Source: Dehalococcoidia bacterium
GTDB lineage: Bacteria > Chloroflexota > Dehalococcoidia > SpSt-223
Assembly (NCBI GenBank): GCA_025054935.1
Contig: JANWZD010000007.1
Location: 62,379 to 126,378, forward strand
Direction: 5' to 3'
Length of the DNA: 64,000 nt
Within the stretch, counting starts at the first letter, position 1, and every line of letters starts with the position of its first letter. Of this stretch, positions 1 through 64,000 are shown in pieces. The position numbers were made by a program, and so were the translations under genes. Under the pieces are notes generated by a model that saw only the letters and a list, made by a program, of their open reading frames with translations, was not told the origin of the DNA and searched no databases.

Positions 1-845
1 CGGTCGAGGGAGCAGAGGCGGTTGCCGGCTGCAGCGGCATCCCTGGCTGGCTGCGGAGCTGGGGAGCGCTGGACTTCGCGGGGGGCACGGTAGTGCATGT
101 CAGCTCGGGCATGGCGGCGCTCGCCGCTGCGATCGTCTTTGGACGCCGCCAAGGCTACGGCGAGATCCCGATTGAGCCGCACGATATCTCGATGACTGTG
201 CTCGGCGCCGCCCTCCTCTGGTTCGGGTGGTTCGGGTTCAATGCCGGCAGCGCGCTCGGCGCAGGAGGGCTCGCCGCGAACGCCTTCGTTGTGACCAACA
301 CTTCCGCTGCCGCTGCCGCGCTCGCGTGGATGGCGATCTCGTGGTGGCAGTCGGGCAAGCCGAGCGTCCTCGGCGCGGCGTCCGGCGCCGTTGCCGGCCT
401 CGTCGCCATCACCCCAGCCGCCGGCTTTGTCACCCCGGGGGCAGCCGTGATCATCGGGCTGGTCGCCGGCATCGCCTGCTTCTTCGCCGTCCAGCTGCGC
501 AACCGAATGCAGATCGATGACTCCCTCGATGTATTCGGCATCCACGGAGTGGGCGGCGCTTGGGGCGCGGTCGCAACCGGCATCTTCGCCACGCTCGCCG
601 TCAACGCGGCCGGCGCGAACGGCCTGCTGGCGGGCAACCCGGGCCAACTGGGCATCCAAGTCGCCGCTGTCGCGATCACCGGGAGCTTCTCCTTCGGCGC
701 GACCTTCCTCCTCCTCAAAGTCCTCGACCGGCTGATGGGCCTGCGCGTCAGCCCGGAAGAGGAGGCTGCCGGGCTCGACCTCTCGCTCCACGGCGAGGTC
801 ACCGCCTACCGCTACGAGGAGCGACGCGTGCTCCCGCGCTCGTAG
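1..845 (+). CDS. amt: Ammonium transporter, C-terminal part (5' end outside window)
   Basis: Inner-membrane channel that conducts ammonia/ammonium into the cell. The reading frame is open from base 3, so the gene starts before the window. It reads [16 protein letters not shown] near the left edge, the Amt signature holding the first of the twin pore histidines. The second is in [11 protein letters not shown]. Hydrophobic helices fill the rest, and the end (LHGEVTAY plus a short basic tail) is where Amt proteins normally finish. No glnK/glnB gene follows in the window; one could lie upstream. The family call is very secure; the N-terminal half cannot be judged. Confidence 0.95.
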
Positions 846-860
846 GCGCGCTCAAGTATC

Positions 861-3713
861 ATGGCCGCCATGCGCCCGGGGGTGCTGGCGGCCTTCATTG
901 TTCTCTCGTCCCTCATCGGGGCTCCGCTTGGAGCGCCGGGGGAAGCGTCGCTCACGCTCGCCATCGCCGAGGTCGACGCGGACCAGGCCGGCACCGATCG
1001 ATGGGAGTTTGTCGAGCTCGCCGGCCCGCCAGGCGCGCCGCTCGACGGTTTCCGGCTCGTCTTCTTCAGCGGCGGCGCAGCCGCCGCTCCCGCCTACCGG
1101 ACCGTGCGGCTTGATGGGTGGTCGGTCGGCCCCCGCGGCCGGTTTGTCGTCGGGTCCGCGCTGGTCGACAGCGTCGATCTCGTCGCTTGGGAGAGCAACG
1201 GGATCCAAAACGGCGCTGGCGCCCCCGATGCCGTCGCCCTCTATCGCGATGACGCCGCGCCCGCTTCTCCGACGCCGTCCTCGCTCGTCGATGTTGTCAT
1301 CTACGGCGACCGCGACGACCCGCTCTTCCGCGCCCGGTTCCGCCCGCACACCCCGCCGCCGCTTCTCCCCGCAGACGGCGTCACGGCGTCGCTCAGCCGA
1401 GGATGGGATGGCGCCTGGCGGAGCGACTGGCCTCCCTCGCCCGGCTTCGCCAATGGTCCCGCCCGCCTGAATGAGGTCGGCCCCGGCGGCGAGATCGAAC
1501 TGATCGGGATGCGGGGTGCCGCGCTGACCGGGCTGACGCTCGTTCTCTCCGATGGCAATGGACTGCTCCTTGAAGCGCACCCGTTATCCGGAACACTCTC
1601 CAGCGGCGGCTCTTTGCCGGGCAGCCGCCTTCTCTCCCTTGGCACCGTGGTGAACCCTCCCGACGGCGAAAGCCGGCTTCTCGCGCTTGTCCGAGGAGAT
1701 CCGCAGCTGCCGCCTCCGCCCCCTCAGCTCCTCGACGCCGTTGTGATTGGGGCAGCCGACCCGCCGCTGCGGGCGGCGCTGGCGCTTGCCGCCTTCCCCC
1801 GCCCAAGTGCCGGCCAGAGCATCGGGCGGTGGGCGAGCGGCCCGGGAGCTGGCGCCGCATTCGGGCCAACCGCGCCGACGCTTGGCAGCCCGAATACACC
1901 TCCTCCCCTCACCTCCCTCTCGATCAGCGAGGCACGCGGTCCACTCTCCATCCCGGACGGGTGCAGCCGTCCGCCGCGGTGGATAGCGAGGCCCGTCCGG
2001 CTGACCGGCACAATTACCGCGCTCGTCCGCGAGGGAAGTCGCCTGCTCGCGCTGCTCCAAGACGCCAGCGGCGGCGACGCTTCAAGCGCGATCGCCTTGG
2101 ACGGACTGCCTGCGGGCGCAGTGCGGATTGGTGAGCGCGTCACGGTCTCCGGCGTGGTCGGACAGCACGCCGGGCAGACGATCTTGAGCGCTGTGGCGAT
2201 CGACCACCGCGAGCCGAGCGGGCCCCTGCCGACGCCACGCCCCTTGCCGCCGCAGCTCGACCGCTGCGCGTGGGCCCAGCTGGAGGGGATGCGCGTTCTC
2301 GTTCCTGCCGGCGCGGTCGCTTCTGGCCCGCGCGTCACCCTCGCCAGCGGCGAGACGTTCATCGACGTCGCCCTCGGCGCGGAGTCGGACCCCCGGAAAC
2401 AGCGCGTCTTCGGGCCAGACACCGCCGCCGGTCTTCCGCCGGACCGACTGGTGCGGCTGAGCAGCCAAGCACTGCGCGCAGCCGCAGACGACGCGGTGCT
2501 GCCCCCCGTGCACTCGCTCGATCGCCTTGAGCAACCAGTCAGTGGGGTGGTGATGCGGCAAGGGGGCCGCCCGGCGGTAGCAGCGGACGAGATGCCGAGC
2601 TTCTCTGCGGGCCCGAGGCCGCGCCCTCTCCCCCTCACAGAATCCGCAGCGCTTCGCATCGCAACGTTTAACCTGCGCAACTTCTTTGACCGGTGGGATA
2701 ACCCCGCAGACAGCAACGACAACCCCGGCGCGCCGTTCATTCCTCCTTCGGTCGCCGCTTACCGGGAGCGGCTCTTCGCCACCGCAGACCTGATCCTTGG
2801 TCCCTTGGGCGCGCCCGACGTCTTCGTCGTCCAAGAGGCCGAAAGCCAAGACCTCTGCCACAGCGGCGGGCAGGCATTCGGCCGCTGCGGCGCCGACGAG
2901 GGTAGCGATGGGCTGCTCGATGTCCTCCACGACTTGAGCATCGCGGTCAGCCTGCGCTCCTCCGGCAGCGTGCGCTACCTGCCCGCTGCCGACCGCCGAG
3001 GAACGGACCAACGCGGGATCGTCACCGCGCTTCTCTACCGGCCTGACCGCCTCGAGCCGCTGCCGCTGGGGATGGAGTTCACGGAGTCGGCGGCCAGCGC
3101 AGCGCCGCTCGCCCTGAACACCGCCGCCGACCCGGTGGTTGCTGCCGATGGTGAGGGGGAACTGCTGTTTTCCCGTCCCCCGCTCCTCATGCGGTTTGCG
3201 CTGGAGGACGGAGCGGCGCTGCTGGTGATCGGGGTGCATTTCAAAAGCACGCCGACCGACTTTCGCCCTCGGCGAGCTGCCCAAGCCGCGTTCGTGGTCG
3301 ACCTCGCCCGACGCGCGCTTCAGGCTGATCCTGCTGCCCTCGTCGCGATCGCCGGCGACTTCAACGCTCCCGCCTCAGCGCTGCCCGCGCTTCAGGAGGC
3401 GCTCCCGGGCGGGAGGTTGAGCAGCGCGCTCGACCGCGTGCCCCCGCTAGAGCGTTACACATTCATTTTTGAGGGCGTTGCTGACGCGATCGACCACGTC
3501 CTTCTTTCGCCCCGCCTTGCCGCGCGCCTCATCGACGCGCGCGTCGCGCACGTCACGGCCGACCGGCCCGACCCTGCGCCGACAGAGCGCGGGGTCCCGC
3601 CGCGGCTGAGCGACCACGAGCCGGTGGTCGTCTCATTCGGGGCGGCAGCGCGCTTTCCCGCTTATCTGCCGCTCACGCTCCGTTCGTCAGCGGCTGAGGA
3701 GCCGAGCCGCTAA
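861..3713 (+). CDS. Secreted lamin-tail-domain nuclease (endonuclease/exonuclease/phosphatase family)
   Basis: A 950-residue protein predicted to be exported. Residues 1 to about 29 form a signal peptide. A lamin-tail-like domain follows (WEFVELAGPPGAPLDGFRLV, then ESNGIQNGAGAPDAVALY), then a second, weaker copy at about 195-300. An OB-fold-like segment lies near 375-450 (LTGTITALVREG, LLQDASGGD). The C-terminal third is an EEP nuclease domain starting LRIATFNLRNFFD, with AGDFNAP, DAIDHVLLS and LSDHEPVVV carrying the metal-binding and catalytic residues. This order matches extracellular DNases of the ExeM/NucH type. It probably degrades extracellular DNA for nutrients. No Shine-Dalgarno is seen at ATG 861; ATG 870 is an alternative. 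It overlaps the convergent gene by 4 bases. Confidence 0.88.
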   Translation: MAAMRPGVLAAFIVLSSLIGAPLGAPGEASLTLAIAEVDADQAGTDRWEFVELAGPPGAPLDGFRLVFFSGGAAAAPAYRTVRLDGWSVGPRGRFVVGSALVDSVDLVAWESNGIQNGAGAPDAVALYRDDAAPASPTPSSLVDVVIYGDRDDPLFRARFRPHTPPPLLPADGVTASLSRGWDGAWRSDWPPSPGFANGPARLNEVGPGGEIELIGMRGAALTGLTLVLSDGNGLLLEAHPLSGTLSSGGSLPGSRLLSLGTVVNPPDGESRLLALVRGDPQLPPPPPQLLDAVVIGAADPPLRAALALAAFPRPSAGQSIGRWASGPGAGAAFGPTAPTLGSPNTPPPLTSLSISEARGPLSIPDGCSRPPRWIARPVRLTGTITALVREGSRLLALLQDASGGDASSAIALDGLPAGAVRIGERVTVSGVVGQHAGQTILSAVAIDHREPSGPLPTPRPLPPQLDRCAWAQLEGMRVLVPAGAVASGPRVTLASGETFIDVALGAESDPRKQRVFGPDTAAGLPPDRLVRLSSQALRAAADDAVLPPVHSLDRLEQPVSGVVMRQGGRPAVAADEMPSFSAGPRPRPLPLTESAALRIATFNLRNFFDRWDNPADSNDNPGAPFIPPSVAAYRERLFATADLILGPLGAPDVFVVQEAESQDLCHSGGQAFGRCGADEGSDGLLDVLHDLSIAVSLRSSGSVRYLPAADRRGTDQRGIVTALLYRPDRLEPLPLGMEFTESAASAAPLALNTAADPVVAADGEGELLFSRPPLLMRFALEDGAALLVIGVHFKSTPTDFRPRRAAQAAFVVDLARRALQADPAALVAIAGDFNAPASALPALQEALPGGRLSSALDRVPPLERYTFIFEGVADAIDHVLLSPRLAARLIDARVAHVTADRPDPAPTERGVPPRLSDHEPVVVSFGAAARFPAYLPLTLRSSAAEEPSR

Positions 3714-4180
3714 CGCCCAACGGCGGCCCGGATCTCGGCGGCGTGCTCGCGCTGATGCTCCGCGATGCGCCGGAACACCTCGGCGACGGTCGTCCTCTCG
3801 CCGGTAGTGCGTCGCCCGGCACGCTGGAGCGCCGCTTCATCAAGCTGCTCGAGGAACGCGAGCGTCTCCTGACGGCGAGCGCGGAGATCGGCCCGCAGGT
3901 CCTCGGGGGAGCGGTGGGCAGACTTCTCGATAGCGCGCCGGTTGTAGCGATCGAGATCGAAATCGGGGCGATACATGTCCTTGCCCTCCGCGATTCCGCG
4001 CGCGATGGCGAGGTTCCCTGCCTCGCCGGTGACAATGTGGCTTACCGTCTCCCGCACTGTCCACCTATCCCGCGTGGCTGTCCGCCGCTCCCACTCGTCA
4101 GGCGCCAGCGAGTCGAGCAGCGCGTTCAATTCGTCATCGGCGGCATCGAGCAGCGCGCGCAGTTCTTGTTTGGCGGTCAT
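3710..4180 (-). CDS. DinB / maleylpyruvate-isomerase-like four-helix protein
   Basis: A 156-residue helical protein of the DinB-like superfamily, which includes thiol-dependent metal enzymes. Visible signatures are [19 protein letters not shown] near residues 38-56 with a metal-ligand-type His, and a C-terminal [11 protein letters not shown] that supplies the other histidines. Many relatives are bacillithiol- or mycothiol-dependent transferases; the substrate here cannot be told. Its ATG overlaps the TGA of radC by 4 bases, so the two are probably co-transcribed and translationally coupled. Length is normal for the family. Confidence 0.8.
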
Positions 4181-4893
4181 CTCCTCTCCTCAGGCGGAAA
4201 GCCCAACCCGCGCTCTTTGAGCGAAACATAGCGCTGGCCCGCGATGATGAGATGGTCGAGCACCTCGATCTCCAACAGCCGCCCCGCCGCCACAAGCTCG
4301 CGGGTAACGGCGAGATCCTCGCTCGAGGGCGACGGGTCGCCCGACGGGTGGTTATGAACGACGACGATCGCGGCAGCATTCTGGCGGATCGCTTCCCGGA
4401 ACACCTCTGCCACTCGCACCACCGACCGGTTCAAGCTGCCGCGGTAGAGGTCCTGCACGAAGAGGACATGGTTTTTCATGTTCAGCAGAATGACGCGGAG
4501 CGTTTCCCGGTCGAGAAGCGCCATGTCGGGAATGCACAAGTTCGCGATATCTGCCGGCGAACGGATCGTCAGGCGCTCCTCCGGCGCGAGCGCGATCGTG
4601 CGCCGGCCAAGCTCGATCGCCGCCTGCAGTTCGACCGCTTTTGCCTCGCCGACCCCCCGCAGGGCAGTCAATTCTGCAATGCTCGCCCTGCCGAGCGCCG
4701 CCAGCGACCCAAACTGGCTGAGAGTGCGGGAAGCAAGGTCGAGAACGCTCTCCCGCGCAGTGCCCGTGCGCCAAATGATGGCGATCAGCTCCGCATTCGA
4801 CAGCGCAGCCGGACCGTAATGAAGCAGCCGCTCGCGCGGCCGCTCGCTCGTGGGAAGGTCGCGGATCAGCAGGTAGCGCGATCGATCTCCCAT
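4177..4893 (-). CDS. radC: RadC family protein (JAMM/MPN domain)
   Basis: A 238-residue RadC protein. It has the N-terminal UPF0758 helical segment ([20 protein letters not shown]), a helix-hairpin-helix ([21 protein letters not shown]) and the metal-binding core [15 protein letters not shown], followed by [13 protein letters not shown]. RadC is widespread, but its role in repair or recombination is unsettled. I chose ATG 4893 (start [14 protein letters not shown]), which has GAGG about 8 bases upstream and matches the usual N-terminus. A GTG at 4923 would add ten unconserved residues. The promoter region is shared with the divergent sigma factor and contains two palindromes. Confidence 0.93.
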
Positions 4894-4941
4894 ACCGCGA
4901 GCCTCATTTCCGGGCGGCAGCACGCTTCAGCCCATCTGCTG

Positions 4942-4959
4942 TACAATGCGAGCATTGTA
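4942..4959. promoter_or_regulatory. Perfect palindrome, candidate operator
   Basis: TACAATGC-GA-GCATTGTA is a perfect 8+2+8 inverted repeat in the divergent region between radC and the sigma factor gene. It also creates a TACAAT -10-like hexamer on each strand. The symmetry and position suggest a dimeric repressor site. It does not match the LexA consensus. Confidence 0.5.
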
Positions 4960-4963
4960 ACGG

Positions 4964-4982
4964 GCGCCTCACCGTGAGGCGC
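4964..4982. promoter_or_regulatory. Second inverted repeat, operator or RNA hairpin
   Basis: GCGCCTCAC-C-GTGAGGCGC is a 9-bp perfect inverted repeat starting 4 bases after the first palindrome. It could be a second protein site, or a hairpin in the leader of either divergent transcript. No T-run follows on either strand, so it is not a standard terminator. Confidence 0.4.
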
Positions 4983-5181
4983 AGAGAGCCTCTCTTCCCG
5001 CGCGAGTCCGAAGCGAGACGCCGACCGGGAAGATGACACGAATAGCGGCAGAGGACAGAACACCTGATCGCCGCACCGGCAAATGATGACTTCCAGAAGT
5101 GGATGAACTCCGTGACCACCCGTACGGCGGCTGCAACATCGCCGCGGCTGGACACAAAGTTTCCACGCCTATGGAGCGACC

Positions 5182-6018
5182 GTGACGCCGATCACGATAG
5201 AGCCTGACCACGCCGATGATACGTTGCTCTTCTCGACCGCAGGGAGCGACGACGAAGGGGATGAACACGGAGCGCTGCTCACCGCCGAGGAAGAGCAGCG
5301 GCTCGCCCGCATGATTGCGGCTGCCAAGCATATCCCAGAAAGCTCCTTTGCGGCGTCGCTCGATCACGCGCTCTTTCTCGAGTTCCTGCGCTGCCAAGCG
5401 CAAGCCGCTCGCGACCGGCTCGTGCGCCAGAACCTGCGCTTGGTCTACCGCGAGGTTCTTCGCTATCGCGGGAGCTGGGTCGATCTTGCCGACCTCGTGC
5501 AGGAAGGATGCATCGGTCTGATCGAGGCAGCCGAGCGATTTGACCCTGACCGCGGCGTGCGCTTCAGCACCTACGCTGTCCCCTGGATCCGTCAAGCGGT
5601 CGACCGCGCAGCGCAGCGGCACCAACGCGTCGTCCGCATTCCTCGCCGCGTGGCGAAGAAGCCGGCAGACGACGTCGACGGCGCGCCCCGCCTCGACCTT
5701 TTGCCCCCTGCTTCGCTCGATGAACCGGGCGCGGGAACGGAGCGGCTTGCCGACAGCCTTCCTGACCCGACCGCTGACCCCGAACGCGACGCGATCAACG
5801 CGGTGCTGATCCAGTCGCTCGCCTCGGCGCTCAACCGCTGCCCCGAGCGCGAACGGGAGGTGATCGTTCGCCGCTATGGGCTCGGCGGCTGCAGCCCGCA
5901 GTCGCTTGAAGCGATCGCGAGCGCATTGGGCGTCTGCCGAGAACGGGTCCGCCAACTCGAAGCGGCCGCGCTGCGGCGTCTTCGGCTGAGCGAAGGGCTA
6001 ACGGAGCCGCGCGAGTAG
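5182..6018 (+). CDS. Sigma-70 family RNA polymerase sigma factor
   Basis: A 278-residue sigma factor. Region 1.2/2.1 begins LTAEEEQRLARMIAA. Region 2 reads NLRLVYREVLRYRG, DLVQEGCIGLIEAAERFDPDRG and RFSTYAVPWIRQAV. Region 4 reads EREREVIVRRYGLGG and CRERVRQLEAAALRRLR (DNA-binding helix). The linker between regions 2 and 4 is rich in Pro/Asp, so region 3 is poorly conserved. The protein is too short for a housekeeping factor and has none of that factor's N-terminal domain; it fits a group 2/3 alternative sigma. Start is GTG 5182 with GGAG 5 bases upstream. No anti-sigma gene is adjacent. The two upstream palindromes may control it. Confidence 0.92.
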   Translation: MTPITIEPDHADDTLLFSTAGSDDEGDEHGALLTAEEEQRLARMIAAAKHIPESSFAASLDHALFLEFLRCQAQAARDRLVRQNLRLVYREVLRYRGSWVDLADLVQEGCIGLIEAAERFDPDRGVRFSTYAVPWIRQAVDRAAQRHQRVVRIPRRVAKKPADDVDGAPRLDLLPPASLDEPGAGTERLADSLPDPTADPERDAINAVLIQSLASALNRCPEREREVIVRRYGLGGCSPQSLEAIASALGVCRERVRQLEAAALRRLRLSEGLTEPRE

Positions 6019-6026
6019 GAGGCGTC

Positions 6027-6797
6027 ACGGCTGTTCGCTCGCTCTGGTTCGTCCGCGCCGGAGCACTCCTCGCCGAAACTGGGTCGCTGTGGTGGGGCGA
6101 GCGTGGCCCCCAGCTTCTCGTCCCAATCACATGGGCGCTCCTCGAGAGCGACGCTGGGGTCTGGCTGATCGATTGCGGTCTCGCCGCCGCGGCAGCCCCC
6201 GACCCTCGTGCGTGCTACGGAGTTGGTGGCCGGCGCGCCCGCCTCGCCCTCAGCGAAACGCTTGAGGAACGGCTCGCGGAAGTCGGCCTCATGCGCGCGG
6301 ACATCGCTGGCGTCATCCTGACCCATCTCCACTTCGACCACGCCGGAGCGCTGGTTGACCTCCCGTCCGCCACCACGGTGTGGGTCCACGCGACAGAACT
6401 GGCCGCCGCGAAGGAGGCGGGGGAGCGCTCCGGCTACCACCCGAGCCTCCTTGCCGCTCCCGTGGCGTGGCAGCTCTACCGCGGCGATACCACTCCCCTT
6501 GACGGGGTTCTCCTGATCGAAACGCCAGGGCATACGCTCGGCCATGTCTCCGTGATTGTCCGGGTCGGCACCACTCAGCTGCTGCTCACTGGAGACGCTG
6601 CGCCGACTGGCCGCAGTCTGCGTGAGCGGCTGCTCCCCGGCCTCCATGTCGACACGGCGGCGGCCGCGCGCTCCCTTGAGCGGCTGATCCAGGTGTGGCG
6701 AGAAGGCGCGATCCCGCTTCCCAGTCACGACCCGCAGTTTTGGGCCGACCAGCCGGCCGATATCGTGCGCTTCGAAATTCAGCGCAGCACGCTGTGA
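6027..6797 (+). CDS. MBL-fold metallohydrolase (lactonase-like), start codon non-canonical or uncertain
   Basis: Metallo-beta-lactamase-fold hydrolase of the N-acyl-homoserine-lactonase/YtnP type. It shows ILTHLHFDHAGALVDL (HxHxDH metal site), a HVSVIVRVG...LLLTGDA strand and a C-terminal LPSHDPQFW. The first ATG in frame (6291) lies just before the metal motif and would delete a conserved N-terminus. The frame upstream reads as good coding (SLWFVRAGALLAETGSLWWGERGPQLLVP in two overlapping pieces) back to ACG 6027, a few bases after GGAGG at 6018-6022. No ATG, GTG or TTG exists between that SD and 6291. The start is therefore unusual, or there is a base error. Substrate unknown. Confidence 0.8.
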   Translation, partial: TAVRSLWFVRAGALLAETGSLWWGERGPQLLVPITWALLESDAGVWLIDCGLAAAAAPDPRACYGVGGRRARLALSETLEERLAEVGLMRADIAGVILTHLHFDHAGALVDLPSATTVWVHATELAAAKEAGERSGYHPSLLAAPVAWQLYRGDTTPLDGVLLIETPGHTLGHVSVIVRVGTTQLLLTGDAAPTGRSLRERLLPGLHVDTAAAARSLERLIQVWREGAIPLPSHDPQFWADQPADIVRFEIQRSTL

Positions 6798-6834
6798 TAC
6801 GCTAATAAAAGCCCGATGCAGTCCCGGTGCGAGT

Positions 6835-8166
6835 GTGGAGATGCAGACGACTGTCACGTTGCCATCGTTAGGCGAGAGCATCGTCGAAGGGGTGATCGAT
6901 CGCTGGATTCGACAGCCCGGCGACGAATTCCAAGCCTTCGACCCGTTGGTTGAGGTGATCACCGATAAGGTCAACGCGGAGGTGCCCGCTCCCTTCGCGG
7001 GGAAGCTGATCCAGATCCTCGCCGAGCCCGGTCAGACGGTCGCGGTGGGCGCGCCCATTGCGATCGTCGAGACCGCCGACGTCGCGGTCCCCCCCAGCGA
7101 GGCAGCGCCAACGCCCCCGGGCGCAGCGCCGGAAGAGCCGACCGTCTCGCCGCAGCCGGCACCGCCCTCCACCCTTCCCCCGCTCGCTCCCTCGCCGCCT
7201 CCAAGCCAGCCGACGGTCCCGCCGGCCGTCTCTCCTTCGGTCGAGCTTCTGGCAAAGGAGCGGGGGATCGACCTCTCGAAAGTGGTCGGCACTGGGGTCG
7301 GCGGACGGGTCACGCGGCGCGATGTGCTCAGCTATGTCGAACGCGAGGAGACGACTGCGCCGCCGGCGCCCCCTCTGCCCGCTCCCTCCGCCCCTGCCCG
7401 CCCGGCAACCGCCGAAGCGGCTCCGCCACCCGCGGCGAGTGCCGCGCCCGCACCGGCGCGCCCGGGGACGAGCGAGCGCATTCCGATCACGGCGATGCGC
7501 CGGATGATCGCCGACAACGTCACCCGCTCGAAGTCCACCATTCCCCACGCCTGGCAGGTGCAGGAGGTGGACATGAGCCGAGTCGCCGCCTTCCGCAACA
7601 AGGTGAAAGACGACTTCCGCCGGCGCGAAGGAGTGAACCTCACTTATGTCCCCTTTGTCATTAAGGCAACTGCCGAGGCGCTGCGCGAGAACCCCCGCGT
7701 CAACGCGCAGTGGGATGGCGATGCCATCATCGAGCATGGCGATGTCAACATCGGGGTTGCGGTCGGCACGGAGGACGCCCTCGTCGTGCCGGTCATCCGC
7801 AACGCGGATAGCCTCAGCCTCGCCGGGATCGCGCGCGCGCTGCACGACCTGACCGACCGCGCCCGCCGGGGGAAGCTTACCCTCGCCGACATGCAGGGCG
7901 GCACCTTTACGGTGAACAATGTCGGCACTTTCGGCACCATCATCTCCTACTCCATCATCAACCCGCCGCAGGCGGGCATCCTGACGATGGAGGCGGTCGT
8001 CGACCGCGTCGTCGTTGTTGAGGGAATGCTGGCGATCCGCCCGATGATGTTCCTCTGTTTCTCCTTCGATCATCGCGTGCTCGATGGGCTCCAAGCGGCT
8101 CGTTTTCTTTCCAGCGTGCGCCGCCGCCTCGAAGCGTTCGACCCCGAAACTGCCGAGGTGTACTGA
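6835..8166 (+). CDS. 2-oxoacid dehydrogenase E2, dihydrolipoamide acyltransferase
   Basis: Acyltransferase core of a pyruvate or branched-chain 2-oxoacid dehydrogenase complex. Domain order: lipoyl domain (residues 4-80, lipoyl-lysine 45 in VITDKVNAEV), a Pro/Ala-rich linker, the E1/E3-binding domain (VELLAKERGIDLSKVVGTGVGGRVTRRDV split by eye into its usual halves), a second Pro/Ala linker, and the catalytic domain with SFDHRVLDG near the C-terminus. A single lipoyl domain and 443 residues fit the BkdB/Odp2 class. No E1 or E3 gene lies nearby, so partners must be elsewhere. GTG 6835 and ATG 6841 are both possible starts. The complex (pyruvate or branched-chain) cannot be decided from this subunit. 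Confidence 0.92.
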   Translation: MEMQTTVTLPSLGESIVEGVIDRWIRQPGDEFQAFDPLVEVITDKVNAEVPAPFAGKLIQILAEPGQTVAVGAPIAIVETADVAVPPSEAAPTPPGAAPEEPTVSPQPAPPSTLPPLAPSPPPSQPTVPPAVSPSVELLAKERGIDLSKVVGTGVGGRVTRRDVLSYVEREETTAPPAPPLPAPSAPARPATAEAAPPPAASAAPAPARPGTSERIPITAMRRMIADNVTRSKSTIPHAWQVQEVDMSRVAAFRNKVKDDFRRREGVNLTYVPFVIKATAEALRENPRVNAQWDGDAIIEHGDVNIGVAVGTEDALVVPVIRNADSLSLAGIARALHDLTDRARRGKLTLADMQGGTFTVNNVGTFGTIISYSIINPPQAGILTMEAVVDRVVVVEGMLAIRPMMFLCFSFDHRVLDGLQAARFLSSVRRRLEAFDPETAEVY

Positions 8167-8169
8167 GAC

Positions 8170-8379
8170 ATGACGGTGACGCGCTACCATCCCCCGGCGC
8201 CGAACCCCGATATTGTGGAGCGGCTGCGGCGCGACGCCGAACTCCTCTGGGGCAGCGATGCTGCGCGCGCACTCGATGATCTGATTGTGGAAGCCGCGGC
8301 AGAGCTGACCGTCGTCGCGGCGGCAACCATCGACCCCACTGTCGACTGGCCCGACTTGGAGCCGCCGTGGACGACATGA
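8170..8379 (+). CDS. Small GatC/AtzG-like amidase partner (putative)
   Basis: A 69-residue protein lying between the E2 gene and an amidase, overlapping the amidase by 13 bases. It has two predicted helices (DIVERLRRDAELLW, ALDDLIVEAAAELTVVAA) and a Pro/acidic tail (DWPDLEPPW). That layout resembles GatC and AtzG, small adaptors that bind amidase-signature enzymes. AtzG is about 68 residues and is encoded beside the 457-residue amidase AtzE, nearly the sizes seen here. The link is inferred from size, shape and position; there is no clear sequence motif. Confidence 0.5.
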   Translation: MTVTRYHPPAPNPDIVERLRRDAELLWGSDAARALDDLIVEAAAELTVVAAATIDPTVDWPDLEPPWTT

Positions 8380-9752
8380 CCTTCAACGACGCCACCGCTC
8401 TCGCCGAGGCGATCGCGCGCCGCGCTCTATCAGCGCACGAGGCGCTGCAGGCCGTTCTCGACCGCATTGCCCAGTGGGAGCCGGCGATCCACGCGTGGGC
8501 CTACCTGGCCCCGGACCACGCGCATGCAGCGGCACGCGCGATCGACGAGCGCCTTGCGAGGGGGGAGCGCGTTGGCCCGCTTGCCGGCGTTCCGGTCGGG
8601 GTGAAGGACGTGATCGACGTCGCCGGCATGCCCACGACCAACGGCGTTCCGGGCGGACGGGTGCCCCCACGAGATGCTTTTGTCGTCGCACGGCTGCGCG
8701 CTGCCGGCGCGATCATCGTCGGCAAGACCGCGACCGCGCCGTTCGCGTTCGTCGACCCGCCAGCAACGCGCAATCCGTATCACCTCGAGCGGACCCCGGG
8801 CGGGTCGAGCAGCGGCTCTGGCGCCGCTGTGGGAGCACGCACGGTGCCCGCCGCGCTCGGAACCCAGACGGCCGGCTCAGTGCTGCGGCCTGCCTCCTAC
8901 TGCGGCGCTGTCGGGTTCAAACCCACCTTCGGCTGGACCGGCCGGAGCGGTGTCACTCCGCTCGCCCCCTCGCTTGACCATATCGGGTTCATCTGCCGCT
9001 CTGTGCGCGACGCTCATGTGCTCTTCCAGGCGATGGCGGGCCTCGACCCGGACGATCCTGCCTGCCGTCCCCCTCTCCCCTCCTCACCATCCCGGGACGT
9101 GCGCATCCCTCCGCGGCTTGGCCTCGTCGAGACGATGTTCGAGCGATGCGATGACGAGACGATCGCCCACACCCGCCGGATGCTGGAGCAGCTCGCTCGC
9201 GCGGGAGCAACGATTGCGTCAGTAACGCTGCCCGTCCACGAGATGGCGGCAGTGCAGCGCATCATCATGTGGGCCGAGGCAGCCGCAGTCCACCGAGACC
9301 TCACCAACTTTGCCTCCGGACTGCCGACACCGCGGCTGCGCGACAATGTCCGCATCGGGGCGCTCCTCCCAGCCGAGCACCTTCTCCGCGCCGACCGGCT
9401 TCGCCGCCGCTACCGCCTTGCCGCCGCGAAGGCGATGGAGGAGTGCGACGCGCTGATCATGCCGACCACTACCTCGCCCGCCGGCAGCCCGACAACGACC
9501 GGCGACCGTACCTCGCTTGCGCCTTGGAGCCTCATCGGCACGCCCGCGATCACGGTCCCCTCTGGCCTCTCGCGCGAGGGGCTCCCCCTCGGCCTGCAGC
9601 TTGTCGGCCGGGCGGGCGCAGATGCCGACCTCCTCGCTGTTGCCGCCTGGGTAGAAGCGCATCTCGCGCCTCTCCCGCCGCCTCCTTCCCCCGATTACGA
9701 CTCTTTGAGGCTGGGATCGAAGGCGTCTCGCAGTCCATCAGCCAGCATATAG
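8367..9752 (+). CDS. Amidase signature family hydrolase
   Basis: A 461-residue cytoplasmic amidase with the Ser-cisSer-Lys triad: Lys80 (GVPVGVKDVIDVAG), cis-Ser about 147 (TPGGSSSGSGAAV) and nucleophile Ser171 (GTQTAGSVLRPASYCG). The hydrolysed bond cannot be told; relatives include AtzE, GatA and various amide hydrolases. GTG 8367 starts inside the preceding small gene, implying coupled translation. No gatB is adjacent, so a tRNA amidotransferase role is unlikely. The 3' end runs 58 bases into the convergent dppC-like gene, so the last residues (SKASRSPSASI) may be a poorly constrained extension. Confidence 0.9.
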   Translation: MDDMTFNDATALAEAIARRALSAHEALQAVLDRIAQWEPAIHAWAYLAPDHAHAAARAIDERLARGERVGPLAGVPVGVKDVIDVAGMPTTNGVPGGRVPPRDAFVVARLRAAGAIIVGKTATAPFAFVDPPATRNPYHLERTPGGSSSGSGAAVGARTVPAALGTQTAGSVLRPASYCGAVGFKPTFGWTGRSGVTPLAPSLDHIGFICRSVRDAHVLFQAMAGLDPDDPACRPPLPSSPSRDVRIPPRLGLVETMFERCDDETIAHTRRMLEQLARAGATIASVTLPVHEMAAVQRIIMWAEAAAVHRDLTNFASGLPTPRLRDNVRIGALLPAEHLLRADRLRRRYRLAAAKAMEECDALIMPTTTSPAGSPTTTGDRTSLAPWSLIGTPAITVPSGLSREGLPLGLQLVGRAGADADLLAVAAWVEAHLAPLPPPPSPDYDSLRLGSKASRSPSASI

Positions 9753-10606
9753 ACGAACAGGACGAACAGGCTGATCGCGACCACTGGGAAGACAATGAGA
9801 TACGGGGCACGGAACATATAGCTGAACGCATTTGTCAGCATATTGCCCCAGCTTGGGAGTGGCGGACGCACCCCCAGACCCAAGAAGGAGAGGCTCGTCT
9901 CGGCGATCGCTCCTGCGACGACATCGAACCCGGCGAGAACGATCATCAGTGAGATGATGTTTGGCAGGATGTGCCGAAAGAGGATCCGCGCATCGCTTGC
10001 GCCGAGAGCGCGCGCTGCGACGACATATTCTGCCCGTTTCAGCTGAAGCGTCACGCCGCGTGCTTGCCGCGCGTTGCTCATCCAGCCGAAGGCGCCGATG
10101 ATGAGCGCAAGGACAATCGGCGCCGGGGGGATCAGCGCGGAGACAAAGATGAGAACGTACAGCACAGGCAAGGTGACCATGATCTGGATCACCCAGTTCA
10201 GCACGTCGTCGAACAGGCCGCCGTAATAGCCCGCCGCCAGACCGAGCGGTACCCCGATCGCAAGAATGACCGCGGCGACGGCAAGTCCCATCGTCATCGA
10301 CACTTGGCCGCCATAGAGCATCCGGATGAAGTAGTCTCGGCCGTATTCATCTGTGCCGAACCAGTGGCGGGCGTTCGGCGGCTGATAGTTGTTGGCGAGG
10401 TTGATCTCGTCGCGGCTCAGCCCAAGCGCCTGCTCAAAGAGCGGCGCGGAGAGCGCAAGACCGGCGAGCACAAGGAGCCCAAAGAGCGCGAACAGCGCGA
10501 GCTTGTTCCGAAGCAAGCGCTGGAATGAGGCCGCCCAAAACCCTAGCGGACGCCCGCGCGGCTCGCGACGAAGGCGGGAGGCAGCGAGACCGACAGTGCT
10601 ACTCAA
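9695..10606 (-). CDS. Peptide/nickel ABC transporter permease, DppC/OppC type
   Basis: A 303-residue inner-membrane permease. It has the N-terminal OppC segment (FWAASFQRLLRNKLALFALFG), GTDEYGRDYFIRMLYGGQVSM, and the EAA loop YVVAARALGASDARILFRHILPN that contacts the ATPase. TTG 10606 is the start and lies 8 bases inside dppB, typical of coupled permease genes. It is the last gene of the SBP-SBP-DppB-DppC block. No ATPase genes follow, so the transporter must borrow DppD/F-like subunits encoded elsewhere. Confidence 0.93.
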   Translation of the reverse strand: MSSTVGLAASRLRREPRGRPLGFWAASFQRLLRNKLALFALFGLLVLAGLALSAPLFEQALGLSRDEINLANNYQPPNARHWFGTDEYGRDYFIRMLYGGQVSMTMGLAVAAVILAIGVPLGLAAGYYGGLFDDVLNWVIQIMVTLPVLYVLIFVSALIPPAPIVLALIIGAFGWMSNARQARGVTLQLKRAEYVVAARALGASDARILFRHILPNIISLMIVLAGFDVVAGAIAETSLSFLGLGVRPPLPSWGNMLTNAFSYMFRAPYLIVFPVVAISLFVLFVYMLADGLRDAFDPSLKES

Positions 10607-11555
10607 GCCGCACCCTCGGGTCGAGCCAGGCGTAGCCGATGTCGACGATCAGATAGCCGATCAGGATCAGCACCGCGCCCACCATCGTTGTTGCAAGGAC
10701 AACCGGGTAATCCAGCTTCAGGGCAGAGTCGAGAACGAGCCGGCCAATCCCCGGCCAGGAGAAGATTGTCTCGAAGATCGCGGCGCCGCTCACTAACGCC
10801 GCAAGCAGCCCGCCGAAACTCGTCCACACCGGGATGATCGAGTTGCGCAAGACATGGCGCCAAATGACCGCTGAGCGGCCGAGGCCTTTCGCATAGGCCG
10901 TCCGAACATAGTCTTGGCGCAGCACCTCAAGTGTCTGCGAGCGCATCAGCCGGATATACCCGACACATCCGTCGATGCCGGCCACGAGCGCGGGAAGCGC
11001 CAAATGATGCAGCCGGTTCAGCAGGTCGGCTTCCTTGCCGATCGTATACATCCCTCCCTGCGGAAACCAGCGAAGCTGGCCGCCGAGCACGATGATCAGG
11101 ATCAGCCCGATTGCCCAAGCGGGAAGAGCGGTAAAGAACACCGTGACCGAGCGGATGATGTTATCCGAGACAGTGTTGCGATTGAGCGCTGAATAGATCC
11201 CCAGCGGTATCCCAACGCACAAGCTGATAAGAAACGCTGAGCTCGCGAGGAGAAGGGTGTTTGGCAGACGCTCGAAGATCATCTCGAACACCGGCCGCTT
11301 CGTGAAGTAGGAACGGCCGAAGTCGCCTCGAAGAATATTGCCGAGCCACTCCACATAGCGGACGGGGAACGGCTTGTTGAAGCCGTACTTCTCTTCGAGG
11401 CGGCGAATATCCTCTTCAGTCGCGTTCGGGTTCAGCGCGAGCTCGGCCCGGAACGGCGTGTTGGGAATAATGCTGTAGATCCAGAAGGCGAGGAAACTGA
11501 TGAGAAAGAGGAGCGGGATAGCTTGAAGAACCCGCCGGATGATGTACTTCGTCAT
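10599..11555 (-). CDS. Peptide/nickel ABC transporter permease, DppB/OppB type
   Basis: A 318-residue permease beginning MTKYIIRRVLQAIPLLFLISFLAFWIYSIIP split across TM1. It has GFNKPFPVRYVEWLGNILRGDFGRSY, the standard OppB periplasmic segment, and the EAA loop VRTAYAKGLGRSAVIWRHVLRN. Six helices are expected. It forms a heterodimer with the DppC-type partner downstream, and the two overlap by 8 bases. Substrate class is peptides or other compounds handled by the same family (nickel, sugars, opines). Confidence 0.93.
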   Translation of the reverse strand: MTKYIIRRVLQAIPLLFLISFLAFWIYSIIPNTPFRAELALNPNATEEDIRRLEEKYGFNKPFPVRYVEWLGNILRGDFGRSYFTKRPVFEMIFERLPNTLLLASSAFLISLCVGIPLGIYSALNRNTVSDNIIRSVTVFFTALPAWAIGLILIIVLGGQLRWFPQGGMYTIGKEADLLNRLHHLALPALVAGIDGCVGYIRLMRSQTLEVLRQDYVRTAYAKGLGRSAVIWRHVLRNSIIPVWTSFGGLLAALVSGAAIFETIFSWPGIGRLVLDSALKLDYPVVLATTMVGAVLILIGYLIVDIGYAWLDPRVRLE

Positions 11556-11627
11556 CGCCCCCCTCTCCGGGGAACAGCGCCGAGCAGCGAAGGGAGCGGC
11601 TGACGCTCGCCGCCCCCTTCAGCCAGC

Positions 11628-13295
11628 TTATCGACCCGTCTTCGAGTACCAGAGCCAGTAGCGGGTGTCACGGCTCGCGTCCGTCAGTTTGCCGAAGGGG
11701 ACCGGCTGAATGCGGCCCGACAGCCCGTACAGGAGCTCGTTCTCATAGAGAAAGATATACGGCGCCTCCGCGGTGACCAGCCTCGAGATCTCGCCGTAGA
11801 GCACCCGGCGGTCGCTCTCCTTGCAGCCCGGCACTGTCGCCGCCCGCGGATATAGTTCGTCGACGCGCGGGTTGCTGAAGCCGGTTGCGTTCTGCGGCTT
11901 GCCGGTTGACCAAATATTTTCGGTCCCGTTCGGATCGAGCCCGGAGAGCCACCCAAGGATGAACAGCTCAACGTCGCGCGTGTTGTTCACCCGGTTGATA
12001 TAGGCTTGGAACTCTTCCCCGATCACTTCGAGCTCGATACCGAGCTGGCGGGCTTGCGCTTGCATGATTGTCGCGATCATCTCGCGCTCGTTGTTGCCCG
12101 TGTTATAGAAGATCCGCATCCGCAGTTCGCGGCCGTCTTTGGAGCGAATCCCTTGCGGATTGTTCGGCGGCCGCCGCCAGCCGGCTTCATCGAGCAGTTG
12201 GTTCGCTTTGGCCATGTCGTAGGTGAACTTGGTCACATCATCCACATAGGCCCACGAACTGGGCGTGACGATGCCTTGGGTCGGGCGCGCGCGGCCGTAG
12301 CGAACGCGCTCGATCAACTGCTGACGATCCACCGCATAGGAGAGCGCCTGCCGGACCCGGAGATCATTCAGCGGTTCTCTCCGCATGTTGAAGCCGATGT
12401 AGGTCCAGCTTGACTGCGCGGCGTAAAACTGAATGACTTGGCTGTTCGGAAGCGCCTTCGCCTCTTCGAAATCCTGTGCTCGGAGCGCGACGAAATCAGC
12501 TTCCCCGCTCTTATACTGCGAGAAGGCGACATTCTGGTCGCGGACGATCTTGATCGTCCACGTGTCGAGATACGGCCGTCCGAGGTAGAAGTTCTCGTTC
12601 GCGGTGAAGACAGCGTGGCTGTCGCGGACCCATTCCTTCAGCAAGAACGGCCCTGAGCCGACTGTCGGCTTGATATTGAGCGGGTTGTCATTGATGTTCA
12701 GGTTCTCGAAAACATGCTTCGGCAGAGGGTTGATGTCGGCAATTTGACCGAGGATGGGACAGAACGGCTCGCTTAAGTAGAAGATGATAGTGCGATCGTC
12801 TGGCGCCTCAGCCCGCTCGATCCTCGCGTAGAGCGCGCGGTACGGGAAGTCCACCTGAGGATCTTTCATCTTGTCGAAGGTGAACTTGTAGTCGTGCGCC
12901 GTGATCGGCCGCCCATCGCTCCACTTCACGTTGTCACGCAGGCGAAACGTCACCCGCAGCCCGTCCGACGACAGGTCAAACGACTCCGCGACGGCATCTT
13001 TCGTTCCGAGCACCAACGTTTCCGGGTCATAGCGAAGCAACGGGGCGTTGTAATGCTTGATCTCATAGGCGCGCGAGGCGGCGTCCTGGATCAAGAGCGG
13101 CTGAATGGTTGAGGCGTCGGCGAACTTGATTTCGGTGATCGTCCCGCCCCGGACGGGCTGGCCGGGTTGGACCGGAGCGCCGGGTGCGGCAGGCGGAGCC
13201 GGAGCGCACGCCGCAAGCAGCGGGAAGAGAAGAGCGCCAATCCCGAGCGCAACAGCTGCCCGGGTGAGACGGCGGTGGGGTGCGCGGTGATTCAT
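11628..13295 (-). CDS. ABC transporter substrate-binding lipoprotein, family 5 (copy 1)
   Basis: A 555-residue SBP_bac_5 protein. The N-terminal signal ends in a lipobox (LLAAC, Cys30), so it is an anchored lipoprotein exposed outside the membrane. The family core is visible: VTFRLRDNVKWSDGRPITAHDYKFT split near residue 110, VGSGPFLLKEW, RQALSYAVDRQQL and the DPNGTENIWSTGKPQN region. It lies 72 bases upstream of dppB. Peptide is the default ligand for the family, but sugars and other solutes are also known. It is clearly paralogous to the next gene upstream. Confidence 0.93.
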   Translation of the reverse strand: MNHRAPHRRLTRAAVALGIGALLFPLLAACAPAPPAAPGAPVQPGQPVRGGTITEIKFADASTIQPLLIQDAASRAYEIKHYNAPLLRYDPETLVLGTKDAVAESFDLSSDGLRVTFRLRDNVKWSDGRPITAHDYKFTFDKMKDPQVDFPYRALYARIERAEAPDDRTIIFYLSEPFCPILGQIADINPLPKHVFENLNINDNPLNIKPTVGSGPFLLKEWVRDSHAVFTANENFYLGRPYLDTWTIKIVRDQNVAFSQYKSGEADFVALRAQDFEEAKALPNSQVIQFYAAQSSWTYIGFNMRREPLNDLRVRQALSYAVDRQQLIERVRYGRARPTQGIVTPSSWAYVDDVTKFTYDMAKANQLLDEAGWRRPPNNPQGIRSKDGRELRMRIFYNTGNNEREMIATIMQAQARQLGIELEVIGEEFQAYINRVNNTRDVELFILGWLSGLDPNGTENIWSTGKPQNATGFSNPRVDELYPRAATVPGCKESDRRVLYGEISRLVTAEAPYIFLYENELLYGLSGRIQPVPFGKLTDASRDTRYWLWYSKTGR

Positions 13296-13370
13296 AGCTC
13301 CCCTCCTTTTCCTTCCTCGCGCATTCGAGGATGCGCCGAGGGTACACGACGCGCCAGCCCAAGGGTAGGA

Positions 13371-15026
13371 TTACGACCCCGTCCGCGAGTACCATTCCCA
13401 GATGCGGTAGCTGATCCCCGCGCGCTTCAACTCATTCGGCACGATCCGGCTGTTCAGCGCTAGGAGCGACTCCGGTTCATAGAGGAACACATACGGCTGG
13501 TCGGCGGCTATTTGCCGTTGGATCTCAGCATAAAACGGCTGGCGCGCCGCCTCCGTGCATCCGGGCGCCTTCGCGCCCCGCTCATACGCTTCATCGACGC
13601 GCGGGTTGGAATATCCGCTGAAGTTCTGGCTTCCTCCCGTGGTCCAGATACTGCGGCCGCTGTTCGGGTCAAGCGTCTGGGTCCAGCCAAGGATGTACAG
13701 TTCAAGGTCTTTAGTCCGCTGCACCCGATTGAGGAAGGCGCTGAACTCTTCTTGGATAACTTCGAGCTCAATCCCCACCTGGCGAAGCTGCGCCTGAGCA
13801 ACTGTGGCAATCTGTTCCCGGTCTTTATTGCCCGTGTTGTAGAAGATCCGCACCCTAAATTCGCGTCCATCCTTAACACGAATGCCTTGCGGATTGTTCG
13901 GCGGAGTGCGCCAGCCGGCCTCATCGAGCAACTGGCGCGCTCGCGCCGGGTCGTAGGGGACAGCAGGGACATCCGGCGCGAACGCCCACGTCCCCGGCGT
14001 CAGCATCGAATTGACCGGCCGTGCAAACCCGAGCCGGATCCGGTCAATAATCGCTTGGCGGTCGATGCTCATCGCGACGGCGCGGCGGACGCGCACGTCG
14101 TTGAAGAAGGGCGTGTCGAGATTGAAGCCGATAAAGGTATAGCCCGACCCCGGCGCGTAGAAGCGGTAGGTCGTGACGTTGGGCAGCGTGATCGCTTCCT
14201 GCCACTGCTCTGCCCGCAGGCTGATCGAGTCGAGTTCGCCCGCTTTGAACATCGAATACTCGACATTCTGATCCTTGACGATGCGGATCACGTAGCGGTC
14301 GAAGTTCGGCCGTCCGAAGCGGAACCGCTCGTTCGCCTCGAAGATCGCGTAGCTATCCTTCACCCACTCTTTCAGCAGCCACGGCCCCGACCCGACCGTC
14401 GGCCGCAGGTTTTGCGGATTGTCATTGATGTCCAGGTTCTCGAAGATGTGCTTCGGGATCGGGTTGATGTTCGTGAAGAGCAGCGCTGGACAGAACCCCG
14501 CTTCTCGGAAGGTGAAGATGAGCGTCAACGGATCAGGTGCTTCGACGGACTCGATGGCGCTGAGCGTCAGCGTCCGCGCGGGATAGTCCACCTTAGGATC
14601 GATCATTTTCTCGTAGGTGAACTTGTAGTCAGCGGAGGTGAGCGGCGTCCCATCGCTCCAGACCAGCCCCGGCTTCAGCTTGTAGGTAAGCCGCTTGCCG
14701 TCGGGCGACAGTTCCGACGACTCGCACGTCCCATCCTTACAGACCAAGGCAAGGGTGTCCGGGTCGACACTGTTGAGGAAGGCGTTGTAATGGAGCGATT
14801 GGAAGGTCGAGGAGGCGGTGTCGTTCGTGATCAGGGGCTGCATGGAGGTCGCGTCGGCGATGCTGCCCGTGGTATAGGTCCCGCCGCGACGCGGACCGCC
14901 CGGCTGCGTTCCGCCCGTCGCGGTGCCCGAGGGGGGCGACGGGCTGCAGGCGGTCAGAACCAGAGCGAACACCGCTCCGAGCGTCACCGCGGTCGCCATT
15001 GCGCCGCGCCGGAAGCTCCGCATCAT
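13371..15026 (-). CDS. ABC transporter substrate-binding lipoprotein, family 5 (copy 2)
   Basis: A 551-residue paralogue of the neighbouring binding protein, sharing long stretches such as the VGSGPWLLKEW motif and GWRTPPNNPQGIRVKDGRE (the neighbour has GWRRPPNNPQGIRSKDGRE). Signal peptide with lipobox LVLTAC, Cys27. I chose ATG 15026, which has GGAGG 8 bases upstream; a GTG at 15041 is less likely because it overlaps that SD. It is the first gene of the transporter block and follows a good promoter at 15059-15087. Tandem binding proteins feeding one permease usually widen the ligand range. Confidence 0.93.
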   Translation of the reverse strand: MMRSFRRGAMATAVTLGAVFALVLTACSPSPPSGTATGGTQPGGPRRGGTYTTGSIADATSMQPLITNDTASSTFQSLHYNAFLNSVDPDTLALVCKDGTCESSELSPDGKRLTYKLKPGLVWSDGTPLTSADYKFTYEKMIDPKVDYPARTLTLSAIESVEAPDPLTLIFTFREAGFCPALLFTNINPIPKHIFENLDINDNPQNLRPTVGSGPWLLKEWVKDSYAIFEANERFRFGRPNFDRYVIRIVKDQNVEYSMFKAGELDSISLRAEQWQEAITLPNVTTYRFYAPGSGYTFIGFNLDTPFFNDVRVRRAVAMSIDRQAIIDRIRLGFARPVNSMLTPGTWAFAPDVPAVPYDPARARQLLDEAGWRTPPNNPQGIRVKDGREFRVRIFYNTGNKDREQIATVAQAQLRQVGIELEVIQEEFSAFLNRVQRTKDLELYILGWTQTLDPNSGRSIWTTGGSQNFSGYSNPRVDEAYERGAKAPGCTEAARQPFYAEIQRQIAADQPYVFLYEPESLLALNSRIVPNELKRAGISYRIWEWYSRTGS

Positions 15027-15058
15027 CTCAGCGCCCTCCACTACTGTCGATGGCAGAA

Positions 15059-15087
15059 ACGATAGGCGATACGCCGACAGTGGTCAA
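15059..15087 (-). promoter_or_regulatory. Promoter of the SBP-DppBC block
   Basis: On the minus strand TTGACC (15087-15082), a 17-bp spacer and TATCGT (15064-15059) form a sigma-70-type promoter. The start codon at 15026 lies about 25 bases after the predicted transcription start. No other promoter of this quality is seen before dppC. Confidence 0.6.
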
Positions 15088-15121
15088 AAATTTGGCGTAT
15101 CCCTTCCTTCGGCGCATGCCG

Positions 15122-15152
15122 AAAAGCGCGCCCGCTGCGTGAAGGGGAGCGC
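15122..15152 (-). terminator. Putative intrinsic terminator after leuS
   Basis: Minus-strand GCGCTCCC pairs with GGGCGCGC (one mismatch) and is followed by TTTT. It starts 10 bases after the leuS stop codon. The T-run is short, so this is a moderate call. Confidence 0.4.
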
Positions 15153-15161
15153 CATCAGCGG

Positions 15162-17609
15162 TCAGCGTATGACGATGTTGATCAGCCGGTTGGGAACGTA
15201 GATCACCTTGCTCGGCGGCTTGCCGTCGAGGTGTCGCTGCACCCGCTCGCTGGCCAGGGCCAGCTTGCGCACCGTCTCCTCATCTGCGCCTACCGGCACG
15301 GTCAGCTTGTCGCGCACCTTCCCGTTCACTTGAACGGGGATCTCCACCTCCTCTTCCCGCGCCAGCTCGGGGTCGTAGCTGGGGAACGGCTGCTGATGGA
15401 TGCTGTACGGCTTGCCCAAGCGTTCCCACAGCTCCTCGGTCAGGTGCGGCGCTGAGGGAGCGAGCAGGAGGAGCAGGGTCTCGATCGCCTCGCGCCACGC
15501 TGCCGTTCCCGCCAGCTCGGCCTGGCGATCGGCAAGCTCGTTGGTGAAGGTCATCAGGGTCGCCACCATGGTGTTGAAGCGGAACGCGGCGATATCCTCG
15601 TCCACCTTCTTGATCGTCCGATGGATCAGCCGACGCAGCGCCCGCTCCGCGGCGGGGTCCGCCTCCCGCGGCGGCGCCTCGGTCAGCACAAGGTTCCAGA
15701 CGCGGTTTAGCCAGCGCGAGATGCCGCCGATCCCCCGGTCATTCCAGTCGCCGCCTTGGTCCCACGGCCCGATGAACATCAGAAAGAGCCGCATTGAGTC
15801 GGCGCCGTTGCGGCGAACGTAGTCATCCGGCGTGACGACATTGCCCCGCGACTTACTCATTCGCCGCCCCTGCGCCAAGATCTGGCCCTGGTTGAAGAGG
15901 CGGCGAAACGGCTCGCCGTGGTCGATCAGGCCGAGATCGCGCAGCACCATCGTAAAAAAGCGCGCGTAGAGCAGGTGCATCGTCGCGTGTTCTGCGCCGC
16001 CCGTGTACTGGTCGACCGGCGTCCAAAACTTCGCCAGCGCTGGGTCGAACGGCCGCGTCGTCTCGTGAGGGCTGAGATAGCGGAACCAGTACCACGAGGA
16101 GTCGACAAAGGTATCCATCGTGTCGGTCTCACGGCGGGCCGGCCCCCCGCACTTCGGGCAGGTGGTGTGCAGAAACTCGGGAGTGTAGGTGAGGGGAGAC
16201 TGCCCAGTCGGGCGAAACTCGGCCTGCTCGGGCAGAGTGACCGGGAGCTGGTCATCAGGAACCGGCACGATGCCGTCACGATCGCAATACACCACCGGGA
16301 TCGGCGTTCCCCAGTAGCGCTGGCGGCTGATCAGCCAGTCGCGCATTCGGTAGGTGACGCGGCGCCCGCCCCAGCCGTTCGCCTCGATGTAGTCGGCGAT
16401 GCGCTGCCACCCTTCGGCGCTCGGCAGGCCGTCGAACTGGCCCGAGTTGACCATCGTTCCTTCACCGACGTAGGCCGCTTCGAGCGGCGCGCCATCCCAG
16501 CCGGGCGGCGCGATTACCACCGGGATCGGCAGCCCATATTTGCGGGCGAACTCGAAGTCGCGCTCATCGTGCGCCGGCACCCCCATCACAGCGCCCGTGC
16601 CGTAGGTCGCCAGTACATAGTCGGCGATGAAGATCGGGACGCGCTGGCCATTCAGCCGGTTGATGGCATAGCTGCCAAGGCGTACCCCTGTCTTCTCGCG
16701 CTCAGTCGACTGGCGCTCAATTTCGGACAAGCGGCGCGTCTGGGCAATGTAGGCCTCTACCTCCTCGCGCTGCTCGGGGGTCGTCAGCTCCTCGACGAGG
16801 GGGTGCTCCGGCGCGAGCACCATGAACGTGACGCCGAAGATCGTGTCCGGCCGCGTCGTGAAGACCCGGATCTCTCCCTCGCGCCCCTCGATCCCGAAAC
16901 TGACCTCAACGCCTTCCGAGCGGCCGATCCAGTTTTTCTGCATCTGCTTGACCCGCTCGGGCCAATCGAGCCCCTCATGGTTCAGCAGCTCTTCGGCGTA
17001 GGCCGTGATGCGCAGAAACCATTGCTCCAGTTCGCGCTTGTAGACGGGGGTGTCGGAGCGCTCGCACAGGCCTGCCGGAGTTACCTGTTCGTTCGCCAGC
17101 ACCGTCTGACAATCGGGACACCAGTTGACTTGCGCCTTCGCCCGGTAGGCGAGCCCGCGTTCGAGCATGCGGAGGAAGAACCATTGGTTCCATTTGTAAT
17201 ACTCGGGCAGGCACGTGATGACCTCGCGGCTCCAATCGAAGCTCGCGCCGATGGTCTTCAGCTGACGGCGCATGTTTTCGATATTCGCCATCGTCCACGC
17301 GGCGGGATGAATGCCGCGCTTAATCGCGGCGTTCTCCGCCGGCAGGCCGAAGGCATCGAAGCCGATCGGCAGCATGACGTTGTAGCCCTTCATGCGCCGC
17401 CAGCGGGCTTGGACATCCGTCGGCGCCATCGCATACCAGTGCCCCATATGCAGGTCACCGGAGGTGTAGGGGAACATGGTGAGGTAGTACCATTTCGGCT
17501 CGACATAGTCGGGCGCCCGATACAGGCCATCCGCCTCCCAGCGGGCTTGCCACTTCGGCTCAATCTCGGCAGGTTTGTAGGGCGGGATCGCGACCCGTCG
17601 CTCCGTCAT
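15162..17609 (-). CDS. leuS: Leucyl-tRNA synthetase
   Basis: An 815-residue class I synthetase that charges tRNA-Leu. The HIGH motif appears as PYTSGDLHMGHWYA and KMSKS as RRMSKSRGNV. The zinc-type cysteines (VNWCPDCQTVLA) and the CP1 editing domain (FTTRPDTIFGVTF, GTGAVMGVPAHDERD) are intact, as is the C-terminal anticodon-binding domain ending in VPNRLINIVIR. Length is normal for bacterial LeuRS. Start ATG 17609 has GGAGGAG 3 bases upstream and gives MTERRVAIPPYKPAEIE; the 15 codons before it overlap the SD and a terminator and are not used. The leader probably controls expression by attenuation. Confidence 0.97.
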   Translation of the reverse strand: MTERRVAIPPYKPAEIEPKWQARWEADGLYRAPDYVEPKWYYLTMFPYTSGDLHMGHWYAMAPTDVQARWRRMKGYNVMLPIGFDAFGLPAENAAIKRGIHPAAWTMANIENMRRQLKTIGASFDWSREVITCLPEYYKWNQWFFLRMLERGLAYRAKAQVNWCPDCQTVLANEQVTPAGLCERSDTPVYKRELEQWFLRITAYAEELLNHEGLDWPERVKQMQKNWIGRSEGVEVSFGIEGREGEIRVFTTRPDTIFGVTFMVLAPEHPLVEELTTPEQREEVEAYIAQTRRLSEIERQSTEREKTGVRLGSYAINRLNGQRVPIFIADYVLATYGTGAVMGVPAHDERDFEFARKYGLPIPVVIAPPGWDGAPLEAAYVGEGTMVNSGQFDGLPSAEGWQRIADYIEANGWGGRRVTYRMRDWLISRQRYWGTPIPVVYCDRDGIVPVPDDQLPVTLPEQAEFRPTGQSPLTYTPEFLHTTCPKCGGPARRETDTMDTFVDSSWYWFRYLSPHETTRPFDPALAKFWTPVDQYTGGAEHATMHLLYARFFTMVLRDLGLIDHGEPFRRLFNQGQILAQGRRMSKSRGNVVTPDDYVRRNGADSMRLFLMFIGPWDQGGDWNDRGIGGISRWLNRVWNLVLTEAPPREADPAAERALRRLIHRTIKKVDEDIAAFRFNTMVATLMTFTNELADRQAELAGTAAWREAIETLLLLLAPSAPHLTEELWERLGKPYSIHQQPFPSYDPELAREEEVEIPVQVNGKVRDKLTVPVGADEETVRKLALASERVQRHLDGKPPSKVIYVPNRLINIVIR

Positions 17610-17907
17610 CTGCTCCTCCCTACGGAAAAAGAAAAACCCGGCCCTGTCGACCACTCAGCAGCGACGAGGGACGGGAGAGACCACCTAGGGCATCACCGCG
17701 GCGTCATCGAGACGACCGTCATTCGGAGAGCGCGCCACCGCCTCGGCCCTTCGCCCACGGCGAGTCGGACGCCCCGTTGCGCAGCGACACTCCCCCTTCC
17801 CGCAGCCTCAGGACATTCGGGGCAGATTGCGAAACAGCGGCGCACGCGACAGCAGCCATCGCGGTCGGGGTGGTCCGTTCTTCTCTCCGTCTCGGCCGGC
17901 GCATGGG
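17610..17907 (-). other. leuS leader / spacer after tRNA-Ala
   Basis: About 300 bases between tRNA-Ala and leuS, read on the minus strand. No coding signal is convincing. The 3' part holds the attenuator-like terminator and T-box-like bases. The remaining GC-rich 200 bases could form the specifier stem of a T-box RNA, but I could not identify a specifier loop by eye. No separate promoter is obvious, so leuS might be read from the tRNA-Ala promoter. Confidence 0.4.
17626..17670 (-). terminator. Intrinsic terminator in the leuS leader (attenuator)
   Basis: On the minus strand CCCT-c-GTCG pairs with CGACAGGG around a 12-base loop and is followed by a T-rich run interrupted by one C. It sits about 10 bases before the leuS SD, so it would stop transcription just before the gene unless prevented. 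Just upstream is AGGTGGT followed by CGTCCCT, which resembles part of a T-box antiterminator with TGGT complementary to a tRNA ACCA end. The canonical ACCGCG part of a T-box is missing. Confidence 0.6.
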
Positions 17908-17980
17908 TGGACCTGAGGGGATTCGAACCCCTGACCTCCTCCATGCCATGGAGGCGCGCTCCCAATTGCGCCACAGGCCC
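17908..17980 (-). tRNA. tRNA-Ala (anticodon GGC)
   Basis: A complete 73-base cloverleaf. The acceptor stem GGGCCTG pairs with CAGGTCC, the D stem is GCGC/GCGC, and the anticodon stem CCTCC/GGAGG carries loop ATGGCAT with anticodon GGC. The T arm is AGGGG-TTCGAAT-CCCCT and the discriminator is A. The CCA end is not fully encoded (the genome reads ACCC), so it must be added by CCA-adding enzyme. It decodes GCC and GCU alanine codons. Confidence 0.97.
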
Positions 17981-17991
17981 AGCAAGTGAAA

Positions 17992-18020
17992 AGTGTACCA
18001 GACACGCATTCCCCCCACAA
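17992..18020 (-). promoter_or_regulatory. tRNA-Ala promoter
   Basis: Minus-strand TTGTGG (18020-18015), a 17-bp spacer and TACACT (17997-17992). The -10 box ends 11 bases before the first tRNA base, so the predicted start lies a few bases upstream of the mature 5' end. Confidence 0.5.
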
Positions 18021-18166
18021 CCGCCCTCAGCGAGTTGCAGTCCTAGGAGCGCTATGCGGCTGAGCAGTGCGCGGCGTTCACGCTCGCCCTGAACAAGTTG
18101 CAGGTGCATGGTAGATTCCTGAGCGACGTCCGGCCTCGCAAGGGTCGGATCGACGCGGGACGCTCT

Positions 18167-19261
18167 ATGACCAAGCCTCGTGCCATCCCGATCCCGCCGC
18201 AGCGCCCCGGCCCCTTGGTCTTTTTCGGCTCTATGGAAATGACCCTGACGGGCCGCAAAGTCCACGACGCTCTGTGGCGCGGCCTCGACCGCCCCATTCG
18301 CGTCGCCATTCTGGAAACCCCGGCAGGGTTCGAACTGAATTCCGCTGACGTCGCCGGCCGGTATGCGAAGTTTCTGCGCGAGCGGCTGCAGCCCTACGCG
18401 CCGCAGGTAGTCGTGATCCCGGCGCGCAAACGAGGCACCCCCTTCAGCCCGGATGACCCCGCGATCTGCGCGCCGATGCTGAAGGCAAACTACTTCTACC
18501 TCGGCGCAGGCAGCCCGACCTACACCGTCCGCCAGCTGCGCGACAGCCTCGCCTGGCGCTATCTCATGGTCCGCCACCGGATGGGAGCGCCGATCTGCTT
18601 CGAGAGTGCCGCCTCCCTCGCCGTCAGTCGCTACACCATGCCGATCTATGAGATCTACAAGGTGGGCGAGGACCCCCACTGGAAGGACGGGCTCGATCTC
18701 CTCGCCCAGTATGGGCTGAGCGTGACATTCGTTCCCCATTGGAATAACACCGACGGCGGCGCAGCCCTCGATACCTCCCGCTGTTACATCGGCCGCGAGC
18801 GGTTCGAGGCGATGTGCGCCATGCTGCCGCCAGGTCACACCATCGTCGGCATCGACGACCACACTGCGCTTATCATCGAGGTGGCCGAACAGCGCTGCCG
18901 AGTGATGGGGCTCGACACCGTGACCATCCTCCGAGAAGGCAAACAGACCATCTATCGCGCCGGCGACCTCTTCCCCCTTTCGGTGCTGGGGGAGGGATCA
19001 CTCCCTGCCGACCTGCGGGAAGGGATCGACCCGGCTCTCTGGGACGCTGCCCTCGCCGCCCTCGCGGAGCCAGATGCAGCGCCGCAGCCCGATGCTACCG
19101 TCCAGCAGCTCGTCCAAGCGCGTGCCGCGGCGCGCGCCGCGCGCGACTGGGCGACTGCCGACCGCCTCCGCGCCGAGATCGTGGCGCGCGGCTGGTGGGT
19201 CGACGACACGCCGACCGGTCCGCTTCTCCGCCCTCGAGAGACCTCCTCCCGCAGCCCGTGA
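18167..19261 (+). CDS. Peptidase S51 / class I glutamine-amidotransferase-like protein with CysRS-like C-terminal helix pair
   Basis: A 364-residue cytoplasmic protein. The main domain resembles cyanophycinase/S51 peptidases: an N-terminal strand GPLVFFGSMEMT, YFYLGAGSPTYTVRQL (GGDQ-like segment), and GAPICFESAASLAVS where the nucleophile-serine turn would be. The last 60 residues (QARAAARAARDWATADRLRAEIVARGWWVDDTPTGP as two pieces) look like the C-terminal helical end of cysteinyl-tRNA synthetase. I prefer ATG 18167 to an upstream TTG at 18098. Function is unproven; the S51 call is by fold pattern, and the usual GxSAG motif is not exact. Its stop overlaps the next gene's GTG. Confidence 0.65.
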   Translation: MTKPRAIPIPPQRPGPLVFFGSMEMTLTGRKVHDALWRGLDRPIRVAILETPAGFELNSADVAGRYAKFLRERLQPYAPQVVVIPARKRGTPFSPDDPAICAPMLKANYFYLGAGSPTYTVRQLRDSLAWRYLMVRHRMGAPICFESAASLAVSRYTMPIYEIYKVGEDPHWKDGLDLLAQYGLSVTFVPHWNNTDGGAALDTSRCYIGRERFEAMCAMLPPGHTIVGIDDHTALIIEVAEQRCRVMGLDTVTILREGKQTIYRAGDLFPLSVLGEGSLPADLREGIDPALWDAALAALAEPDAAPQPDATVQQLVQARAAARAARDWATADRLRAEIVARGWWVDDTPTGPLLRPRETSSRSP

Positions 19262-20088
19262 CCACGCATCTCTTCTACGCCGGTCCTGACCATGGCCCCT
19301 TCGTCATCGGCGACGGGACCGACAGCATCCTCCTCGTCCACGGCTTTCCCGGCACCCCGCGCGAGCTCCGCCCGCTCGCGACGCGCCTCGCCGCTGTCGG
19401 CTGGCGCGCGCGCGGGATCTTGCTGCCCGGCTTCGGCGAACAGATCGCTGCGCTCTCCCGCCACACCGGGCGCGACTGGGTGCGCGCGGCGGCGACCGAA
19501 TGGCGTCAGCTTCGCCAGCGCGCGCGCCGAACAGCCATCCTCGGCTATTCGTTCGGCGCCACGATCGCGGCCGCCCTCGCCGCCAGCGCTCCGCCCGACC
19601 GGCTCATCCTCGTCGCACCTTGGTGGCGCCTTGGCGTCGTCGGCGAGTTCCTCCTTCCCGTCCTGAAACGGATCATCCCCACCGTTGCGCCGTTCCGTCA
19701 CGCCAACTTCGACGACCCTCGACTCCGCGCCTTCTTCCGAGATGTCGCTCCCGACCTCAACCTTGACGACCCCGCCGTCCAAGAGCAGCTGCGCCGCCAG
19801 CTGACGATCCCAACCCCGACGATCGATGAGATCCGCCGCCTCGGGCGGCAGAGCCTGCAAGCGCTGCGCCGCGTGCGTGCTCCCACCCTCGTCCTGCAGG
19901 GCCGCCACGATCAGACTGTGCCTGTCGCCGCGACCCGCCAGCTCCTCCGCTCCCTCGGCGGGCCGGTCCACTACATTGAGCTCGAGGGCGGCCACGACCT
20001 GATCCGACTGGAAGCCCCAGAGAGTGAGCAGCTTGCGGCGGCAATTGTGCGATTTCTCCAAGAAGAGCCGCCTATCATTCCGCCGTGA
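19258..20088 (+). CDS. Alpha/beta hydrolase
   Basis: A 276-residue serine hydrolase. It has the oxyanion strand ILLVHGFPGTPRELRPL, nucleophile elbow LGYSFGAT, acid in LQGRHDQTVPV and histidine in LEGGHDLIRLE, the full carboxylesterase-type triad. GTG 19258 overlaps the stop of the S51-like gene (GTGA), and its own stop overlaps the next GTG, so the three genes form a tight operon. The motif pattern is closest to short-chain carboxylesterases (Est30-like). Substrate unknown. Confidence 0.88.
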   Translation: MTTHLFYAGPDHGPFVIGDGTDSILLVHGFPGTPRELRPLATRLAAVGWRARGILLPGFGEQIAALSRHTGRDWVRAAATEWRQLRQRARRTAILGYSFGATIAAALAASAPPDRLILVAPWWRLGVVGEFLLPVLKRIIPTVAPFRHANFDDPRLRAFFRDVAPDLNLDDPAVQEQLRRQLTIPTPTIDEIRRLGRQSLQALRRVRAPTLVLQGRHDQTVPVAATRQLLRSLGGPVHYIELEGGHDLIRLEAPESEQLAAAIVRFLQEEPPIIPP

Positions 20089-21485
20089 CCATGCTCGCGC
20101 CAAAGGCGCGGCAGCAGGCGGCCCGCTCCTTCGGCCTGCTGCTTGCGCTGCTCTTCGTCGTCGCGCTCGGAGTGCGGCTTATCCGCATCGGCGATCGCGC
20201 CTTCTGGACCGATGAGGGATACAGCGCTTGGCTCTCGGCGCAGCCTGTGGCCGTGATCGTCGGGCATGATCCCTTTCATCCCCCGCTCTATCCCCTGCTC
20301 CTGAAAGGATGGGCGGCTCTCCACCCGCTGCTCGATGGAGACGGCGGACGGCGCCTTCTCTCGGCGCTCGCCGGCGCGCTTACCGTTGTCGTCTGCACGG
20401 CGACTGTTCGCGCCCTCGGCTTGCCGGGGGCGGGGCTGACCGCCGCGCTGACCACGACCTCTGCTCTTGGCGTGTGGTACTCGCAAGAGCAGCGGAGCGT
20501 CGCCCTCACTGCCCTGCTGCTCACGGTTGCCGCCGCCGCTCTCGCACTGCTGCTGTCCCCCCGTCTCCTGCAGCCGACACGCGGCCATCGGCGCGGCGGC
20601 GACGGTCGGCACGCGACCCCGCTGCCACCGCTGCTGCTTTGGGCAGCCTCTGGGCTTGCAGCGCTCCTCGGGGTGTGGACCCACTACGCGATGATCCCTC
20701 TCCTTGGCGCGCTGAGCGTCGCCTTCCTCGCCGCGGGGTGGAAGCGGCGCGACCTGCTCGTCGGCTGGAGTGTCGTCACGGCGCTGGTGATGCTTGGGAG
20801 CTTGCCGCTCCTCCCCCGCCTCGAGGATGCCCTCGGCCAGCTGAGCGGGCACCGCTTCGCTGAGCGAGCCGTGCTCCTGTTCGTGCCAGGCGTGGCGGCG
20901 CTCGTGCTCGCAGGCGCCGGCGGCTGGTGGGTGGTCCGCCGTCACCCTGCGACCGCGCGGCCCCTCCTTGGCAGAGGCGCGGCGGTCGTCATCCTCGGTC
21001 TTGCCGCAATCATGCTGACGCCGGCCGGCAACAGCATCAAACGCCACCTCGCTGTGGTCGCGCCGCTCGCGCTGACCAGCGCCGCGGTCAGCATCGCAGC
21101 CTGGCGGCCTCGGCTTGGCCCGCCGCTCGTCGCGGCGGGGCTGCCGGCGCTCGCTCTCGTACTCTTCCTCCACCCCAAGGAGGATTGGCACGGAGTCGCC
21201 GCGCTTCTTAAGGCCGAAGAACAGCCGGGCGACGTCCTCGTGCTTTACCAAGGCTACCAAGCGATCGTCTTGGCGCGGTATTACAACGGCGCGCTGCCCC
21301 TCATCACGTTCGGTGAGGGAGAGGACCCCGCCCAGCTCGCTCCGAAGGTCGCGCCTGCCTCCCGCGTCTGGCTTGTCGAAGTCAACCCGACGGTGCCGCC
21401 GTCTCTTGTTCCAACCCTTGAAGCGCTTCGGCGGAAGACGGTCGAGCAGCAGTTCCCTCGGATCCGGGTGGCGCGCTTCGAGTAG
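20085..21485 (+). CDS. GT39-like integral membrane glycosyltransferase
   Basis: A 466-residue multi-helix protein of the ArnT/PMT-like superfamily, which moves sugars from polyprenyl-phosphate carriers on the outer face of the membrane. The first loop has the catalytic-type acidic motif FWTDEGYSAWLS, followed by HDPFHPPLYPLLL and WYSQEQRSVAL. About ten hydrophobic helices follow, then a short soluble tail. Start GTG 20085 overlaps the preceding stop; ATG 20091 is an alternative. The 3' end overlaps convergent fpg by 104 bases. Acceptor and sugar are unknown. Confidence 0.8.
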   Translation: MTMLAPKARQQAARSFGLLLALLFVVALGVRLIRIGDRAFWTDEGYSAWLSAQPVAVIVGHDPFHPPLYPLLLKGWAALHPLLDGDGGRRLLSALAGALTVVVCTATVRALGLPGAGLTAALTTTSALGVWYSQEQRSVALTALLLTVAAAALALLLSPRLLQPTRGHRRGGDGRHATPLPPLLLWAASGLAALLGVWTHYAMIPLLGALSVAFLAAGWKRRDLLVGWSVVTALVMLGSLPLLPRLEDALGQLSGHRFAERAVLLFVPGVAALVLAGAGGWWVVRRHPATARPLLGRGAAVVILGLAAIMLTPAGNSIKRHLAVVAPLALTSAAVSIAAWRPRLGPPLVAAGLPALALVLFLHPKEDWHGVAALLKAEEQPGDVLVLYQGYQAIVLARYYNGALPLITFGEGEDPAQLAPKVAPASRVWLVEVNPTVPPSLVPTLEALRRKTVEQQFPRIRVARFE

Positions 21486-22329
21486 CCGGCTGGCAGCGGG
21501 GACAGAAATACGTCCCTCGTTGCGCGACAACAATCCGCTCGATCGGCGTCCTGCAGCGCGGGCACGGCTCACCGCGGCGAGCATGGACACGCGGCAGCGC
21601 GGCATCGGGCGCCGCTCTGCCATTTCGCACTTTCGCCACCCCCTCAGTCACAGCGAGCGCGACTACGGCTTGCGCCTCGCGGAGCAGCGCAGCGGCCTCC
21701 GCATCGCTGAGGCTGGACGCTGCCCGCAGGGGGTGGATCCCGGCCGCATGCAGCGCCTCGTCCGCGTAGATATTGCCGATCCCGCTGAGGACCGCCTGAT
21801 CGAGCAGCACCGCTTTGATCGGCGCTCGCTTGCGCCGCCGCAGCGTCGCCGCAAACTCGCCCGCCTCGATAGTGTCCAGCAGCGCATCGGGGCCTCGCCG
21901 CTGCGCCGCTAAGAAGGCGGCGGCCTCCGGCCCGGGCAGCAGGCGCGCCTTCGCGAACGTTCGAACGTCAGAGAGATACAGCCGTGAGCCGTCCTGAAAA
22001 TGGATGACCAGCCGCGTCGTCTTGTGCGGCAAGGGAGAGTCGAACGCCGGGATCGGATGCCCGCCGGCGAAGCGGCCACCATCGGGATGCTCATAGACAA
22101 TCTGGCCCGACAGATTCAGGTGAAGGACAAGGCTCCTGCCGTCATCGAAGTCCCAGACGAGGAATTTGGCGACCCGCCGTACTCCGACAATCCGTCTGCC
22201 CACGAGCGTCGCGGCATCACCGGCGAGGAACAGTTTCGGCAGCAGGAGGTCGAGAGCAGCGATTGGCAGTCCCACAATCCGCTCGGCAAGCCCGCGGCGG
22301 ATCGTCTCAACCTCGGGGAGCTCTGGCAT
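21382..22329 (-). CDS. fpg: Formamidopyrimidine-DNA glycosylase
   Basis: A bifunctional glycosylase/AP lyase for 8-oxoguanine and FaPy lesions. It begins MPELPEVETIRRGL (catalytic Pro after Met removal, Glu3), has Lys55 (VAKFLVWD), the H2TH motif LSGIGNIYADEALHAAGIHP, and a C-terminal zinc finger CPRC...RGTYFCPRC with the conserved Arg. The finger normally ends the protein; here about 35 extra Ala/Ser/Pro/Glu-rich residues follow and overlap the convergent glycosyltransferase gene. The ATG shares one base with the stop of ogg1 (TAATG), so the two are coupled. Confidence 0.97.
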   Translation of the reverse strand: MPELPEVETIRRGLAERIVGLPIAALDLLLPKLFLAGDAATLVGRRIVGVRRVAKFLVWDFDDGRSLVLHLNLSGQIVYEHPDGGRFAGGHPIPAFDSPLPHKTTRLVIHFQDGSRLYLSDVRTFAKARLLPGPEAAAFLAAQRRGPDALLDTIEAGEFAATLRRRKRAPIKAVLLDQAVLSGIGNIYADEALHAAGIHPLRAASSLSDAEAAALLREAQAVVALAVTEGVAKVRNGRAAPDAALPRVHARRGEPCPRCRTPIERIVVAQRGTYFCPRCQPATRSAPPGSEGTAARPSSAEALQGLEQETAAPSG

Positions 22330-23228
22330 TACGCTGCCCGCCGCCGCGCGGCAGGAGGGGTCTGCCGGCGACGGTGAAAGAGATAGTGCTGCGCCCAGCC
22401 GGGATTGGCCGGAAACGCCGTGCGGTAAAGGTCGGCGACGCGGAGATAGGTGCGCTCCGTCAGGCTCGTGGTCGGGATCGCCTCGCCAAACAGCGCGCGG
22501 GCTGTCGCCCAGATATGCGAATCAACCGGCACCGCCTCGTCGAAGCCGAGCCCATAGAGCAAGACACAATCGGCGATTTTCGGGCCGATCCCCGGGAGCG
22601 CCATCAGTTCGGCCCGGGCCTCACGATAGGGAAGCGCTGCCAACCCTTCCAGCCACGCTGCGGGGCGCGCTGCCAGCACGGCGCCTAGCTGGTGCAGCAC
22701 TCGGCCGCGGTAGCCGAGATCAGCATCGCGCCAAAGCGCGCGCGGGTCCGCCGCAGCGAGCCGCTCCCATGACGGCAGTGCCCAGAAGCGCGTTCCGTCC
22801 AGTTCCCCCACCGGTGTCCCATAGGTGGTGGCGAGGCGGTCGAGGGAGCGGGCGATGCGCCCAACATGGTTCGCCGAGGCGATCGCGAAGCTGACGAGCG
22901 CGTCGGCGGCAGGCTGGCGGACGACGCGCAAGCCCGGAAATCGGTCGAGGGCGTCGTCAAGGGGAGGAGCGAGGCGGCGGAGCGCCGCGCGCAGAGCGGC
23001 GAGGTCGACCTCGAGGCGGAAAAAGCGCGCAACGTCCGCCGCGGTGACCGGAGCGCCGACGCTCTCAACGGTGAGCGCGCCGCGCGCGAAGCGGACACGC
23101 CAGACCGCCTGGCCGACAACGCCGACCCAGCAGTCTCCCTCCCGCCGCCAGCGAAATACCTGCCCGCTGGTAAGGGTCGCAGCGAGGTCGAGGGCATCCT
23201 CCGGGACGGGGAGCGTGACGCTAGCCAT
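22329..23228 (-). CDS. ogg: OGG1-type 8-oxoguanine DNA glycosylase
   Basis: A 299-residue HhH-GPD glycosylase/lyase of the OGG1 class. It has the N-terminal TSGQVFRWRREGD, LGYRGRVLHQL, and the hairpin LPGIGPKIADCVLLYGLGFDEAVPVDSHIW. Lys217 (nucleophile) and Asp236 are 19 residues apart, as K249 and D268 are in human OGG1. It overlaps polA by 8 bases and fpg by 1, making a polA-ogg1-fpg operon. OGG1-type enzymes are uncommon in bacteria, and finding one joined to fpg gives two unrelated enzymes for the same lesion. Confidence 0.93.
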   Translation of the reverse strand: MASVTLPVPEDALDLAATLTSGQVFRWRREGDCWVGVVGQAVWRVRFARGALTVESVGAPVTAADVARFFRLEVDLAALRAALRRLAPPLDDALDRFPGLRVVRQPAADALVSFAIASANHVGRIARSLDRLATTYGTPVGELDGTRFWALPSWERLAAADPRALWRDADLGYRGRVLHQLGAVLAARPAAWLEGLAALPYREARAELMALPGIGPKIADCVLLYGLGFDEAVPVDSHIWATARALFGEAIPTTSLTERTYLRVADLYRTAFPANPGWAQHYLFHRRRQTPPAARRRAA

Positions 23229-26049
23229 GGACCGGGGTCATCTCGTCCCAGTTTTTCCCCGCTTTGACCTCAACCTGCAAGGGAACGGAGAGGGGGAACG
23301 CATGCTCCATCACCTCACGGACAAGCGCCGCGACCTCCTTGAGCCGGTGTTCGTCAATCTCCAGCACAAGCTCATCGTGGACCTGCAGCAGGAGCCCGCA
23401 GTCGATCTCCCGGCGGCGCAGTTCTTCGTGCAGCCGGATCATCGCGATCTTGATGATGTCGGCAGCCGTGCCTTGGATTGGCATGTTGATGGCGGTGCGC
23501 TCAGCAGCGCCGCGGACCGAGGGATTGGGGCTGAGAATTTCCCGCTCGGAGAAGAGCTGATAGCGGCCGGTGAGCGTTTGGACTCGTCCCTGACGCGCCT
23601 CCGCCTTTGTCCGTTCGAGGTACTCCTTGATCCCGGGGTAGGTCTCGAAGTAGGTGCGGATGAACTCCGCCGCCTCCTTGCGCGACAGCTCGGTCCGCTC
23701 GGCAAGCCCGAAGTCGCTGATCCCGTAGATGATGCCGAAGTTGGTCGTCTTCGCAACCCGCCGCTGGTCTGGGGTCACGTCCTCGAGCGGGACGCGGAAA
23801 ATCGCCGCCGCCGTCGCCGCGTGGATATCCTCACCCCGCTCGAACGCTTCAACCAGCCGCGGATCCCGCGACATATGGGCGAGGACGCGCAGCTCGATCT
23901 GGGAGTAGTCAGCAGAGAGCAGCACCGCTCCGGGCCGTCCGGCGATAAAGGCTTGGCGGATGCGGCGGCCGAGGGGGGTGCGGACCGGGATGTTCTGCAA
24001 GTTCGGTTCGGATGAGCTGAGGCGGCCCGTCCGCGCAACGGTTTGGTTGAAGTTGGTGTGGATCCGGCCCGTCTTCGGATTAATCAGGGCGGGAAGGGCA
24101 TCGACATAGGTCGCCTTCAGCTTGGTCAGCTGGCGGTACTCGAGGATCTGCTCAACGACCGGATGAAGCCCGCGCAGCTCCTCGAGCACTTGCGCATCGG
24201 TGGAGTAGCCGGTCTTAGTGCGGCGCGCAGAGGGAAGCTTCAACTCCTCGAACAACACCGCGCCGAGCTGCTGCGTCGAGTTGATGTTGAAGCGGTGCCC
24301 GACCGACGAGTAGATCGCCGCTTCGAGTTCGAGGATCTTCTCCGCGAGTTCACGCGAGAGCGACCGCAGGAGAGCGGTATCGACGGCGATGCCGCATCGC
24401 TCCATCGCCGCCAGCACCGGCACAAGCGGCATCTCAATGTCGTAAAACAGCTGGCTCAGCCCCTGCGCCTCGATCTCGCGGGCGAGCACGTCGCGGCAGC
24501 GCGCGGTCGCGATGACATCGCGAGCAGCGTACGCCGCCGCCGGCTCGATAGCGACCTCCGCCATCGAGATCTGCTTCGCCCCTTTGCCGATCAAGTCGCT
24601 GATCGGCGTCATCTCCATGCCGAGCTTTGCTGCCGCAAGCTCTTTGAGCCCGAGCGCCCGCTCATTGAGCAGGTAGGCGGCGATCATCGTGTCGAAGCGC
24701 AGGCCGGCGACCTCGACGCCATGTTCTGCGAGCACGATCAGGTCGTATTTGCCGTTATGGGCGATTTTCGGCTTAGCCGGATCGGCCATCACCGGCTTAA
24801 GACGGGCGACAACAAGGTCAAGGGGCAGCTGCCCTGCCGCCGCGGACGGCGCGAGCAGAGCGGCAGCGGGCCCGTGCTTGGCAGGCACCACCTGCAGCGC
24901 CGGGCCGTCGACATGCCCGACGGGGATGTAGAACGCCTCGTCACCCGGCAGCGGGAGGAGCGCGATCCCGACGAGGCGCGCCTGCATCGCCTCCCGACTG
25001 TCCGTCTCGGTGTCGAGCACAATCTCCTCCGCCGAGGCCAGTATCCGCTCCAATCGTTCCAAGTCGGCTTCGGTGCGGACAATGGTGGGGGGCGGCGCAC
25101 TGCCTGCCGCCTGCGCCGCCGCCGGAAACATCGCCAGCTGCACCTCAGAGCGCGCACGCTCGCTCAGGCCCGGAAGCGTCTGCACCCGCCCCAGCAAGCT
25201 CCGAAACTCCATCTCCCGGAAAAACTCGGTGATCTTCGCGAGATCGAACGGGCCCACCGCGCTCGCGTCAAGGTCCAGGGTGACCGGCGCATCGCGCACG
25301 ATCGTCGCAAGGCGCTTTGAGAAGAGGACGTTGTCGCGATGGGCCGCGAGAGCCTCCCGAATGCGGGTAGGGGTGACCTCCTCGAGATGATCCAGAATTC
25401 CCTCGACAGAGCCAAACTGCTGGAGCAGCTTCGCCGCAGTCTTTTCCCCGATCCCCGGGACCCCCTTGAGATTGTCAGAGGGGTCGCCGACGAGCGCTTT
25501 CAAATCCGGAATTTGGTGCGGCGCAATCCCGTAGCGCTCGCGGATTGCCGCCGGCGTGTACAGCACCGTGTCGGTGAACCCCTTTCGGCTCGTGAGCACC
25601 GAGATATGGTCGTCGATCAGCTGAAAGGTATCCTGGTCGCCGGTGACAATGATGGTGTCGAGACCGCGCTCTTCAATCTGGCGGCTGAGCGTGCCGATGA
25701 TGTCGTCGGCCTCGTAGCCTTCGGCCTCGTAGTAGGGGATGCCAAAAGCGGTGACAAGCTGGCGCACGCGGGGGATCTGAGCGCGCAAGTCAGGGTCGCC
25801 GGCAGGGCGGTTCGCCTTGTAGTCGGCATACTCTGCATGCCGAAACGTCGGCGCCGGCAGATCGAACGCGAACGCAAGGTAGCTCGGCTGATAGTCGGCG
25901 AGGAGGCGAAGCAGCATCGTCGCGACCCCAAACACGGCGCCCGATGGTTCGCCAGTGCGCTGCACGGTGAGGGGCGGCATTGCGTGATATGCCCGGTGAA
26001 CCAACGCATGACCATCAAAGAGCAGGAACAGACCGGGACGATCCGCCAT
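23221..26049 (-). CDS. polA: DNA polymerase I
   Basis: A 942-residue three-domain polymerase for repair synthesis and primer removal. The 5'-3' exonuclease domain (1-290) has FDGHALVHRAYHAM, YEADDIIGTL, TGDQDTFQLI and GVPGIGEKTA. The 3'-5' exonuclease motifs look intact: LDTETD, HNGKYDLIVL and YAARDV. The polymerase domain has DYSQIELRVLAHMS, RRVAKTTNFGIIYGIS and LLQVHDELVLEI. I chose ATG 26049 with GGAGGAGG 7 bases upstream; codons before it are not conserved. A -10 box (TATACT, minus strand 26083-26078) suggests a promoter of its own in addition to possible read-through from the upstream gene. Confidence 0.97.
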   Translation of the reverse strand: MADRPGLFLLFDGHALVHRAYHAMPPLTVQRTGEPSGAVFGVATMLLRLLADYQPSYLAFAFDLPAPTFRHAEYADYKANRPAGDPDLRAQIPRVRQLVTAFGIPYYEAEGYEADDIIGTLSRQIEERGLDTIIVTGDQDTFQLIDDHISVLTSRKGFTDTVLYTPAAIRERYGIAPHQIPDLKALVGDPSDNLKGVPGIGEKTAAKLLQQFGSVEGILDHLEEVTPTRIREALAAHRDNVLFSKRLATIVRDAPVTLDLDASAVGPFDLAKITEFFREMEFRSLLGRVQTLPGLSERARSEVQLAMFPAAAQAAGSAPPPTIVRTEADLERLERILASAEEIVLDTETDSREAMQARLVGIALLPLPGDEAFYIPVGHVDGPALQVVPAKHGPAAALLAPSAAAGQLPLDLVVARLKPVMADPAKPKIAHNGKYDLIVLAEHGVEVAGLRFDTMIAAYLLNERALGLKELAAAKLGMEMTPISDLIGKGAKQISMAEVAIEPAAAYAARDVIATARCRDVLAREIEAQGLSQLFYDIEMPLVPVLAAMERCGIAVDTALLRSLSRELAEKILELEAAIYSSVGHRFNINSTQQLGAVLFEELKLPSARRTKTGYSTDAQVLEELRGLHPVVEQILEYRQLTKLKATYVDALPALINPKTGRIHTNFNQTVARTGRLSSSEPNLQNIPVRTPLGRRIRQAFIAGRPGAVLLSADYSQIELRVLAHMSRDPRLVEAFERGEDIHAATAAAIFRVPLEDVTPDQRRVAKTTNFGIIYGISDFGLAERTELSRKEAAEFIRTYFETYPGIKEYLERTKAEARQGRVQTLTGRYQLFSEREILSPNPSVRGAAERTAINMPIQGTAADIIKIAMIRLHEELRRREIDCGLLLQVHDELVLEIDEHRLKEVAALVREVMEHAFPLSVPLQVEVKAGKNWDEMTPVHG

Positions 26050-26077
26050 GCACGAGCCTCCTCCGCGGGCTGGATGA

Positions 26078-26083
26078 AGTATA
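26078..26083 (-). promoter_or_regulatory. -10 box upstream of polA
   Basis: TATACT on the minus strand, 5 of 6 to the consensus, with a predicted transcript start about 20 bases before the polA ATG. No good -35 hexamer is seen 17 bases further up. Confidence 0.35.
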
Positions 26084-26144
26084 GTCCGCCGGCCGGCACC
26101 CTCTGCCTCGCTTCCGCGCAGCGCAGGGAGCAGAAAAGCGCTCG

Positions 26145-26597
26145 CTATTGCTGAGAGCGGCCGGGACGCGCGGAGACCTTCCTGCGCTGGGCAGGCGCAT
26201 CGGCCTGCGCTGCCGGCTGCCGGCGGCGCAGGCGCCGCTGAGCGGGGTCTGAGGGTGACCCCACGTGTGCTGGCGCGCGAAGAGGACGCAGCCGCTGCAG
26301 CACCCGACCATCCGGAGCGAGCAGCGCAATCTCCGCCTCGTCCGAGGAGCGCCGCTCCGGCTGCCACGGAGGGAGGGCTTCCTCGTGCTCGACGCCGATC
26401 AAGAGATAGCCAGGCTGAATGCGCTTGTCACCCCGGAGGGTGATCCGACTGAATGGCTCCAGCTCGCTCGCGGCGACAAGACAGACATTGGGGGCAACAC
26501 CGAACCGCTCCAGATAGCGCGCCGCCGCCGCGTCGATCCGGTCGGCGAGCGGCACCATGCGGTTAGGCTCGTACCACAGCAGTCCCATCTCTACCAT
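26145..26597 (-). CDS. Conserved-looking protein of unknown function under a LexA-box promoter
   Basis: A 150-residue protein that I do not recognise. The first 75 residues look like a folded domain (GLLWYEPNRMVPLADRIDAA, RYLERFGVAPNVCLVAASEL, GDKRIQPGYLLIGVEHEE). The last 50 are Arg/Ala/Gln-rich and probably disordered; their basic charge could bind nucleic acid. ATG 26597 has AGGAG 7 bases upstream; ATG 26588 is an alternative. A LexA-like box overlaps the promoter, so expression should rise after DNA damage. polA starts 95 bases downstream on the same strand. Any role in repair is inferred from the operator and the neighbours. Confidence 0.7.
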   Translation of the reverse strand: MVEMGLLWYEPNRMVPLADRIDAAAARYLERFGVAPNVCLVAASELEPFSRITLRGDKRIQPGYLLIGVEHEEALPPWQPERRSSDEAEIALLAPDGRVLQRLRPLRAPAHVGSPSDPAQRRLRRRQPAAQADAPAQRRKVSARPGRSQQ

Positions 26598-26609
26598 TTG
26601 GCGCTCCTA

Positions 26610-26623
26610 AGAACATTTGTTCG
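26610..26623. promoter_or_regulatory. LexA (SOS) box
   Basis: AGAACATTTGTTCG, whose reverse complement is CGAACAAATGTTCT. Nine of the ten defined positions of the Gram-positive LexA/DinR consensus CGAAC-N4-GTTCG match. It lies just downstream of a TAGAAT -10 box on the minus strand, where a repressor would block initiation. Confidence 0.75.
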
Positions 26624-26624
26624 A

Positions 26625-26653
26625 ATTCTAGCGAAGCGAGGCCGGCCCCGCAA
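26625..26653 (-). promoter_or_regulatory. Promoter of the LexA-box gene
   Basis: Minus-strand TTGCGG (26653-26648), 17-bp spacer, TAGAAT (26630-26625). The predicted start falls inside the LexA box, giving a leader of about 20 bases with an AGGAG SD before ATG 26597. Confidence 0.6.
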
Positions 26654-26711
26654 GCGCTCTCCGTTCTGATATGCTGGTTGCCCGCGATCACTCCCTAGGG
26701 AGGAGCCGTCC

Positions 26712-28031
26712 GTGGACCGGGAAGCGCTGAAAACTCGCGTGCTCGAGGCGATCGACCGCGAAGGAGAACGGGCGATCGCTCTCACCAAGGCGATTGGACG
26801 CGAGGCAGAGCTCGGCTATAAGGAGGAGCGGACTGCCGCCAAAGTGCGCCGCGCGTTTGAGGCGCTGCAGCTTCCCTACCGGGCTGGTCTCGCCCTCACG
26901 GGGGTCAAGGCGGTCCTGCGCGGCGCGCGGCCCGGACCGACGGTCGCCATTCTCGGCGAACTGGACGGTCTGCCCATTCGCGAGCATCCGGATTGGAACC
27001 CGGAGACGGGCGCCGTTCATGCGTGCGGGCACAATGCGCAGATCGGCTCTCTCATCGCTGCCGCCAGCGGCCTCCTCGAGGTGCGGGAGCATCTTGCCGG
27101 CAACGTCGTGTTCTTCGCAGTGCCGGCCGAGGAGGCGGTTGAAGTCGAGTGGCGCCTGAGCCAGAAAGCGGCAGGAAGGATCGAATTCCTCGGCGGCAAG
27201 GCAGAGCTGATCCGGCTTGGGGAGTTTGACGACATTGACCTCGCGATGATGGTCCACACCAGCCCGCAAGCGAGCGACGGGCTGCTTGTCACCAGCGACA
27301 CGTCGAACGGCCACGTGATCAAGTTCGTCCGGTTCCTCGGCAGGAGCGCGCACGCGGCCGGTGCTCCCCACCACGGCATCAATGCCTTGCGTGCCGCCAT
27401 GCTCGCCCTGATGGCGATCGACGCCCAGCGCGAGACGTTCAAGGACGCCGACACCGTCCGGATCCATCCCATCCTGACGAAAGGGGGCGATGTCGTCAAC
27501 GCCATCCCCGCTGATGTGCGCTTGGAGAGCTTCGTCCGCGGCAAGACTGTCGACGCAATCGACGATGCCAACCGCAAGTTCGATCGCGCGATGCGCGCCG
27601 GCGCGCTTGCGCTCGGCGCGGCGGTGGAGATCACCACCCTGCCGGGGTACCTCCCGCTCCACCAGAACCAAGCGATGCTCGACCTGTTCCGCCACAACGC
27701 CGCGCGGATTGTCGGGGCCGCACAGGTTGGGCGCAAAGGCCATATCGCCGCCGGCACCGACATGGGCGATGTCTCTCAGATCATGCCCGCCATCCACCCG
27801 TCGGCCGCGGGCGCCGCGGGCACCGGCCATGGCGCCGACTACCGCATCGAAAACTACGAGCACGCGGTGCTCAACCCGGGGAAGGCGCTGGCGCTCACCG
27901 CGCTCGACCTCCTCCTCGACGATGCCGCCAAAGCGCGCGAGATCCTCGCCCGCGACCGCCCGCGGATGTCGAAAGAGGAGTATCTCGCCTTCCTCCGCCA
28001 GATGGACCGCATTCAGCTGTTCCGCGAATAA
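26712..28031 (+). CDS. M20-family amidohydrolase (AbgB-like)
   Basis: A 439-residue metallo-aminoacylase/carboxypeptidase of the M20D group. It has ILGELDGLPIREH and VHACGHNAQ (metal ligands), VPAEEAVE (catalytic Glu), a lid domain with FLGRSAHAAGAPHHGINAL, and a C-terminal GTDMGDVSQIMPAIHP followed by GTGHGADY. The insert and overall order match the p-aminobenzoyl-glutamate hydrolase subunit AbgB and related amidohydrolases. Start GTG 26712 has GGAGG 8 bases before. The substrate is probably an N-acyl or amide-linked amino acid; it cannot be named. An extended -10 (TGA-TATGCT at 26667-26675) precedes it. Confidence 0.9.
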   Translation: MDREALKTRVLEAIDREGERAIALTKAIGREAELGYKEERTAAKVRRAFEALQLPYRAGLALTGVKAVLRGARPGPTVAILGELDGLPIREHPDWNPETGAVHACGHNAQIGSLIAAASGLLEVREHLAGNVVFFAVPAEEAVEVEWRLSQKAAGRIEFLGGKAELIRLGEFDDIDLAMMVHTSPQASDGLLVTSDTSNGHVIKFVRFLGRSAHAAGAPHHGINALRAAMLALMAIDAQRETFKDADTVRIHPILTKGGDVVNAIPADVRLESFVRGKTVDAIDDANRKFDRAMRAGALALGAAVEITTLPGYLPLHQNQAMLDLFRHNAARIVGAAQVGRKGHIAAGTDMGDVSQIMPAIHPSAAGAAGTGHGADYRIENYEHAVLNPGKALALTALDLLLDDAAKAREILARDRPRMSKEEYLAFLRQMDRIQLFRE

Positions 28032-28066
28032 TCGGTCGAACCGCGCTGCTCTGGGAGGCTCGCTCC

Positions 28067-28513
28067 GTGGCGAGTGTGGAAACCTTCTCGCCCGCAATGC
28101 TGGAAACATATTTTCGCTCGCGCCGCCTTGCCTATCAGCGCGACGCAGACGGGGATTACCGCGTTGCGTTCGCCTACGACGAGGAGCTCGGCTGTGCCCT
28201 TGACTGCTGGTTCCTGATCGGCGGACGCGACCGGCAGATCCTCGCCTTCCGCGCCGTCGGGCTGCGGCCCATTCCCCGTTCCGAGTTCAGCCGCGTGATA
28301 GAACTCTGCAACGAGTGGAACCGGGACCGCCGCTGGCCGAAGGCGTATCTCTACGCGCGCGCCCCCGATGACCCTGAGGGAGCAATCTACCTCGAAGAGA
28401 ATATCGACCTCGCTCCCGGCATCCATCAGGACCTGCTCGACGACTGGCTCGACACCATGCGGTCGGCGGCGGTGGAGTTCTGGATCTGGGCGCACCGGGA
28501 GAAAGGCCTCTAG
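28067..28513 (+). CDS. YbjN domain protein
   Basis: A 148-residue protein with the YbjN pattern: an N-terminal helix (ETFSPAMLETYFRSRRLAYQ), a beta-sheet core with FRAVGLRPIPRSEFSRVIELCNEWNR split by eye, and YLEENIDLAPGIHQDLLDDWL before the last helix. YbjN proteins resemble type III secretion chaperone folds and are linked to stress tolerance; their biochemical role is unclear. GTG start with GGGAGG upstream. It lies 35 bases after the amidohydrolase gene. Confidence 0.75.
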   Translation: MASVETFSPAMLETYFRSRRLAYQRDADGDYRVAFAYDEELGCALDCWFLIGGRDRQILAFRAVGLRPIPRSEFSRVIELCNEWNRDRRWPKAYLYARAPDDPEGAIYLEENIDLAPGIHQDLLDDWLDTMRSAAVEFWIWAHREKGL

Positions 28514-28692
28514 GAAGAGCGGCGGCAAGAGCGGCGCTTTCGGCTCTCGCGCCTCAGGCGAGGAAGCGGATTGTCCGAAAGAATCGCTCCCTCGGTTATT
28601 AACCCCTTGGAATCGGCATGTTCTCTCGAGTAGGCTCCCGGTGGCATCCCCTCGCAGCTCAGGAAGGCACCGTGTCGGCGCGGAGCAGTGCT

Positions 28693-29064
28693 ATGCCGAA
28701 CCAATCCTCGCATCTCGCGCCTCCTCGAGCGCTCACTGTAGTCGCAACCGTCACTCCCGCATTCCTCGCCGATTTCGAGAGCGCGCTTGCCCCGTTCTCG
28801 CCCCCGACTTGGCGCGTGAACTACGTGGTCCGCAATCTCGGGCCAGCGGAGTGTCCCACCTTCGATGTTGTCCTCCTCGTCGATGGGGCTCCGCTCGAGC
28901 GCCACCGCTATCCGTCGGGACTGGACGCCGGCCGCGCGCTTGCGAGCTATTTCCGCCTTCCGGCTCGGCTGCTCGACGAGGGGCGCGCGACGATCGCCGT
29001 TCGGGTCGAGAGCCCGAGCGGGGTCCCATGCTGTCAAGCGGCTGCCACCTCGCCGCCGAGCTGA
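28693..29064 (+). CDS. Hypothetical protein with CARDB-like beta domain
   Basis: About 123 residues from ATG 28693; TTG or ATG starts further up (ATG 28618) would add 25 residues. The central part (WRVNYVVRNLGPAECPTFDV, VLLVDGAPLERHRYPSGLDAG) resembles a CARDB/adhesion-type beta-sandwich that carries a charged linker-binding strand. No signal peptide or membrane segment is visible with either start. Codon use fits a real gene, but I do not recognise a family with certainty. Confidence 0.45.
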   Translation: MPNQSSHLAPPRALTVVATVTPAFLADFESALAPFSPPTWRVNYVVRNLGPAECPTFDVVLLVDGAPLERHRYPSGLDAGRALASYFRLPARLLDEGRATIAVRVESPSGVPCCQAAATSPPS

Positions 29065-29113
29065 GGCCTGCTCTCTCGGTTGTATGACATGTCGAATACT
29101 GGCCCGACGGCGG

Positions 29114-29122
29114 TGATATAAT
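29114..29122 (+). promoter_or_regulatory. Extended -10 promoter for the MoxR-VWA operon
   Basis: TGA-TATAAT, a perfect extended -10 element, ends about 110 bases before the MoxR start. No convincing -35 hexamer lies upstream, which is acceptable for an extended -10 promoter. The leader of about 105 bases has no obvious structure beyond its GC content. Confidence 0.55.
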
Positions 29123-29233
29123 CGTCGGGATGACGTTTACCGACAGCAGGCACCTTGGTCCCGCGCACCGGACACGTTCGTCCACTCAGCGCCACCTTGC
29201 CGCTCGTCGCGCTTCCACATGCAGGGGGAATGG

Positions 29234-30628
29234 ATGACTCGACCCACCACGCTCGGCCAGCTCCGCGCGAGCGGGTATCAACCTCGTTCGGTCAAGGAGG
29301 AGATGAGGAACAACCTCATCGCCAAGCTTCGGGCTGGAGAAACGCTCTTCCCCGGGATCTACGGCTACGAGGAAACGGTCATCCCGCAGATCGAGAGCGC
29401 GATCCTCTCCGGCCATGACATTGTGCTGCTTGGAGAGCGTGGCCAAGCGAAAACGCGCATCGCGCGCAGCCTCGTTCAGCTCCTCGATGAAGAGATCCCG
29501 GCCATTGCCGACACCGAACTGCACGAGGACCCCTTCAACCCGATCACCGCGCAGGGGCGTCGGATTGTCGAGGAGATGGGGGACGACACCCCTATCGTCT
29601 GGATCCCGCGGGATCGCCGCTACGGCGAGAAGCTCGCAACGCCCGACACCACCATCGCCGACCTGATCGGCGAGGTCGACCCGATCAAGGTCGCGGAGGG
29701 CCGCTACCTCTCCGACGAATACGTGATCCATTACGGGCTGATCCCGCGCACAAATCGCGGCATCTTCTGCATCAACGAGCTGCCCGACCTCGCCGAGCGG
29801 ATCCAGGTCGGCCTGCTGAACATCATGGAAGAGCGCGATGTCCAAATTCGGGGCTACAAAATCCGCCTTCCGCTCGATCTGTTCGTGGTCGCCAGTGCCA
29901 ACCCCGAAGACTATACCAACCGCGGCCGGATCATCACGCCGCTCAAAGATCGCTTCGGCTCCCAGATCCGCACTCACTATCCGCGAACGCTCGAGCACGA
30001 GATCGACATCATGGAAGCGGAACGCCAAACCTTCCCCTCCGAGGGATACGAGCTTGTCGTTCCGCGCTACATGAAGGAGATCATCGCCGAGTTCACGCAC
30101 CTCGCGCGTAAGAGCCCCGACATCAGCCAGCGCTCCGGCGTCTCGGCGCGGGTATCGATTTCGAACTACGAGAACCTCCTGTCGAGCGCGTTTCGCCGCT
30201 CGGTACGGCTCGGGGAACGCCAAGTGACGCCCCGGATCAGCGACCTGCCGGCAATCCTCGCCTCAACCACCGGGAAGATCGAGCTCGAGTCGTCCGGTGA
30301 CCAGCGAGAAGAGAAGGTCGTCGACAAGCTGATCCAAGGCGCGATCCTTAATGTCTGGAAGCGCTACTTCTTGCTCCAGGAGTTCGACGACGTCATCCAG
30401 CGCTTCGAAAATGGCCTGACAGTCGAGGTGAGCGACTCCGCCCCCTCGATGTCGTACGTTCAGCAGCTGAGCGATGTCCAGAGCCTCAAGAGCGCCGTCG
30501 CCAAACTCGGCGCCACCGGCTCGCCAGCGAGCATTGCCGCTGCAGTTGAGTTCATCCTCGAAGGTCTCCACCTTAACCGCAAGCTGAATAAGGACCGCGT
30601 TGCGGGCGCGCTCCGGTACCGGAGGTAA
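29234..30628 (+). CDS. MoxR-type AAA+ ATPase
   Basis: A 464-residue AAA+ ATPase. Walker A is GERGQAKTRIARSL, Walker B region is GIFCINELPDL, then sensor-1 ASANPEDYTNRGRI and an arginine-finger segment LKDRFGSQIRTHYP. MoxR ATPases pair with von Willebrand A proteins and act as chaperone machines that insert cofactors or assemble complexes. ATG 29234 has AGGGGGA 4 bases upstream; an ATG at 29219 lies before that SD. The VWA gene starts 3 bases after its stop, so the two form an operon. The C-terminal helical extension (about residues 340-464) is longer than in minimal MoxR proteins. Confidence 0.9.
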   Translation: MTRPTTLGQLRASGYQPRSVKEEMRNNLIAKLRAGETLFPGIYGYEETVIPQIESAILSGHDIVLLGERGQAKTRIARSLVQLLDEEIPAIADTELHEDPFNPITAQGRRIVEEMGDDTPIVWIPRDRRYGEKLATPDTTIADLIGEVDPIKVAEGRYLSDEYVIHYGLIPRTNRGIFCINELPDLAERIQVGLLNIMEERDVQIRGYKIRLPLDLFVVASANPEDYTNRGRIITPLKDRFGSQIRTHYPRTLEHEIDIMEAERQTFPSEGYELVVPRYMKEIIAEFTHLARKSPDISQRSGVSARVSISNYENLLSSAFRRSVRLGERQVTPRISDLPAILASTTGKIELESSGDQREEKVVDKLIQGAILNVWKRYFLLQEFDDVIQRFENGLTVEVSDSAPSMSYVQQLSDVQSLKSAVAKLGATGSPASIAAAVEFILEGLHLNRKLNKDRVAGALRYRR

Positions 30629-30631
30629 GCC

Positions 30632-32866
30632 ATGCCCTACACCTTCAAGTATTCGCGCTGGGATGGAACGCAGCGGGTCGCGCCGTTCGATGCCGAGGAC
30701 CTGCTCGAAGCGATGGCCGACGACCTGATGGCGGATGGCGACCTGAAGCGGGCGCTTCGGAAGCTGATGCACTGGGGCGGCGAGAACCGGTTCGGCGAAA
30801 AGATCATGGGGCTCCAAGACCTGATCGAACGGCTGCGCCAGCGCCGCCGCCGTGAACTCGACCGCTACGACCTCGGCTCGGTCGTCGACGAAATTCGCGA
30901 GCGCTTGGAGCGCATCAAGCAGCTTGAGCGCGAAGGAATCCAGCGCAAGCTCGACGAAGCGCGGGGCATCTCCCAGCGCGGTGACGCGCCCTCACCCGAC
31001 AGGAGCGAGGAGCCGACGGCAGCCGACGACCTCGAGGCACTCCAAGGGTTGGAAGGGATGTCGGGCGAGCGCGCCGACGAGGGCGAAGACGGCACCCGCG
31101 CCGCCGCCGGCGGAGAGGAGAGCGGCGGCAGCCGCCAGCGCGGCAATCGATCGGCAGGCGGCCAGCACGGCAGCCAAGGCGGCCAGCCCGGCGCGCCGAG
31201 CGGCAGTCCCGATGCCTTCCGGGAGATGCTCGAGCGGCTGGCGCAGCGCAAGCTCGAGTATCTCGACCAGCTGCCCAGCGACCTCGGCGGTCAGATCAAA
31301 GCGCTCTCCGAATACGAGTTCATGGACCCGACCGCGCGCCAGCAGTTCCAAGAGCTGCTCGAAATGCTGCAGAAGCACATGCTGAACAACATGTTCCGCG
31401 GCATGCAGCAGGCACTTCAGAGCATGACGCCCCAGCAGCGCCAAGGGCTGCGCGACATGCTGCGCGATCTCAACCAGATGCTGCGCGACGCGGCGATGGG
31501 GCAGCGCCCGAACTTTGAGCAGTTCATGCAGCGCCACGGCCACTTCTTCCCGCCCGGGATCTCCAGCCTCGAAGAGCTGCTGGAGCATCTCGCCCGGTCG
31601 ATGGCGCAGATGCAGTCGCTTCTCAACAGCATGTCGCCTGAGCAGCGAGAGCAGCTGCAGAGCGCTATGGAAGGGCTGCTCAGCGACCCCGAACTGCGCG
31701 AGCAGCTCACCGAGCTCTCGCTGATGCTCCAGCAGCTGATGCCTGGCCAGTTTCTGCCCCAGCGCTATCCCTTCCGGGGCGACGACTCGCTCACCTTTGA
31801 GCAAGCGATGCGCCTGATGGAGCAGCTGCAGGAGATGGACGAACTGGAGCGCGACCTCAAGTCCGTCCGTGACTACCAAGACCTCGAGGCGATTGACCCG
31901 GACCGGGTGCGCGAACTGCTCGGCGAGGAAGAAGCCACCGGCCTCGAGGACCTGCGGTCGCTCGCCCAGACCCTAGAAGAGGCGGGGCTGGTTGAGCGCC
32001 AAGACGGCAAACTGCAGCTCACTCCCCGCGCGATCCGCAAGATCGGCGACAAAGCGCTGCGCGACATCTTCAGCAACCTGAAGCGCAACGGCTTCGGGAA
32101 CCATCAGGTGCGCGAGCAGCGGGGCGTCGGCGGCGAGCGGCTGGACGAGACCAAGCCGTATGAATTCGGCGACCCGATGCAGATTGACATCGGCCGCACC
32201 GTCATGAACAGCGTCATCCGCTCTGGCAGAGGGACGCCGCTTCGTCTTCATCCCGAGGATTTCGAGGTCTACCGCAACGAACTCGCCACTCAGTCGGCGA
32301 CGGTGCTGCTCCTCGACATGAGCCGCTCGATGCTGCTGCGCGGCTGCTTCCTCGCCGCTAAGAAAGTGGCGATGGCGCTCGAGAGCCTGATCAAAACCCA
32401 ATACCCCAAGGACCAGCTGCTCGTTGTCGGCTTCTCCTACATCGCCCGTGAACTGAAGGCCGACACCCTCACCTCCCTCTCTTGGGAGGAGTACGAGTAC
32501 GGCACAAACCTCCAGCACGGCCTCCAGCTCGCCCGCGAGTGGCTTGCAAAGTCACGCTCGGTCAACAAGGAGATCATTGTCATCACCGACGGCGAGCCGA
32601 CAGCGCACTTCGAGGGTCCCCGCGTCTCCTTCGCCTATCCGCCGACCTTCCGCACCATTCAAGAGACACTGAAAGAAGTGCGCCGCTGCACGAAGGAGCG
32701 GATCGTCATCAACACCTTCATGCTCGAAACAGGCGAATATTTGATGAGCTTTGTCGAGCAGATGACGAAGATCAACCGCGGTCGCGCCTTCTACGCCACG
32801 CCCGATAAGCTCGGCGAGTACGTCCTCGTCGACTACGTCACCAACAAGAGCAAGCGCATCCGCTAG
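30632..32866 (+). CDS. VWA-domain protein partner of the MoxR ATPase
   Basis: A 744-residue protein without signal peptide or membrane segment. An N-terminal helical region is followed by a low-complexity Gly/Ser/Glu stretch (about 110-190) and then a long Met/Gln/Leu-rich helical region (about 195-420), probably coiled coil. The C-terminal 190 residues are a VWA domain with MIDAS motif VLLLDMSRSM, VITDGEP and a conserved threonine segment before it. It likely works with the upstream ATPase as an ATP-driven assembly or remodelling complex. No substrate operon adjoins it, so the client cannot be inferred. Confidence 0.88.
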   Translation: MPYTFKYSRWDGTQRVAPFDAEDLLEAMADDLMADGDLKRALRKLMHWGGENRFGEKIMGLQDLIERLRQRRRRELDRYDLGSVVDEIRERLERIKQLEREGIQRKLDEARGISQRGDAPSPDRSEEPTAADDLEALQGLEGMSGERADEGEDGTRAAAGGEESGGSRQRGNRSAGGQHGSQGGQPGAPSGSPDAFREMLERLAQRKLEYLDQLPSDLGGQIKALSEYEFMDPTARQQFQELLEMLQKHMLNNMFRGMQQALQSMTPQQRQGLRDMLRDLNQMLRDAAMGQRPNFEQFMQRHGHFFPPGISSLEELLEHLARSMAQMQSLLNSMSPEQREQLQSAMEGLLSDPELREQLTELSLMLQQLMPGQFLPQRYPFRGDDSLTFEQAMRLMEQLQEMDELERDLKSVRDYQDLEAIDPDRVRELLGEEEATGLEDLRSLAQTLEEAGLVERQDGKLQLTPRAIRKIGDKALRDIFSNLKRNGFGNHQVREQRGVGGERLDETKPYEFGDPMQIDIGRTVMNSVIRSGRGTPLRLHPEDFEVYRNELATQSATVLLLDMSRSMLLRGCFLAAKKVAMALESLIKTQYPKDQLLVVGFSYIARELKADTLTSLSWEEYEYGTNLQHGLQLAREWLAKSRSVNKEIIVITDGEPTAHFEGPRVSFAYPPTFRTIQETLKEVRRCTKERIVINTFMLETGEYLMSFVEQMTKINRGRAFYATPDKLGEYVLVDYVTNKSKRIR

Positions 32867-32881
32867 CGCCGCCGCGGGAGA

Positions 32882-32919
32882 GGGAGACGCCAGCGACTGT
32901 TGACGCTCCCCCTTCTTTT
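32882..32919 (+). terminator. Intrinsic terminator after the MoxR-VWA operon
   Basis: GGGAG(a)CG pairs with CGCTCCC around a loop of about 14 bases, followed by CCTTCTTTT. It lies 16 bases after the VWA stop codon. Confidence 0.5.
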
Positions 32920-32962
32920 CCGCGACCCTTCCGCTCGGCGAATTTCGGGAGGGCAAGACGGC

Positions 32963-33361
32963 ATGAGCGAAAAGGAGATCATCAATCCCGGCTGGGAGCA
33001 TTTCCGAAAGCTAACCTTCTCCCCCGCCGTCCGGCGCGGCAACTTGCTCTTCATCTCCGGCACCACCGCCACCGACGACGAAGGCAATCTCGTCGGCGAA
33101 GGCGATATCGTCGCTCAGACGCGCCAGATTTTCCTCCGCATCGGCAAAATTCTCGAAGCCGCTGGCGCAACCTACGATGACATTGTCATGACGACAGACT
33201 ACATCACGACGACCGAAGGGTATCGTGCTACCGCCGACGTTCGCCGAGAGTTCTTCAAGAACGGTTTCCCCGCCTCGACCGGCGTCATCGTCGCCGGGCT
33301 CCTCCGCAAAGGCGCCTTGATCGAGATCGACGCCGTCGCTGTTCTGCCGGACTCAAAGTGA
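32963..33361 (+). CDS. RidA / YjgF family protein
   Basis: A 132-residue RidA-fold protein. It has the N-terminal GWEHFRKLTFSPAVRRGNLLFISGTTA, LRIGKILEAAGATYDDIV and GALIEIDAVAVLP. RidA proteins deaminate reactive enamine/imine intermediates; more distant members have other roles. The catalytic Arg usually placed before xxxAxA near the C-terminus is not clear, so this may be a divergent subgroup. ATG 32963 has GGGAGGG upstream. GTGA couples it to the MaoC gene that follows. Confidence 0.85.
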   Translation: MSEKEIINPGWEHFRKLTFSPAVRRGNLLFISGTTATDDEGNLVGEGDIVAQTRQIFLRIGKILEAAGATYDDIVMTTDYITTTEGYRATADVRREFFKNGFPASTGVIVAGLLRKGALIEIDAVAVLPDSK

Positions 33362-33840
33362 CCGACGAAAAGTATTTCGAAGACTTTCGGATCGGCGATC
33401 GTTTTCGGGTGCCGTCGAAAACCATCAATGAAGCGCACTTTCTGCTCTTCTCGGCGATCACCGGCGACACCCATCCCATCCATTACGACGTCGAATATGC
33501 CAAGACCACCCGCTTCGGTCGTCCGGTCGCTCACGGCTACCTTGTCACCGTGCTCACCGCAATGGGCGCGAGCAACCTGAACTGGGCGATCGAGCAGACC
33601 ATTGTCGCCTTCGTTGAGCAGTCCTCCCGCTTCCTCAAGCCTGTCTTCGTCGGCGACACCCTCACGCCGCAGGGCGAAGTGATCGAATTGATCCCGGGGC
33701 GCCGGCAAGGGACAGTGAAGTTTCGAACGTGGGTCACCAACCAGCACGGCGATATCGTCCTCGAAGGGACGCAAACGTATCTCATCAAGCGGCGGCAGCC
33801 GCTGGATAGTGCCGCTGACGGGTCGGCGTCGCCCGCGTAG
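33358..33840 (+). CDS. MaoC-like hot-dog dehydratase
   Basis: A 160-residue R-specific enoyl-CoA hydratase-like protein. The hydratase-2 motif is visible as FSAITGDTHPIHYDVEYAKTT with the catalytic Asp and His, then FGRPVAHGYLV and the hot-dog beta-sheet ending YLIKRR. It probably hydrates or dehydrates a 3-hydroxyacyl-CoA. Its GTG overlaps the RidA stop codon, so the two are translated together; a joint role in acyl-CoA or amine breakdown is possible but unproven. Confidence 0.88.
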   Translation: MTDEKYFEDFRIGDRFRVPSKTINEAHFLLFSAITGDTHPIHYDVEYAKTTRFGRPVAHGYLVTVLTAMGASNLNWAIEQTIVAFVEQSSRFLKPVFVGDTLTPQGEVIELIPGRRQGTVKFRTWVTNQHGDIVLEGTQTYLIKRRQPLDSAADGSASPA

Positions 33841-33851
33841 TCCGCGGGCGA
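33829..33851 (+). terminator. Hairpin spanning the MaoC stop codon
   Basis: TCGCCCGCG-tagtc-CGCGGGCGA is a perfect 9-bp stem with a 5-base loop that contains the stop codon. No T-run follows, so termination would be weak; it may serve as a transcript 3' barrier. Confidence 0.35.
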
Positions 33852-34011
33852 GCTGTCAGCTTACCGCGGCTCCGCCCTGACCGTCCTCACCGCTCGACCC
33901 CATTCCGCGGGCTGCCGCTCACGCACCGCTTCTCCGGCAAGGCGACTGCCGAGCGGGCGCGATGCAGGCAGCCTTCTCCAAACTAGGGCGCAGAACGCCG
34001 GGAAAGCGCCG

Positions 34012-34548
34012 TCAGCGGCCGGTGAGCCGCCGCCAGAGCGACTTCCCGGCGCCTTTGGCGGCAGGTTCATCGTCCATCAGATGCGCCGGCGCTTCCAGCT
34101 CCCAATCGTCAGGACGGCGCGGCGGGGTGTTCTCAGGAGAAGGGGGCGGGCTGGACGCGTGCGGCGCGGCCGCAGCCGGCGCTTCCTGGCCGCGCAGCTG
34201 CGCCACCATTCGCCGCAGCGCTTCCAATTCCACTTCCCAGCCGCTGCGGGCCAGTTCCATCCGCTCATTATCGAGGGCAAGCAGGTACGCCTTATGCTTC
34301 ATCCCGATGTAGGCGCCCTCGAGACGGTTCAGCTGCTTGACGAGCGACTCCTCATCGGTCTCTGCCTCGCCTTGCCGACGAAGCTCCGCGAGGCCGGTGA
34401 AGAGCGCGAGCCGCACTCCCTCTTCTTCCGTCAACCCCCGCTCGGCGAAGAGGTCGAGCATGGCGCGGTAGTCCTCTTCAAGGATATCGATCGCAATGCG
34501 ACGCGCCGGCTGGCCGAGGAGGCTGGCTCGAATCTCGGGTATCTGCAC
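34012..34548 (-). CDS. Hypothetical coiled-coil protein
   Basis: A 178-residue acidic/charged protein that I do not recognise. The N-terminal 55 residues (IRASLLGQPARRIAIDILEEDYRAMLDLFAERGLTEEEG) look helical, then a coiled coil spans about 65-118 (ESLVKQLNRLEGAYIGMKHK, ELEALRRMVAQLRG), and the tail is Pro/Ala-rich with a basic end (GKSLWRRLTGR). GTG 34548 is the start with a GGAGGAGGG SD. It is divergent from clpS. No membrane segment. Confidence 0.7.
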   Translation of the reverse strand: MQIPEIRASLLGQPARRIAIDILEEDYRAMLDLFAERGLTEEEGVRLALFTGLAELRRQGEAETDEESLVKQLNRLEGAYIGMKHKAYLLALDNERMELARSGWEVELEALRRMVAQLRGQEAPAAAAPHASSPPPSPENTPPRRPDDWELEAPAHLMDDEPAAKGAGKSLWRRLTGR

Positions 34549-34573
34549 GGGGTCCCTCCTCCGGCATCAGAAC

Positions 34574-34602
34574 TTGCCCTCGTTCAAGAGGTTTTCAATA
34601 AT
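34574..34602 (+). promoter_or_regulatory. clpS promoter (leaderless transcript)
   Basis: TTGCCC (34574-34579), 17-bp spacer, AATAAT (34597-34602). The predicted transcript begins at about 34609, two bases before the clpS ATG, and no SD precedes the ATG. This implies a leaderless mRNA. Confidence 0.6.
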
Positions 34603-34610
34603 CGTACTCG

Positions 34611-34907
34611 ATGCCGGCACACGCATTGATCACCGAAACCGCTCCAGCAACGAGGCACTGGAGCGAAGTGCTCCCGCCCTACCGGGTCATCCTTCATAAC
34701 GACGACGTCAATTCGATGGACTACGTCGTCGCCGTGCTGCTCCGCGCTATCCCTGGCCTCTCTCCTGAGCAGGCAGTGGCCATTATGCTCGAGGCGCACC
34801 ATACCGGCCGCGCCACCGTCATCATCTGCCCCTTGGAGCAAGCGGAGCTGTATCGCGACCGGCTCGAGAGCGCGGGGCTCACCAGCACGATCGAGCCCGC
34901 CACGTAA
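34611..34907 (+). CDS. clpS: ATP-dependent Clp protease adaptor
   Basis: A 98-residue ClpS adaptor, which hands N-degron substrates to the ClpA or ClpC unfoldase. The core motif PPYRVILHNDDVNSMDYVVAVLLRAI is present in two adjoining parts, as are MLEAHHTGRATVIICPLEQAELYRDRL. The residues that line the N-degron pocket (DD and the following M/Y region) look intact. No clp protease gene is nearby. It probably starts a short operon with the SCO1664-type gene 5 bases downstream. Confidence 0.93.
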   Translation: MPAHALITETAPATRHWSEVLPPYRVILHNDDVNSMDYVVAVLLRAIPGLSPEQAVAIMLEAHHTGRATVIICPLEQAELYRDRLESAGLTSTIEPAT

Positions 34908-34912
34908 GCGCG

Positions 34913-35617
34913 ATGGTCCCCGAGAGCGCCCTTCGCATCCTGCGCGACGCCGAACTGGCCAATCGGCAGCCCGTCCTGTGGGGGTCGAACGGCGTGTGGC
35001 TTGTTGAGCTGCTCCATGAGGGAGTAGCAGCAGGACGCGCGATCTACAAGCCGCGCGCCGGCGAGGCGCCGCTGTGGGATTTTCCCGATGGCACTCTCTA
35101 CCGCCGCGAGTACGCCGCCTACCTGACCTCTCGAGCGCTTGGCTGGGCGTTCGTCCCCCCGACGGTCATCCGCGACGGGCCGCTCGGTGTCGGCTCGGTC
35201 CAATGGTATATCGAGCATGAAAGCGGGCTGACCGCTCTCCGGGACTGCCTTCTCGACCAACTCCGGCTCATCGCGCTCTTCGACTACCTGACCAACAACG
35301 CCGACCGGAAGGCGGCGCACTGTCTTCTCGACCGCAACGGCCGCGTCTGGGCGATCGATCACGGCCTAACGTTCCACTGCGAGCCGAAGCAGCGCACGGT
35401 TCTTTCTCAGTTCTTTGGGAAGCCGGTCCCGGCCGAAGAACTCGCGCGGTTACGGCGATGGCGGAACGACACGGCGGCAGTCACGCGGTTGCGCCGTGCC
35501 CTCGGCGACCTTCTCGCCCCCGCAGAGGTGGACGACTTCTTCAAGCGGCTCGACCGCGTGCTCGAGCGCGGGGTCATCCCGGAAGGCCGCGGCAGAAGCG
35601 CGTGGTATTGGTGGTAA
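34913..35617 (+). CDS. SCO1664-family, PI3/4-kinase-like-fold protein
   Basis: A 234-residue protein of the SCO1664 family, distantly related to phosphatidylinositol 3/4-kinase and HipA folds. It has GRAIYKPRAGEAPLWDFP (nucleotide-binding Lys), GTLYRREYAAYL, LIALFDYLTNNADRKAAHCLLD (catalytic-loop-like D..N) and IDHGLTFH (DxG-like metal site). The motif set suggests kinase or nucleotidyl activity, but no substrate is known. It follows clpS and ends tail-to-tail with the next gene with no gap. Confidence 0.8.
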   Translation: MVPESALRILRDAELANRQPVLWGSNGVWLVELLHEGVAAGRAIYKPRAGEAPLWDFPDGTLYRREYAAYLTSRALGWAFVPPTVIRDGPLGVGSVQWYIEHESGLTALRDCLLDQLRLIALFDYLTNNADRKAAHCLLDRNGRVWAIDHGLTFHCEPKQRTVLSQFFGKPVPAEELARLRRWRNDTAAVTRLRRALGDLLAPAEVDDFFKRLDRVLERGVIPEGRGRSAWYWW

Positions 35618-36787
35618 TCAGGGCGCGCGCTGCGGATTTTCGAGCGCGCCCGCGCTCAGCCATTCCGCAAGGTTCAGCAGCCGCGTCGCCACGAAGGCGG
35701 TTTCGCCGGGGCGCCGCTCCTTGCGCTCAAACGGCTGCACCTTCCCCTCGAACAGATCCGCGATCCAGAGCTCCAGCCGGTCGCCAGCGGCGCGCACGAG
35801 CAGCGGGTCATACGCGCCGAGCGCCACCTCGGTGAGGCTTGCCTTTCCGGTCGCCCAGTCATCAAGCAGCGTCAGCATCCGCCCCGTCGGCACAAAGCCC
35901 GGACAGCGGCGCGGCCGGAAGTGACTGAGCACTCGCCCGATAAGCGCAAAGCCGTCGGCCGGCCCATCGAGAGGCACCGGCGGCATCGCGCCGTCCGGAC
36001 CAGCGAGAAAGGAGGCCCGCACCTCTTCATCGGCTAGCTGATCGCCCAGCGCAACCATCAGGTCATACCACGGTTCGCCGCCGGCGCCCCATGCAATCTC
36101 CGGATTGTCCCGAAAGTAGGTGCAGGTCGGCTCGAAGAAGCCCACTTCGTCATGGAAGCAGCGAACGCAGAACCGGTCCACGAGCCGCCGCGGATCAAGC
36201 AGAGGGGGAGCAGAGAGAAAGCGAACCAGCCACTCCCCCACCCAGCTGAGCACCCGCGGCGGCTTCGGCCGGGCGGCGCCGCTTGCTAACGAATCGCCAA
36301 GGCTGAGCAATGCCCCAACCGTAAGCGCAAGACGCGAGGCAAGCAGCCGGTAGAGGCCGGCAGGATGGGTGAACTGCTCCAAGGAGTACAGTTCGGCTGC
36401 GACATAGACCTCTTGCCCCTCGACTCGCCGCCGAAAACGAGGCCGAGGGTCGAGGCCGATCGCCGCACACCACCGATCGAGGAGCCGCCGGACGCGCGGC
36501 GGGTCGAGCGCGGTCCAGCTGATCTCGAGCGCCACCTCTTCGCGGACAGCGCCGGGCAGCACGCGGACTGCCCACGCCGGCTCGGCGACCGTCTCCGTCA
36601 CCCCCCGCTCTTCGAGAAAAACATTCAGTCCCCATGCGCCGAGCAGCTGGTGAGCCGAGTGGATCGGCGGACTGTCGCGATGGCAGCGCGGGCACGCCCC
36701 GTTCTCCTCCCCCGCGCGCGACCAACGCCCGCAGTAGAGGCAGAGATGGTCGTGGATCTCCCCTTCTGGACCTGGTGAGGCGAGCAT
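35618..36787 (-). CDS. Unknown protein with N-terminal zinc ribbon
   Basis: A 389-residue protein that I do not recognise. The N-terminus has a CLYCGRW...CPRCHRD zinc ribbon (about residues 16-38), and CVRCFHDEVGFFEPTC near 225-242 supplies further cysteines. The rest is mixed, with a hydrophobic stretch around 165-190 that is probably buried rather than spanning a membrane. No signal peptide. Its stop codon directly abuts that of the SCO1664-type gene. Codon use is ordinary for this genome. Confidence 0.75.
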   Translation of the reverse strand: MLASPGPEGEIHDHLCLYCGRWSRAGEENGACPRCHRDSPPIHSAHQLLGAWGLNVFLEERGVTETVAEPAWAVRVLPGAVREEVALEISWTALDPPRVRRLLDRWCAAIGLDPRPRFRRRVEGQEVYVAAELYSLEQFTHPAGLYRLLASRLALTVGALLSLGDSLASGAARPKPPRVLSWVGEWLVRFLSAPPLLDPRRLVDRFCVRCFHDEVGFFEPTCTYFRDNPEIAWGAGGEPWYDLMVALGDQLADEEVRASFLAGPDGAMPPVPLDGPADGFALIGRVLSHFRPRRCPGFVPTGRMLTLLDDWATGKASLTEVALGAYDPLLVRAAGDRLELWIADLFEGKVQPFERKERRPGETAFVATRLLNLAEWLSAGALENPQRAP

Positions 36788-36913
36788 TACCGGATTGTAC
36801 TTCCTCTCCGAGGAAGAAGATGCGCTCGTCTGCGCGCGGAAACAGAAAGCGGGCCGACCGCCAGCGGAACTGTTGCGCTGGGCGCCGCCCGCTCTCAGAA
36901 CAGCGCCGGTCAG

Positions 36914-37141
36914 TTACGCGGCAAGCCGCGCTAGGTCGCGATCCAGCGCGCGCTCGATCGCGTCAAGGAGTGCCAACGTCTTGGCGCGGCGCTCTTTCCA
37001 ATCGATCTCAACCGGCTTCACGCCAGCCTGAACAAGCGCCTCGCGGATCACATTCCGCGCCTCGGCCTTGCCAAGTTGATCGACTAGATCGAGATACCGC
37101 TGCGCCCGTCCCTCAGGACGCTCCATGGTTGCATCAGCCAT
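36914..37141 (-). CDS. Small helical protein of unknown function
   Basis: A 75-residue charged protein (MADATMERPEGRAQRYLDLV... EIDWKERRAKTLALLDAIER) predicted to be all helical, with no membrane or metal motif. A GGGAGA SD lies before ATG 37141. Upstream (37204-37244) is a set of direct repeats in 11-bp phase that could control it. Nothing in the sequence names a function. Confidence 0.6.
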   Translation of the reverse strand: MADATMERPEGRAQRYLDLVDQLGKAEARNVIREALVQAGVKPVEIDWKERRAKTLALLDAIERALDRDLARLAA

Positions 37142-37203
37142 GAGACGTTCTCCCTGAACCAGTCGAGAGGTTTACCAAATCCTATCGATTTCTTCACTGC
37201 AGC

Positions 37204-37244
37204 TCTGTTAGTGGCTCGATGGACTTCTGTTAGCGCTGTGTTAG
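37204..37244. promoter_or_regulatory. 11-bp-phased direct repeats, candidate response-regulator sites
   Basis: TCTGTTAG at 37204-37211 and 37226-37233 and TGTGTTAG at 37237-37244 are spaced 22 and 11 bp apart. On the minus strand they read CTAACA-N5-CTAACA-N16-CTAACA, the geometry of PhoP/PhoB-type tandem sites. A TAGGAT -10-like hexamer lies downstream on the minus strand, towards the 75-residue gene. The last repeat overlaps the 3' end of the BtuF-like gene. Confidence 0.5.
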
Positions 37245-38164
37245 AACGTCAATCGACAGTAACTTCCGGCAGGCGCCAGGCCGGCGAAGGCCTCGGGATG
37301 CAAGATTTCAGCGACAAGCTCCAGGCTGTCCACGATCCGCGGTCCCGGACGGCTGAGATACGAGTTCCCGTCGACGACGTAGACACGACCCGCGCGCACT
37401 GCCGGCACCGCTTCCCAGCCGGCAGGCCAGCGCACCCGCCGCGCTTCGGTCATTGACCGCGCGAGATCAAAGCCGCACTGCGCAATGATGATCACCTCAG
37501 GCGCGAACGCAAGGACCTCCTGCCAGTCCACCACCGTCGCATCCTGCCCTGGCCGGCCGACGTGATCGTCCCCGCCTGCGAGATGGACGATTTCCGGCGT
37601 CCAATGACCAGCCCGATAGGGCGGGTCGAGCCATTCCAGCACGACAGTCCGCGGGCGGACGCGCAGGCCCGCGGCGATCGTCGCGACGCGGCCAATCCGA
37701 CGGTATGCCTCGTCGACCAGCGCGCACGCGCGCTCTTCGGTTCCCGTGACGCGCCCCACCAGCAGGATGTTGTCGAGCACATCGTGCAGATGGTGCGGAT
37801 TGAGCGACACTATCTGGGGATCGCCGAAGGACGGGGCGGCAACGCAGACGCGATCGAAGGAGACCGCACAGACATCGCAGACCTGCTGCGTCAAGATCAG
37901 GTCGGGACGGAGTGTTTCGAGCAAGGCGCGGTCGAGGTCGTAGAGGGTCCCCTCGTTCTGCAGCGCGTCGCGCACGGCGATATCGATCTCAAGCGCGGTG
38001 AGCGACTCGTGCTTCACCAGACTGTACGTTGCGCGCGGTTTGGTGGCGGCCGCTTCGGGGTAGTCGCACTCGTGCGTGACTGCCACGAGACGATCGCCAA
38101 GACCAAGGGCATAGACAATCTCAGTCGCGCTCGGCAGTAACGAGACAATTCGCTGGGGGACCAT
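37241..38164 (-). CDS. BtuF-like cobalamin-binding protein
   Basis: A 307-residue periplasmic-binding-type protein of the BtuF/FecB fold. It starts PQRIVSLLPSATEIVYALGLGDRLVAVTHECDYP in the standard pattern, with RPDLILTQQVCDVCAVSF and a C-terminal ARAGRVYVVDGNSYLSRPGPR-like segment. No signal peptide is visible, and ATG 38164 has a good AGGAGG SD, so it may stay in the cytoplasm, as do several cobalamin-binding relatives. No BtuC/D genes adjoin it. The ligand could be a corrinoid or another chelate. Confidence 0.85.
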   Translation of the reverse strand: MVPQRIVSLLPSATEIVYALGLGDRLVAVTHECDYPEAAATKPRATYSLVKHESLTALEIDIAVRDALQNEGTLYDLDRALLETLRPDLILTQQVCDVCAVSFDRVCVAAPSFGDPQIVSLNPHHLHDVLDNILLVGRVTGTEERACALVDEAYRRIGRVATIAAGLRVRPRTVVLEWLDPPYRAGHWTPEIVHLAGGDDHVGRPGQDATVVDWQEVLAFAPEVIIIAQCGFDLARSMTEARRVRWPAGWEAVPAVRAGRVYVVDGNSYLSRPGPRIVDSLELVAEILHPEAFAGLAPAGSYCRLTF

Positions 38165-38216
38165 CCTCGTGCCTCCTTTTTTCAGCCTACCCGAGATGCG
38201 GGATAGCGCGCGAATC

Positions 38217-38240
38217 GTGCCACGGTGTAGGATGGCACGC
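38217..38240. promoter_or_regulatory. Inverted repeat overlapping a -10 box, upstream of the VOC gene
   Basis: CGTGCCA (38217-38223) and TGGCACG (38234-38240) are a 7-bp inverted repeat around a 10-base centre. A TAGGAT -10-like hexamer (38229-38234) lies inside, so a bound repressor would block the VOC promoter. GAGGAAGG follows as the SD. Confidence 0.4.
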
Positions 38241-38252
38241 TGAGGAAGGACG

Positions 38253-39137
38253 ATGCGGCACGACGTTTTCGGGCTCGGCTGGTTCGTGCGCCGGTCGCCG
38301 GAGCCGGCCGTGCTGCGGCACTTCTACGGCGAGATCATCGGCCTGCCGACGCTCCGCGAAGGCGAGGTCAGCGCCTATTGGGCAGGCGAGACGATGGCGC
38401 TCGAAATCGCCCCCGGCGGCCGGATTGCGCCGACGTACCGTGACCGTGCCGAGGCACCGTGCGTTCCGGTCTTCCGCGTCGTCTCGATGAACCGGATTGT
38501 GGAACGACTGAAGAGCGCGGGCGTCACGTTCCTGAACGAGCCGTTCGAGCGTCCGCACTCTGTTTTCGCCTACTTTCTTGACCCGGCTGGGAACGTCACG
38601 GGCTTGGCCGAACGGCGGCGGACCAGCCCGCGGCCCGAAGATATCGAGGCATGGCGCCGATGGGATAGCGGCCGGCTGACCATCCCGGGGGTCGGTGCTC
38701 TCCCGCCTCATCTGCTGCCGCTCGGCTGGGTGGTGCTCCGCTGCGCCGATGTCGAGCGGGTGGCGCAGTTTTTCCGCGACGTCGTCGGCCTCGAGGTGTC
38801 GCACCGAACGAAGGACTCCGTCGTTTTCGTCGCCGGCGAGATGACGCGGATCGAAATCGCGCCGGGCGGGACCCCTCAGCCCCTGCCGGCCAGCCACGCC
38901 GATGTCACCGACACCTTTGTGCTGCGCGTCGCCGATGCCGATCGCTGCGCCGCCGAATTCCGCAGCGCCGGAGCGCAGGTCGTTACTCCGCCGTTCGATG
39001 TTCCGCACGGCCGGGTCGCCTACTTTGCTGACCCGGAAGGACACCTCTTTGGGATCCAGAGCCGGCTCCCCTCTTCTCCGCGGCCAGAAGATCGCGAGGC
39101 GCTCGCGCGCTTGGAACGACTGCGACGGAGCGGCTGA
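38253..39137 (+). CDS. Tandem VOC-family (glyoxalase/dioxygenase-like) protein
   Basis: A 294-residue protein made of two vicinal-oxygen-chelate modules, about 5-125 and 150-285. Each has the opening helix (PEPAVLRHFYGEIIGLPTL; VERVAQFFRDVVGLEVS), a strand ending LEIAPGG or IEIAPGG, and the closing DPAGNVTGL or DPEGHLFGI. The metal-ligand Glu/His pattern is partial in the first module. Function may be lyase, dioxygenase or drug-binding; the sequence does not decide. ATG 38253 has a strong SD. The MFS gene follows with an overlapping start. Confidence 0.85.
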   Translation: MRHDVFGLGWFVRRSPEPAVLRHFYGEIIGLPTLREGEVSAYWAGETMALEIAPGGRIAPTYRDRAEAPCVPVFRVVSMNRIVERLKSAGVTFLNEPFERPHSVFAYFLDPAGNVTGLAERRRTSPRPEDIEAWRRWDSGRLTIPGVGALPPHLLPLGWVVLRCADVERVAQFFRDVVGLEVSHRTKDSVVFVAGEMTRIEIAPGGTPQPLPASHADVTDTFVLRVADADRCAAEFRSAGAQVVTPPFDVPHGRVAYFADPEGHLFGIQSRLPSSPRPEDREALARLERLRRSG

Positions 39138-40375
39138 CCCACCTTCGGATCCTTCGCCCTCTCCGGCAGCGTGACTTCGCGCTGCTCGCCTTCGCGTGGA
39201 CAGTTTCCCTCCTCGGCGATGGGTTCTTTCACGTCGCGCTTGCGTGGCAGGTGTACCTTCTCGACAACGACCCGGCAGCGCTCGCGCTTGTCGGCTTTGT
39301 CCTGTCGGCCTCGATTGTCGCTTCCGCGCTTGTCGGCGGCCTAGTCGCTGACCGGAGCGATCCGCGCGCAGTGCTGATCGCGGCCGACCTCGTGCGCGGC
39401 GCGGCGACCGGCGCGATGGGGCTGCTCTCCGCCGGCGGTCTGCTCGAGGTGTGGCACATCGCCGTGCTGATGATCCCGATGGGGGTCGGCACGATGCTGT
39501 TCAACCCGGCAGCGTTCGCCATCCTGCCGCGCATCGTTCCCGCCGACGACTTGCCGCAGGCGAATGCCCTGCGCTCAACCATTCGGCCGATGATGATGAC
39601 GCTGATCGGTCCTGCGCTCGGCGGGCTCATTGTTGGGAGCGCAGGACCGGCAGCTGCAATCCTGCTCGACGCTGGCACTTTTTTCATCTCCGCGGGAGCA
39701 GTGCTCTGCATGCGAAAGCTCCCCGCCGGGACGAGGGCGAGGGCGGGCGGGCGCGCCGTGCTGAACGAACTAGTCGGCGGGTTCCGCTATGCTTGGCGGG
39801 AGCGCTGGCTGTTCATCGCGCTCGCGAGCGGCACCCTGACCCTCGTCTTCTACGACGCCCCCGTCCAAGTGCTGGTGCCGTACCGGGTGAAGAACGATCT
39901 CGGCGCGGGGGCAGAAGAGCTCGGGCTCATCTACGCAGCGGGCGGCGCTGCGGCGGTTATAACGGGCATCCTCATTGCCCAGAGCGGGCTCCCGGCGCGG
40001 CTGGTTACGGCGATGTACTGGTCGTGGGCGTTCAGCATGCTCTCGCTGGCCGCCTACGGCGGGGCGAGCACCGTCTGGCACGCAGCGCTCGCCAGCGTAT
40101 TCGCTCAGTCGCTTTTCACATTTGCGATGGTCGCCTGGTTCACCCTGCTCCAGCGGCGCGTCCCGCAGGAGCTGCTGGGGCGCATTTCCAGCCTTGACTG
40201 GCTTTTTTCGACAGCGCTCTCCCCCTTCTCCTACCTCTTGACCGCGCCCGCTGCTCAACTGTTCGGCGCCTCCGGAACCCTCATTGGCGCCGGCATGCTC
40301 GGTTTCGCGATGACGCTGCTGCTGTGGACGCTGCCGGCAGCGCGCACCCCAGAACGGTCTGCCGTCCGCGCGTAA
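39134..40375 (+). CDS. MFS transporter (drug/enterobactin-exporter-like), start uncertain
   Basis: A major facilitator permease of the MFS_3/EntS type. The first helix region reads LRQRDFALLAFAWTVSLLGDG, followed by FHVALAWQVYLL and the A-motif region GGLVADRSDPRAVLIAADLVRG in two pieces. The only ATG/GTG/TTG near the front is GTG 39251, which would cut off TM1. The open frame continues back into the VOC gene; CTG 39134, overlapping its stop codon as CTGA, is the best candidate start. About 12 helices result (413 residues). Ligand unknown; co-expression with the VOC protein could mean a resistance pair. Confidence 0.82.
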   Translation: MTHLRILRPLRQRDFALLAFAWTVSLLGDGFFHVALAWQVYLLDNDPAALALVGFVLSASIVASALVGGLVADRSDPRAVLIAADLVRGAATGAMGLLSAGGLLEVWHIAVLMIPMGVGTMLFNPAAFAILPRIVPADDLPQANALRSTIRPMMMTLIGPALGGLIVGSAGPAAAILLDAGTFFISAGAVLCMRKLPAGTRARAGGRAVLNELVGGFRYAWRERWLFIALASGTLTLVFYDAPVQVLVPYRVKNDLGAGAEELGLIYAAGGAAAVITGILIAQSGLPARLVTAMYWSWAFSMLSLAAYGGASTVWHAALASVFAQSLFTFAMVAWFTLLQRRVPQELLGRISSLDWLFSTALSPFSYLLTAPAAQLFGASGTLIGAGMLGFAMTLLLWTLPAARTPERSAVRA

Positions 40376-40555
40376 AGGGTGGCGGCGGCATAGGGAAGTA
40401 GGCCGGACAGCCGCCGTAAGGCCCGACCGCGGGGTGGGCATCATGCGGCTGCGCCGGAAAACGAGCGTCGGCAGAAGGAGCACCCCTGCCGCGCCCTTCC
40501 GCCGCCCGGGGCGCTTAGAGCAGAGAGGAAGCACGGGCGCGCTCGGCGGCGCTGC

Positions 40556-41791
40556 TTATCGACCGTCCTCCCGAGTATGGCGGAGGGCGACGAAGGCCCA
40601 GACAGCGCCGGCACCGAGCACAGCGGCGATCAGGAGGAAGGGCGCGCCGAGCCAGAAGAGCGCGGCCACTGCCGAGCCCGCGAGCGGACCGCTCGCCAGC
40701 CCCAAGGAGCCGGCCATCTGGGCGACGCCAATCGCGCCCGCGCGCCGCTCGGGTCCGCCGATCCGCGCCGCCAGCACGTTGATCAGAGGCAGCGCGCCGC
40801 CGACGAACAGCCCCATCACCACGCGGCCGACCCCGAGTTGCCAGCTGGACGAGGCAAACGCCAGCGGCGCCGAAGCGAGCGCGGCGCCGGCGAGAGCGAC
40901 GACCAGCACCGTCCGCTGGCCGATCGTGTCGCTGAGCCGGCCGGAGACAACAGCCGAGACGGTGCTCGCCGCCGCCGCAAGCCCAAAGATCACGCCGACG
41001 GTGAACGCGACCGATCCTCCTTCATGGAGCGACTCGACAAAGAGCGAGAGGACCGACTGAAGCCCGCCATTCGCGAAGTAGACCCCGAACGCGACCGCAA
41101 CGACCGACAAGAGAGCGGGGGTCGTCAGCAGGATCCGAACATCTCCGAGCACTGTCTGTTCCTGACGGCGCGTCGCGACGCGTCCGCTGTGGCGGACAAC
41201 CAGCAGGACGAGCAGACCGGCCGTGAGCTGACAGAGCGCCGTGACGAGAAAAGCGAGACGATAGCCGACTGCCTCGGCGAGGATGCCCCCCAGAAGCGGG
41301 CCAACACTCGCCCCACCGTAGACCGCCATCTGCATCAGTCCGAGCGTCGTCCCCAGCCGCGCCGGCGGCGAGACGGCGGCAGCCAAGGCGACAGCGGGGC
41401 CCATATTCCCGCCGACAACCCCTTGGACAATCCGGAAGGCCAGCAACCAGAGCGCGTTCGGCGCGAACGCCATCAGCGCGACCGCGAGGCCGCCAAGCAG
41501 CTGGGCGCGAACCAGCATCAGCTTCGGACCAAACTTGTCGCCTAGCGACCCCCAGAACGGCGAGGCCAGCCCGGCGAGGAGCGGCGTGATGCCGAAAATG
41601 ACGCCGCTCCAGAGCGCCTGCTCTGCGGCAGTCGGCACGCCCAGCTCCCCCAAATAGAGCGGGAGGAACGGCACGAACATGCTGAACCCAAGGACTGCCA
41701 CAAACTGCGAGGCAAAGACCGCAGCAAAACTGACCCGCCATCCCTCAACCGCTGGCGGCGACGACGAGGAGACCGGCGCGCGCACCCTCAC
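40556..41791 (-). CDS. MFS transporter, DHA1/MdtG-like
   Basis: A 411-residue, 12-helix antiporter-type exporter. It has WSGVIFGITPLLAGLASPFWGSLGDKFGPK in adjoining parts (motif A), RIVQGVVGGNMGPAVALAAAV (motif B/C region) and a repeat of motif A, SGRLSDTIGQRTVL. The pattern fits multidrug-type DHA1 exporters such as MdtG. GTG 41791 overlaps the upstream glycosyltransferase stop as GTGA; a TTG at 41806 is also possible. It converges on the other MFS gene with a 180-base gap where I see no gene. Confidence 0.9.
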   Translation of the reverse strand: MRVRAPVSSSSPPAVEGWRVSFAAVFASQFVAVLGFSMFVPFLPLYLGELGVPTAAEQALWSGVIFGITPLLAGLASPFWGSLGDKFGPKLMLVRAQLLGGLAVALMAFAPNALWLLAFRIVQGVVGGNMGPAVALAAAVSPPARLGTTLGLMQMAVYGGASVGPLLGGILAEAVGYRLAFLVTALCQLTAGLLVLLVVRHSGRVATRRQEQTVLGDVRILLTTPALLSVVAVAFGVYFANGGLQSVLSLFVESLHEGGSVAFTVGVIFGLAAAASTVSAVVSGRLSDTIGQRTVLVVALAGAALASAPLAFASSSWQLGVGRVVMGLFVGGALPLINVLAARIGGPERRAGAIGVAQMAGSLGLASGPLAGSAVAALFWLGAPFLLIAAVLGAGAVWAFVALRHTREDGR

Positions 41792-44418
41792 GGCAGCACT
41801 CCCCAATGCACAAGGACACTCTCTCCCGTCTCGGCCGGCAGACGGGGCCCCGCGGGAGGATGGTACAGCCCGACTACGAGCGCGTACTCGCCGGCAATTC
41901 CCGCTGGGGCGACAAGCCGATGGCGGTCGATGATAATCTCGCCCGGTGCCCAGCCGCGCGTCGGGGCGGTGCCATTGGCGGGGCGGGAGTCGTGTTGTGC
42001 CACCGGCCGGCCGTCGGGGCCGACAAGGTGGACAAAGACTGCAAGATCCTCGTCAAGAGGAGCTGCCGTTTGCCAGAGCAGCTCTACCTCCATCTCGCGC
42101 CCGAGCGCACCGGACGGAAGCACCTGGCTCTCCGGGCCGAACACGGTCGCGCCAATGAGGCGGATAGCGCTGCCGAACCGAACGTTGAGCAGAGTGGCGG
42201 GTGTTGGCACATCAGCCGCCGGAGCGCGGCCGATCACATTAACCTCACCCAGCCGCGTCGTGCCGAAGGGGCCGGCAACCTCCACTGCGAGGCGGCCGCG
42301 CTCGCGGAGGATGACCTCGCGCACCTCGCGGATCGGCTCATGTAGGCGGCCCTGCGGGGGCCGAGCGCGGCTCGCCGCGCCTCCGATACGGAGGGTGACT
42401 TCCGGCATCTCCTCGCTTGCGGGAAGCCAATAGAGGCTGACCAGCACCGCCTCGCCGACATGATAGGGTCCTTCTCCGAACTCGGCGCCAAGCAGCTGGA
42501 GTCCGGGCGCAACCGTGCGGCGGAGAGGCCGACCGATGGCGAGGGAGTCTGGAGGGAGGGGCGTGCGGGCGGGCTGCACTTCGATCTCCCCGAGGTCGAG
42601 CTCCGGCGCCGGGGGAGCGCCGGGGCGGACAGCGGAGAGGAGCGCAGTGCCGTCAGAAAGCGAGAGCAGTAGCCGATAGCGTCCCGGCGGGGTCGCCGGC
42701 AGCACAAGCACTGCGCGCCGGTCGACCGTTGCGGCGCGCTCCGTCATCACGCGCGTGTCGTGGTGCGCCCACGTCACCCCGCGCGCATCCGCCAAGCGAA
42801 GATGCGCCGTCGCTGGACTGGGAGCAGCACCCCAGACCAGTTCTACCGGCACGGCTCCTTTCCCTGCTTCCACCGGCGCCGGGTCTATCGCGGCGCTGAC
42901 GAGGAGACGGTCGCCGAAGCGAACGTCCCGCGCCCGAACGTCCGGCGCCTCGCCCGCTTGGGCAAAGAGGAGCCGATGATCGCCGTACCAGTCGGCTGAA
43001 ATGAGAAACAACTGCTCGGAGAAAGCGCGCTCGAGCCGGCTCTCCAGCTGGCGGCCGAGGCGCTGGTAGGCAGGCAGCCAGACCCGCCGGCCGGCTGTCC
43101 ATGCCGCAAGGTCGCGCTCCATCGCTGCGGGGTCCGCAGCCCACAGCTCCGCCGGCACGAGCCGCGCCTCCGGAGGCGGCCGTCGGTCGTACAAGCGGAG
43201 GTACCCCACTTGCCACGGGTAAACCGCGAGGTACAGGTCGGAGGGGTGAGCGAGCCGCTCAATAACGCGGATCATCGGGCGGGGGTCATCCGCAGGGCGC
43301 TGAGCGAGCGCGGCCCAAACTCCTGCCGACGAAGCGGCAAGGAGAAGAGCCGCTGCTGCTCCGCCGAGCACGAAGATGACCGGCCGCGCGCCGAACTGCG
43401 GGAGAACGCGCGCTGCGCCGTCTGCGGCGAGCAGCAGCCAGAGCGGAAGGACGAACAGAAAAAGGCGTTCCCAGCCTGGCGGATTGAACGGATAGCGCAG
43501 ATTGACGAGATACCCGAGCGCGAGCGGAAGAACGACCGCGACCGCAAGCAGCATAGCGACGGGGCGCGCCGGCCGCGCGAGGCTCGCGAGGGCAAGAGCA
43601 GCAGCCGTGACGGCAGCGGCCGCTCCGAGCGCTCCGCCTCCAAACGCCGCCGCGCCGAAGCCTCCGAAGAAGCTGACCGGATCGAGCGGCAGATAACCCT
43701 CAACGGCCACTTTTGTCTGGACATAGGCAGCGAGCTGTGAGCCCGCAGAAGCAGCCCAGAGGGCGAACGGCGCGCCAGCCAGCAGGAGGGCGAGGAGGCG
43801 GAGGCGGCGGTGACCGAACAGGGGGAGCGTCAGCGCATGGGCGAGAAAGAGAAATCCGGCGTAATATTGAGTAAGAAGCGCCGCCGCCATCACGCCGCCG
43901 TACAGCGCAACCGACCGTCCCGTCGCAACTCGCCACCACTGCCAGGTTGCGAGGAGGGCAAGGAGGGTCACCAAGGCGTACATCCGCACTTCGAATGAGT
44001 ACGCCACGTGGAGCGGCGACAGCGCGAGGGCAGCGGCAGCAAGCCAGGCGCTCCGCTGTCCCACCGCTCGGCTCCCGAAAGCGATCACTCCAGCGACGGT
44101 GAGGGTGCCGAGGGCGACCGAGTAGAACCGCACCGACAGCTCGTTCCACCCGACGAGAGCGGTCCACAGCTGAAGCGACCAGTAGTAAAAGGGAGGATGA
44201 ATGTCGAGCGCGGTCAGCCGCGCCGTCTCGACGGGGGAACTGCCCGCGAAGTAGATGGTGTAGCCCTCGTCGAACCACAGCGGCCGGTCGATAGTTCCCG
44301 CGAGGCGGAGCGCAAAGGCGAGCCCCAGCAGGGCGAGCGGCACGGCGCGACAGCGCGCGAGGCAAGCCGACTGGGGAAGCGCCAGCGCGGCGGTGGAGAG
44401 AGGCGCCGGGCGAGGCAT
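41788..44418 (-). CDS. Large GT39-like membrane glycosyltransferase
   Basis: An 876-residue protein. The first half has about 11 helices with the PMT/ArnT-type motifs PLWFDEGYTIYFAGSSP, ALDIHPPFYYWSLQLW and YSFEVRMYALVTLLAL. The second half (about 430-876) is soluble and beta-rich with two repeated jelly-roll-like stretches (FGDRLLVSAAIDPAPVEAG, LLNVRFGSAIRLIGATVFGP) and probably lies outside the membrane. It likely transfers a sugar from a polyprenyl-phosphate donor to protein or glycan. I start it at ATG 44418, since the 30 codons before overlap the divergent EamA gene. It leads a two-gene operon with the MFS exporter. Confidence 0.82.
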   Translation of the reverse strand: MPRPAPLSTAALALPQSACLARCRAVPLALLGLAFALRLAGTIDRPLWFDEGYTIYFAGSSPVETARLTALDIHPPFYYWSLQLWTALVGWNELSVRFYSVALGTLTVAGVIAFGSRAVGQRSAWLAAAALALSPLHVAYSFEVRMYALVTLLALLATWQWWRVATGRSVALYGGVMAAALLTQYYAGFLFLAHALTLPLFGHRRLRLLALLLAGAPFALWAASAGSQLAAYVQTKVAVEGYLPLDPVSFFGGFGAAAFGGGALGAAAAVTAAALALASLARPARPVAMLLAVAVVLPLALGYLVNLRYPFNPPGWERLFLFVLPLWLLLAADGAARVLPQFGARPVIFVLGGAAAALLLAASSAGVWAALAQRPADDPRPMIRVIERLAHPSDLYLAVYPWQVGYLRLYDRRPPPEARLVPAELWAADPAAMERDLAAWTAGRRVWLPAYQRLGRQLESRLERAFSEQLFLISADWYGDHRLLFAQAGEAPDVRARDVRFGDRLLVSAAIDPAPVEAGKGAVPVELVWGAAPSPATAHLRLADARGVTWAHHDTRVMTERAATVDRRAVLVLPATPPGRYRLLLSLSDGTALLSAVRPGAPPAPELDLGEIEVQPARTPLPPDSLAIGRPLRRTVAPGLQLLGAEFGEGPYHVGEAVLVSLYWLPASEEMPEVTLRIGGAASRARPPQGRLHEPIREVREVILRERGRLAVEVAGPFGTTRLGEVNVIGRAPAADVPTPATLLNVRFGSAIRLIGATVFGPESQVLPSGALGREMEVELLWQTAAPLDEDLAVFVHLVGPDGRPVAQHDSRPANGTAPTRGWAPGEIIIDRHRLVAPAGIAGEYALVVGLYHPPAGPRLPAETGESVLVHWGVLP

Positions 44419-44441
44419 ATTCCGAAGAGTAGCAGAGCAGC

Positions 44442-45371
44442 ATGACGAGTGGCGTTCACAAGTACCAATCCGTTCTGCCGGTTGCGGCCCTGATCGCGGT
44501 GACCGCAATTTGGGGCAGCACGTTTGTCGCCATTAAGGGCGGCTTGGATGGAATTGCCCCCTTCGGCTTTCTCGTTCTCCGCTTTGGCCTCGCCGCGCTC
44601 TGCCTGCTGCCCTTCTATGGGCGCGACCTCCGCCGGATGACAGCCGCCGACTGGACCGCCGCCCTTGTCGTGGGGCTGTGGCTCTTCGGCGCCTACGCCC
44701 TGCAGATGCTCGGCGTCGAACGGAGCACCGCGAGCAAGGGAGGGTTCATCACCGGACTGTCCGTTATCTTCGTGCCGATCGGCGTCTGGCTCTGGCAGCA
44801 TCGCGCGCCGGGATGGCGCTTCGCCTTCGCCGCCGCTTTGGCCACCCTCGGCCTTGGGCTGCTCACGCTCAAAGGCGATTTGACAGTGGAGACGGGCGAC
44901 CTCCTCTTGCTCGGCTGCGCCGTCTGCTTCGCAGGCCATATCATCGCCCTCGGGCACTCCACCCAGCGTCATCCCCTTCCGGTGCTTGTCGTCGGTCAGG
45001 TCGGCCTGGTGGCGCTCCTTTCCCTGCCGTTCGCGCTCGCCTTTGAGCGCGTGCCCATCCCGACGACTCCCGCTGCAGTCTTCGGCGTGGTCTATACCTC
45101 GCTCGCTGCAACGGTCTTCGTTCTTGTCGTGCAAACGTGGGCACAGCGCACGGTCTCGCCTACCCGCGCCGCGATTATCTTCGCCGCCGAACCTGTGTTC
45201 GCGGCGCTCTTCGCTGTGCTGCTGGGCGGAGAGACGCTCAGCGCGCTGCAGGTCGTCGGCGGAGCGCTCATCGTGATCGGCATGCTCTTCGCTATCCCTG
45301 CCGAGGCGAAGAGCACCGGCGTTGCCGGCCGCCTCACCCCGCATGCGCGGCCGGCGCCAACGCAGAGCTAG
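44442..45371 (+). CDS. EamA/DMT-family transporter
   Basis: A 309-residue inner-membrane exporter with ten hydrophobic helices in two EamA repeats. Motifs include AIWGSTFVAIKGGLDGIAPFGFLVLRF in two pieces, TASKGGFITGLSVIFVP and SLAATVFVLVVQTWAQRTVSPTRAAIIFAAEPVF likewise. Relatives export amino acids or metabolites. It starts 24 bases from the divergent glycosyltransferase and overlaps the convergent parB-like gene by 4 bases. Confidence 0.92.
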   Translation: MTSGVHKYQSVLPVAALIAVTAIWGSTFVAIKGGLDGIAPFGFLVLRFGLAALCLLPFYGRDLRRMTAADWTAALVVGLWLFGAYALQMLGVERSTASKGGFITGLSVIFVPIGVWLWQHRAPGWRFAFAAALATLGLGLLTLKGDLTVETGDLLLLGCAVCFAGHIIALGHSTQRHPLPVLVVGQVGLVALLSLPFALAFERVPIPTTPAAVFGVVYTSLAATVFVLVVQTWAQRTVSPTRAAIIFAAEPVFAALFAVLLGGETLSALQVVGGALIVIGMLFAIPAEAKSTGVAGRLTPHARPAPTQS

Positions 45372-46432
45372 GCAACCGGCTCGGTCTCGTGCCAGCCTCG
45401 CTCGGCGAGGAACGCTCCCAGCGCGTCGGCGACCCACCGCAGCTGGCGGTACGCCAAGCGCAGCCGCGGAGCCGCTTCGGGCTGGCGCGCGGCGGCCTTC
45501 GCAAGGTCGCCTTCCTCGAGGGCGCGCGCCAGCCGGTCGACTTCGTCGCAGAAGGCATCGATCGTCCGGATCCTGCGGAGCCGGCTGCGGTCGGTGGTCT
45601 CAAGCGCAGCACCGGCCGGCGACGCATCGAGAAGGGCGTCGATCTCGTCGCGCGGTTGCTCCTCCCACAGGTCGGCGTCTTCATCGGCCACCACGGCCGA
45701 TTCGCGCTTCACCCGGTCATCGAGGGCGGGAGGCGTGCCCGCGCGCTCTTCTTCGAGCGTGACGCTCCCCGCGAGATGGATCGCTTCTTCCGCTGAAAGC
45801 CCTTTGTGGCGCGCCATCAGCTGGGCAGCGTCGCGCAGGCGCGAGGCAGGTAGCTCAAGCTGCACGGCGAGCGTCGCCAGCTCAAGCTGGCGCGCCGGCT
45901 CCTGAATGAGCCGCAAATGTTGCGCCTGGCTGACCGACAGCTCCTCGTCTTGGATGAGATCGCGTACCCCGGCGGCCAGCTCCCGGAGCGACAGGTAGCG
46001 CTGCACTGTCCGCACCGAAAAGCCGACCATCGCCGCGACCCGCTCGTCGAGTTCGGACTCGCTCAGGGTCGGCGCCCGCTGGGCAAGCCGCCGCCGCAGC
46101 TTGGCAAGCCCCTCCGCCTGCTCCATATCGCCAAGCTGCCGACGCTGGAGATTCTCGATCAGATGGTGAACGAGATAGTCCTCCTCCTCACTGTCGGCCA
46201 CTTCGACACACGGCACCGCCTCGACGCCAGCCAGCACGGCAGCCCGCCGGCGGCGATTGCCGTACACCACCCGGTAGCTTGTGCCCACTTGGCGCACCCC
46301 GAGCGGCTCAAGCACTCCGAACTCCCGGATCGTCGAGGCGAGCCCCGCGATATCGCCCTCCTTCTTGCGCACATAGCTGCTATCAACTTGGAGCGTGTTC
46401 GGATCGAGCCAAAGGATCTGCCGTTCTCTCAT
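45368..46432 (-). CDS. ParB/Spo0J-like nuclease-superfamily partition protein (no parA)
   Basis: A 354-residue ParB-family protein. The N-terminal ParB/sulfiredoxin-like domain has ILWLDPNTLQVDSSYVRKKEG, GVLEPLGVRQVGTSYRVVYG and GNRRRRAAVLAG where standard ParB has GERRxRA, then LIENLQRRQLGDMEQAEGL. A helix-turn-helix domain follows (MVGFSVRTVQRYLSL, ELSVSQAQHLRLI), and the C-terminus is acidic. No parA partner or TGTTTCACGTGAAACA-type parS site is seen in the window. It could be a second, non-chromosomal-type ParB with a regulatory role. ATG 46432 gives the expected N-terminus. Confidence 0.85.
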   Translation of the reverse strand: MRERQILWLDPNTLQVDSSYVRKKEGDIAGLASTIREFGVLEPLGVRQVGTSYRVVYGNRRRRAAVLAGVEAVPCVEVADSEEEDYLVHHLIENLQRRQLGDMEQAEGLAKLRRRLAQRAPTLSESELDERVAAMVGFSVRTVQRYLSLRELAAGVRDLIQDEELSVSQAQHLRLIQEPARQLELATLAVQLELPASRLRDAAQLMARHKGLSAEEAIHLAGSVTLEEERAGTPPALDDRVKRESAVVADEDADLWEEQPRDEIDALLDASPAGAALETTDRSRLRRIRTIDAFCDEVDRLARALEEGDLAKAAARQPEAAPRLRLAYRQLRWVADALGAFLAERGWHETEPVA

Positions 46433-46567
46433 CGACACCCGCCTGCTCGGCCAGCTTGGCCGCTTGCTTACGGCCACTGTACGCCACATGCTGCCGAGAA
46501 AGAAGCAGTTAGGGCACGCCGGCAGCAGCGCGCGCGCAAATGTGCTACCGTCAGCAGGGAGGAAACG

Positions 46568-47326
46568 ATGAACCTTGACGGGGCAGTCGCGCTCATCACG
46601 GGAGGATCCGGCGGGATCGGTGCCGCGCTTGGAGAGGAGCTGGCGAAAAAGGGAGCGCGGGTCGTCCTCTTTGCTCGTCGCGCCGAGCGACTGGGTGAGG
46701 TCGTTGCGCGCATCGGAAGCGAGCGCGCCCTCGCTGTTGTCGGCTCGGTTACTGAGGCGGACGACCTCCGGCGCGCGGTGCGGCTTGCGGTCGAGCGGTT
46801 CGGCGGGCTCGACATCCTCGTCAACAATGCCGGCATCGGCCTCTATGGTCTCATTGAGTCGCTGCCCGCTGACCTCCTCCTTGAGACGTGGAAGACCAAC
46901 GTCCTCGGCGTGATCCTCGCAATTCAAGCCGCGCTGCCGGCGCTGCGGAAGTCCGACCGCGCTCTGATCGTCAACATTTCGTCAGTAACCTCTGTTCTGT
47001 CCTCTCCCAGCTTAGCCGGCTACGCCATGACAAAAGCCGCTCTCAACCTCCTGACCGAGACCTTGCGCAAGGAACTGCGCGAAGACGGCATCCGAGTGCT
47101 CAATATCTTTCCGGGCTACATCGGCAACGAATTCGCTGACCACGCCTATATTGTCGACGACTCGCCCGTCGCCCAGCGGCTGCGGGTGACGCGCCCCGCG
47201 CGCACCTCAGAAGATGCTGCGCGCGACATCGTCGCAGCGATAGAAAACGACCTCGAAGACTGGCGCTACGAAGTGGAAGCCGCAAAGCAGACCACCAGCG
47301 GCGCGGGAAACGCGGCATCGGACTGA
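46568..47326 (+). CDS. Short-chain dehydrogenase/reductase
   Basis: A 252-residue classical SDR. It has the NAD(P) site ITGGSGGIGAALGEEL, ARRAERL (Arg pair favouring NADP), NNAGIG, the catalytic Ser in NISSVTS and YAMTK (Tyr, Lys). The C-terminus lies in the usual range. ATG 46568 has GGAGG about 5 bases upstream. No pathway is evident from neighbours, so the substrate is unknown. Confidence 0.93.
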   Translation: MNLDGAVALITGGSGGIGAALGEELAKKGARVVLFARRAERLGEVVARIGSERALAVVGSVTEADDLRRAVRLAVERFGGLDILVNNAGIGLYGLIESLPADLLLETWKTNVLGVILAIQAALPALRKSDRALIVNISSVTSVLSSPSLAGYAMTKAALNLLTETLRKELREDGIRVLNIFPGYIGNEFADHAYIVDDSPVAQRLRVTRPARTSEDAARDIVAAIENDLEDWRYEVEAAKQTTSGAGNAASD

Positions 47327-47458
47327 CAGGACTGCGATTCCACGAAACAGGAGCGGCAGATAGTCTCAACAGTCTGCTTAGCTGCAGCTGAGATGAGGAC
47401 TGCCGCGACGCGGCGCAGTATGGTAGTGTGATCGCGATCTTACGAGAGGAGCAGCACT

Positions 47459-48157
47459 GTGGCCGTTCTTCGCCAAAAAGCCGTTCATCTCCCGATCAAT
47501 GGCGCGATGCTCGACGGCACCCTCGTCCACCTCGACGATACCGAGAAGCGTCCGGGGGTCGTCTTGATCCAAGAGTGGTGGGGGATCGAGCCGCACGTGC
47601 TCGAGCTTGCCCACAAGCTCGCGGCCGCCGGGTTTGTCGTCTTCGTGCCCGACCACTACCACGGCCGGGTCGCCACCGAGCCGGATGAAGCCGGCAAAGA
47701 GATGATGCTGCTGTTTGAGAACATGCAGCGGGCCATCAAAGAGATCGGCGCGTCGATCGAGTACCTTCGGGGGCTGGACAACGTCGCCCCGAAGAAAATC
47801 GGGGTGATGGGCTTCTGCATGGGCGGGCTGCTGACCTACAAGGCCGCAGAGACATTCGGCGACCAAATCGGCGCCGCGGTGCCGGTCTACGGCGTCAACT
47901 ACCAGCCGACGGTTGAGGAAGTCGCAAAGGTCAGCGCCCCGATCCTGGCCATCTACGGCGCCCAGGATCCGTTCGTGCCCCGCGAGCAGATCGAGCGGGT
48001 TGAGCAAGTGTACAAGCAGGCGGGGAAAGACATCCGGATTTCGATCTATCCCGCAGGTCACGCCTTCATCAACCCCGACCACGGGAACCTGCATCCAGAG
48101 TCGGCGGAAAAGGCGTGGAACGAGGCCGTCAGCTTCCTTCGCGACAAGCTGCGCTAG
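47459..48157 (+). CDS. Dienelactone hydrolase family protein
   Basis: A 232-residue alpha/beta hydrolase of the DLH class. It has VLIQEWWGIEPHVLELAHKLAAAGF split between strand and helix, nucleophile Cys in IGVMGFCMGGLLT, Asp in LAIYGAQDPFVP and His in PAGHAFINP. The cysteine nucleophile is typical of dienelactone hydrolases, which open lactone rings in aromatic breakdown, though many relatives act on other esters. GTG start 47459. No chlorocatechol genes are near, so the natural substrate is open. Confidence 0.92.
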   Translation: MAVLRQKAVHLPINGAMLDGTLVHLDDTEKRPGVVLIQEWWGIEPHVLELAHKLAAAGFVVFVPDHYHGRVATEPDEAGKEMMLLFENMQRAIKEIGASIEYLRGLDNVAPKKIGVMGFCMGGLLTYKAAETFGDQIGAAVPVYGVNYQPTVEEVAKVSAPILAIYGAQDPFVPREQIERVEQVYKQAGKDIRISIYPAGHAFINPDHGNLHPESAEKAWNEAVSFLRDKLR

Positions 48158-48618
48158 TCCCGCACAGCCGCCGCTCCGCCCCTTCGAGAGGCGGGGCCCT
48201 CAGCGCTGAAGCCGGCCCCGCCCCTTGAGAACCGCCTGCGGCGCCGCTCCCGCTTGCTCGCACGCCTCCGCGCTCCAGCGCGACGAGACCCGCATCCCCA
48301 GGAGCATTCGAAGGCGCGTCCGTGTTCGCAGGCACTCCGCCAGCCACGGGAGCATCGTCTCAAAGGGCTGGTGCGACCTCCTTGGAGCGGCGCCGCAGCG
48401 TTCGGCAGCCTCTGCGGCTGCTGCGTCTCGTTCTCCTTGCGACAAGAAGCCGAAAGCACCCGCTTCGCTATCTCCTCGCCGCCGACCCTGCGTCCTCTGC
48501 CGCCCTCCTCGGGCAGGCGCGACTGCTTGCAGCGCCTCCCGCTGCTGCGGCCGACGCAGCCGCGGCGCGCCCTGACCCGGCACGGCGCCTGCCGCTAGAA
48601 TTCGGCGAGCTTCCTGTC
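48158..48618. other. Intergenic stretch, no supported gene
   Basis: About 460 GC-rich bases between the dienelactone hydrolase and the HAD gene. Open frames exist on both strands (for example an in-frame extension of the HAD gene up to 48322, and a minus-strand frame at 48200-48583), but their products are low-complexity Ala/Arg sequences with no motif. A 9-bp stem-loop follows the dienelactone hydrolase gene. I see nothing else. Confidence 0.4.
48190..48222 (+). terminator. Stem-loop after the dienelactone hydrolase gene
   Basis: GGCGGGGCC pairs with GGCCCCGCC (9 bp) around a 15-base loop, 33 bases after the stop. No T-run follows, so it may be a weak terminator or 3' stabiliser. Confidence 0.4.
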
Positions 48619-49485
48619 GTGGAGAACGCTATTATCCCAAGCGCCGCTCTTGCCCCCACCGCTCTTCCACCCGCGAGACCGTCCTGCCCTTTCCGCCTGC
48701 TTGCCGTCGACCTCGACGGCACGCTGATCGGGAGCGATTTGACCATTCGGCCCGCCGTCCGCGCTGCGGTTGCAGCACTGATCGAGCGCGGAATTGTGGT
48801 CGTGCTGGCGACAGGCCGGATGTACGTCTCTTCACGTCCGTTCGCCGAAGCGCTCGGCATCACGGCGCCCCTCATCTGCTACCAAGGCGCGCTGGTGCGC
48901 GAGATCGAGGGAGAGCAGCGCATTCTCCGGCATGTTCCCGTTCCGCTGACCTTAGCCCGCCAGATCGCCGCCTTTGCTCGCGCCAACGACCTGACGATGC
49001 ACGTCTACCACGACGACCGCGCCTACACCGCTCGCTTCACCGAGGAATCGGCCTACTACGCCGAACTGAATCGGATCCCCGTTGCGGAAGTCGGCGACCT
49101 CGTTTCGTTCCTGAAACGTCGCCCAACCAAGATCGTCTTCATCAGCGGGCCCGAGGGCGTCCGCCGCATTTACGAGGAACTCGCCGCGCGATGGGGCGCT
49201 GTCGCACAAGTCACCCAGTCGAACCCGCGCTTCGCCGAGATTACAGCGCGTGGAGTGTCGAAAGGCTCCGCCCTGCGGACCCTCGCCCGCAAGCTCGGCG
49301 TTCGCCGCTGCGAGATTGTAGCGATCGGGGATCACGAGAACGACCGCTCTCTGCTCGAGAACGCCGGCGTCGGCGTCGCCATGGGGAACGCTGTGGCAGA
49401 GCTGAAGGCGATCGCCGACCTCGTCGCTCCGCCGGTGACCGAAGACGGGGCGGCGTGGGCGATCCGGCACCTGTTCGGAGTGTAG
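48619..49485 (+). CDS. Cof-type HAD-superfamily phosphatase
   Basis: A 288-residue HAD hydrolase of the Cof/YidA group. Motif I is FRLLAVDLDGTLIGSD, motif II VVLATGRMYV, motif III lysine in GVSKGSALRTLARKLG, and motif IV VAIGDHENDRSLLENAGVGVAMGNA. A C2-type cap lies between motifs II and III. Such enzymes remove phosphate from sugar phosphates or flavin precursors. GTG 48619 is the nearest start giving a normal N-terminus; no ATG precedes motif I in this frame close by. The first 20 residues are uncertain. Confidence 0.9.
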   Translation: MENAIIPSAALAPTALPPARPSCPFRLLAVDLDGTLIGSDLTIRPAVRAAVAALIERGIVVVLATGRMYVSSRPFAEALGITAPLICYQGALVREIEGEQRILRHVPVPLTLARQIAAFARANDLTMHVYHDDRAYTARFTEESAYYAELNRIPVAEVGDLVSFLKRRPTKIVFISGPEGVRRIYEELAARWGAVAQVTQSNPRFAEITARGVSKGSALRTLARKLGVRRCEIVAIGDHENDRSLLENAGVGVAMGNAVAELKAIADLVAPPVTEDGAAWAIRHLFGV

Positions 49486-50266
49486 GGCGGACGAGTGGTT
49501 TCTGCCCCTCTCCTTGACGTCAGAAGACGCCTCTCATAAGCTTGCTGAAAAGGACGGGGAACGGCCCGCCTAGCCGCAGCACTCCCGCCGGAGCGCATTC
49601 ACGACGAGGCGAGCGGTCGGGGCAACCGCAGACAATTGTCTCGGCTGTCCAGCCCACCCCGCCGCTCCGACGTCTCCGACAGCCTGTTCGCGGCCGACGG
49701 AAGAACGCCGATCTGCGAGGAGAAGGTGGCGCAGTTTTACCTCGGGAACGGCGAAACAGTGGACCGAGAGACGCTCCACGCCCTTCTCCGCCTGCCCGAC
49801 GATGTTGCGGTCCTCGCCGGCCTCCGAGCCTCGCGCCACGTCTCATTGCCTGCCTGGACTATCCCCCGCGCTCGCTTTTTCTCGTTGAGGTCACCGCTAA
49901 AGCCGGTCGCCGGCGCCGCCCTGTCGACGGGGTGCGGGAAGATGAAGAGGAATTGCGCCGGAGGGGGTGGCATCTCTCTCCCCCTTCCTCTGAATGCGGT
50001 CAGAACCCGCTTCGGCAGGCTGTTCACCCGGCGCCCACCCGGAAGGAGTAGGCTCCCTCTCCGCAGAGTTTGCTTTCGGGTGCGCAATCGCCGCGGTCTG
50101 CCCCGCGAGAGCACCGCATGCTCTTTCCCGCGGCTGTCCCTCCTTTTCGCGCATCCGCTGAACCGGCGGCAAAGCGACCGGTTCGCGATACGATCACAGG
50201 GACGAGACGCTTCTCGAAGGGCCGACAACTTTTCGGGGCCGGCATCTGTTTCCGGTCAGTCGAGGG
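49486..50266. other. Gap of 780 bases, possibly decayed coding sequence
   Basis: No intact gene is supported. On the plus strand, one frame at about 49669-49840 has high third-position GC and a protein-like product (SDSLFAADGRTPICEEKVAQ...FYLGNGETVDRETLHALLRL). The coding character then seems to move to another frame (RLIACLDYPPRSLFLVEVTA to about 50051), as a frameshifted gene would. Neither part has a recognisable domain. A 12-bp palindrome AGACAATTGTCT lies at 49630-49641. The region may be a pseudogene, a gene with a sequencing error, or chance. Confidence 0.3.
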
Positions 50267-50785
50267 ATGATTGAGCGTATGGCAGAGTATCTTGGATCTC
50301 GCAACTGGCAACCGTCGCGCGAGCCGCGTGAGCCCGACACGGCCCACCTTCAACGGATCAGCGCCCAGCTCAGCGCCCTCCAACGTGAGGTGCAGGAGCT
50401 GAAGCGCATGGTCGCCGCCCTCGCCAGTAATGGAGTTGGGCGACCGCCCGCCGAGCCCCCGCGGCAGAGCGCCGAGCGTGCCGCGCCGACCGCCGACCGC
50501 GACCTCGCCATTGAGCTGCTCGTCGACGTCGTCCGCGAGCTCCGCGATCGCGGGACCGTCCGCCTGTTTACCGCCGTCAACGAAGAAGTGCGGCGACGCT
50601 TCGGGGAACTCCCCAATGATCGGATCCCCTACGAGCGGTTCAAGGACTTTGTCCAAGACGCCCAGCGTCGCGGAAAGATCCGGCTCGTGCGGGTGGGCCC
50701 CGTCGACCATGTCCTGCTTGCGGACGAGTCTATCCAGGCGTATGTCGAAACCGTGCGGCGCGAGATGGAGTTCGTCCAGCCCTGA
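50267..50785 (+). CDS. Hypothetical protein: coiled coil plus winged-helix-like domain
   Basis: A 172-residue protein. Residues about 25-55 form a coiled coil (LQRISAQLSALQREVQELKRMVAAL in two parts), followed by a Pro/Ala linker, and about 78-150 resemble an OST-HTH/winged-helix type (AIELLVDVVRELRDRGTV, RFGELPNDRIPYERFKDFVQ, GKIRLVRVGPVDHVLLA). This suggests DNA or RNA binding, but no exact family is recognised. ATG 50267 has a GAGGG SD; ATG 50279 is an alternative. The small CxxC peptide and ppk2 follow on the same strand. Confidence 0.7.
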   Translation: MIERMAEYLGSRNWQPSREPREPDTAHLQRISAQLSALQREVQELKRMVAALASNGVGRPPAEPPRQSAERAAPTADRDLAIELLVDVVRELRDRGTVRLFTAVNEEVRRRFGELPNDRIPYERFKDFVQDAQRRGKIRLVRVGPVDHVLLADESIQAYVETVRREMEFVQP

Positions 50786-50794
50786 GGAGCGCGT

Positions 50795-50911
50795 ATGTGC
50801 CCGTTCTGTCTCTTCGCCGCGATTGCGCTGCCGATCGCCGCTGGGGCAGCGGCGGTTGACCGCCTCCGCCCGCTCCGGCGGGCACTGCGTCTGAGCCGCG
50901 TCCGTGGATGA
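50795..50911 (+). CDS. 38-residue membrane peptide with CPFC motif
   Basis: A small open frame missed by length filters. It encodes MCPFCLFAAIALPIAAGAAA followed by a basic tail of 18 residues. Residues 4-22 form one hydrophobic helix, the CxxC motif lies at its start, and the Arg-rich tail should stay inside. GAGGA lies 5 bases before ATG 50795, a strong SD. The gene starts just after the winged-helix gene and its stop overlaps the GTG of ppk2 by 8 bases, so it is likely translated as part of an operon. Function unknown; thiol or metal chemistry at the membrane is possible. Confidence 0.5.
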   Translation: MCPFCLFAAIALPIAAGAAAVDRLRPLRRALRLSRVRG

Positions 50912-51761
50912 CTTCTCCGCCCGCTACCGCGTGCCGCCGGGACACCCCGTCCGCCTCGCCGCAGTCGAAACACGGGTCGATGATGGGCTGAAGCGCGCTG
51001 ACGCTGCCGCAGAACTCGAGACGCATCGGAGCGCCCTGACTGCGCTTCACGACCTCCTCTACGTCGCTTCCACCCATGCCGTGCTGATCATCCTGCAGGG
51101 GATCGACGCCTCAGGCAAGGACGGCGTCATTCGCAATGTCTTCACCGCCTTCAATCCGGCTGGGTGTCGGGTCATCTCCTTCAAAGCGCCGACACCGCTT
51201 GAAGCGCGCCACGATTACCTCTGGCGAATCCACAAGAATGTGCCGGCGCACGGGGAGATCGTCGTTTTCAATCGCTCTCACTACGAATCGGTACTTGTCG
51301 AGCGGGTACACGGCATCGTTCCGGCCGACGTTTGGGCAAAGCGCTATTCCGAGATCAACGGCTTCGAGCAGGTCCTTGCCGAAAGCAACACTCTCCTTCT
51401 CAAGTTCTTCCTCCATCTCTCCCCCGAAGAGCAGCTTGAGCGGTTTCACGATCGCCTGAACCAGCCGGACAAATGGTGGAAGCTAGCCGTCGCCGATTGG
51501 GAAGACCGCGAGCGGTGGAACGAGTATCAAGCGGCCTTCGAGGAAATGCTGAACAGAACGTCGACCGACTTCGCGCCATGGTATGTCATTCCCGCGGACC
51601 GGAAATGGTATCGCGACCTTGCGATTGCGCGGATCACGCGCCGCTGCCTTGAGACCCTGAGCGACCGCTGGCGCGCTGTCATGCTCGAAGTCGGCGCGCA
51701 GCGCCGGGCGGAAGTGAAGCTGTATCTCGAAAGCCGGGAGACGGCGTTCCACTCCCGGTGA
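50904..51761 (+). CDS. ppk2: Polyphosphate kinase 2 family protein
   Basis: A 285-residue PPK2-domain enzyme, which phosphorylates nucleoside mono- or diphosphates with polyphosphate. It has Walker A LQGIDASGKDGVIRNV (residues 65-80), NPAGCRVISFKAPTPLEARHDYLWR in two parts, Walker-B-like VVFNRSHYESVLVERVHG, and the lid segment LKFFLHLSPEEQLERFHDR likewise. The single domain and length fit class I/III PPK2. Class cannot be fixed without comparison. GTG 50904 overlaps the small peptide gene. Confidence 0.94.
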   Translation: MDDFSARYRVPPGHPVRLAAVETRVDDGLKRADAAAELETHRSALTALHDLLYVASTHAVLIILQGIDASGKDGVIRNVFTAFNPAGCRVISFKAPTPLEARHDYLWRIHKNVPAHGEIVVFNRSHYESVLVERVHGIVPADVWAKRYSEINGFEQVLAESNTLLLKFFLHLSPEEQLERFHDRLNQPDKWWKLAVADWEDRERWNEYQAAFEEMLNRTSTDFAPWYVIPADRKWYRDLAIARITRRCLETLSDRWRAVMLEVGAQRRAEVKLYLESRETAFHSR

Positions 51762-51832
51762 GCGCCCCCTCCACCCATCTCAGCTCACGGCATCGCAGGA
51801 GAACCGCGCCGCAATCGCGTATACTGCCGTTC

Positions 51833-52249
51833 ATGAGCCAGCTGGTTCTTGCCATCCGCGCCGAGAGTGGCCATCGCGCTGCCCTTGAGCCGTACGCTCA
51901 TCGGGCGGTCGCCGGCGACTGGTGGAGCATTCCCGGGGTGCACGACGTCGAAGTGCGGCTGGAATTCGCGGCCTCGGTTGTGGCCAGCCTGCCAGCGGGA
52001 TTCCACGCCGATGTCAATTGCCGCGACCCCCTCTCCTCCATCGCGTGGACGACCGAACCGTACACCGTGTTCGCCGCTGCCGGCGAGTGGGACGAACCGA
52101 CTGGTCTCGCCGCGCTCGACGCCCTCAGCGCTTGGATTGCCGCGGTGCTGCCGACCGTGGAGTGGCTGCACGCCGGCCTCTCCACCCCGGCGGGAGAGCT
52201 GACGCTTCGCCCCGCTGCCGCCGGCTGGACGATCAGCGAACGGTACTGA
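51833..52249 (+). CDS. Hypothetical protein
   Basis: A 138-residue protein I do not recognise. It has a regular beta/alpha pattern (QLVLAIRAESGHRAALEPYA, GVHDVEVRLEFAASVVASLP) and an acidic composition; no membrane or signal segment. A TATACT -10 hexamer (51820-51825) ends 7 bases before ATG 51833, and no SD is present, so the transcript may be leaderless. It overlaps convergent ispE by 17 bases. Confidence 0.55.
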   Translation: MSQLVLAIRAESGHRAALEPYAHRAVAGDWWSIPGVHDVEVRLEFAASVVASLPAGFHADVNCRDPLSSIAWTTEPYTVFAAAGEWDEPTGLAALDALSAWIAAVLPTVEWLHAGLSTPAGELTLRPAAAGWTISERY

Positions 52250-53081
52250 CCGGCTCGACGAGGAGCGCCGGAACACCCGCGGCGTGCAGCGCCGCCGCCC
52301 ATCGTGCCGCCTCCTCCCGATCGACAGTAGCAGCAAAGACCGACGGGCCCGCGCCGGAGAGATGCGGTCGCGCCCCGAGCCGGTCGAGGGCCGCGAAGGC
52401 TGCCCGCACCGCCGGAAAAAGACGACACGCCGCCGCGGTCATGTCGTTAGCGAAGGCCGCAGGGTCGACCGTGCCATCCCGAAGCTGAGCGAGCAGCCGC
52501 TCGGTTGCGTCGCCGGCGGAGTAGTCCTCCGGCGTCAGCGCCGCAAAGAGCTGTTTCGTCTTCTCAGGCGCCGCCGCAGAGGCCGGCAGCAGAACGAACC
52601 ACAGTTCGCGCAGCGGGCGGAGCGGCGTAATCCGCTCGCCCCGCCCTTCGGCGAGCGCCGTGCCACCCCAGAGAAAGAACGGCACATCCGACCCGAGCTG
52701 AGCCGCAAGCGGCTGCAGCTGCTCGCGCGAGTACTCCAGTCCCCACAGCCGGCTCAAGCCGAGGAGCGCCGCCGCCGCATCCGACGACCCCCCTCCGAGC
52801 CCCGAGGCAACGGGGATGCGCTTCAGAAGATGGATTGCGGCACCTGCAGCGACCCCCGCCTGCTGCTGCAGCAGGCGCGCCGCGCGCAGAACCAAGTTGT
52901 CCGGTCCCGCTAGGCGCGGGTCGCTGCAGGTGAAGCGCAGGTCTGCGGCCGGCGCGAAGGTCAGTTCATCGAAGAGCGAGACCGTCTGCAGCACGGTGCG
53001 CACTTCGTGGTAGCCGTCGGCGCGACGGCCGAGAACGTTCAGCGTCAGGTTCAGCTTCGCGGGAGCGTGCTGCCGGATCAT
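52233..53081 (-). CDS. ispE: 4-diphosphocytidyl-2-C-methyl-D-erythritol kinase
   Basis: A 282-residue GHMP kinase of the non-mevalonate isoprenoid pathway, phosphorylating CDP-ME at the 2-hydroxyl. It begins APAKLNLTLNVLGRRADGYHE, with the ATP loop IPVASGLGGGSSDAAAALLG, SDVPFFLWGGTALAEGRGE and the C-terminal LSGAGPSVFA. ATG 53081 overlaps the ksgA stop by 4 bases (ATGA). Being next to ksgA and a YabE-like gene matches the order in Bacillus. It implies the MEP pathway supplies isoprenoids here. Confidence 0.96.
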   Translation of the reverse strand: MIRQHAPAKLNLTLNVLGRRADGYHEVRTVLQTVSLFDELTFAPAADLRFTCSDPRLAGPDNLVLRAARLLQQQAGVAAGAAIHLLKRIPVASGLGGGSSDAAAALLGLSRLWGLEYSREQLQPLAAQLGSDVPFFLWGGTALAEGRGERITPLRPLRELWFVLLPASAAAPEKTKQLFAALTPEDYSAGDATERLLAQLRDGTVDPAAFANDMTAAACRLFPAVRAAFAALDRLGARPHLSGAGPSVFAATVDREEAARWAAALHAAGVPALLVEPVSTVR

Positions 53082-53908
53082 CGCGGAGGGATCGCCCGGG
53101 CAAGCCGCTGCCATTCGGCAATGCTGAGGGTCTGTGCCCGCCGCGTCGGGTCGATCCCGGCCGCTTCGAGCGCTGCCGCCGCGCCGCCAGGCGGAAACCA
53201 GAGCGCCTGCGCGAGCGCGTTGTGAAGCTGCTTGCGCGGCTGGCTGAAGCCGGCGCTCACCACTTTGAAAAACCATTCCCGTTCCTGCGGCGCAATCAAC
53301 GGCTCGGCATGGACATCAATCCGGAGGACCGCCGACGCGACATCCGGCGCCGGCAGAAATGCCGACGGCGGAACGACGGCGACAATTCGCGGAGTGCCGT
53401 AGACCTGGACCGAGACCGCGAGAAGGCTGAGCGCGCCAGGCTTGGCAACGATGCGGTCTGCGACCTCCTTCTGCACCATGATGACGAGCCGAGTTGGGGG
53501 GCGCGCTGCCTCAAGAAAGTGGCGGAGGATCGGCGAGGTAATGTAGTAGGGCAGATTGGCAACGACGAGGTACGGCCCGCCGGCGAGCTGAGCCGGGTCG
53601 ACCTGCAGAATATCCGCTGGGACAATCTCGACATTGCTCCGCCCCGCGAGGGTCTCCCCGAGCACAGCGACCATCCGCCGATCGAGTTCGACGGCAATCA
53701 CGCGGCCGGCGTGGGCAGCCAAGGCCTGCGTCAGCAATCCGAGCCCGGGCCCGACTTCGATCACCGTATCGCGCGGCGTCACCTCCGCCGCCTCGAGGAT
53801 GCGATCGAGCACATTCGGATCGACCAGAAAGTGCTGGCCGAGGCTTTTCTTCGCCCTGATCCCGTAGCGGCGCAGGAGTTGACGCGCGACCTCGCGAGGG
53901 TGGGGCAT
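53078..53908 (-). CDS. ksgA: 16S rRNA dimethyladenosine transferase
   Basis: A 276-residue methyltransferase that dimethylates the two adjacent adenines in helix 45 of 16S rRNA. It has KKSLGQHFLVDPNVLDRIL, the SAM site VIEVGPGLGLLTQAL, acidic EIVPADILQVD, catalytic motif LVVANLPYYITSPIL and the C-terminal SQPRKQLHNAL. It lies 3 bases after the 3D/G5 gene and overlaps ispE, so the three are one operon. Confidence 0.97.
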   Translation of the reverse strand: MPHPREVARQLLRRYGIRAKKSLGQHFLVDPNVLDRILEAAEVTPRDTVIEVGPGLGLLTQALAAHAGRVIAVELDRRMVAVLGETLAGRSNVEIVPADILQVDPAQLAGGPYLVVANLPYYITSPILRHFLEAARPPTRLVIMVQKEVADRIVAKPGALSLLAVSVQVYGTPRIVAVVPPSAFLPAPDVASAVLRIDVHAEPLIAPQEREWFFKVVSAGFSQPRKQLHNALAQALWFPPGGAAAALEAAGIDPTRRAQTLSIAEWQRLARAIPPR

Positions 53909-53911
53909 CGC

Positions 53912-55336
53912 TTACTGCGCCAGCAGGTGACGAACCCGTTCGAGTGGCGGCGCTGGCGTGAGCAGATAGACCTCGACAAAGCGAGAACGCCAAGTGATCG
54001 GCTCGTCATCATCGAAGCAGAGGTCGATATGCGGCCCGCGGAGCCCCCCTCCCGTATCGTCCGCCACCCCGATGCCGTAGCCAGGAACATAGATGCGGGT
54101 GCCGTACGGGATATAGGCAGGGTCAACCGCGATGATACCCCGTCCCGCTCTTTTCCCAGTCGACGTGATGCCGAAGCCGGGCGACCCTTTCGGCTTCCCG
54201 GCGCTCGTCGCGTTGTACGCCGTCACGTAGACCCGGATCTTGGCCCAAGCGGTCGCCACCTCGCCGCTGTCGGTGGTGATCTCTGCGAAAACCAGCTTCG
54301 TGCCTCGAGCGACCACGCGCGGCTGCGGCGGCGTTTCGATCCAGCTCCGGATAACTTCTCGTGCAACCTCGCGGCCATTTTCATAGACAATCCGGCTCGT
54401 CCACCGTCGAATGCCCGGAGCGCCCTCCTCGATCACGCGGCTCTGTCCGAGGGGGAGGTCAGGGTCATCGCGATAGACAACGCCGAAAGCGATCGGTTCC
54501 TGAAAGGTGAGCGTTTCACTGCGGACCCGGATCACCCTGATCGGACCGGCAGGAAGCGGCGAGTCGAGGGCCGGTTCAACCCGGTCGCTAGGCTCGAGCG
54601 CGATCCCCTCCTGCCGCAGCAGTTCGCCGACGGTGGCAGCGCGGCTGCGCGTCTGCAGGAGCCGGCCATCAACTTCGAGACGGACGGGCAACGCGCGCAG
54701 CACCCAGACATGGAGGCCGGCCTGCACTGGGGTCGCCGCCGCCGGGCGCAGGAGATCTCCCGCCCACAGTTCGATCCCGCCCTGCACCACCGCTTCGCCG
54801 ACTGTTGCGCTCGTTGTCCAGACCACCTGGGTCATCCCCCCATCGTGAACAGTGATCGGCACCGCGCGCTGCACCTGAAAGCGCTCGCCGGCAGCAAGCA
54901 CGCTGTCCAGCGGCGCACCGCCGAGCGGGGTCGCGCGGAGCGGCGCCTCGTCATCGGCATGGCCCGGCGCCGATGTCGGCGTCGGCCGCGGCGCGACCCG
55001 GACGACGCGGTCGTGCGGGTCGAGGTGAAAGCCGGCCGCTCGCGCCGCCTCGAGCGGATCGTCAACCGCCGCCCAAAGCGCGACCCGGCGACCATCGCCG
55101 TCGACAATGATCGGCTGGCCTCGCCGGACGAGCAGCACTGGCCCCTCCTCAAGGCGATCGCCTGGGCGAAGGGCAACGCCTGCATCGCGCAGCAGCGCGA
55201 CCGGGTGGCGATGGAGGGTGGTGATTCGCCGGGTCTGGCCGTCAGCCTCCAGCGTGACCGTCTGGTGCAGGAGCGCCCCGGCAATGACCGCGAGCGCGCC
55301 AAGGACGCCGACCCCGACAGCGGCGGCAGGAGGCAT
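53912..55336 (-). CDS. YabE-like cell-wall protein: DUF348 repeats, G5 and 3D domains
   Basis: A 474-residue membrane-anchored cell-wall protein. A TM/signal segment (AVGVGVLGALAVIAGALL) is followed by DUF348 repeats (VTLEADGQTRRITTLHRHPV, VPITVHDGGMTQVVWTTSAT, ALPVRLEVDGRLLQTRSRAA), a G5 domain (about 285-360) and a C-terminal 3D domain (YVTAYNATSAG, IIAVDPAYIPYGTRIYVPGYG split, DDTGG, IDLCFDD) with the three conserved Asp. This layout fits YabE and Rpf-like muralytic enzymes. I use ATG 55336. A GTG at 55447 is possible, but longer versions would enter the SRP RNA gene. Start confidence is moderate. Confidence 0.88.
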   Translation of the reverse strand: MPPAAAVGVGVLGALAVIAGALLHQTVTLEADGQTRRITTLHRHPVALLRDAGVALRPGDRLEEGPVLLVRRGQPIIVDGDGRRVALWAAVDDPLEAARAAGFHLDPHDRVVRVAPRPTPTSAPGHADDEAPLRATPLGGAPLDSVLAAGERFQVQRAVPITVHDGGMTQVVWTTSATVGEAVVQGGIELWAGDLLRPAAATPVQAGLHVWVLRALPVRLEVDGRLLQTRSRAATVGELLRQEGIALEPSDRVEPALDSPLPAGPIRVIRVRSETLTFQEPIAFGVVYRDDPDLPLGQSRVIEEGAPGIRRWTSRIVYENGREVAREVIRSWIETPPQPRVVARGTKLVFAEITTDSGEVATAWAKIRVYVTAYNATSAGKPKGSPGFGITSTGKRAGRGIIAVDPAYIPYGTRIYVPGYGIGVADDTGGGLRGPHIDLCFDDDEPITWRSRFVEVYLLTPAPPLERVRHLLAQ

Positions 55337-55473
55337 CGGCAAGAGGCCGATCCCATGGTGCTGAAGGACGGTTCGGACGTGACCGGCCGGCTCGGCCCAA
55401 GCGGGAGCAGGTTCTCTCCGCCGCGAGGAGTGACCGGACGGCGGCACGCCCGCTCGGCATTCGGAGGAGAAGC

Positions 55474-55738
55474 GGCCGTGCACCCGCTGTCGATACGTCC
55501 CTCCGGCTTCTCGCCGCCAGCCGGCTCCGGCTAGGTCGTCCGCGGCGCTCGGAAGGGGCCACTTACCCTTGCTATCTTCCGATCCTGGGGGGGTTCGCGG
55601 TCTTCCGCCGCGCGGGTCCCGGCCTTCAACGCCACTTGACGACGCCAGTCCCACAGGGAGCGCACCTCGAACGGGAATTCGACCCCGCTTAGCGGATTGC
55701 GGGTTCAGGGCACCGCTAGCTCCCCGTCTAGCACGGCC
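55474..55738 (-). ncRNA. ffs: Signal recognition particle RNA, large bacterial type with Alu domain
   Basis: A 265-base RNA. The ends pair: GGCCGTGC at the 5' end with GCACGGCC at the 3' end. The Alu domain reads like Bacillus scRNA: GTGCTAGACGGGGAGCTAGC, GGTGCCCTGAACCCGCAATC, TCGAATTCCCGTTCGAGG. The S-domain tip has the hallmark GAACC, CAGG, GGAA tetraloop and AGCA followed by TAAG (CAGGATCGGAAGATAGCA). The 3' strand ends TATCGACAGCGGGTGCACGG, as in Bacillus. The RNA joins Ffh to target membrane proteins to SecYEG. The promoter at 55745-55773 predicts initiation exactly at the 5' end. Confidence 0.93.
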
Positions 55739-55744
55739 ATGCTC

Positions 55745-55773
55745 AGTCTACCGGCCGCTCCTCCTTCTGTCAA
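55745..55773 (-). promoter_or_regulatory. SRP RNA promoter
   Basis: Minus-strand TTGACA (perfect), 17-bp spacer and TAGACT. Initiation is expected about 7 bases after the -10 box, at 55738, the first paired base of the RNA. The YabE-like operon lies downstream and may be read from it. Confidence 0.8.
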
Positions 55774-55935
55774 GGGAAGCAGTCGAGCAAGCCACCAGCG
55801 GGGAGAGGAGCCGCTCCTGCTGCGCCGTTGCGGGGGGCAGCTGTCGGCGCACTGGACGTCCGCCTCGCGCTGCGGCGGCACTGCCGCGAACTGGCCGGCG
55901 GGGGAGCTGCCTCCCACGCAGCGAGCGGGAGAGCC

Positions 55936-56298
55936 TCAGCGCCAACGGCGGCCGCGCGGGTCGTCTCTCCAACGGTCGCGGCGCGGCTCCCTGCCGCCGG
56001 CTTTGCCTTTCTCTGCGCTGGGCAGGCGGTCGCGCTCCCACAGTTGGCGCTCGGCGCGCCGGCGCTTCGCCTCCACAAGTTCCGACAGCCGTTGGACGGC
56101 CGCGCCGAAGGCGACCACATCCAGCTCGTCCAGCGGAGCGTCGAGGTAGATTTCGATGTCGGCGCCGCGCTCGAGGGCGTCACGCTCCTCAGGATACAAG
56201 CTCCAGCCAACCCGGTCAGCCCATTCGATCAGCCGCAGTCCGCTGGCACGAAGATGGCCGTTGTAGTCGCCCCATGCCCGAGACCAATAGTCGTTCAT
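55936..56298 (-). CDS. Hypothetical acidic/helical protein with basic tail
   Basis: A 120-residue protein I do not recognise. Residues 1-95 have a folded-looking pattern (YWSRAWGDYNGHLRASGLRL, EWADRVGWSLYPEERDALER, DAPLDELDVVAFGAAVQRL), then an Arg/Lys-rich tail of 25 residues. GGAG lies 5 bases before ATG 56298. No membrane segment. It lies upstream of the SRP gene on the same strand but about 190 bases away, and I see no gene in that gap. Confidence 0.6.
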   Translation of the reverse strand: MNDYWSRAWGDYNGHLRASGLRLIEWADRVGWSLYPEERDALERGADIEIYLDAPLDELDVVAFGAAVQRLSELVEAKRRRAERQLWERDRLPSAEKGKAGGREPRRDRWRDDPRGRRWR

Positions 56299-56427
56299 CA
56301 GAACTCCGCTGCTCGCTCGCTATGAGCCGAGCGAGCAAAGGGTATCGCCTTTTGGCGGGAGAAGCCAATGCCGTCGCCGGCGGGACGGCGCATCAGCCCG
56401 CAGGAGCGCGCCCCTAGAGAAGCGGCG

Positions 56428-57537
56428 TCAACTTGCGATCGGCTCGTCGGGGCGCGTTGCCCCAACAGGCGACGCCGCTATCCGCTCCAGCAGGTCGGGA
56501 TTCGGGGTGATCTCCCGCAGCGCCGGCATGACATCGGCAGCGAAACGCAGCATCGACTGACGAACGATATGGTCAGGGGTGTAGCCGAAGGTGAACCAGC
56601 ACATCATGTGGCCGACGCCCAGCTCCACAAACGGCCGAATGCGCTCGATCAGCTCTTCGGCCGTGCCGGCGAACAGCCAGTTCTTGAGATAGCCTTCTTT
56701 CCGCTTCTCGAGGTCATCCCGCGAGAGGTCATCAATGCCGGTGTTCGCTTTGGCGCTCGCGCGGAGATAGTTTTCGATCGAGGCGCCGATTGTGTCGCGC
56801 CAATCTTCGCCAGGAGCGGCCACATAGATCTGGCGGAGAAATCCGGTGTCGTGCCACGCCTTCCGGCGCTCCTGCTCTGTCAGCCCGGCCTCCCGCTGCC
56901 CTTTGACAAAATAGTGGAGGCGCGAGGCGAGGATCGAGACATCTTGCGGACCGAGGAGGAGCGACCATCCCTGCCGGCCGACACGTTCGAGGGTCTCGGG
57001 CGTCGAGGTTCCATAGGCAATGTGCGGTCGCGGCTGCTGGACCGGCCGCGGAATGATCCGCCCCCGGACACGGCCGGAATAGTACTTCCCTTCGTATTCA
57101 AACCCTTCGGGGTCCTGCGCCCACGCCTTCTCACAGACCGCGAGAAATTCCCGCATCCGCTCGTGGCGGACATCCGTTGTTAGGCCGTAGCCGGCGTACT
57201 CATCCGGGGAGTTGCCGGCGCCGACGCCAACGACAAAGTTCCCCCCGGTCAGCTGGTCGATCAGGTTGCACTGGGTGACGAAGGAAATAGGATGGCGGAG
57301 CGGCACTACAGCGACAGCGAACCCGATCCGCATTCCTCGATTCCGCTGGCTGAGTGCAGCGGCAAGGGTGAGGGGGTCGGAGAAAACGTTATAGCCGGTA
57401 AATTGATGGTCCGTCAGCCAGACATCGCTAAAACCGAGCCGCTGGGCCAAATCCACTTGCCCCAGCACCTCGTTCAGAACGCGCGTGTCGTGCTCTGGGC
57501 CGGGAACCTGAGGATTGAGATAGAAGCTGAATCGCAT
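56428..57537 (-). CDS. LLM-class flavin-dependent oxidoreductase
   Basis: A 369-residue luciferase-like monooxygenase or F420-dependent reductase (TIM barrel). It opens MRFSFYLNPQVPGPEHDTRV, with LGFSDVWLTDHQFTGYNVF, GFAVAVVPLRHPISFVTQ, GNFVVGVGAGNSPDEYAGYG and GTAEELIERIRPFVELGVGH in order. The flavin or F420 choice is not readable. ATG 57537. It stands alone on the minus strand. Such enzymes are abundant in Chloroflexota and Actinobacteria, which supports the taxonomic guess. Confidence 0.9.
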   Translation of the reverse strand: MRFSFYLNPQVPGPEHDTRVLNEVLGQVDLAQRLGFSDVWLTDHQFTGYNVFSDPLTLAAALSQRNRGMRIGFAVAVVPLRHPISFVTQCNLIDQLTGGNFVVGVGAGNSPDEYAGYGLTTDVRHERMREFLAVCEKAWAQDPEGFEYEGKYYSGRVRGRIIPRPVQQPRPHIAYGTSTPETLERVGRQGWSLLLGPQDVSILASRLHYFVKGQREAGLTEQERRKAWHDTGFLRQIYVAAPGEDWRDTIGASIENYLRASAKANTGIDDLSRDDLEKRKEGYLKNWLFAGTAEELIERIRPFVELGVGHMMCWFTFGYTPDHIVRQSMLRFAADVMPALREITPNPDLLERIAASPVGATRPDEPIAS

Positions 57538-57670
57538 CGCTCTCCTTGCGCCTGCTCCACTTGCGCTTCTCTTCGCGGCGACAAGCGATTATTGCAGGTT
57601 TGGCCGCCGCTTCAAAATTGAGCTCTCGGGTTCGTTGTCCGGTTGCCTCGCCTCCGCCTACACTCCTTCC

Positions 57671-58507
57671 GTGGCGCCATATATCGTCGCCGAGGGGCTG
57701 TTCAAGATTTACCAAGTGGCCGACTTGGAGGTCGTCGCGCTCCAAGGGCTCGACCTGACGATCGAGCGCGGGGAACTGGTCGCGATCGTGGGCGCGAGCG
57801 GGAGCGGAAAGTCGACGCTGCTGAATATCCTCGGCGGGCTCGACCTCCCCTCCGCGGGCCGTGTCCTCGTCGGCGGCAAAGATCTGACCAAGCTGCCCGA
57901 GCGCGATCTCGTGCGCTACCGCCGCGAAGAAGTGGGATTTCTCTGGCAACAGCCGAGCCGCAACTTGCTGCCGTACCTGACCGCCGCCCAGAATGTCGAA
58001 GTCCCCCTGCGGCTCGCGGGGGTGAGCGCTCCAGAGCGCCGCCGCCAGCGCGACGCCCTCCTCGCCGCGGTCGGCCTCGCAGAGAAAGCCTCCCACAAGC
58101 CCGACCAGCTTTCGGGCGGCGAGCAGCAGCGCGTCGCGACAGCCGTCGCTCTCGCGCTCGACCCGCCCCTCCTCCTTGCCGACGAGCCGACCGGCGAACT
58201 GGATAGCGAGACCGCGGCCGACGTGCTCCGTCTCTTTCGCTCGCTCTGCCGCGAGCGGGGGGTCACCATTGTGCTCGTCACCCACGATCCCGACGTGGCA
58301 GCGCTCGTCGACCGAGTTGTCCGAATCCGCGACGGCCGCGTCAGCAGCGAGGCGGTGGCGGGTGCGGCTGACGAATTCGTCGTGATCGACTCCGCCGGGC
58401 GGCTCCAGCTGCCCGCCGCGCTGCGCGACCAGTATCGCCTTGTCGGCCGGGCACGCGTCGCCGCTGCGGGAGATCACGTGGGCATCTGGCCGGTGCACCC
58501 GGCATGA
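57671..58507 (+). CDS. ABC transporter ATPase with C-terminal AbrB-like domain
   Basis: A 278-residue LolD/MacB-type ATPase. Walker A is GASGSGKSTLLN, Q-loop is FLWQQPSRN, signature LSGGEQQRVA, Walker B LLLADEPTGELD and H-switch VTHDPD. After the normal end of the ATPase (about residue 225) there is a 45-residue tail, EFVVIDSAGRLQLPAALRDQ and YRLVGRARVAAAGDHVGIWP, which looks like a MraZ/AbrB swapped-hairpin. GTG 57671. It overlaps the second ATPase by 4 bases (ATGA). No FtsX/MacB permease is adjacent. Confidence 0.85.
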   Translation: MAPYIVAEGLFKIYQVADLEVVALQGLDLTIERGELVAIVGASGSGKSTLLNILGGLDLPSAGRVLVGGKDLTKLPERDLVRYRREEVGFLWQQPSRNLLPYLTAAQNVEVPLRLAGVSAPERRRQRDALLAAVGLAEKASHKPDQLSGGEQQRVATAVALALDPPLLLADEPTGELDSETAADVLRLFRSLCRERGVTIVLVTHDPDVAALVDRVVRIRDGRVSSEAVAGAADEFVVIDSAGRLQLPAALRDQYRLVGRARVAAAGDHVGIWPVHPA

Positions 58508-59175
58508 CGGTCATCCGCGCCGAAGAACTGCAGCGAACCTATCGCTCCGGCGGACGGATAGTGCGGGCGATTGACGGCGTCAGCCTTACCGTTCAGAGCG
58601 GAGAGTTGGTTGCAATCACCGGCCGTTCCGGCTCGGGCAAAACGACCCTGCTTAATCTGCTCGGCGGGCTCGACCATCCCGATTCCGGCGCCGTCTGGAT
58701 TAACGGCCAGCGGATCGATACGCTCGATGATGCCGGGCTGACCCGGCTGCGGCGCGGCACCATCGGCTACGTGTTCCAGTCGTTCGGCCTGCTGCCGACC
58801 CTCTCCGCCGAAGAGAACGTCAGCCTCCCCTTGCGGATCGCCGGCGTGCCCGCCGCCGAACGCGCGCAGCGGACCGCCGCCGCGCTCGCAGAGGTGGGGC
58901 TGTCGGCGCGCGCCCGTCACCGCCCAGACGAACTGTCCGGCGGCGAGCAGCAGCGCGTTGCCATTGCGAGAGCGCTTGCCGCCCGCCCTGCGGTCATCCT
59001 CGCCGACGAGCCGACCGCCGAACTCGACTCCGCCAATGCGCGCGCTATCTTCACGCTCCTGCGCTCGATCGTCGACCGGGGCGAGGTCGCGGTTATCGTC
59101 GCGACCCATGACCGCACGCTGCTCGACGTGGCCACGTGCATCCACGAACTGCGCGATGGGCGCTTAGTACGCTGA
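58504..59175 (+). CDS. ABC transporter ATPase, LolD/MacB type
   Basis: A 223-residue ATPase of the same group, without the tail. It has GRSGSGKTTLLNLLGGLDHP, VFQSFGLLPTLSAEENVSLP, LSGGEQQRVAIARAL, ILADEPTAELD and VATHDRTL. The start overlaps the first ATPase stop. Two paired ATPases probably make a heterodimer that needs a membrane partner; none is in the flanking genes. Confidence 0.92.
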   Translation: MTVIRAEELQRTYRSGGRIVRAIDGVSLTVQSGELVAITGRSGSGKTTLLNLLGGLDHPDSGAVWINGQRIDTLDDAGLTRLRRGTIGYVFQSFGLLPTLSAEENVSLPLRIAGVPAAERAQRTAAALAEVGLSARARHRPDELSGGEQQRVAIARALAARPAVILADEPTAELDSANARAIFTLLRSIVDRGEVAVIVATHDRTLLDVATCIHELRDGRLVR

Positions 59176-59280
59176 ACTGCGAGGAGGAGCGCCGCGCACG
59201 CCGCTCTGGCACTGCTCAAAGCCGCCACCGCGCAGCGGCGCCCGACTTCAGCGTACGATGGAATCGGACGGGAGAAGAGA

Positions 59281-60528
59281 ATGATGGAGAGAAAGCGGCT
59301 CGATTGGCTTCTCGCCGAGACGGTCGCGCGCTTTGGAGCGGCCGGCGGGCTCTACCGGGCGCCGGGCCGGGTCAACCTGATCGGCGACCACACCGATTAC
59401 CAAGATGGTGTCGTCCTGCCTATCGCCATTGACCGCGATATCTGGTGTGCGGCGACGCGACGGGGCGATCGTCTTCTCCAGTTCGTCAGCCTCGACCTCG
59501 GCGAGAGCGCGCGCGTCCCGCTCGACGATCTGCGGCCCGAGGCGCTTCCTCACTGGGCCCGCTATCCCGCCGGCGTCGCTTGGGCGCTCCAGCACGAGGG
59601 CCACGCTCTGAGCGGAGCCGACCTTCTTTTCCAGAGTACGCTGCCGATCGGCGCCGGGCTCAGTTCATCCGCGGCGCTGGAGCTGGCAAGCGCGCTGGCG
59701 CTGGAGTTTGGAAGCGGCTTCACCGTTGCGCCAAAGAACAATGCGCTGCTCTGCCGGCGTGCCGAGAATGAGTTTGTCGGGGTGCCGTGCGGGATCATGG
59801 ATCAATACGTCGGCGCGCTCGGGGTCGCCGGGCATGCGCTGCTCATCGACTGCCGCCACCTGACCCATCGCCCTGTTCCGATCCCAGCGGATGCTGCCAT
59901 TGTTGTCCTCGAGTCGGGGGTCCGGCACCACCTCGCCGCCTCAGCGTACCATCAGCGCCGAGCAGAGACTGAGCAGGCGGTCACGCTGCTCCGTCAGCGC
60001 CATCCTGAAGTCCGCGCGCTGCGCGATGTCACCCAACCGATGCTGACTGCGGCAGCCGCCGCGCTGCCGCCGGTCATCCAGAAGCGGGCTCGCCACGTCG
60101 TCAGCGAGAACGCCCGCGTTTTCGCCGCCGCAGACGCCCTCGAAGCCGGCGACCTGATCCGCTTCGGCGAACTGATGAACCAGTCGCACCAGAGCCTCCG
60201 CGACGACTTCGAGGTGTCGACCCCCGAAATCGACCTGCTCGTCGAAGCGGCGCGCGCTGCTGGCGCGCTCGGCGCCCGGATCACCGGGGGCGGCTTTGGA
60301 GGCGCCGCCGTCGCCCTCGTGCGCGGTGTCCCTATCGACCAGTTCTGCGCGCACGTGACATCCGCCTACCGCCACGCCACTGGGCGCGCGGCGACGGTGT
60401 TCGTCGTGCGTCCAGCCGCGGGAGCAGGTCCCCTCGTTCTCGAGGAAAGAGGCGACCGCGTTCGGACCCGCACCTACCGCCTTCCCGATGGCCGCTTCTT
60501 CGTCGACTACCGGTTTGACCATGACTGA
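59281..60528 (+). CDS. galK: Galactokinase
   Basis: A 415-residue GHMP kinase that makes galactose-1-phosphate with ATP. It has the galactokinase signature GRVNLIGDHTDYQDG, the phosphate loop LPIGAGLSSSAALELA, CGIMDQYVGALG (catalytic Asp) and the C-terminal motif ITGGGFGGAAVALV. The last 30 residues are an unusual short tail (GDRVRTRTYRLPDGRFFVDY). ATG ATG start at 59281. It overlaps galT by 8 bases, forming a Leloir-pathway operon; galE and galM are not in the window. Confidence 0.95.
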   Translation: MMERKRLDWLLAETVARFGAAGGLYRAPGRVNLIGDHTDYQDGVVLPIAIDRDIWCAATRRGDRLLQFVSLDLGESARVPLDDLRPEALPHWARYPAGVAWALQHEGHALSGADLLFQSTLPIGAGLSSSAALELASALALEFGSGFTVAPKNNALLCRRAENEFVGVPCGIMDQYVGALGVAGHALLIDCRHLTHRPVPIPADAAIVVLESGVRHHLAASAYHQRRAETEQAVTLLRQRHPEVRALRDVTQPMLTAAAAALPPVIQKRARHVVSENARVFAAADALEAGDLIRFGELMNQSHQSLRDDFEVSTPEIDLLVEAARAAGALGARITGGGFGGAAVALVRGVPIDQFCAHVTSAYRHATGRAATVFVVRPAAGAGPLVLEERGDRVRTRTYRLPDGRFFVDYRFDHD

Positions 60529-61504
60529 GCTCCGCTGGGACCCCCTTCGCGGCGAATGGATCGCAGCAGCGGCCGAGCGCCAAGAACGGACCTTCCTGCC
60601 GCCGCGCGAGCACTGCCCCTTCTGCCCAACAACAGCGGGCGGGCCGCTGACCGAAGCGCCCGCTCCCTATGAGATTGCAGTTCTGCAAAATCGCTTCCCC
60701 GCGCTCCAGCCCGAGCCGCCCCCGCCACGCGTCGAAGGAACCGACCTCTGGCCCGTTCGCCCCGGCTTGGGGGTCTGCGAAGTCGTCCTCTATACGCCGG
60801 TTCACGACTCCGCCTTGTCGCTGCTGCCCGTAGAGCACCTCGAACGGCTGGTGCGGGTCTGGCGCGACCGCTATCGCGTGCTCGGCGAGCGGCCGGAGAT
60901 CGCATATGTCTACATCTTCGAAAACCGCGGAGAGGCCGTCGGCGTCACCCTCCACCATCCGCACGGCCAGATCTACGCGATGCCGTTCGTGCCGCCTATT
61001 CCCGCGCGCGAACTGGAGTCGGGTCGCCAGTACCGCGCGCGCACCGGCCGCTGCCTTCTCTGCGACCTCGCCGCAGCTGAGCAGCGCTTCGGGCGGCGGC
61101 TTGTCCTCGCGAACGCGCGGTTCGTCGTCTACTGCCCCTTCGGCTCCCGGTTCCCGTACGAGGCGCACGTGACGCCGCTCCAGCACCTGCCGAGCCTCCT
61201 TGCCTTCGACGAGGAAGACTGCCGCCAGTTCGCTGCCGCGCTCGGCGCGCTGCTCCGCGCGTACGACCGCCTTTGGAACCGACCGATGCCCTACATGCTT
61301 GTCATGCACCAAGCGCCGACCGACGGCGGAGCGTGGCCCGAGGCGCACTTCCATACGGAGCTCTACCCCCTCGCGCGTTCGCCGGAAAAGCTGAAATACC
61401 TCGCCGGCTCAGAAAGCGGCGCCGGCCTCTTCGTGACCGATATCCTGCCCGAGAGTGCTGCGCCCGCCCTGCGCTCTGCGCTCGACCCCAGCTTTCCTGC
61501 CTGA
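60521..61504 (+). CDS. galT: Galactose-1-phosphate uridylyltransferase
   Basis: A 327-residue HIT-family transferase that exchanges UMP between UDP-glucose and galactose-1-phosphate. It has CPFCPTT (zinc ligands), VYIFENRGEAVGVTLHHPHGQIYA in two overlapping parts with the catalytic HPHxQ, RCLLCDL, FPYEAHVTP and a C-terminal AHFHTELYPL. ATG 60521 lies inside galK. Length is standard. Confidence 0.95.
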   Translation: MTELRWDPLRGEWIAAAAERQERTFLPPREHCPFCPTTAGGPLTEAPAPYEIAVLQNRFPALQPEPPPPRVEGTDLWPVRPGLGVCEVVLYTPVHDSALSLLPVEHLERLVRVWRDRYRVLGERPEIAYVYIFENRGEAVGVTLHHPHGQIYAMPFVPPIPARELESGRQYRARTGRCLLCDLAAAEQRFGRRLVLANARFVVYCPFGSRFPYEAHVTPLQHLPSLLAFDEEDCRQFAAALGALLRAYDRLWNRPMPYMLVMHQAPTDGGAWPEAHFHTELYPLARSPEKLKYLAGSESGAGLFVTDILPESAAPALRSALDPSFPA

Positions 61505-61527
61505 CCCGCGTCGCGCCATGCCCCAAG

Positions 61528-61616
61528 CGGCCAGCCACGACCGCGCAGAGCGCAGTGGACAGCGCTGCCCCTGACCGGAGGTCGCGCCCGGCCAGCCACG
61601 ACCGCGCAGAGCGCAG
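61528..61616. repeat. Exact 28-bp direct repeat, two copies 61 bp apart
   Basis: The 28 bases at 61528-61555 recur at 61589-61616, separated by 33 bases. Each copy begins CGGCCAGCC and ends CGCGCAGAGCGCAG, with a small GCGC-AGA-GCGC hairpin. They fill the space between the convergent galT and hydrolase genes. The spacing recalls a CRISPR array of two repeats and one spacer, but no cas gene or further repeats exist here. Confidence 0.85.
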
Positions 61617-61627
61617 GCCGGCGGCGC

Positions 61628-62449
61628 TCAGCCGACAAACGCCACGATCGCCTCGGCCGTGCGGCGCGGCTGCTCCTGCTGCGGGAAGCGGCCCGCCCCG
61701 GGAATGCGGACACTGCTCCCATGCCGCAGCGCAGCGAGAGACGGCGCTTCAAACCGGTCGATGAGGGTGTCACGTTCGCCGTATACGAGCAAGGTCGGGA
61801 CGCCGACCCTCGGCAGCAGCGCCGGGAAATCGGCCAAACCTACTCCTCGCTCGCTCTTCGCCACCCAGCGGCCGGCAACAGCCCGGCTCGCGTTCATCTC
61901 CTCCGCGATCCGGATATCGTGCGTGCCGGAGATCTGGGCGATGCGCGCAGCATCGCGCGGCAGGGGCAAGCCGTCCGCATCGTAGAAGCCGCTCTGGCGG
62001 CTTGCCGCTTCGATCGCTTCCCGGCTCGCTGCCGGCCCGAGCGCGCAGCTGATCAGGACGAGCTTGCGGACAAGGTCCGGCCGGTCAACTGCCACCTGAA
62101 CCGCGACGCAGCCTCCGAGCGAATTGCCGACAATGGCAGCGCGAGCGATGCCGAGAGAGTCGAGCGCTTCCTCCACAGCGCTCGCGCCGCTCTCGATCGG
62201 AAATTCCCACCCCGCCGGCTCCTCGAACAGCGACGACCCATGACCCGGGAGATCCAAAGCGACCACCCGATAGCGGTCGGCCAGCTCAGCGGCAAGGGCA
62301 CGCCAATCTTGCAGCCACCCACCCAGCTTGTGGAGGAGCACCACCGGCGGTCCGTTGCCGCACGCTGCGTAGGCGATCACTCCTCCCGTGACCGGCACTG
62401 CACCGAGCGCAGTCCAAGGGCCGCCAAGGGCGCGCTCCTCCTCACGCAT
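61628..62449 (-). CDS. Alpha/beta hydrolase
   Basis: A 273-residue serine hydrolase of the MhpC/haloperoxidase-like group. It has VVLLHKLGGWLQDWRALA (oxyanion region), ALDLPGHGSS, nucleophile Ser in IVGNSLGGCVA and Asp in LVYGERDTLID. In the C-terminal third the expected catalytic His is not in a clear GH motif (IPGAGRFPQQEQPRR), so activity may be altered. ATG 62449 overlaps the upstream gene by 8 bases. Confidence 0.85.
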   Translation of the reverse strand: MREEERALGGPWTALGAVPVTGGVIAYAACGNGPPVVLLHKLGGWLQDWRALAAELADRYRVVALDLPGHGSSLFEEPAGWEFPIESGASAVEEALDSLGIARAAIVGNSLGGCVAVQVAVDRPDLVRKLVLISCALGPAASREAIEAASRQSGFYDADGLPLPRDAARIAQISGTHDIRIAEEMNASRAVAGRWVAKSERGVGLADFPALLPRVGVPTLLVYGERDTLIDRFEAPSLAALRHGSSVRIPGAGRFPQQEQPRRTAEAIVAFVG

Positions 62450-62954
62450 TCCTGCCCTCCGCTCCGGTGCGGATTGCGGCAAATTCCCCGCGCCGCATAA
62501 TGACAGGCGTGTTGCCCGCTTCCTCACCGAGAAACCCTTCCGCGCGCAGATAGTCGGGTTCGAAGCGCATCACGACGCGCTGCCAGTCCCGCTGGGGGAC
62601 CGAAAAGCCAAGCGCGCGCGAGCGCCGCTCCATGAACTCCGCAACTGCGCCTTCATCCTCAATCAGGGTGACGGTGCCGCGCATCCAGACGTTTTTGCGC
62701 CGCCGCGCCGGCTGATCCTCGACCCAGAGATACTGGCCACGAGGGTCGCGCCGAAGATGCTTCAGCTTGAGCGACTGCGCCTGCGAAACGGTCCAGACCG
62801 TCCACCCCTCAATGAACGTGCTGACCTGGCGGATCGAAGGATTTCCCCGCCGGTCGAGCGAGATGAAAAAGGCATTGCGTCCTTGCTGGGGCTCCGCGCC
62901 GATGAAGGCGCGGATCGCGGCGATCGCCGCCTCCCGGGCAACTGCGCTCATCAC
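62442..62954 (-). CDS. Pyridoxamine 5'-phosphate oxidase-like FMN/F420-binding protein
   Basis: A 170-residue split-barrel flavin-binding protein. It has NAFFISLDRRGNPSIRQVSTF (barrel strands with basic residues that contact the phosphate), WTVSQAQSLKLKHLRRDPRG and VWMRGTVTLIEDE. The overall pattern matches PPOX-class F420/FMN oxidoreductases. It sits in a same-strand cluster with the hydrolase and the AcuI-type reductase; a joint pathway is possible. ATG 62954 or 62951. Confidence 0.82.
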   Translation of the reverse strand: MMSAVAREAAIAAIRAFIGAEPQQGRNAFFISLDRRGNPSIRQVSTFIEGWTVWTVSQAQSLKLKHLRRDPRGQYLWVEDQPARRRKNVWMRGTVTLIEDEGAVAEFMERRSRALGFSVPQRDWQRVVMRFEPDYLRAEGFLGEEAGNTPVIMRRGEFAAIRTGAEGRNA

Positions 62955-63011
62955 TCCTCCACGGCCGCTGGCTGCGGCACCGCATTTTCCGCGATCGCAG
63001 CGCGGCCCCGC

Positions 63012-64000
63012 TCAGGCATTGACATCGATAACAATCCGCCCGCGCACGCGCCCCTCGACAATCTCGTGCGCGAGCTGAGGCAGCTCTGAGAGCGGCGCGA
63101 CCCGAGTTATCGAGCGCACAAGGTCGGCCGGCACCGCCGCCAGTAGGGCAAAGGCTCGCTCACGGCGCGGCATCGGGCAGTTCACGGAGTCGATGCCGAG
63201 CAAATTGACCGCACGCAGGATGAACGGGTAGACCGTTGTCGGCACCTCTGCGCCGGCCGCATTGCCGCAGGCGGCCACACTCGCGCCATACGCCATCTGC
63301 CGGAGCAGATTGCCCAAGATGACGCCGCCGACCGTGTCAACCGCTCCTCCCCAGCGAGCGCTCTCGAGCGGCCGGCTTGAGGGGGTGGAGAGCGAGGCGC
63401 GGTCGAGAATGTCACTCGCGCCGAGAGCGCGCAAGTACGCTGCTTCGTGCGTCCGTCCTGTCACTGCCATCACGCGAACGCCCCGTTGCGCCAACAGCGC
63501 AACCGCGATCGAACCGACCCCGCCTGCGGCGCCAGTGACGACGGTCTCCCGTCCCTCGACGGGCGCATCGTGCGCCTCGAGCGCCAGCACGCAGAGTGCC
63601 GCCGTCAGCCCGGCGGTGCCGAACGCCATCGCCGTCTCGAGAGACATCCCTGCCGGCAGACGCATCAGCCAGTCGCTCTTCAGCCGCGCGTATTGCGCGA
63701 ACCCGCCCCAGTGGCGCTCGCCGATCCCCCAGCCGGTAGCAATCACCTCGTCACCCGGCTGGAAGCGAGGAGAGTCCGAGGCGACCACCACGCCCGCGAC
63801 ATCGATCCCCGGGACAAAGGGAAAGGCGCGGAGAATGGGGCCTCGGTTGGTAATCGCGAGGCCGTCTTTGTAATTCAAGCTGGAATATACGACGCGGATG
63901 AGCACATCCCCCTCGGGGAGCGCATCGAGAGACAACTTCCGAAACTCCGCGCGGTAGTTTCCGTCCGCCTGGTCAACAACAAGAGCGCGAAACGGCTCGC
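63012..64000 (-). CDS. AcuI/YhdH-type zinc-free MDR oxidoreductase (5' end outside window)
   Basis: An NADPH-dependent quinone or acrylyl-CoA reductase. In the window it reads VVDQADGNYRAEFRKLSLDA, LPEGDVLIRVVYSSLNYKDGLA, VPGIDVAGVVV, the nucleotide site VTGAAGGVGSIAVALLAQRG and the C-terminal HEIVEGRVRGRIVIDV. The catalytic-loop zinc cysteines of alcohol dehydrogenases are absent. The frame is open to the right edge, so a few N-terminal residues are missing. AcuI relatives detoxify acrylyl-CoA; YhdH function is similar. Confidence 0.9.
   Translation of the reverse strand, partial: EPFRALVVDQADGNYRAEFRKLSLDALPEGDVLIRVVYSSLNYKDGLAITNRGPILRAFPFVPGIDVAGVVVASDSPRFQPGDEVIATGWGIGERHWGGFAQYARLKSDWLMRLPAGMSLETAMAFGTAGLTAALCVLALEAHDAPVEGRETVVTGAAGGVGSIAVALLAQRGVRVMAVTGRTHEAAYLRALGASDILDRASLSTPSSRPLESARWGGAVDTVGGVILGNLLRQMAYGASVAACGNAAGAEVPTTVYPFILRAVNLLGIDSVNCPMPRRERAFALLAAVPADLVRSITRVAPLSELPQLAHEIVEGRVRGRIVIDVNA

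Follow-up and report, generated by a model that had tools for sequence, protein, structure and literature searches.

We propose that a 150-codon gene lying directly upstream of polA in the window (the whole 64,000-nucleotide stretch of DNA analysed here) is a LexA-repressed SOS gene whose product serves as an adaptor in chromosome maintenance, and we put the probability of this explanation as a whole at about 0.6. Judged by its predicted operator, LexA regulation of the window gene is highly likely; since a LexA operator very often stands at the gene or operon start, DNA damage probably induces the family gene, and we hold this induction with equally high confidence. The adaptor role during the SOS response is put forward tentatively, with the odds somewhat against it. 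LexA action on operators of this kind is established knowledge. In the undamaged cell LexA would sit on the GAACAAATGTTC palindrome across the transcription start and block the promoter, and upon damage RecA filaments would trigger LexA self-cleavage, leaving the family gene derepressed. The product would be a small protein of two parts, a conserved alpha/beta domain of ~70 residues and a basic disordered tail. The tail would tether the protein to DNA or to replication proteins, while the domain would contact another protein; in many relatives this partner may be the FtsK/SpoIIIE-like ATPase and/or the DUF6504 protein of the same operon.

The elements named by the initial annotation, namely the promoter hexamers, the palindrome, the ORF and polA beginning 95 nt beyond the stop of the family gene, can all be read in the sequence (Table 1). 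The palindrome, which reads CGAACAAATGTTCT with its flanking bases on the minus strand, lies 2 nt (TC) past the -10-like TAGAAT and 13 nt ahead of the family-gene start codon. The -35 hexamer TTGCGG is weak (3/6), and the TTGCGG-17-TAGAAT promoter falls under the threshold of the consensus promoter scan and is therefore unreported there. The one genus relative that also has this region carries the family gene with unchanged neighbours on both sides; its N-domain is 68% identical (dN 0.20, dS 2.22), and dN/dS between the two genes is ~0.09 over that domain. The box of this relative, TAGAACAAAAGTTCTA, follows its -10 with the same 2-nt gap as in the window (TATACT-TA-GAACAAAAGTTC). Because the relative preserves the ORF with a box at equal distance from the -10, we conclude from this comparison that the 150-codon ORF is a real gene. 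Another assembly of the same genus (G002, 80% complete) is uninformative because the family gene and polA are both missing from it. Across the class the family was found in 4 of 393 genomes, all four of which have the box, and AGAACATATGTTCTGTTATC stands upstream of two members from other families of the class.

Table 1. Coordinates of the family gene, its control elements and the genes downstream, as positions in the window.
Feature	Position	Strand	Evidence
Family gene, 150 codons (ATG at 26597, end of stop at 26145)	26145-26597	minus	ORF, homologues, dN/dS, AlphaFold2 model, tail charge
LexA-type operator GAACAAATGTTC	26611-26622	minus	sequence, genome copies, equivalents in relatives
Promoter-like hexamers TTGCGG-17-TAGAAT (TTGCGG 26653-26648, spacer 17 nt, TAGAAT 26630-26625)	26625-26653	minus	sequence; -35 weak
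Ribosome-binding site AGGAG	26604-26608	minus	sequence
polA, DNA polymerase I with 5'-3' exonuclease, 3'-5' exonuclease and polymerase domains (ATG at 26049)	23221-26049	minus	Pfam
ogg-type 8-oxoguanine glycosylase, overlapping the polA end	22329-23228	minus	PF07934, 1.2e-13
fpg (mutM)	21382-22329	minus	PF01149, PF06831, PF06827

The LexA motif published for Gram-positive bacteria is GAAC-N4-GTTC (PMC3323433), and the Streptomyces version has been given as tCGAAC-N4-GNNCGa (PMC9380542). The initial annotation had tied its operator prediction to the presence of a LexA gene, and the window genome does encode LexA (PF01726, HTH; PF00717, S24), with its own box GAACAGACGTTC ahead of lexA. We considered that the box in front of the family gene might be a palindrome that arose by chance, or might serve some other repressor. 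The degenerate pattern GAACN4GTTC gives this some ground: genome-wide it is at background (55 sites versus 58 for the reversed control), and in the window its three occurrences against 0.66 expected, a number reached in 1 of 100 shuffles, are little above chance and not clearly beyond it. The exact 12-mer GAACAAATGTTC, however, occurs four times in the 3.57-Mb genome versus zero times for the control, always immediately upstream of an ORF; the same motif precedes lexA in the window genome and at three family loci (L085, L093 and L056); and the pattern is far more frequent at family units than at other ORFs (see below). With these counts we regard a chance or foreign operator as very improbable. 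Equivalent boxes stand in the genus relative and in 14 families.

The four copies of the 12-mer lie ahead of the family gene, a radical SAM gene, an ORF of ~190 codons and a gene for a sigma-70-like factor. The radical SAM protein (L138 2119-3036, minus strand) shows weak similarity to spore-photoproduct lyase (SPL) and carries QLSLF near its C-terminus, a canonical-looking sliding-clamp motif. The ~190-codon ORF (L139 2405-2977, minus strand) had no significant match in a Pfam search, and by eye we take it to be like Rad52/DdrA-type annealing proteins. The sigma-70-like factor (L017 1576-2112, plus strand), with regions 2 and 4, lies behind AGAACAAATGTTCTAT and is possibly an SOS-controlled sigma factor. 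The palindrome, its position at the promoter, the genomic LexA and the motif for lexA autoregulation are all as in the Gram-positive LexA regulon (Bacillus subtilis, Mycobacterium, Streptomyces), and the LexA regulon of S. venezuelae likewise includes a radical SAM gene (PMC9380542). Unlike in the described LexA regulons, the product in the window belongs to a family unnamed in the profile libraries searched. No exact LexA box was found at recA of the window genome, and the Y-family polymerase domain PF00817, detected in 11 of 14 controls, gave no match in this 97% complete assembly. The SOS response of this organism may be unusual.

The family was uncovered by profile search alone, with a profile built from four sequences; a single-protein search of GTDB contigs returned no family matches. 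Of the 400 Chloroflexota genomes sampled, most of them draft or metagenome assemblies, 85 were found by this profile to hold a member. We examined the start of each family unit, taken as the family gene or as the ATPase or DUF6504 gene where one is directly upstream, with gene starts set by rule; a box lying as much as 60 nt into the unit was also accepted if the partner's start codon was in doubt. An exact GAACN4GTTC lies within ~150 nt upstream of the gene or operon start at 46 of 86 family loci (23 of 27 with the ATPase, 4 of 8 with DUF6504 and 19 of 51 solo loci), spread over 14 GTDB families (f1, f7, f21, f90, f96, f110, f112, f114, f118, f119, f130, f131, f134 and f139). The same pattern is found at 4 of 263 other ORF starts in these loci, among them two lexA genes and one ATPase of a family operon, and in 0.36% of random 200-nt windows from the family loci. 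Fisher's test for 46/86 versus 4/263 gives p = 9e-29, a value uncorrected for relatedness among loci that are not phylogenetically independent; the spread of exact boxes over 14 families is the sounder measure. The bases left free by the search pattern also fit a TAGAACATATGTTCTA-like consensus. Some further loci have the box farther upstream (182 nt in a member from f21) or with one mismatch, and about one third of the family loci, some of them second copies, have no clear box near the start. A LexA gene is present in 40/40 family holders and 38/40 non-holders, so co-occurrence does not discriminate. Because 46 of 86 family loci are boxed against 4 of 263 other ORFs, the LexA regulon very probably includes this family as a recurrent member. 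The initial annotation had also suggested that homologues be compared for the box and for linkage to polA: the box is kept in relatives within the class and across the phylum, and the polA linkage is limited to the genus.

In a 47-row alignment of the family one Trp is invariant and Asp, Ala, Tyr, Pro and Gly positions are near-invariant. Searches of Pfam, NCBIfam and PHROGs with 47 members gave just single-member matches at chance level, a profile search of the PDB with the family gave none below 0.05, and no paper describing the family was found in the literature searched. The protein stays unrecognised, as the initial annotation had it, and its gene is very probably a LexA-regulated one, from an undescribed family that extends through the phylum Chloroflexota. 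The small folded-looking domain with a basic tail, read earlier from the sequence, is borne out by AlphaFold2: residues 11-70 of the window protein have a mean pLDDT above 90 and the first ten residues ~80, the secondary structure runs from strand 2-9 through helix 17-32 to strands 38-42, 53-57 and 64-70 (beta-alpha-beta-beta-beta), and residues 72-150 are of low confidence and look disordered. The last 77 residues carry a net charge of +9. Foldseek and VIA-align searches with the predicted domain gave no match above noise; the best structural matches, 8cfa_E (Z 5.3, 71 residues, 4.0 A) and 3bjq_J (Z 5.2, 64 residues, 2.2 A), are both under the stated noise of 7-8. Matches to the HK97-type capsid P-domain, chorismate mutase and RidA folds were judged too weak.

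It has been proposed from the window alone that the protein is induced by damage and works together with Pol I and the 8-oxoG glycosylases, which would place it in base excision repair. In the window polA, ogg and fpg do follow the gene directly on the same strand, and the order of the gene and polA is preserved in the genus relative. The comparison of loci does not sustain this reading: polA, ogg and fpg stand at no other family locus within the few kb examined, the partners that do recur are different ones, and polA has a TATACT-like -10 of its own in both genus members. By its own -10, polA probably carries a promoter separate from that of the family gene. As far as the loci tell, the adjacency of polA, found only in two members of the window genus, is a peculiarity of that genus; since it is confined to one genus, the Pol I reading is without comparative support and we consider it improbable. 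The genus relative, an assembly with 8% contamination, also contains a second polA-like stretch (G001:C8:282-821) that is 52% identical to the PolA of the window.

Away from the genus the partner genes that recur encode an FtsK/SpoIIIE-like ATPase, a DUF6504 protein, a membrane protein or LexA. The ATPases are ~260-280 or 400 aa long; a match to FtsK_SpoIIIE (5.1e-13) and a weak one to FtsK_alpha are seen for the longer ones, and the shorter ones have a weak FtsK match (0.0012). Unlike in FtsK/SpoIIIE translocases, the Walker B of these partners (L063-L096) lacks the acidic pair DE and has D-D, D-G, D-H or similar in its place, and since the usual DE is missing it is conceivable that they might act without hydrolysis. 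The ATPase is an operon partner and not the family itself. DUF6504 (PF20114) is likewise a separate protein that shares LexA-boxed operons with the family in several Chloroflexota; DUF6504 or DUF6504-like genes are in family operons at L127, where one (4e-8) precedes the family gene, and at L106, L065, L128 and L056, several of them boxed. The domain is missing in the window genome and was named in no paper of the literature searched. The lexA gene adjoins the family operon at three loci. At L085 and L093 lexA is followed by a further box and then by the genes of the ATPase and the family protein. At L056 a single strand carries two boxes together with genes for a LexA-like S24 protein, for an FtsK-like ATPase (9.5e-36), for a small membrane protein, for a protein resembling DUF6504 (E 0.13, under the cut-off) and for the family protein.

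Such operons would fit an SOS checkpoint of division or chromosome segregation, with the family protein modulating an FtsK-like motor to delay division or to have DNA moved away from the septum. The ATPase gene is directly upstream in 27 of 86 loci, FtsK alpha and motor domains are recognised in the partners at L056 and L085, a small membrane protein is part of the operon at L056, L072 and L115, and with their altered Walker B these ATPases might act without hydrolysis. Most solo loci, that of the window included, have no ATPase beside the family gene, the ATPases of 260-280 aa resemble FtsK only weakly, and nothing similar to a known SOS division inhibitor turned up. We therefore view a checkpoint function as doubtful. 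A broader proposal is speculative, with the odds against it: lexA, the FtsK-like ATPase, the membrane protein, DUF6504 and the domain protein might form a recurrent, undescribed SOS module of Chloroflexota that handles replication forks or septum-trapped DNA after damage, with the domain protein as a clamp- or DNA-bound adaptor. Its components are found whole in L056 and in part elsewhere.

The tails are net positive in 25 of 29 family members. Ten members have tails of >80 residues, and four of these ten carry Qx[ST]L[WF] (QVSLW, QTSLW and twice QATLW), a number to be set against at most one in 2000 shuffles; a fifth long tail carries PLSLW. The functional clamp motif of ImuB is QLPLWG (PMC10421592), and the likeness of Qx[ST]LW to it suggests that long-tailed relatives may bind the sliding clamp. 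The family protein could then be an accessory of a translesion mutasome, in a role comparable to that of ImuA'/ImuB with DnaE2, with which it also shares (predicted) SOS control. DUF6504 as an operon partner points the same way, as this domain is also found near imuB/dnaE2 in other phyla. Against this, no homology to ImuA/ImuB was detected, neither imuB nor dnaE2 was noticed on informal inspection beside family genes, and the window genome has neither PF00817 nor DUF6504, nor does the tail of the window protein contain Qx[ST]L[WF]; with tail motif, Y-family polymerase and DUF6504 all missing from the window species, a mutasome role is not simply transferable to it. As a general account of the family we find it unlikely.

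SOS control is common among mobile elements, and the family could have come from a transfer or phage module that retained this control. Four IMG/VR contigs classed as viral (L057, L150, L151 and L152) contain family members, and a serine-recombinase-like ORF lies beside the one at L057. Modules of an FtsK-like protein plus a membrane protein look like transfer cassettes, and the occurrence of the family in the class is patchy. On the other side, many members have chromosomal neighbourhoods that are conserved, at several loci for example with acpS-like and peptidase-like genes, the gene is under purifying selection within the genus, and INPHARED phages and PLSDB plasmids gave no match for the family members tried. 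An origin in mobile elements is thus also unlikely, and we retain the LexA-repressed adaptor as the preferred explanation.

No published study of the Chloroflexota SOS regulon was found in the literature searched. Present in about one fifth of the sampled genomes and boxed in 14 families, the family described here is a strong candidate to fill a gap in that regulon. Its operons connect lexA with an FtsK-like ATPase and DUF6504, neither of which has a known role in the SOS regulon there, and the predictions are directly testable in cultured Chloroflexota.
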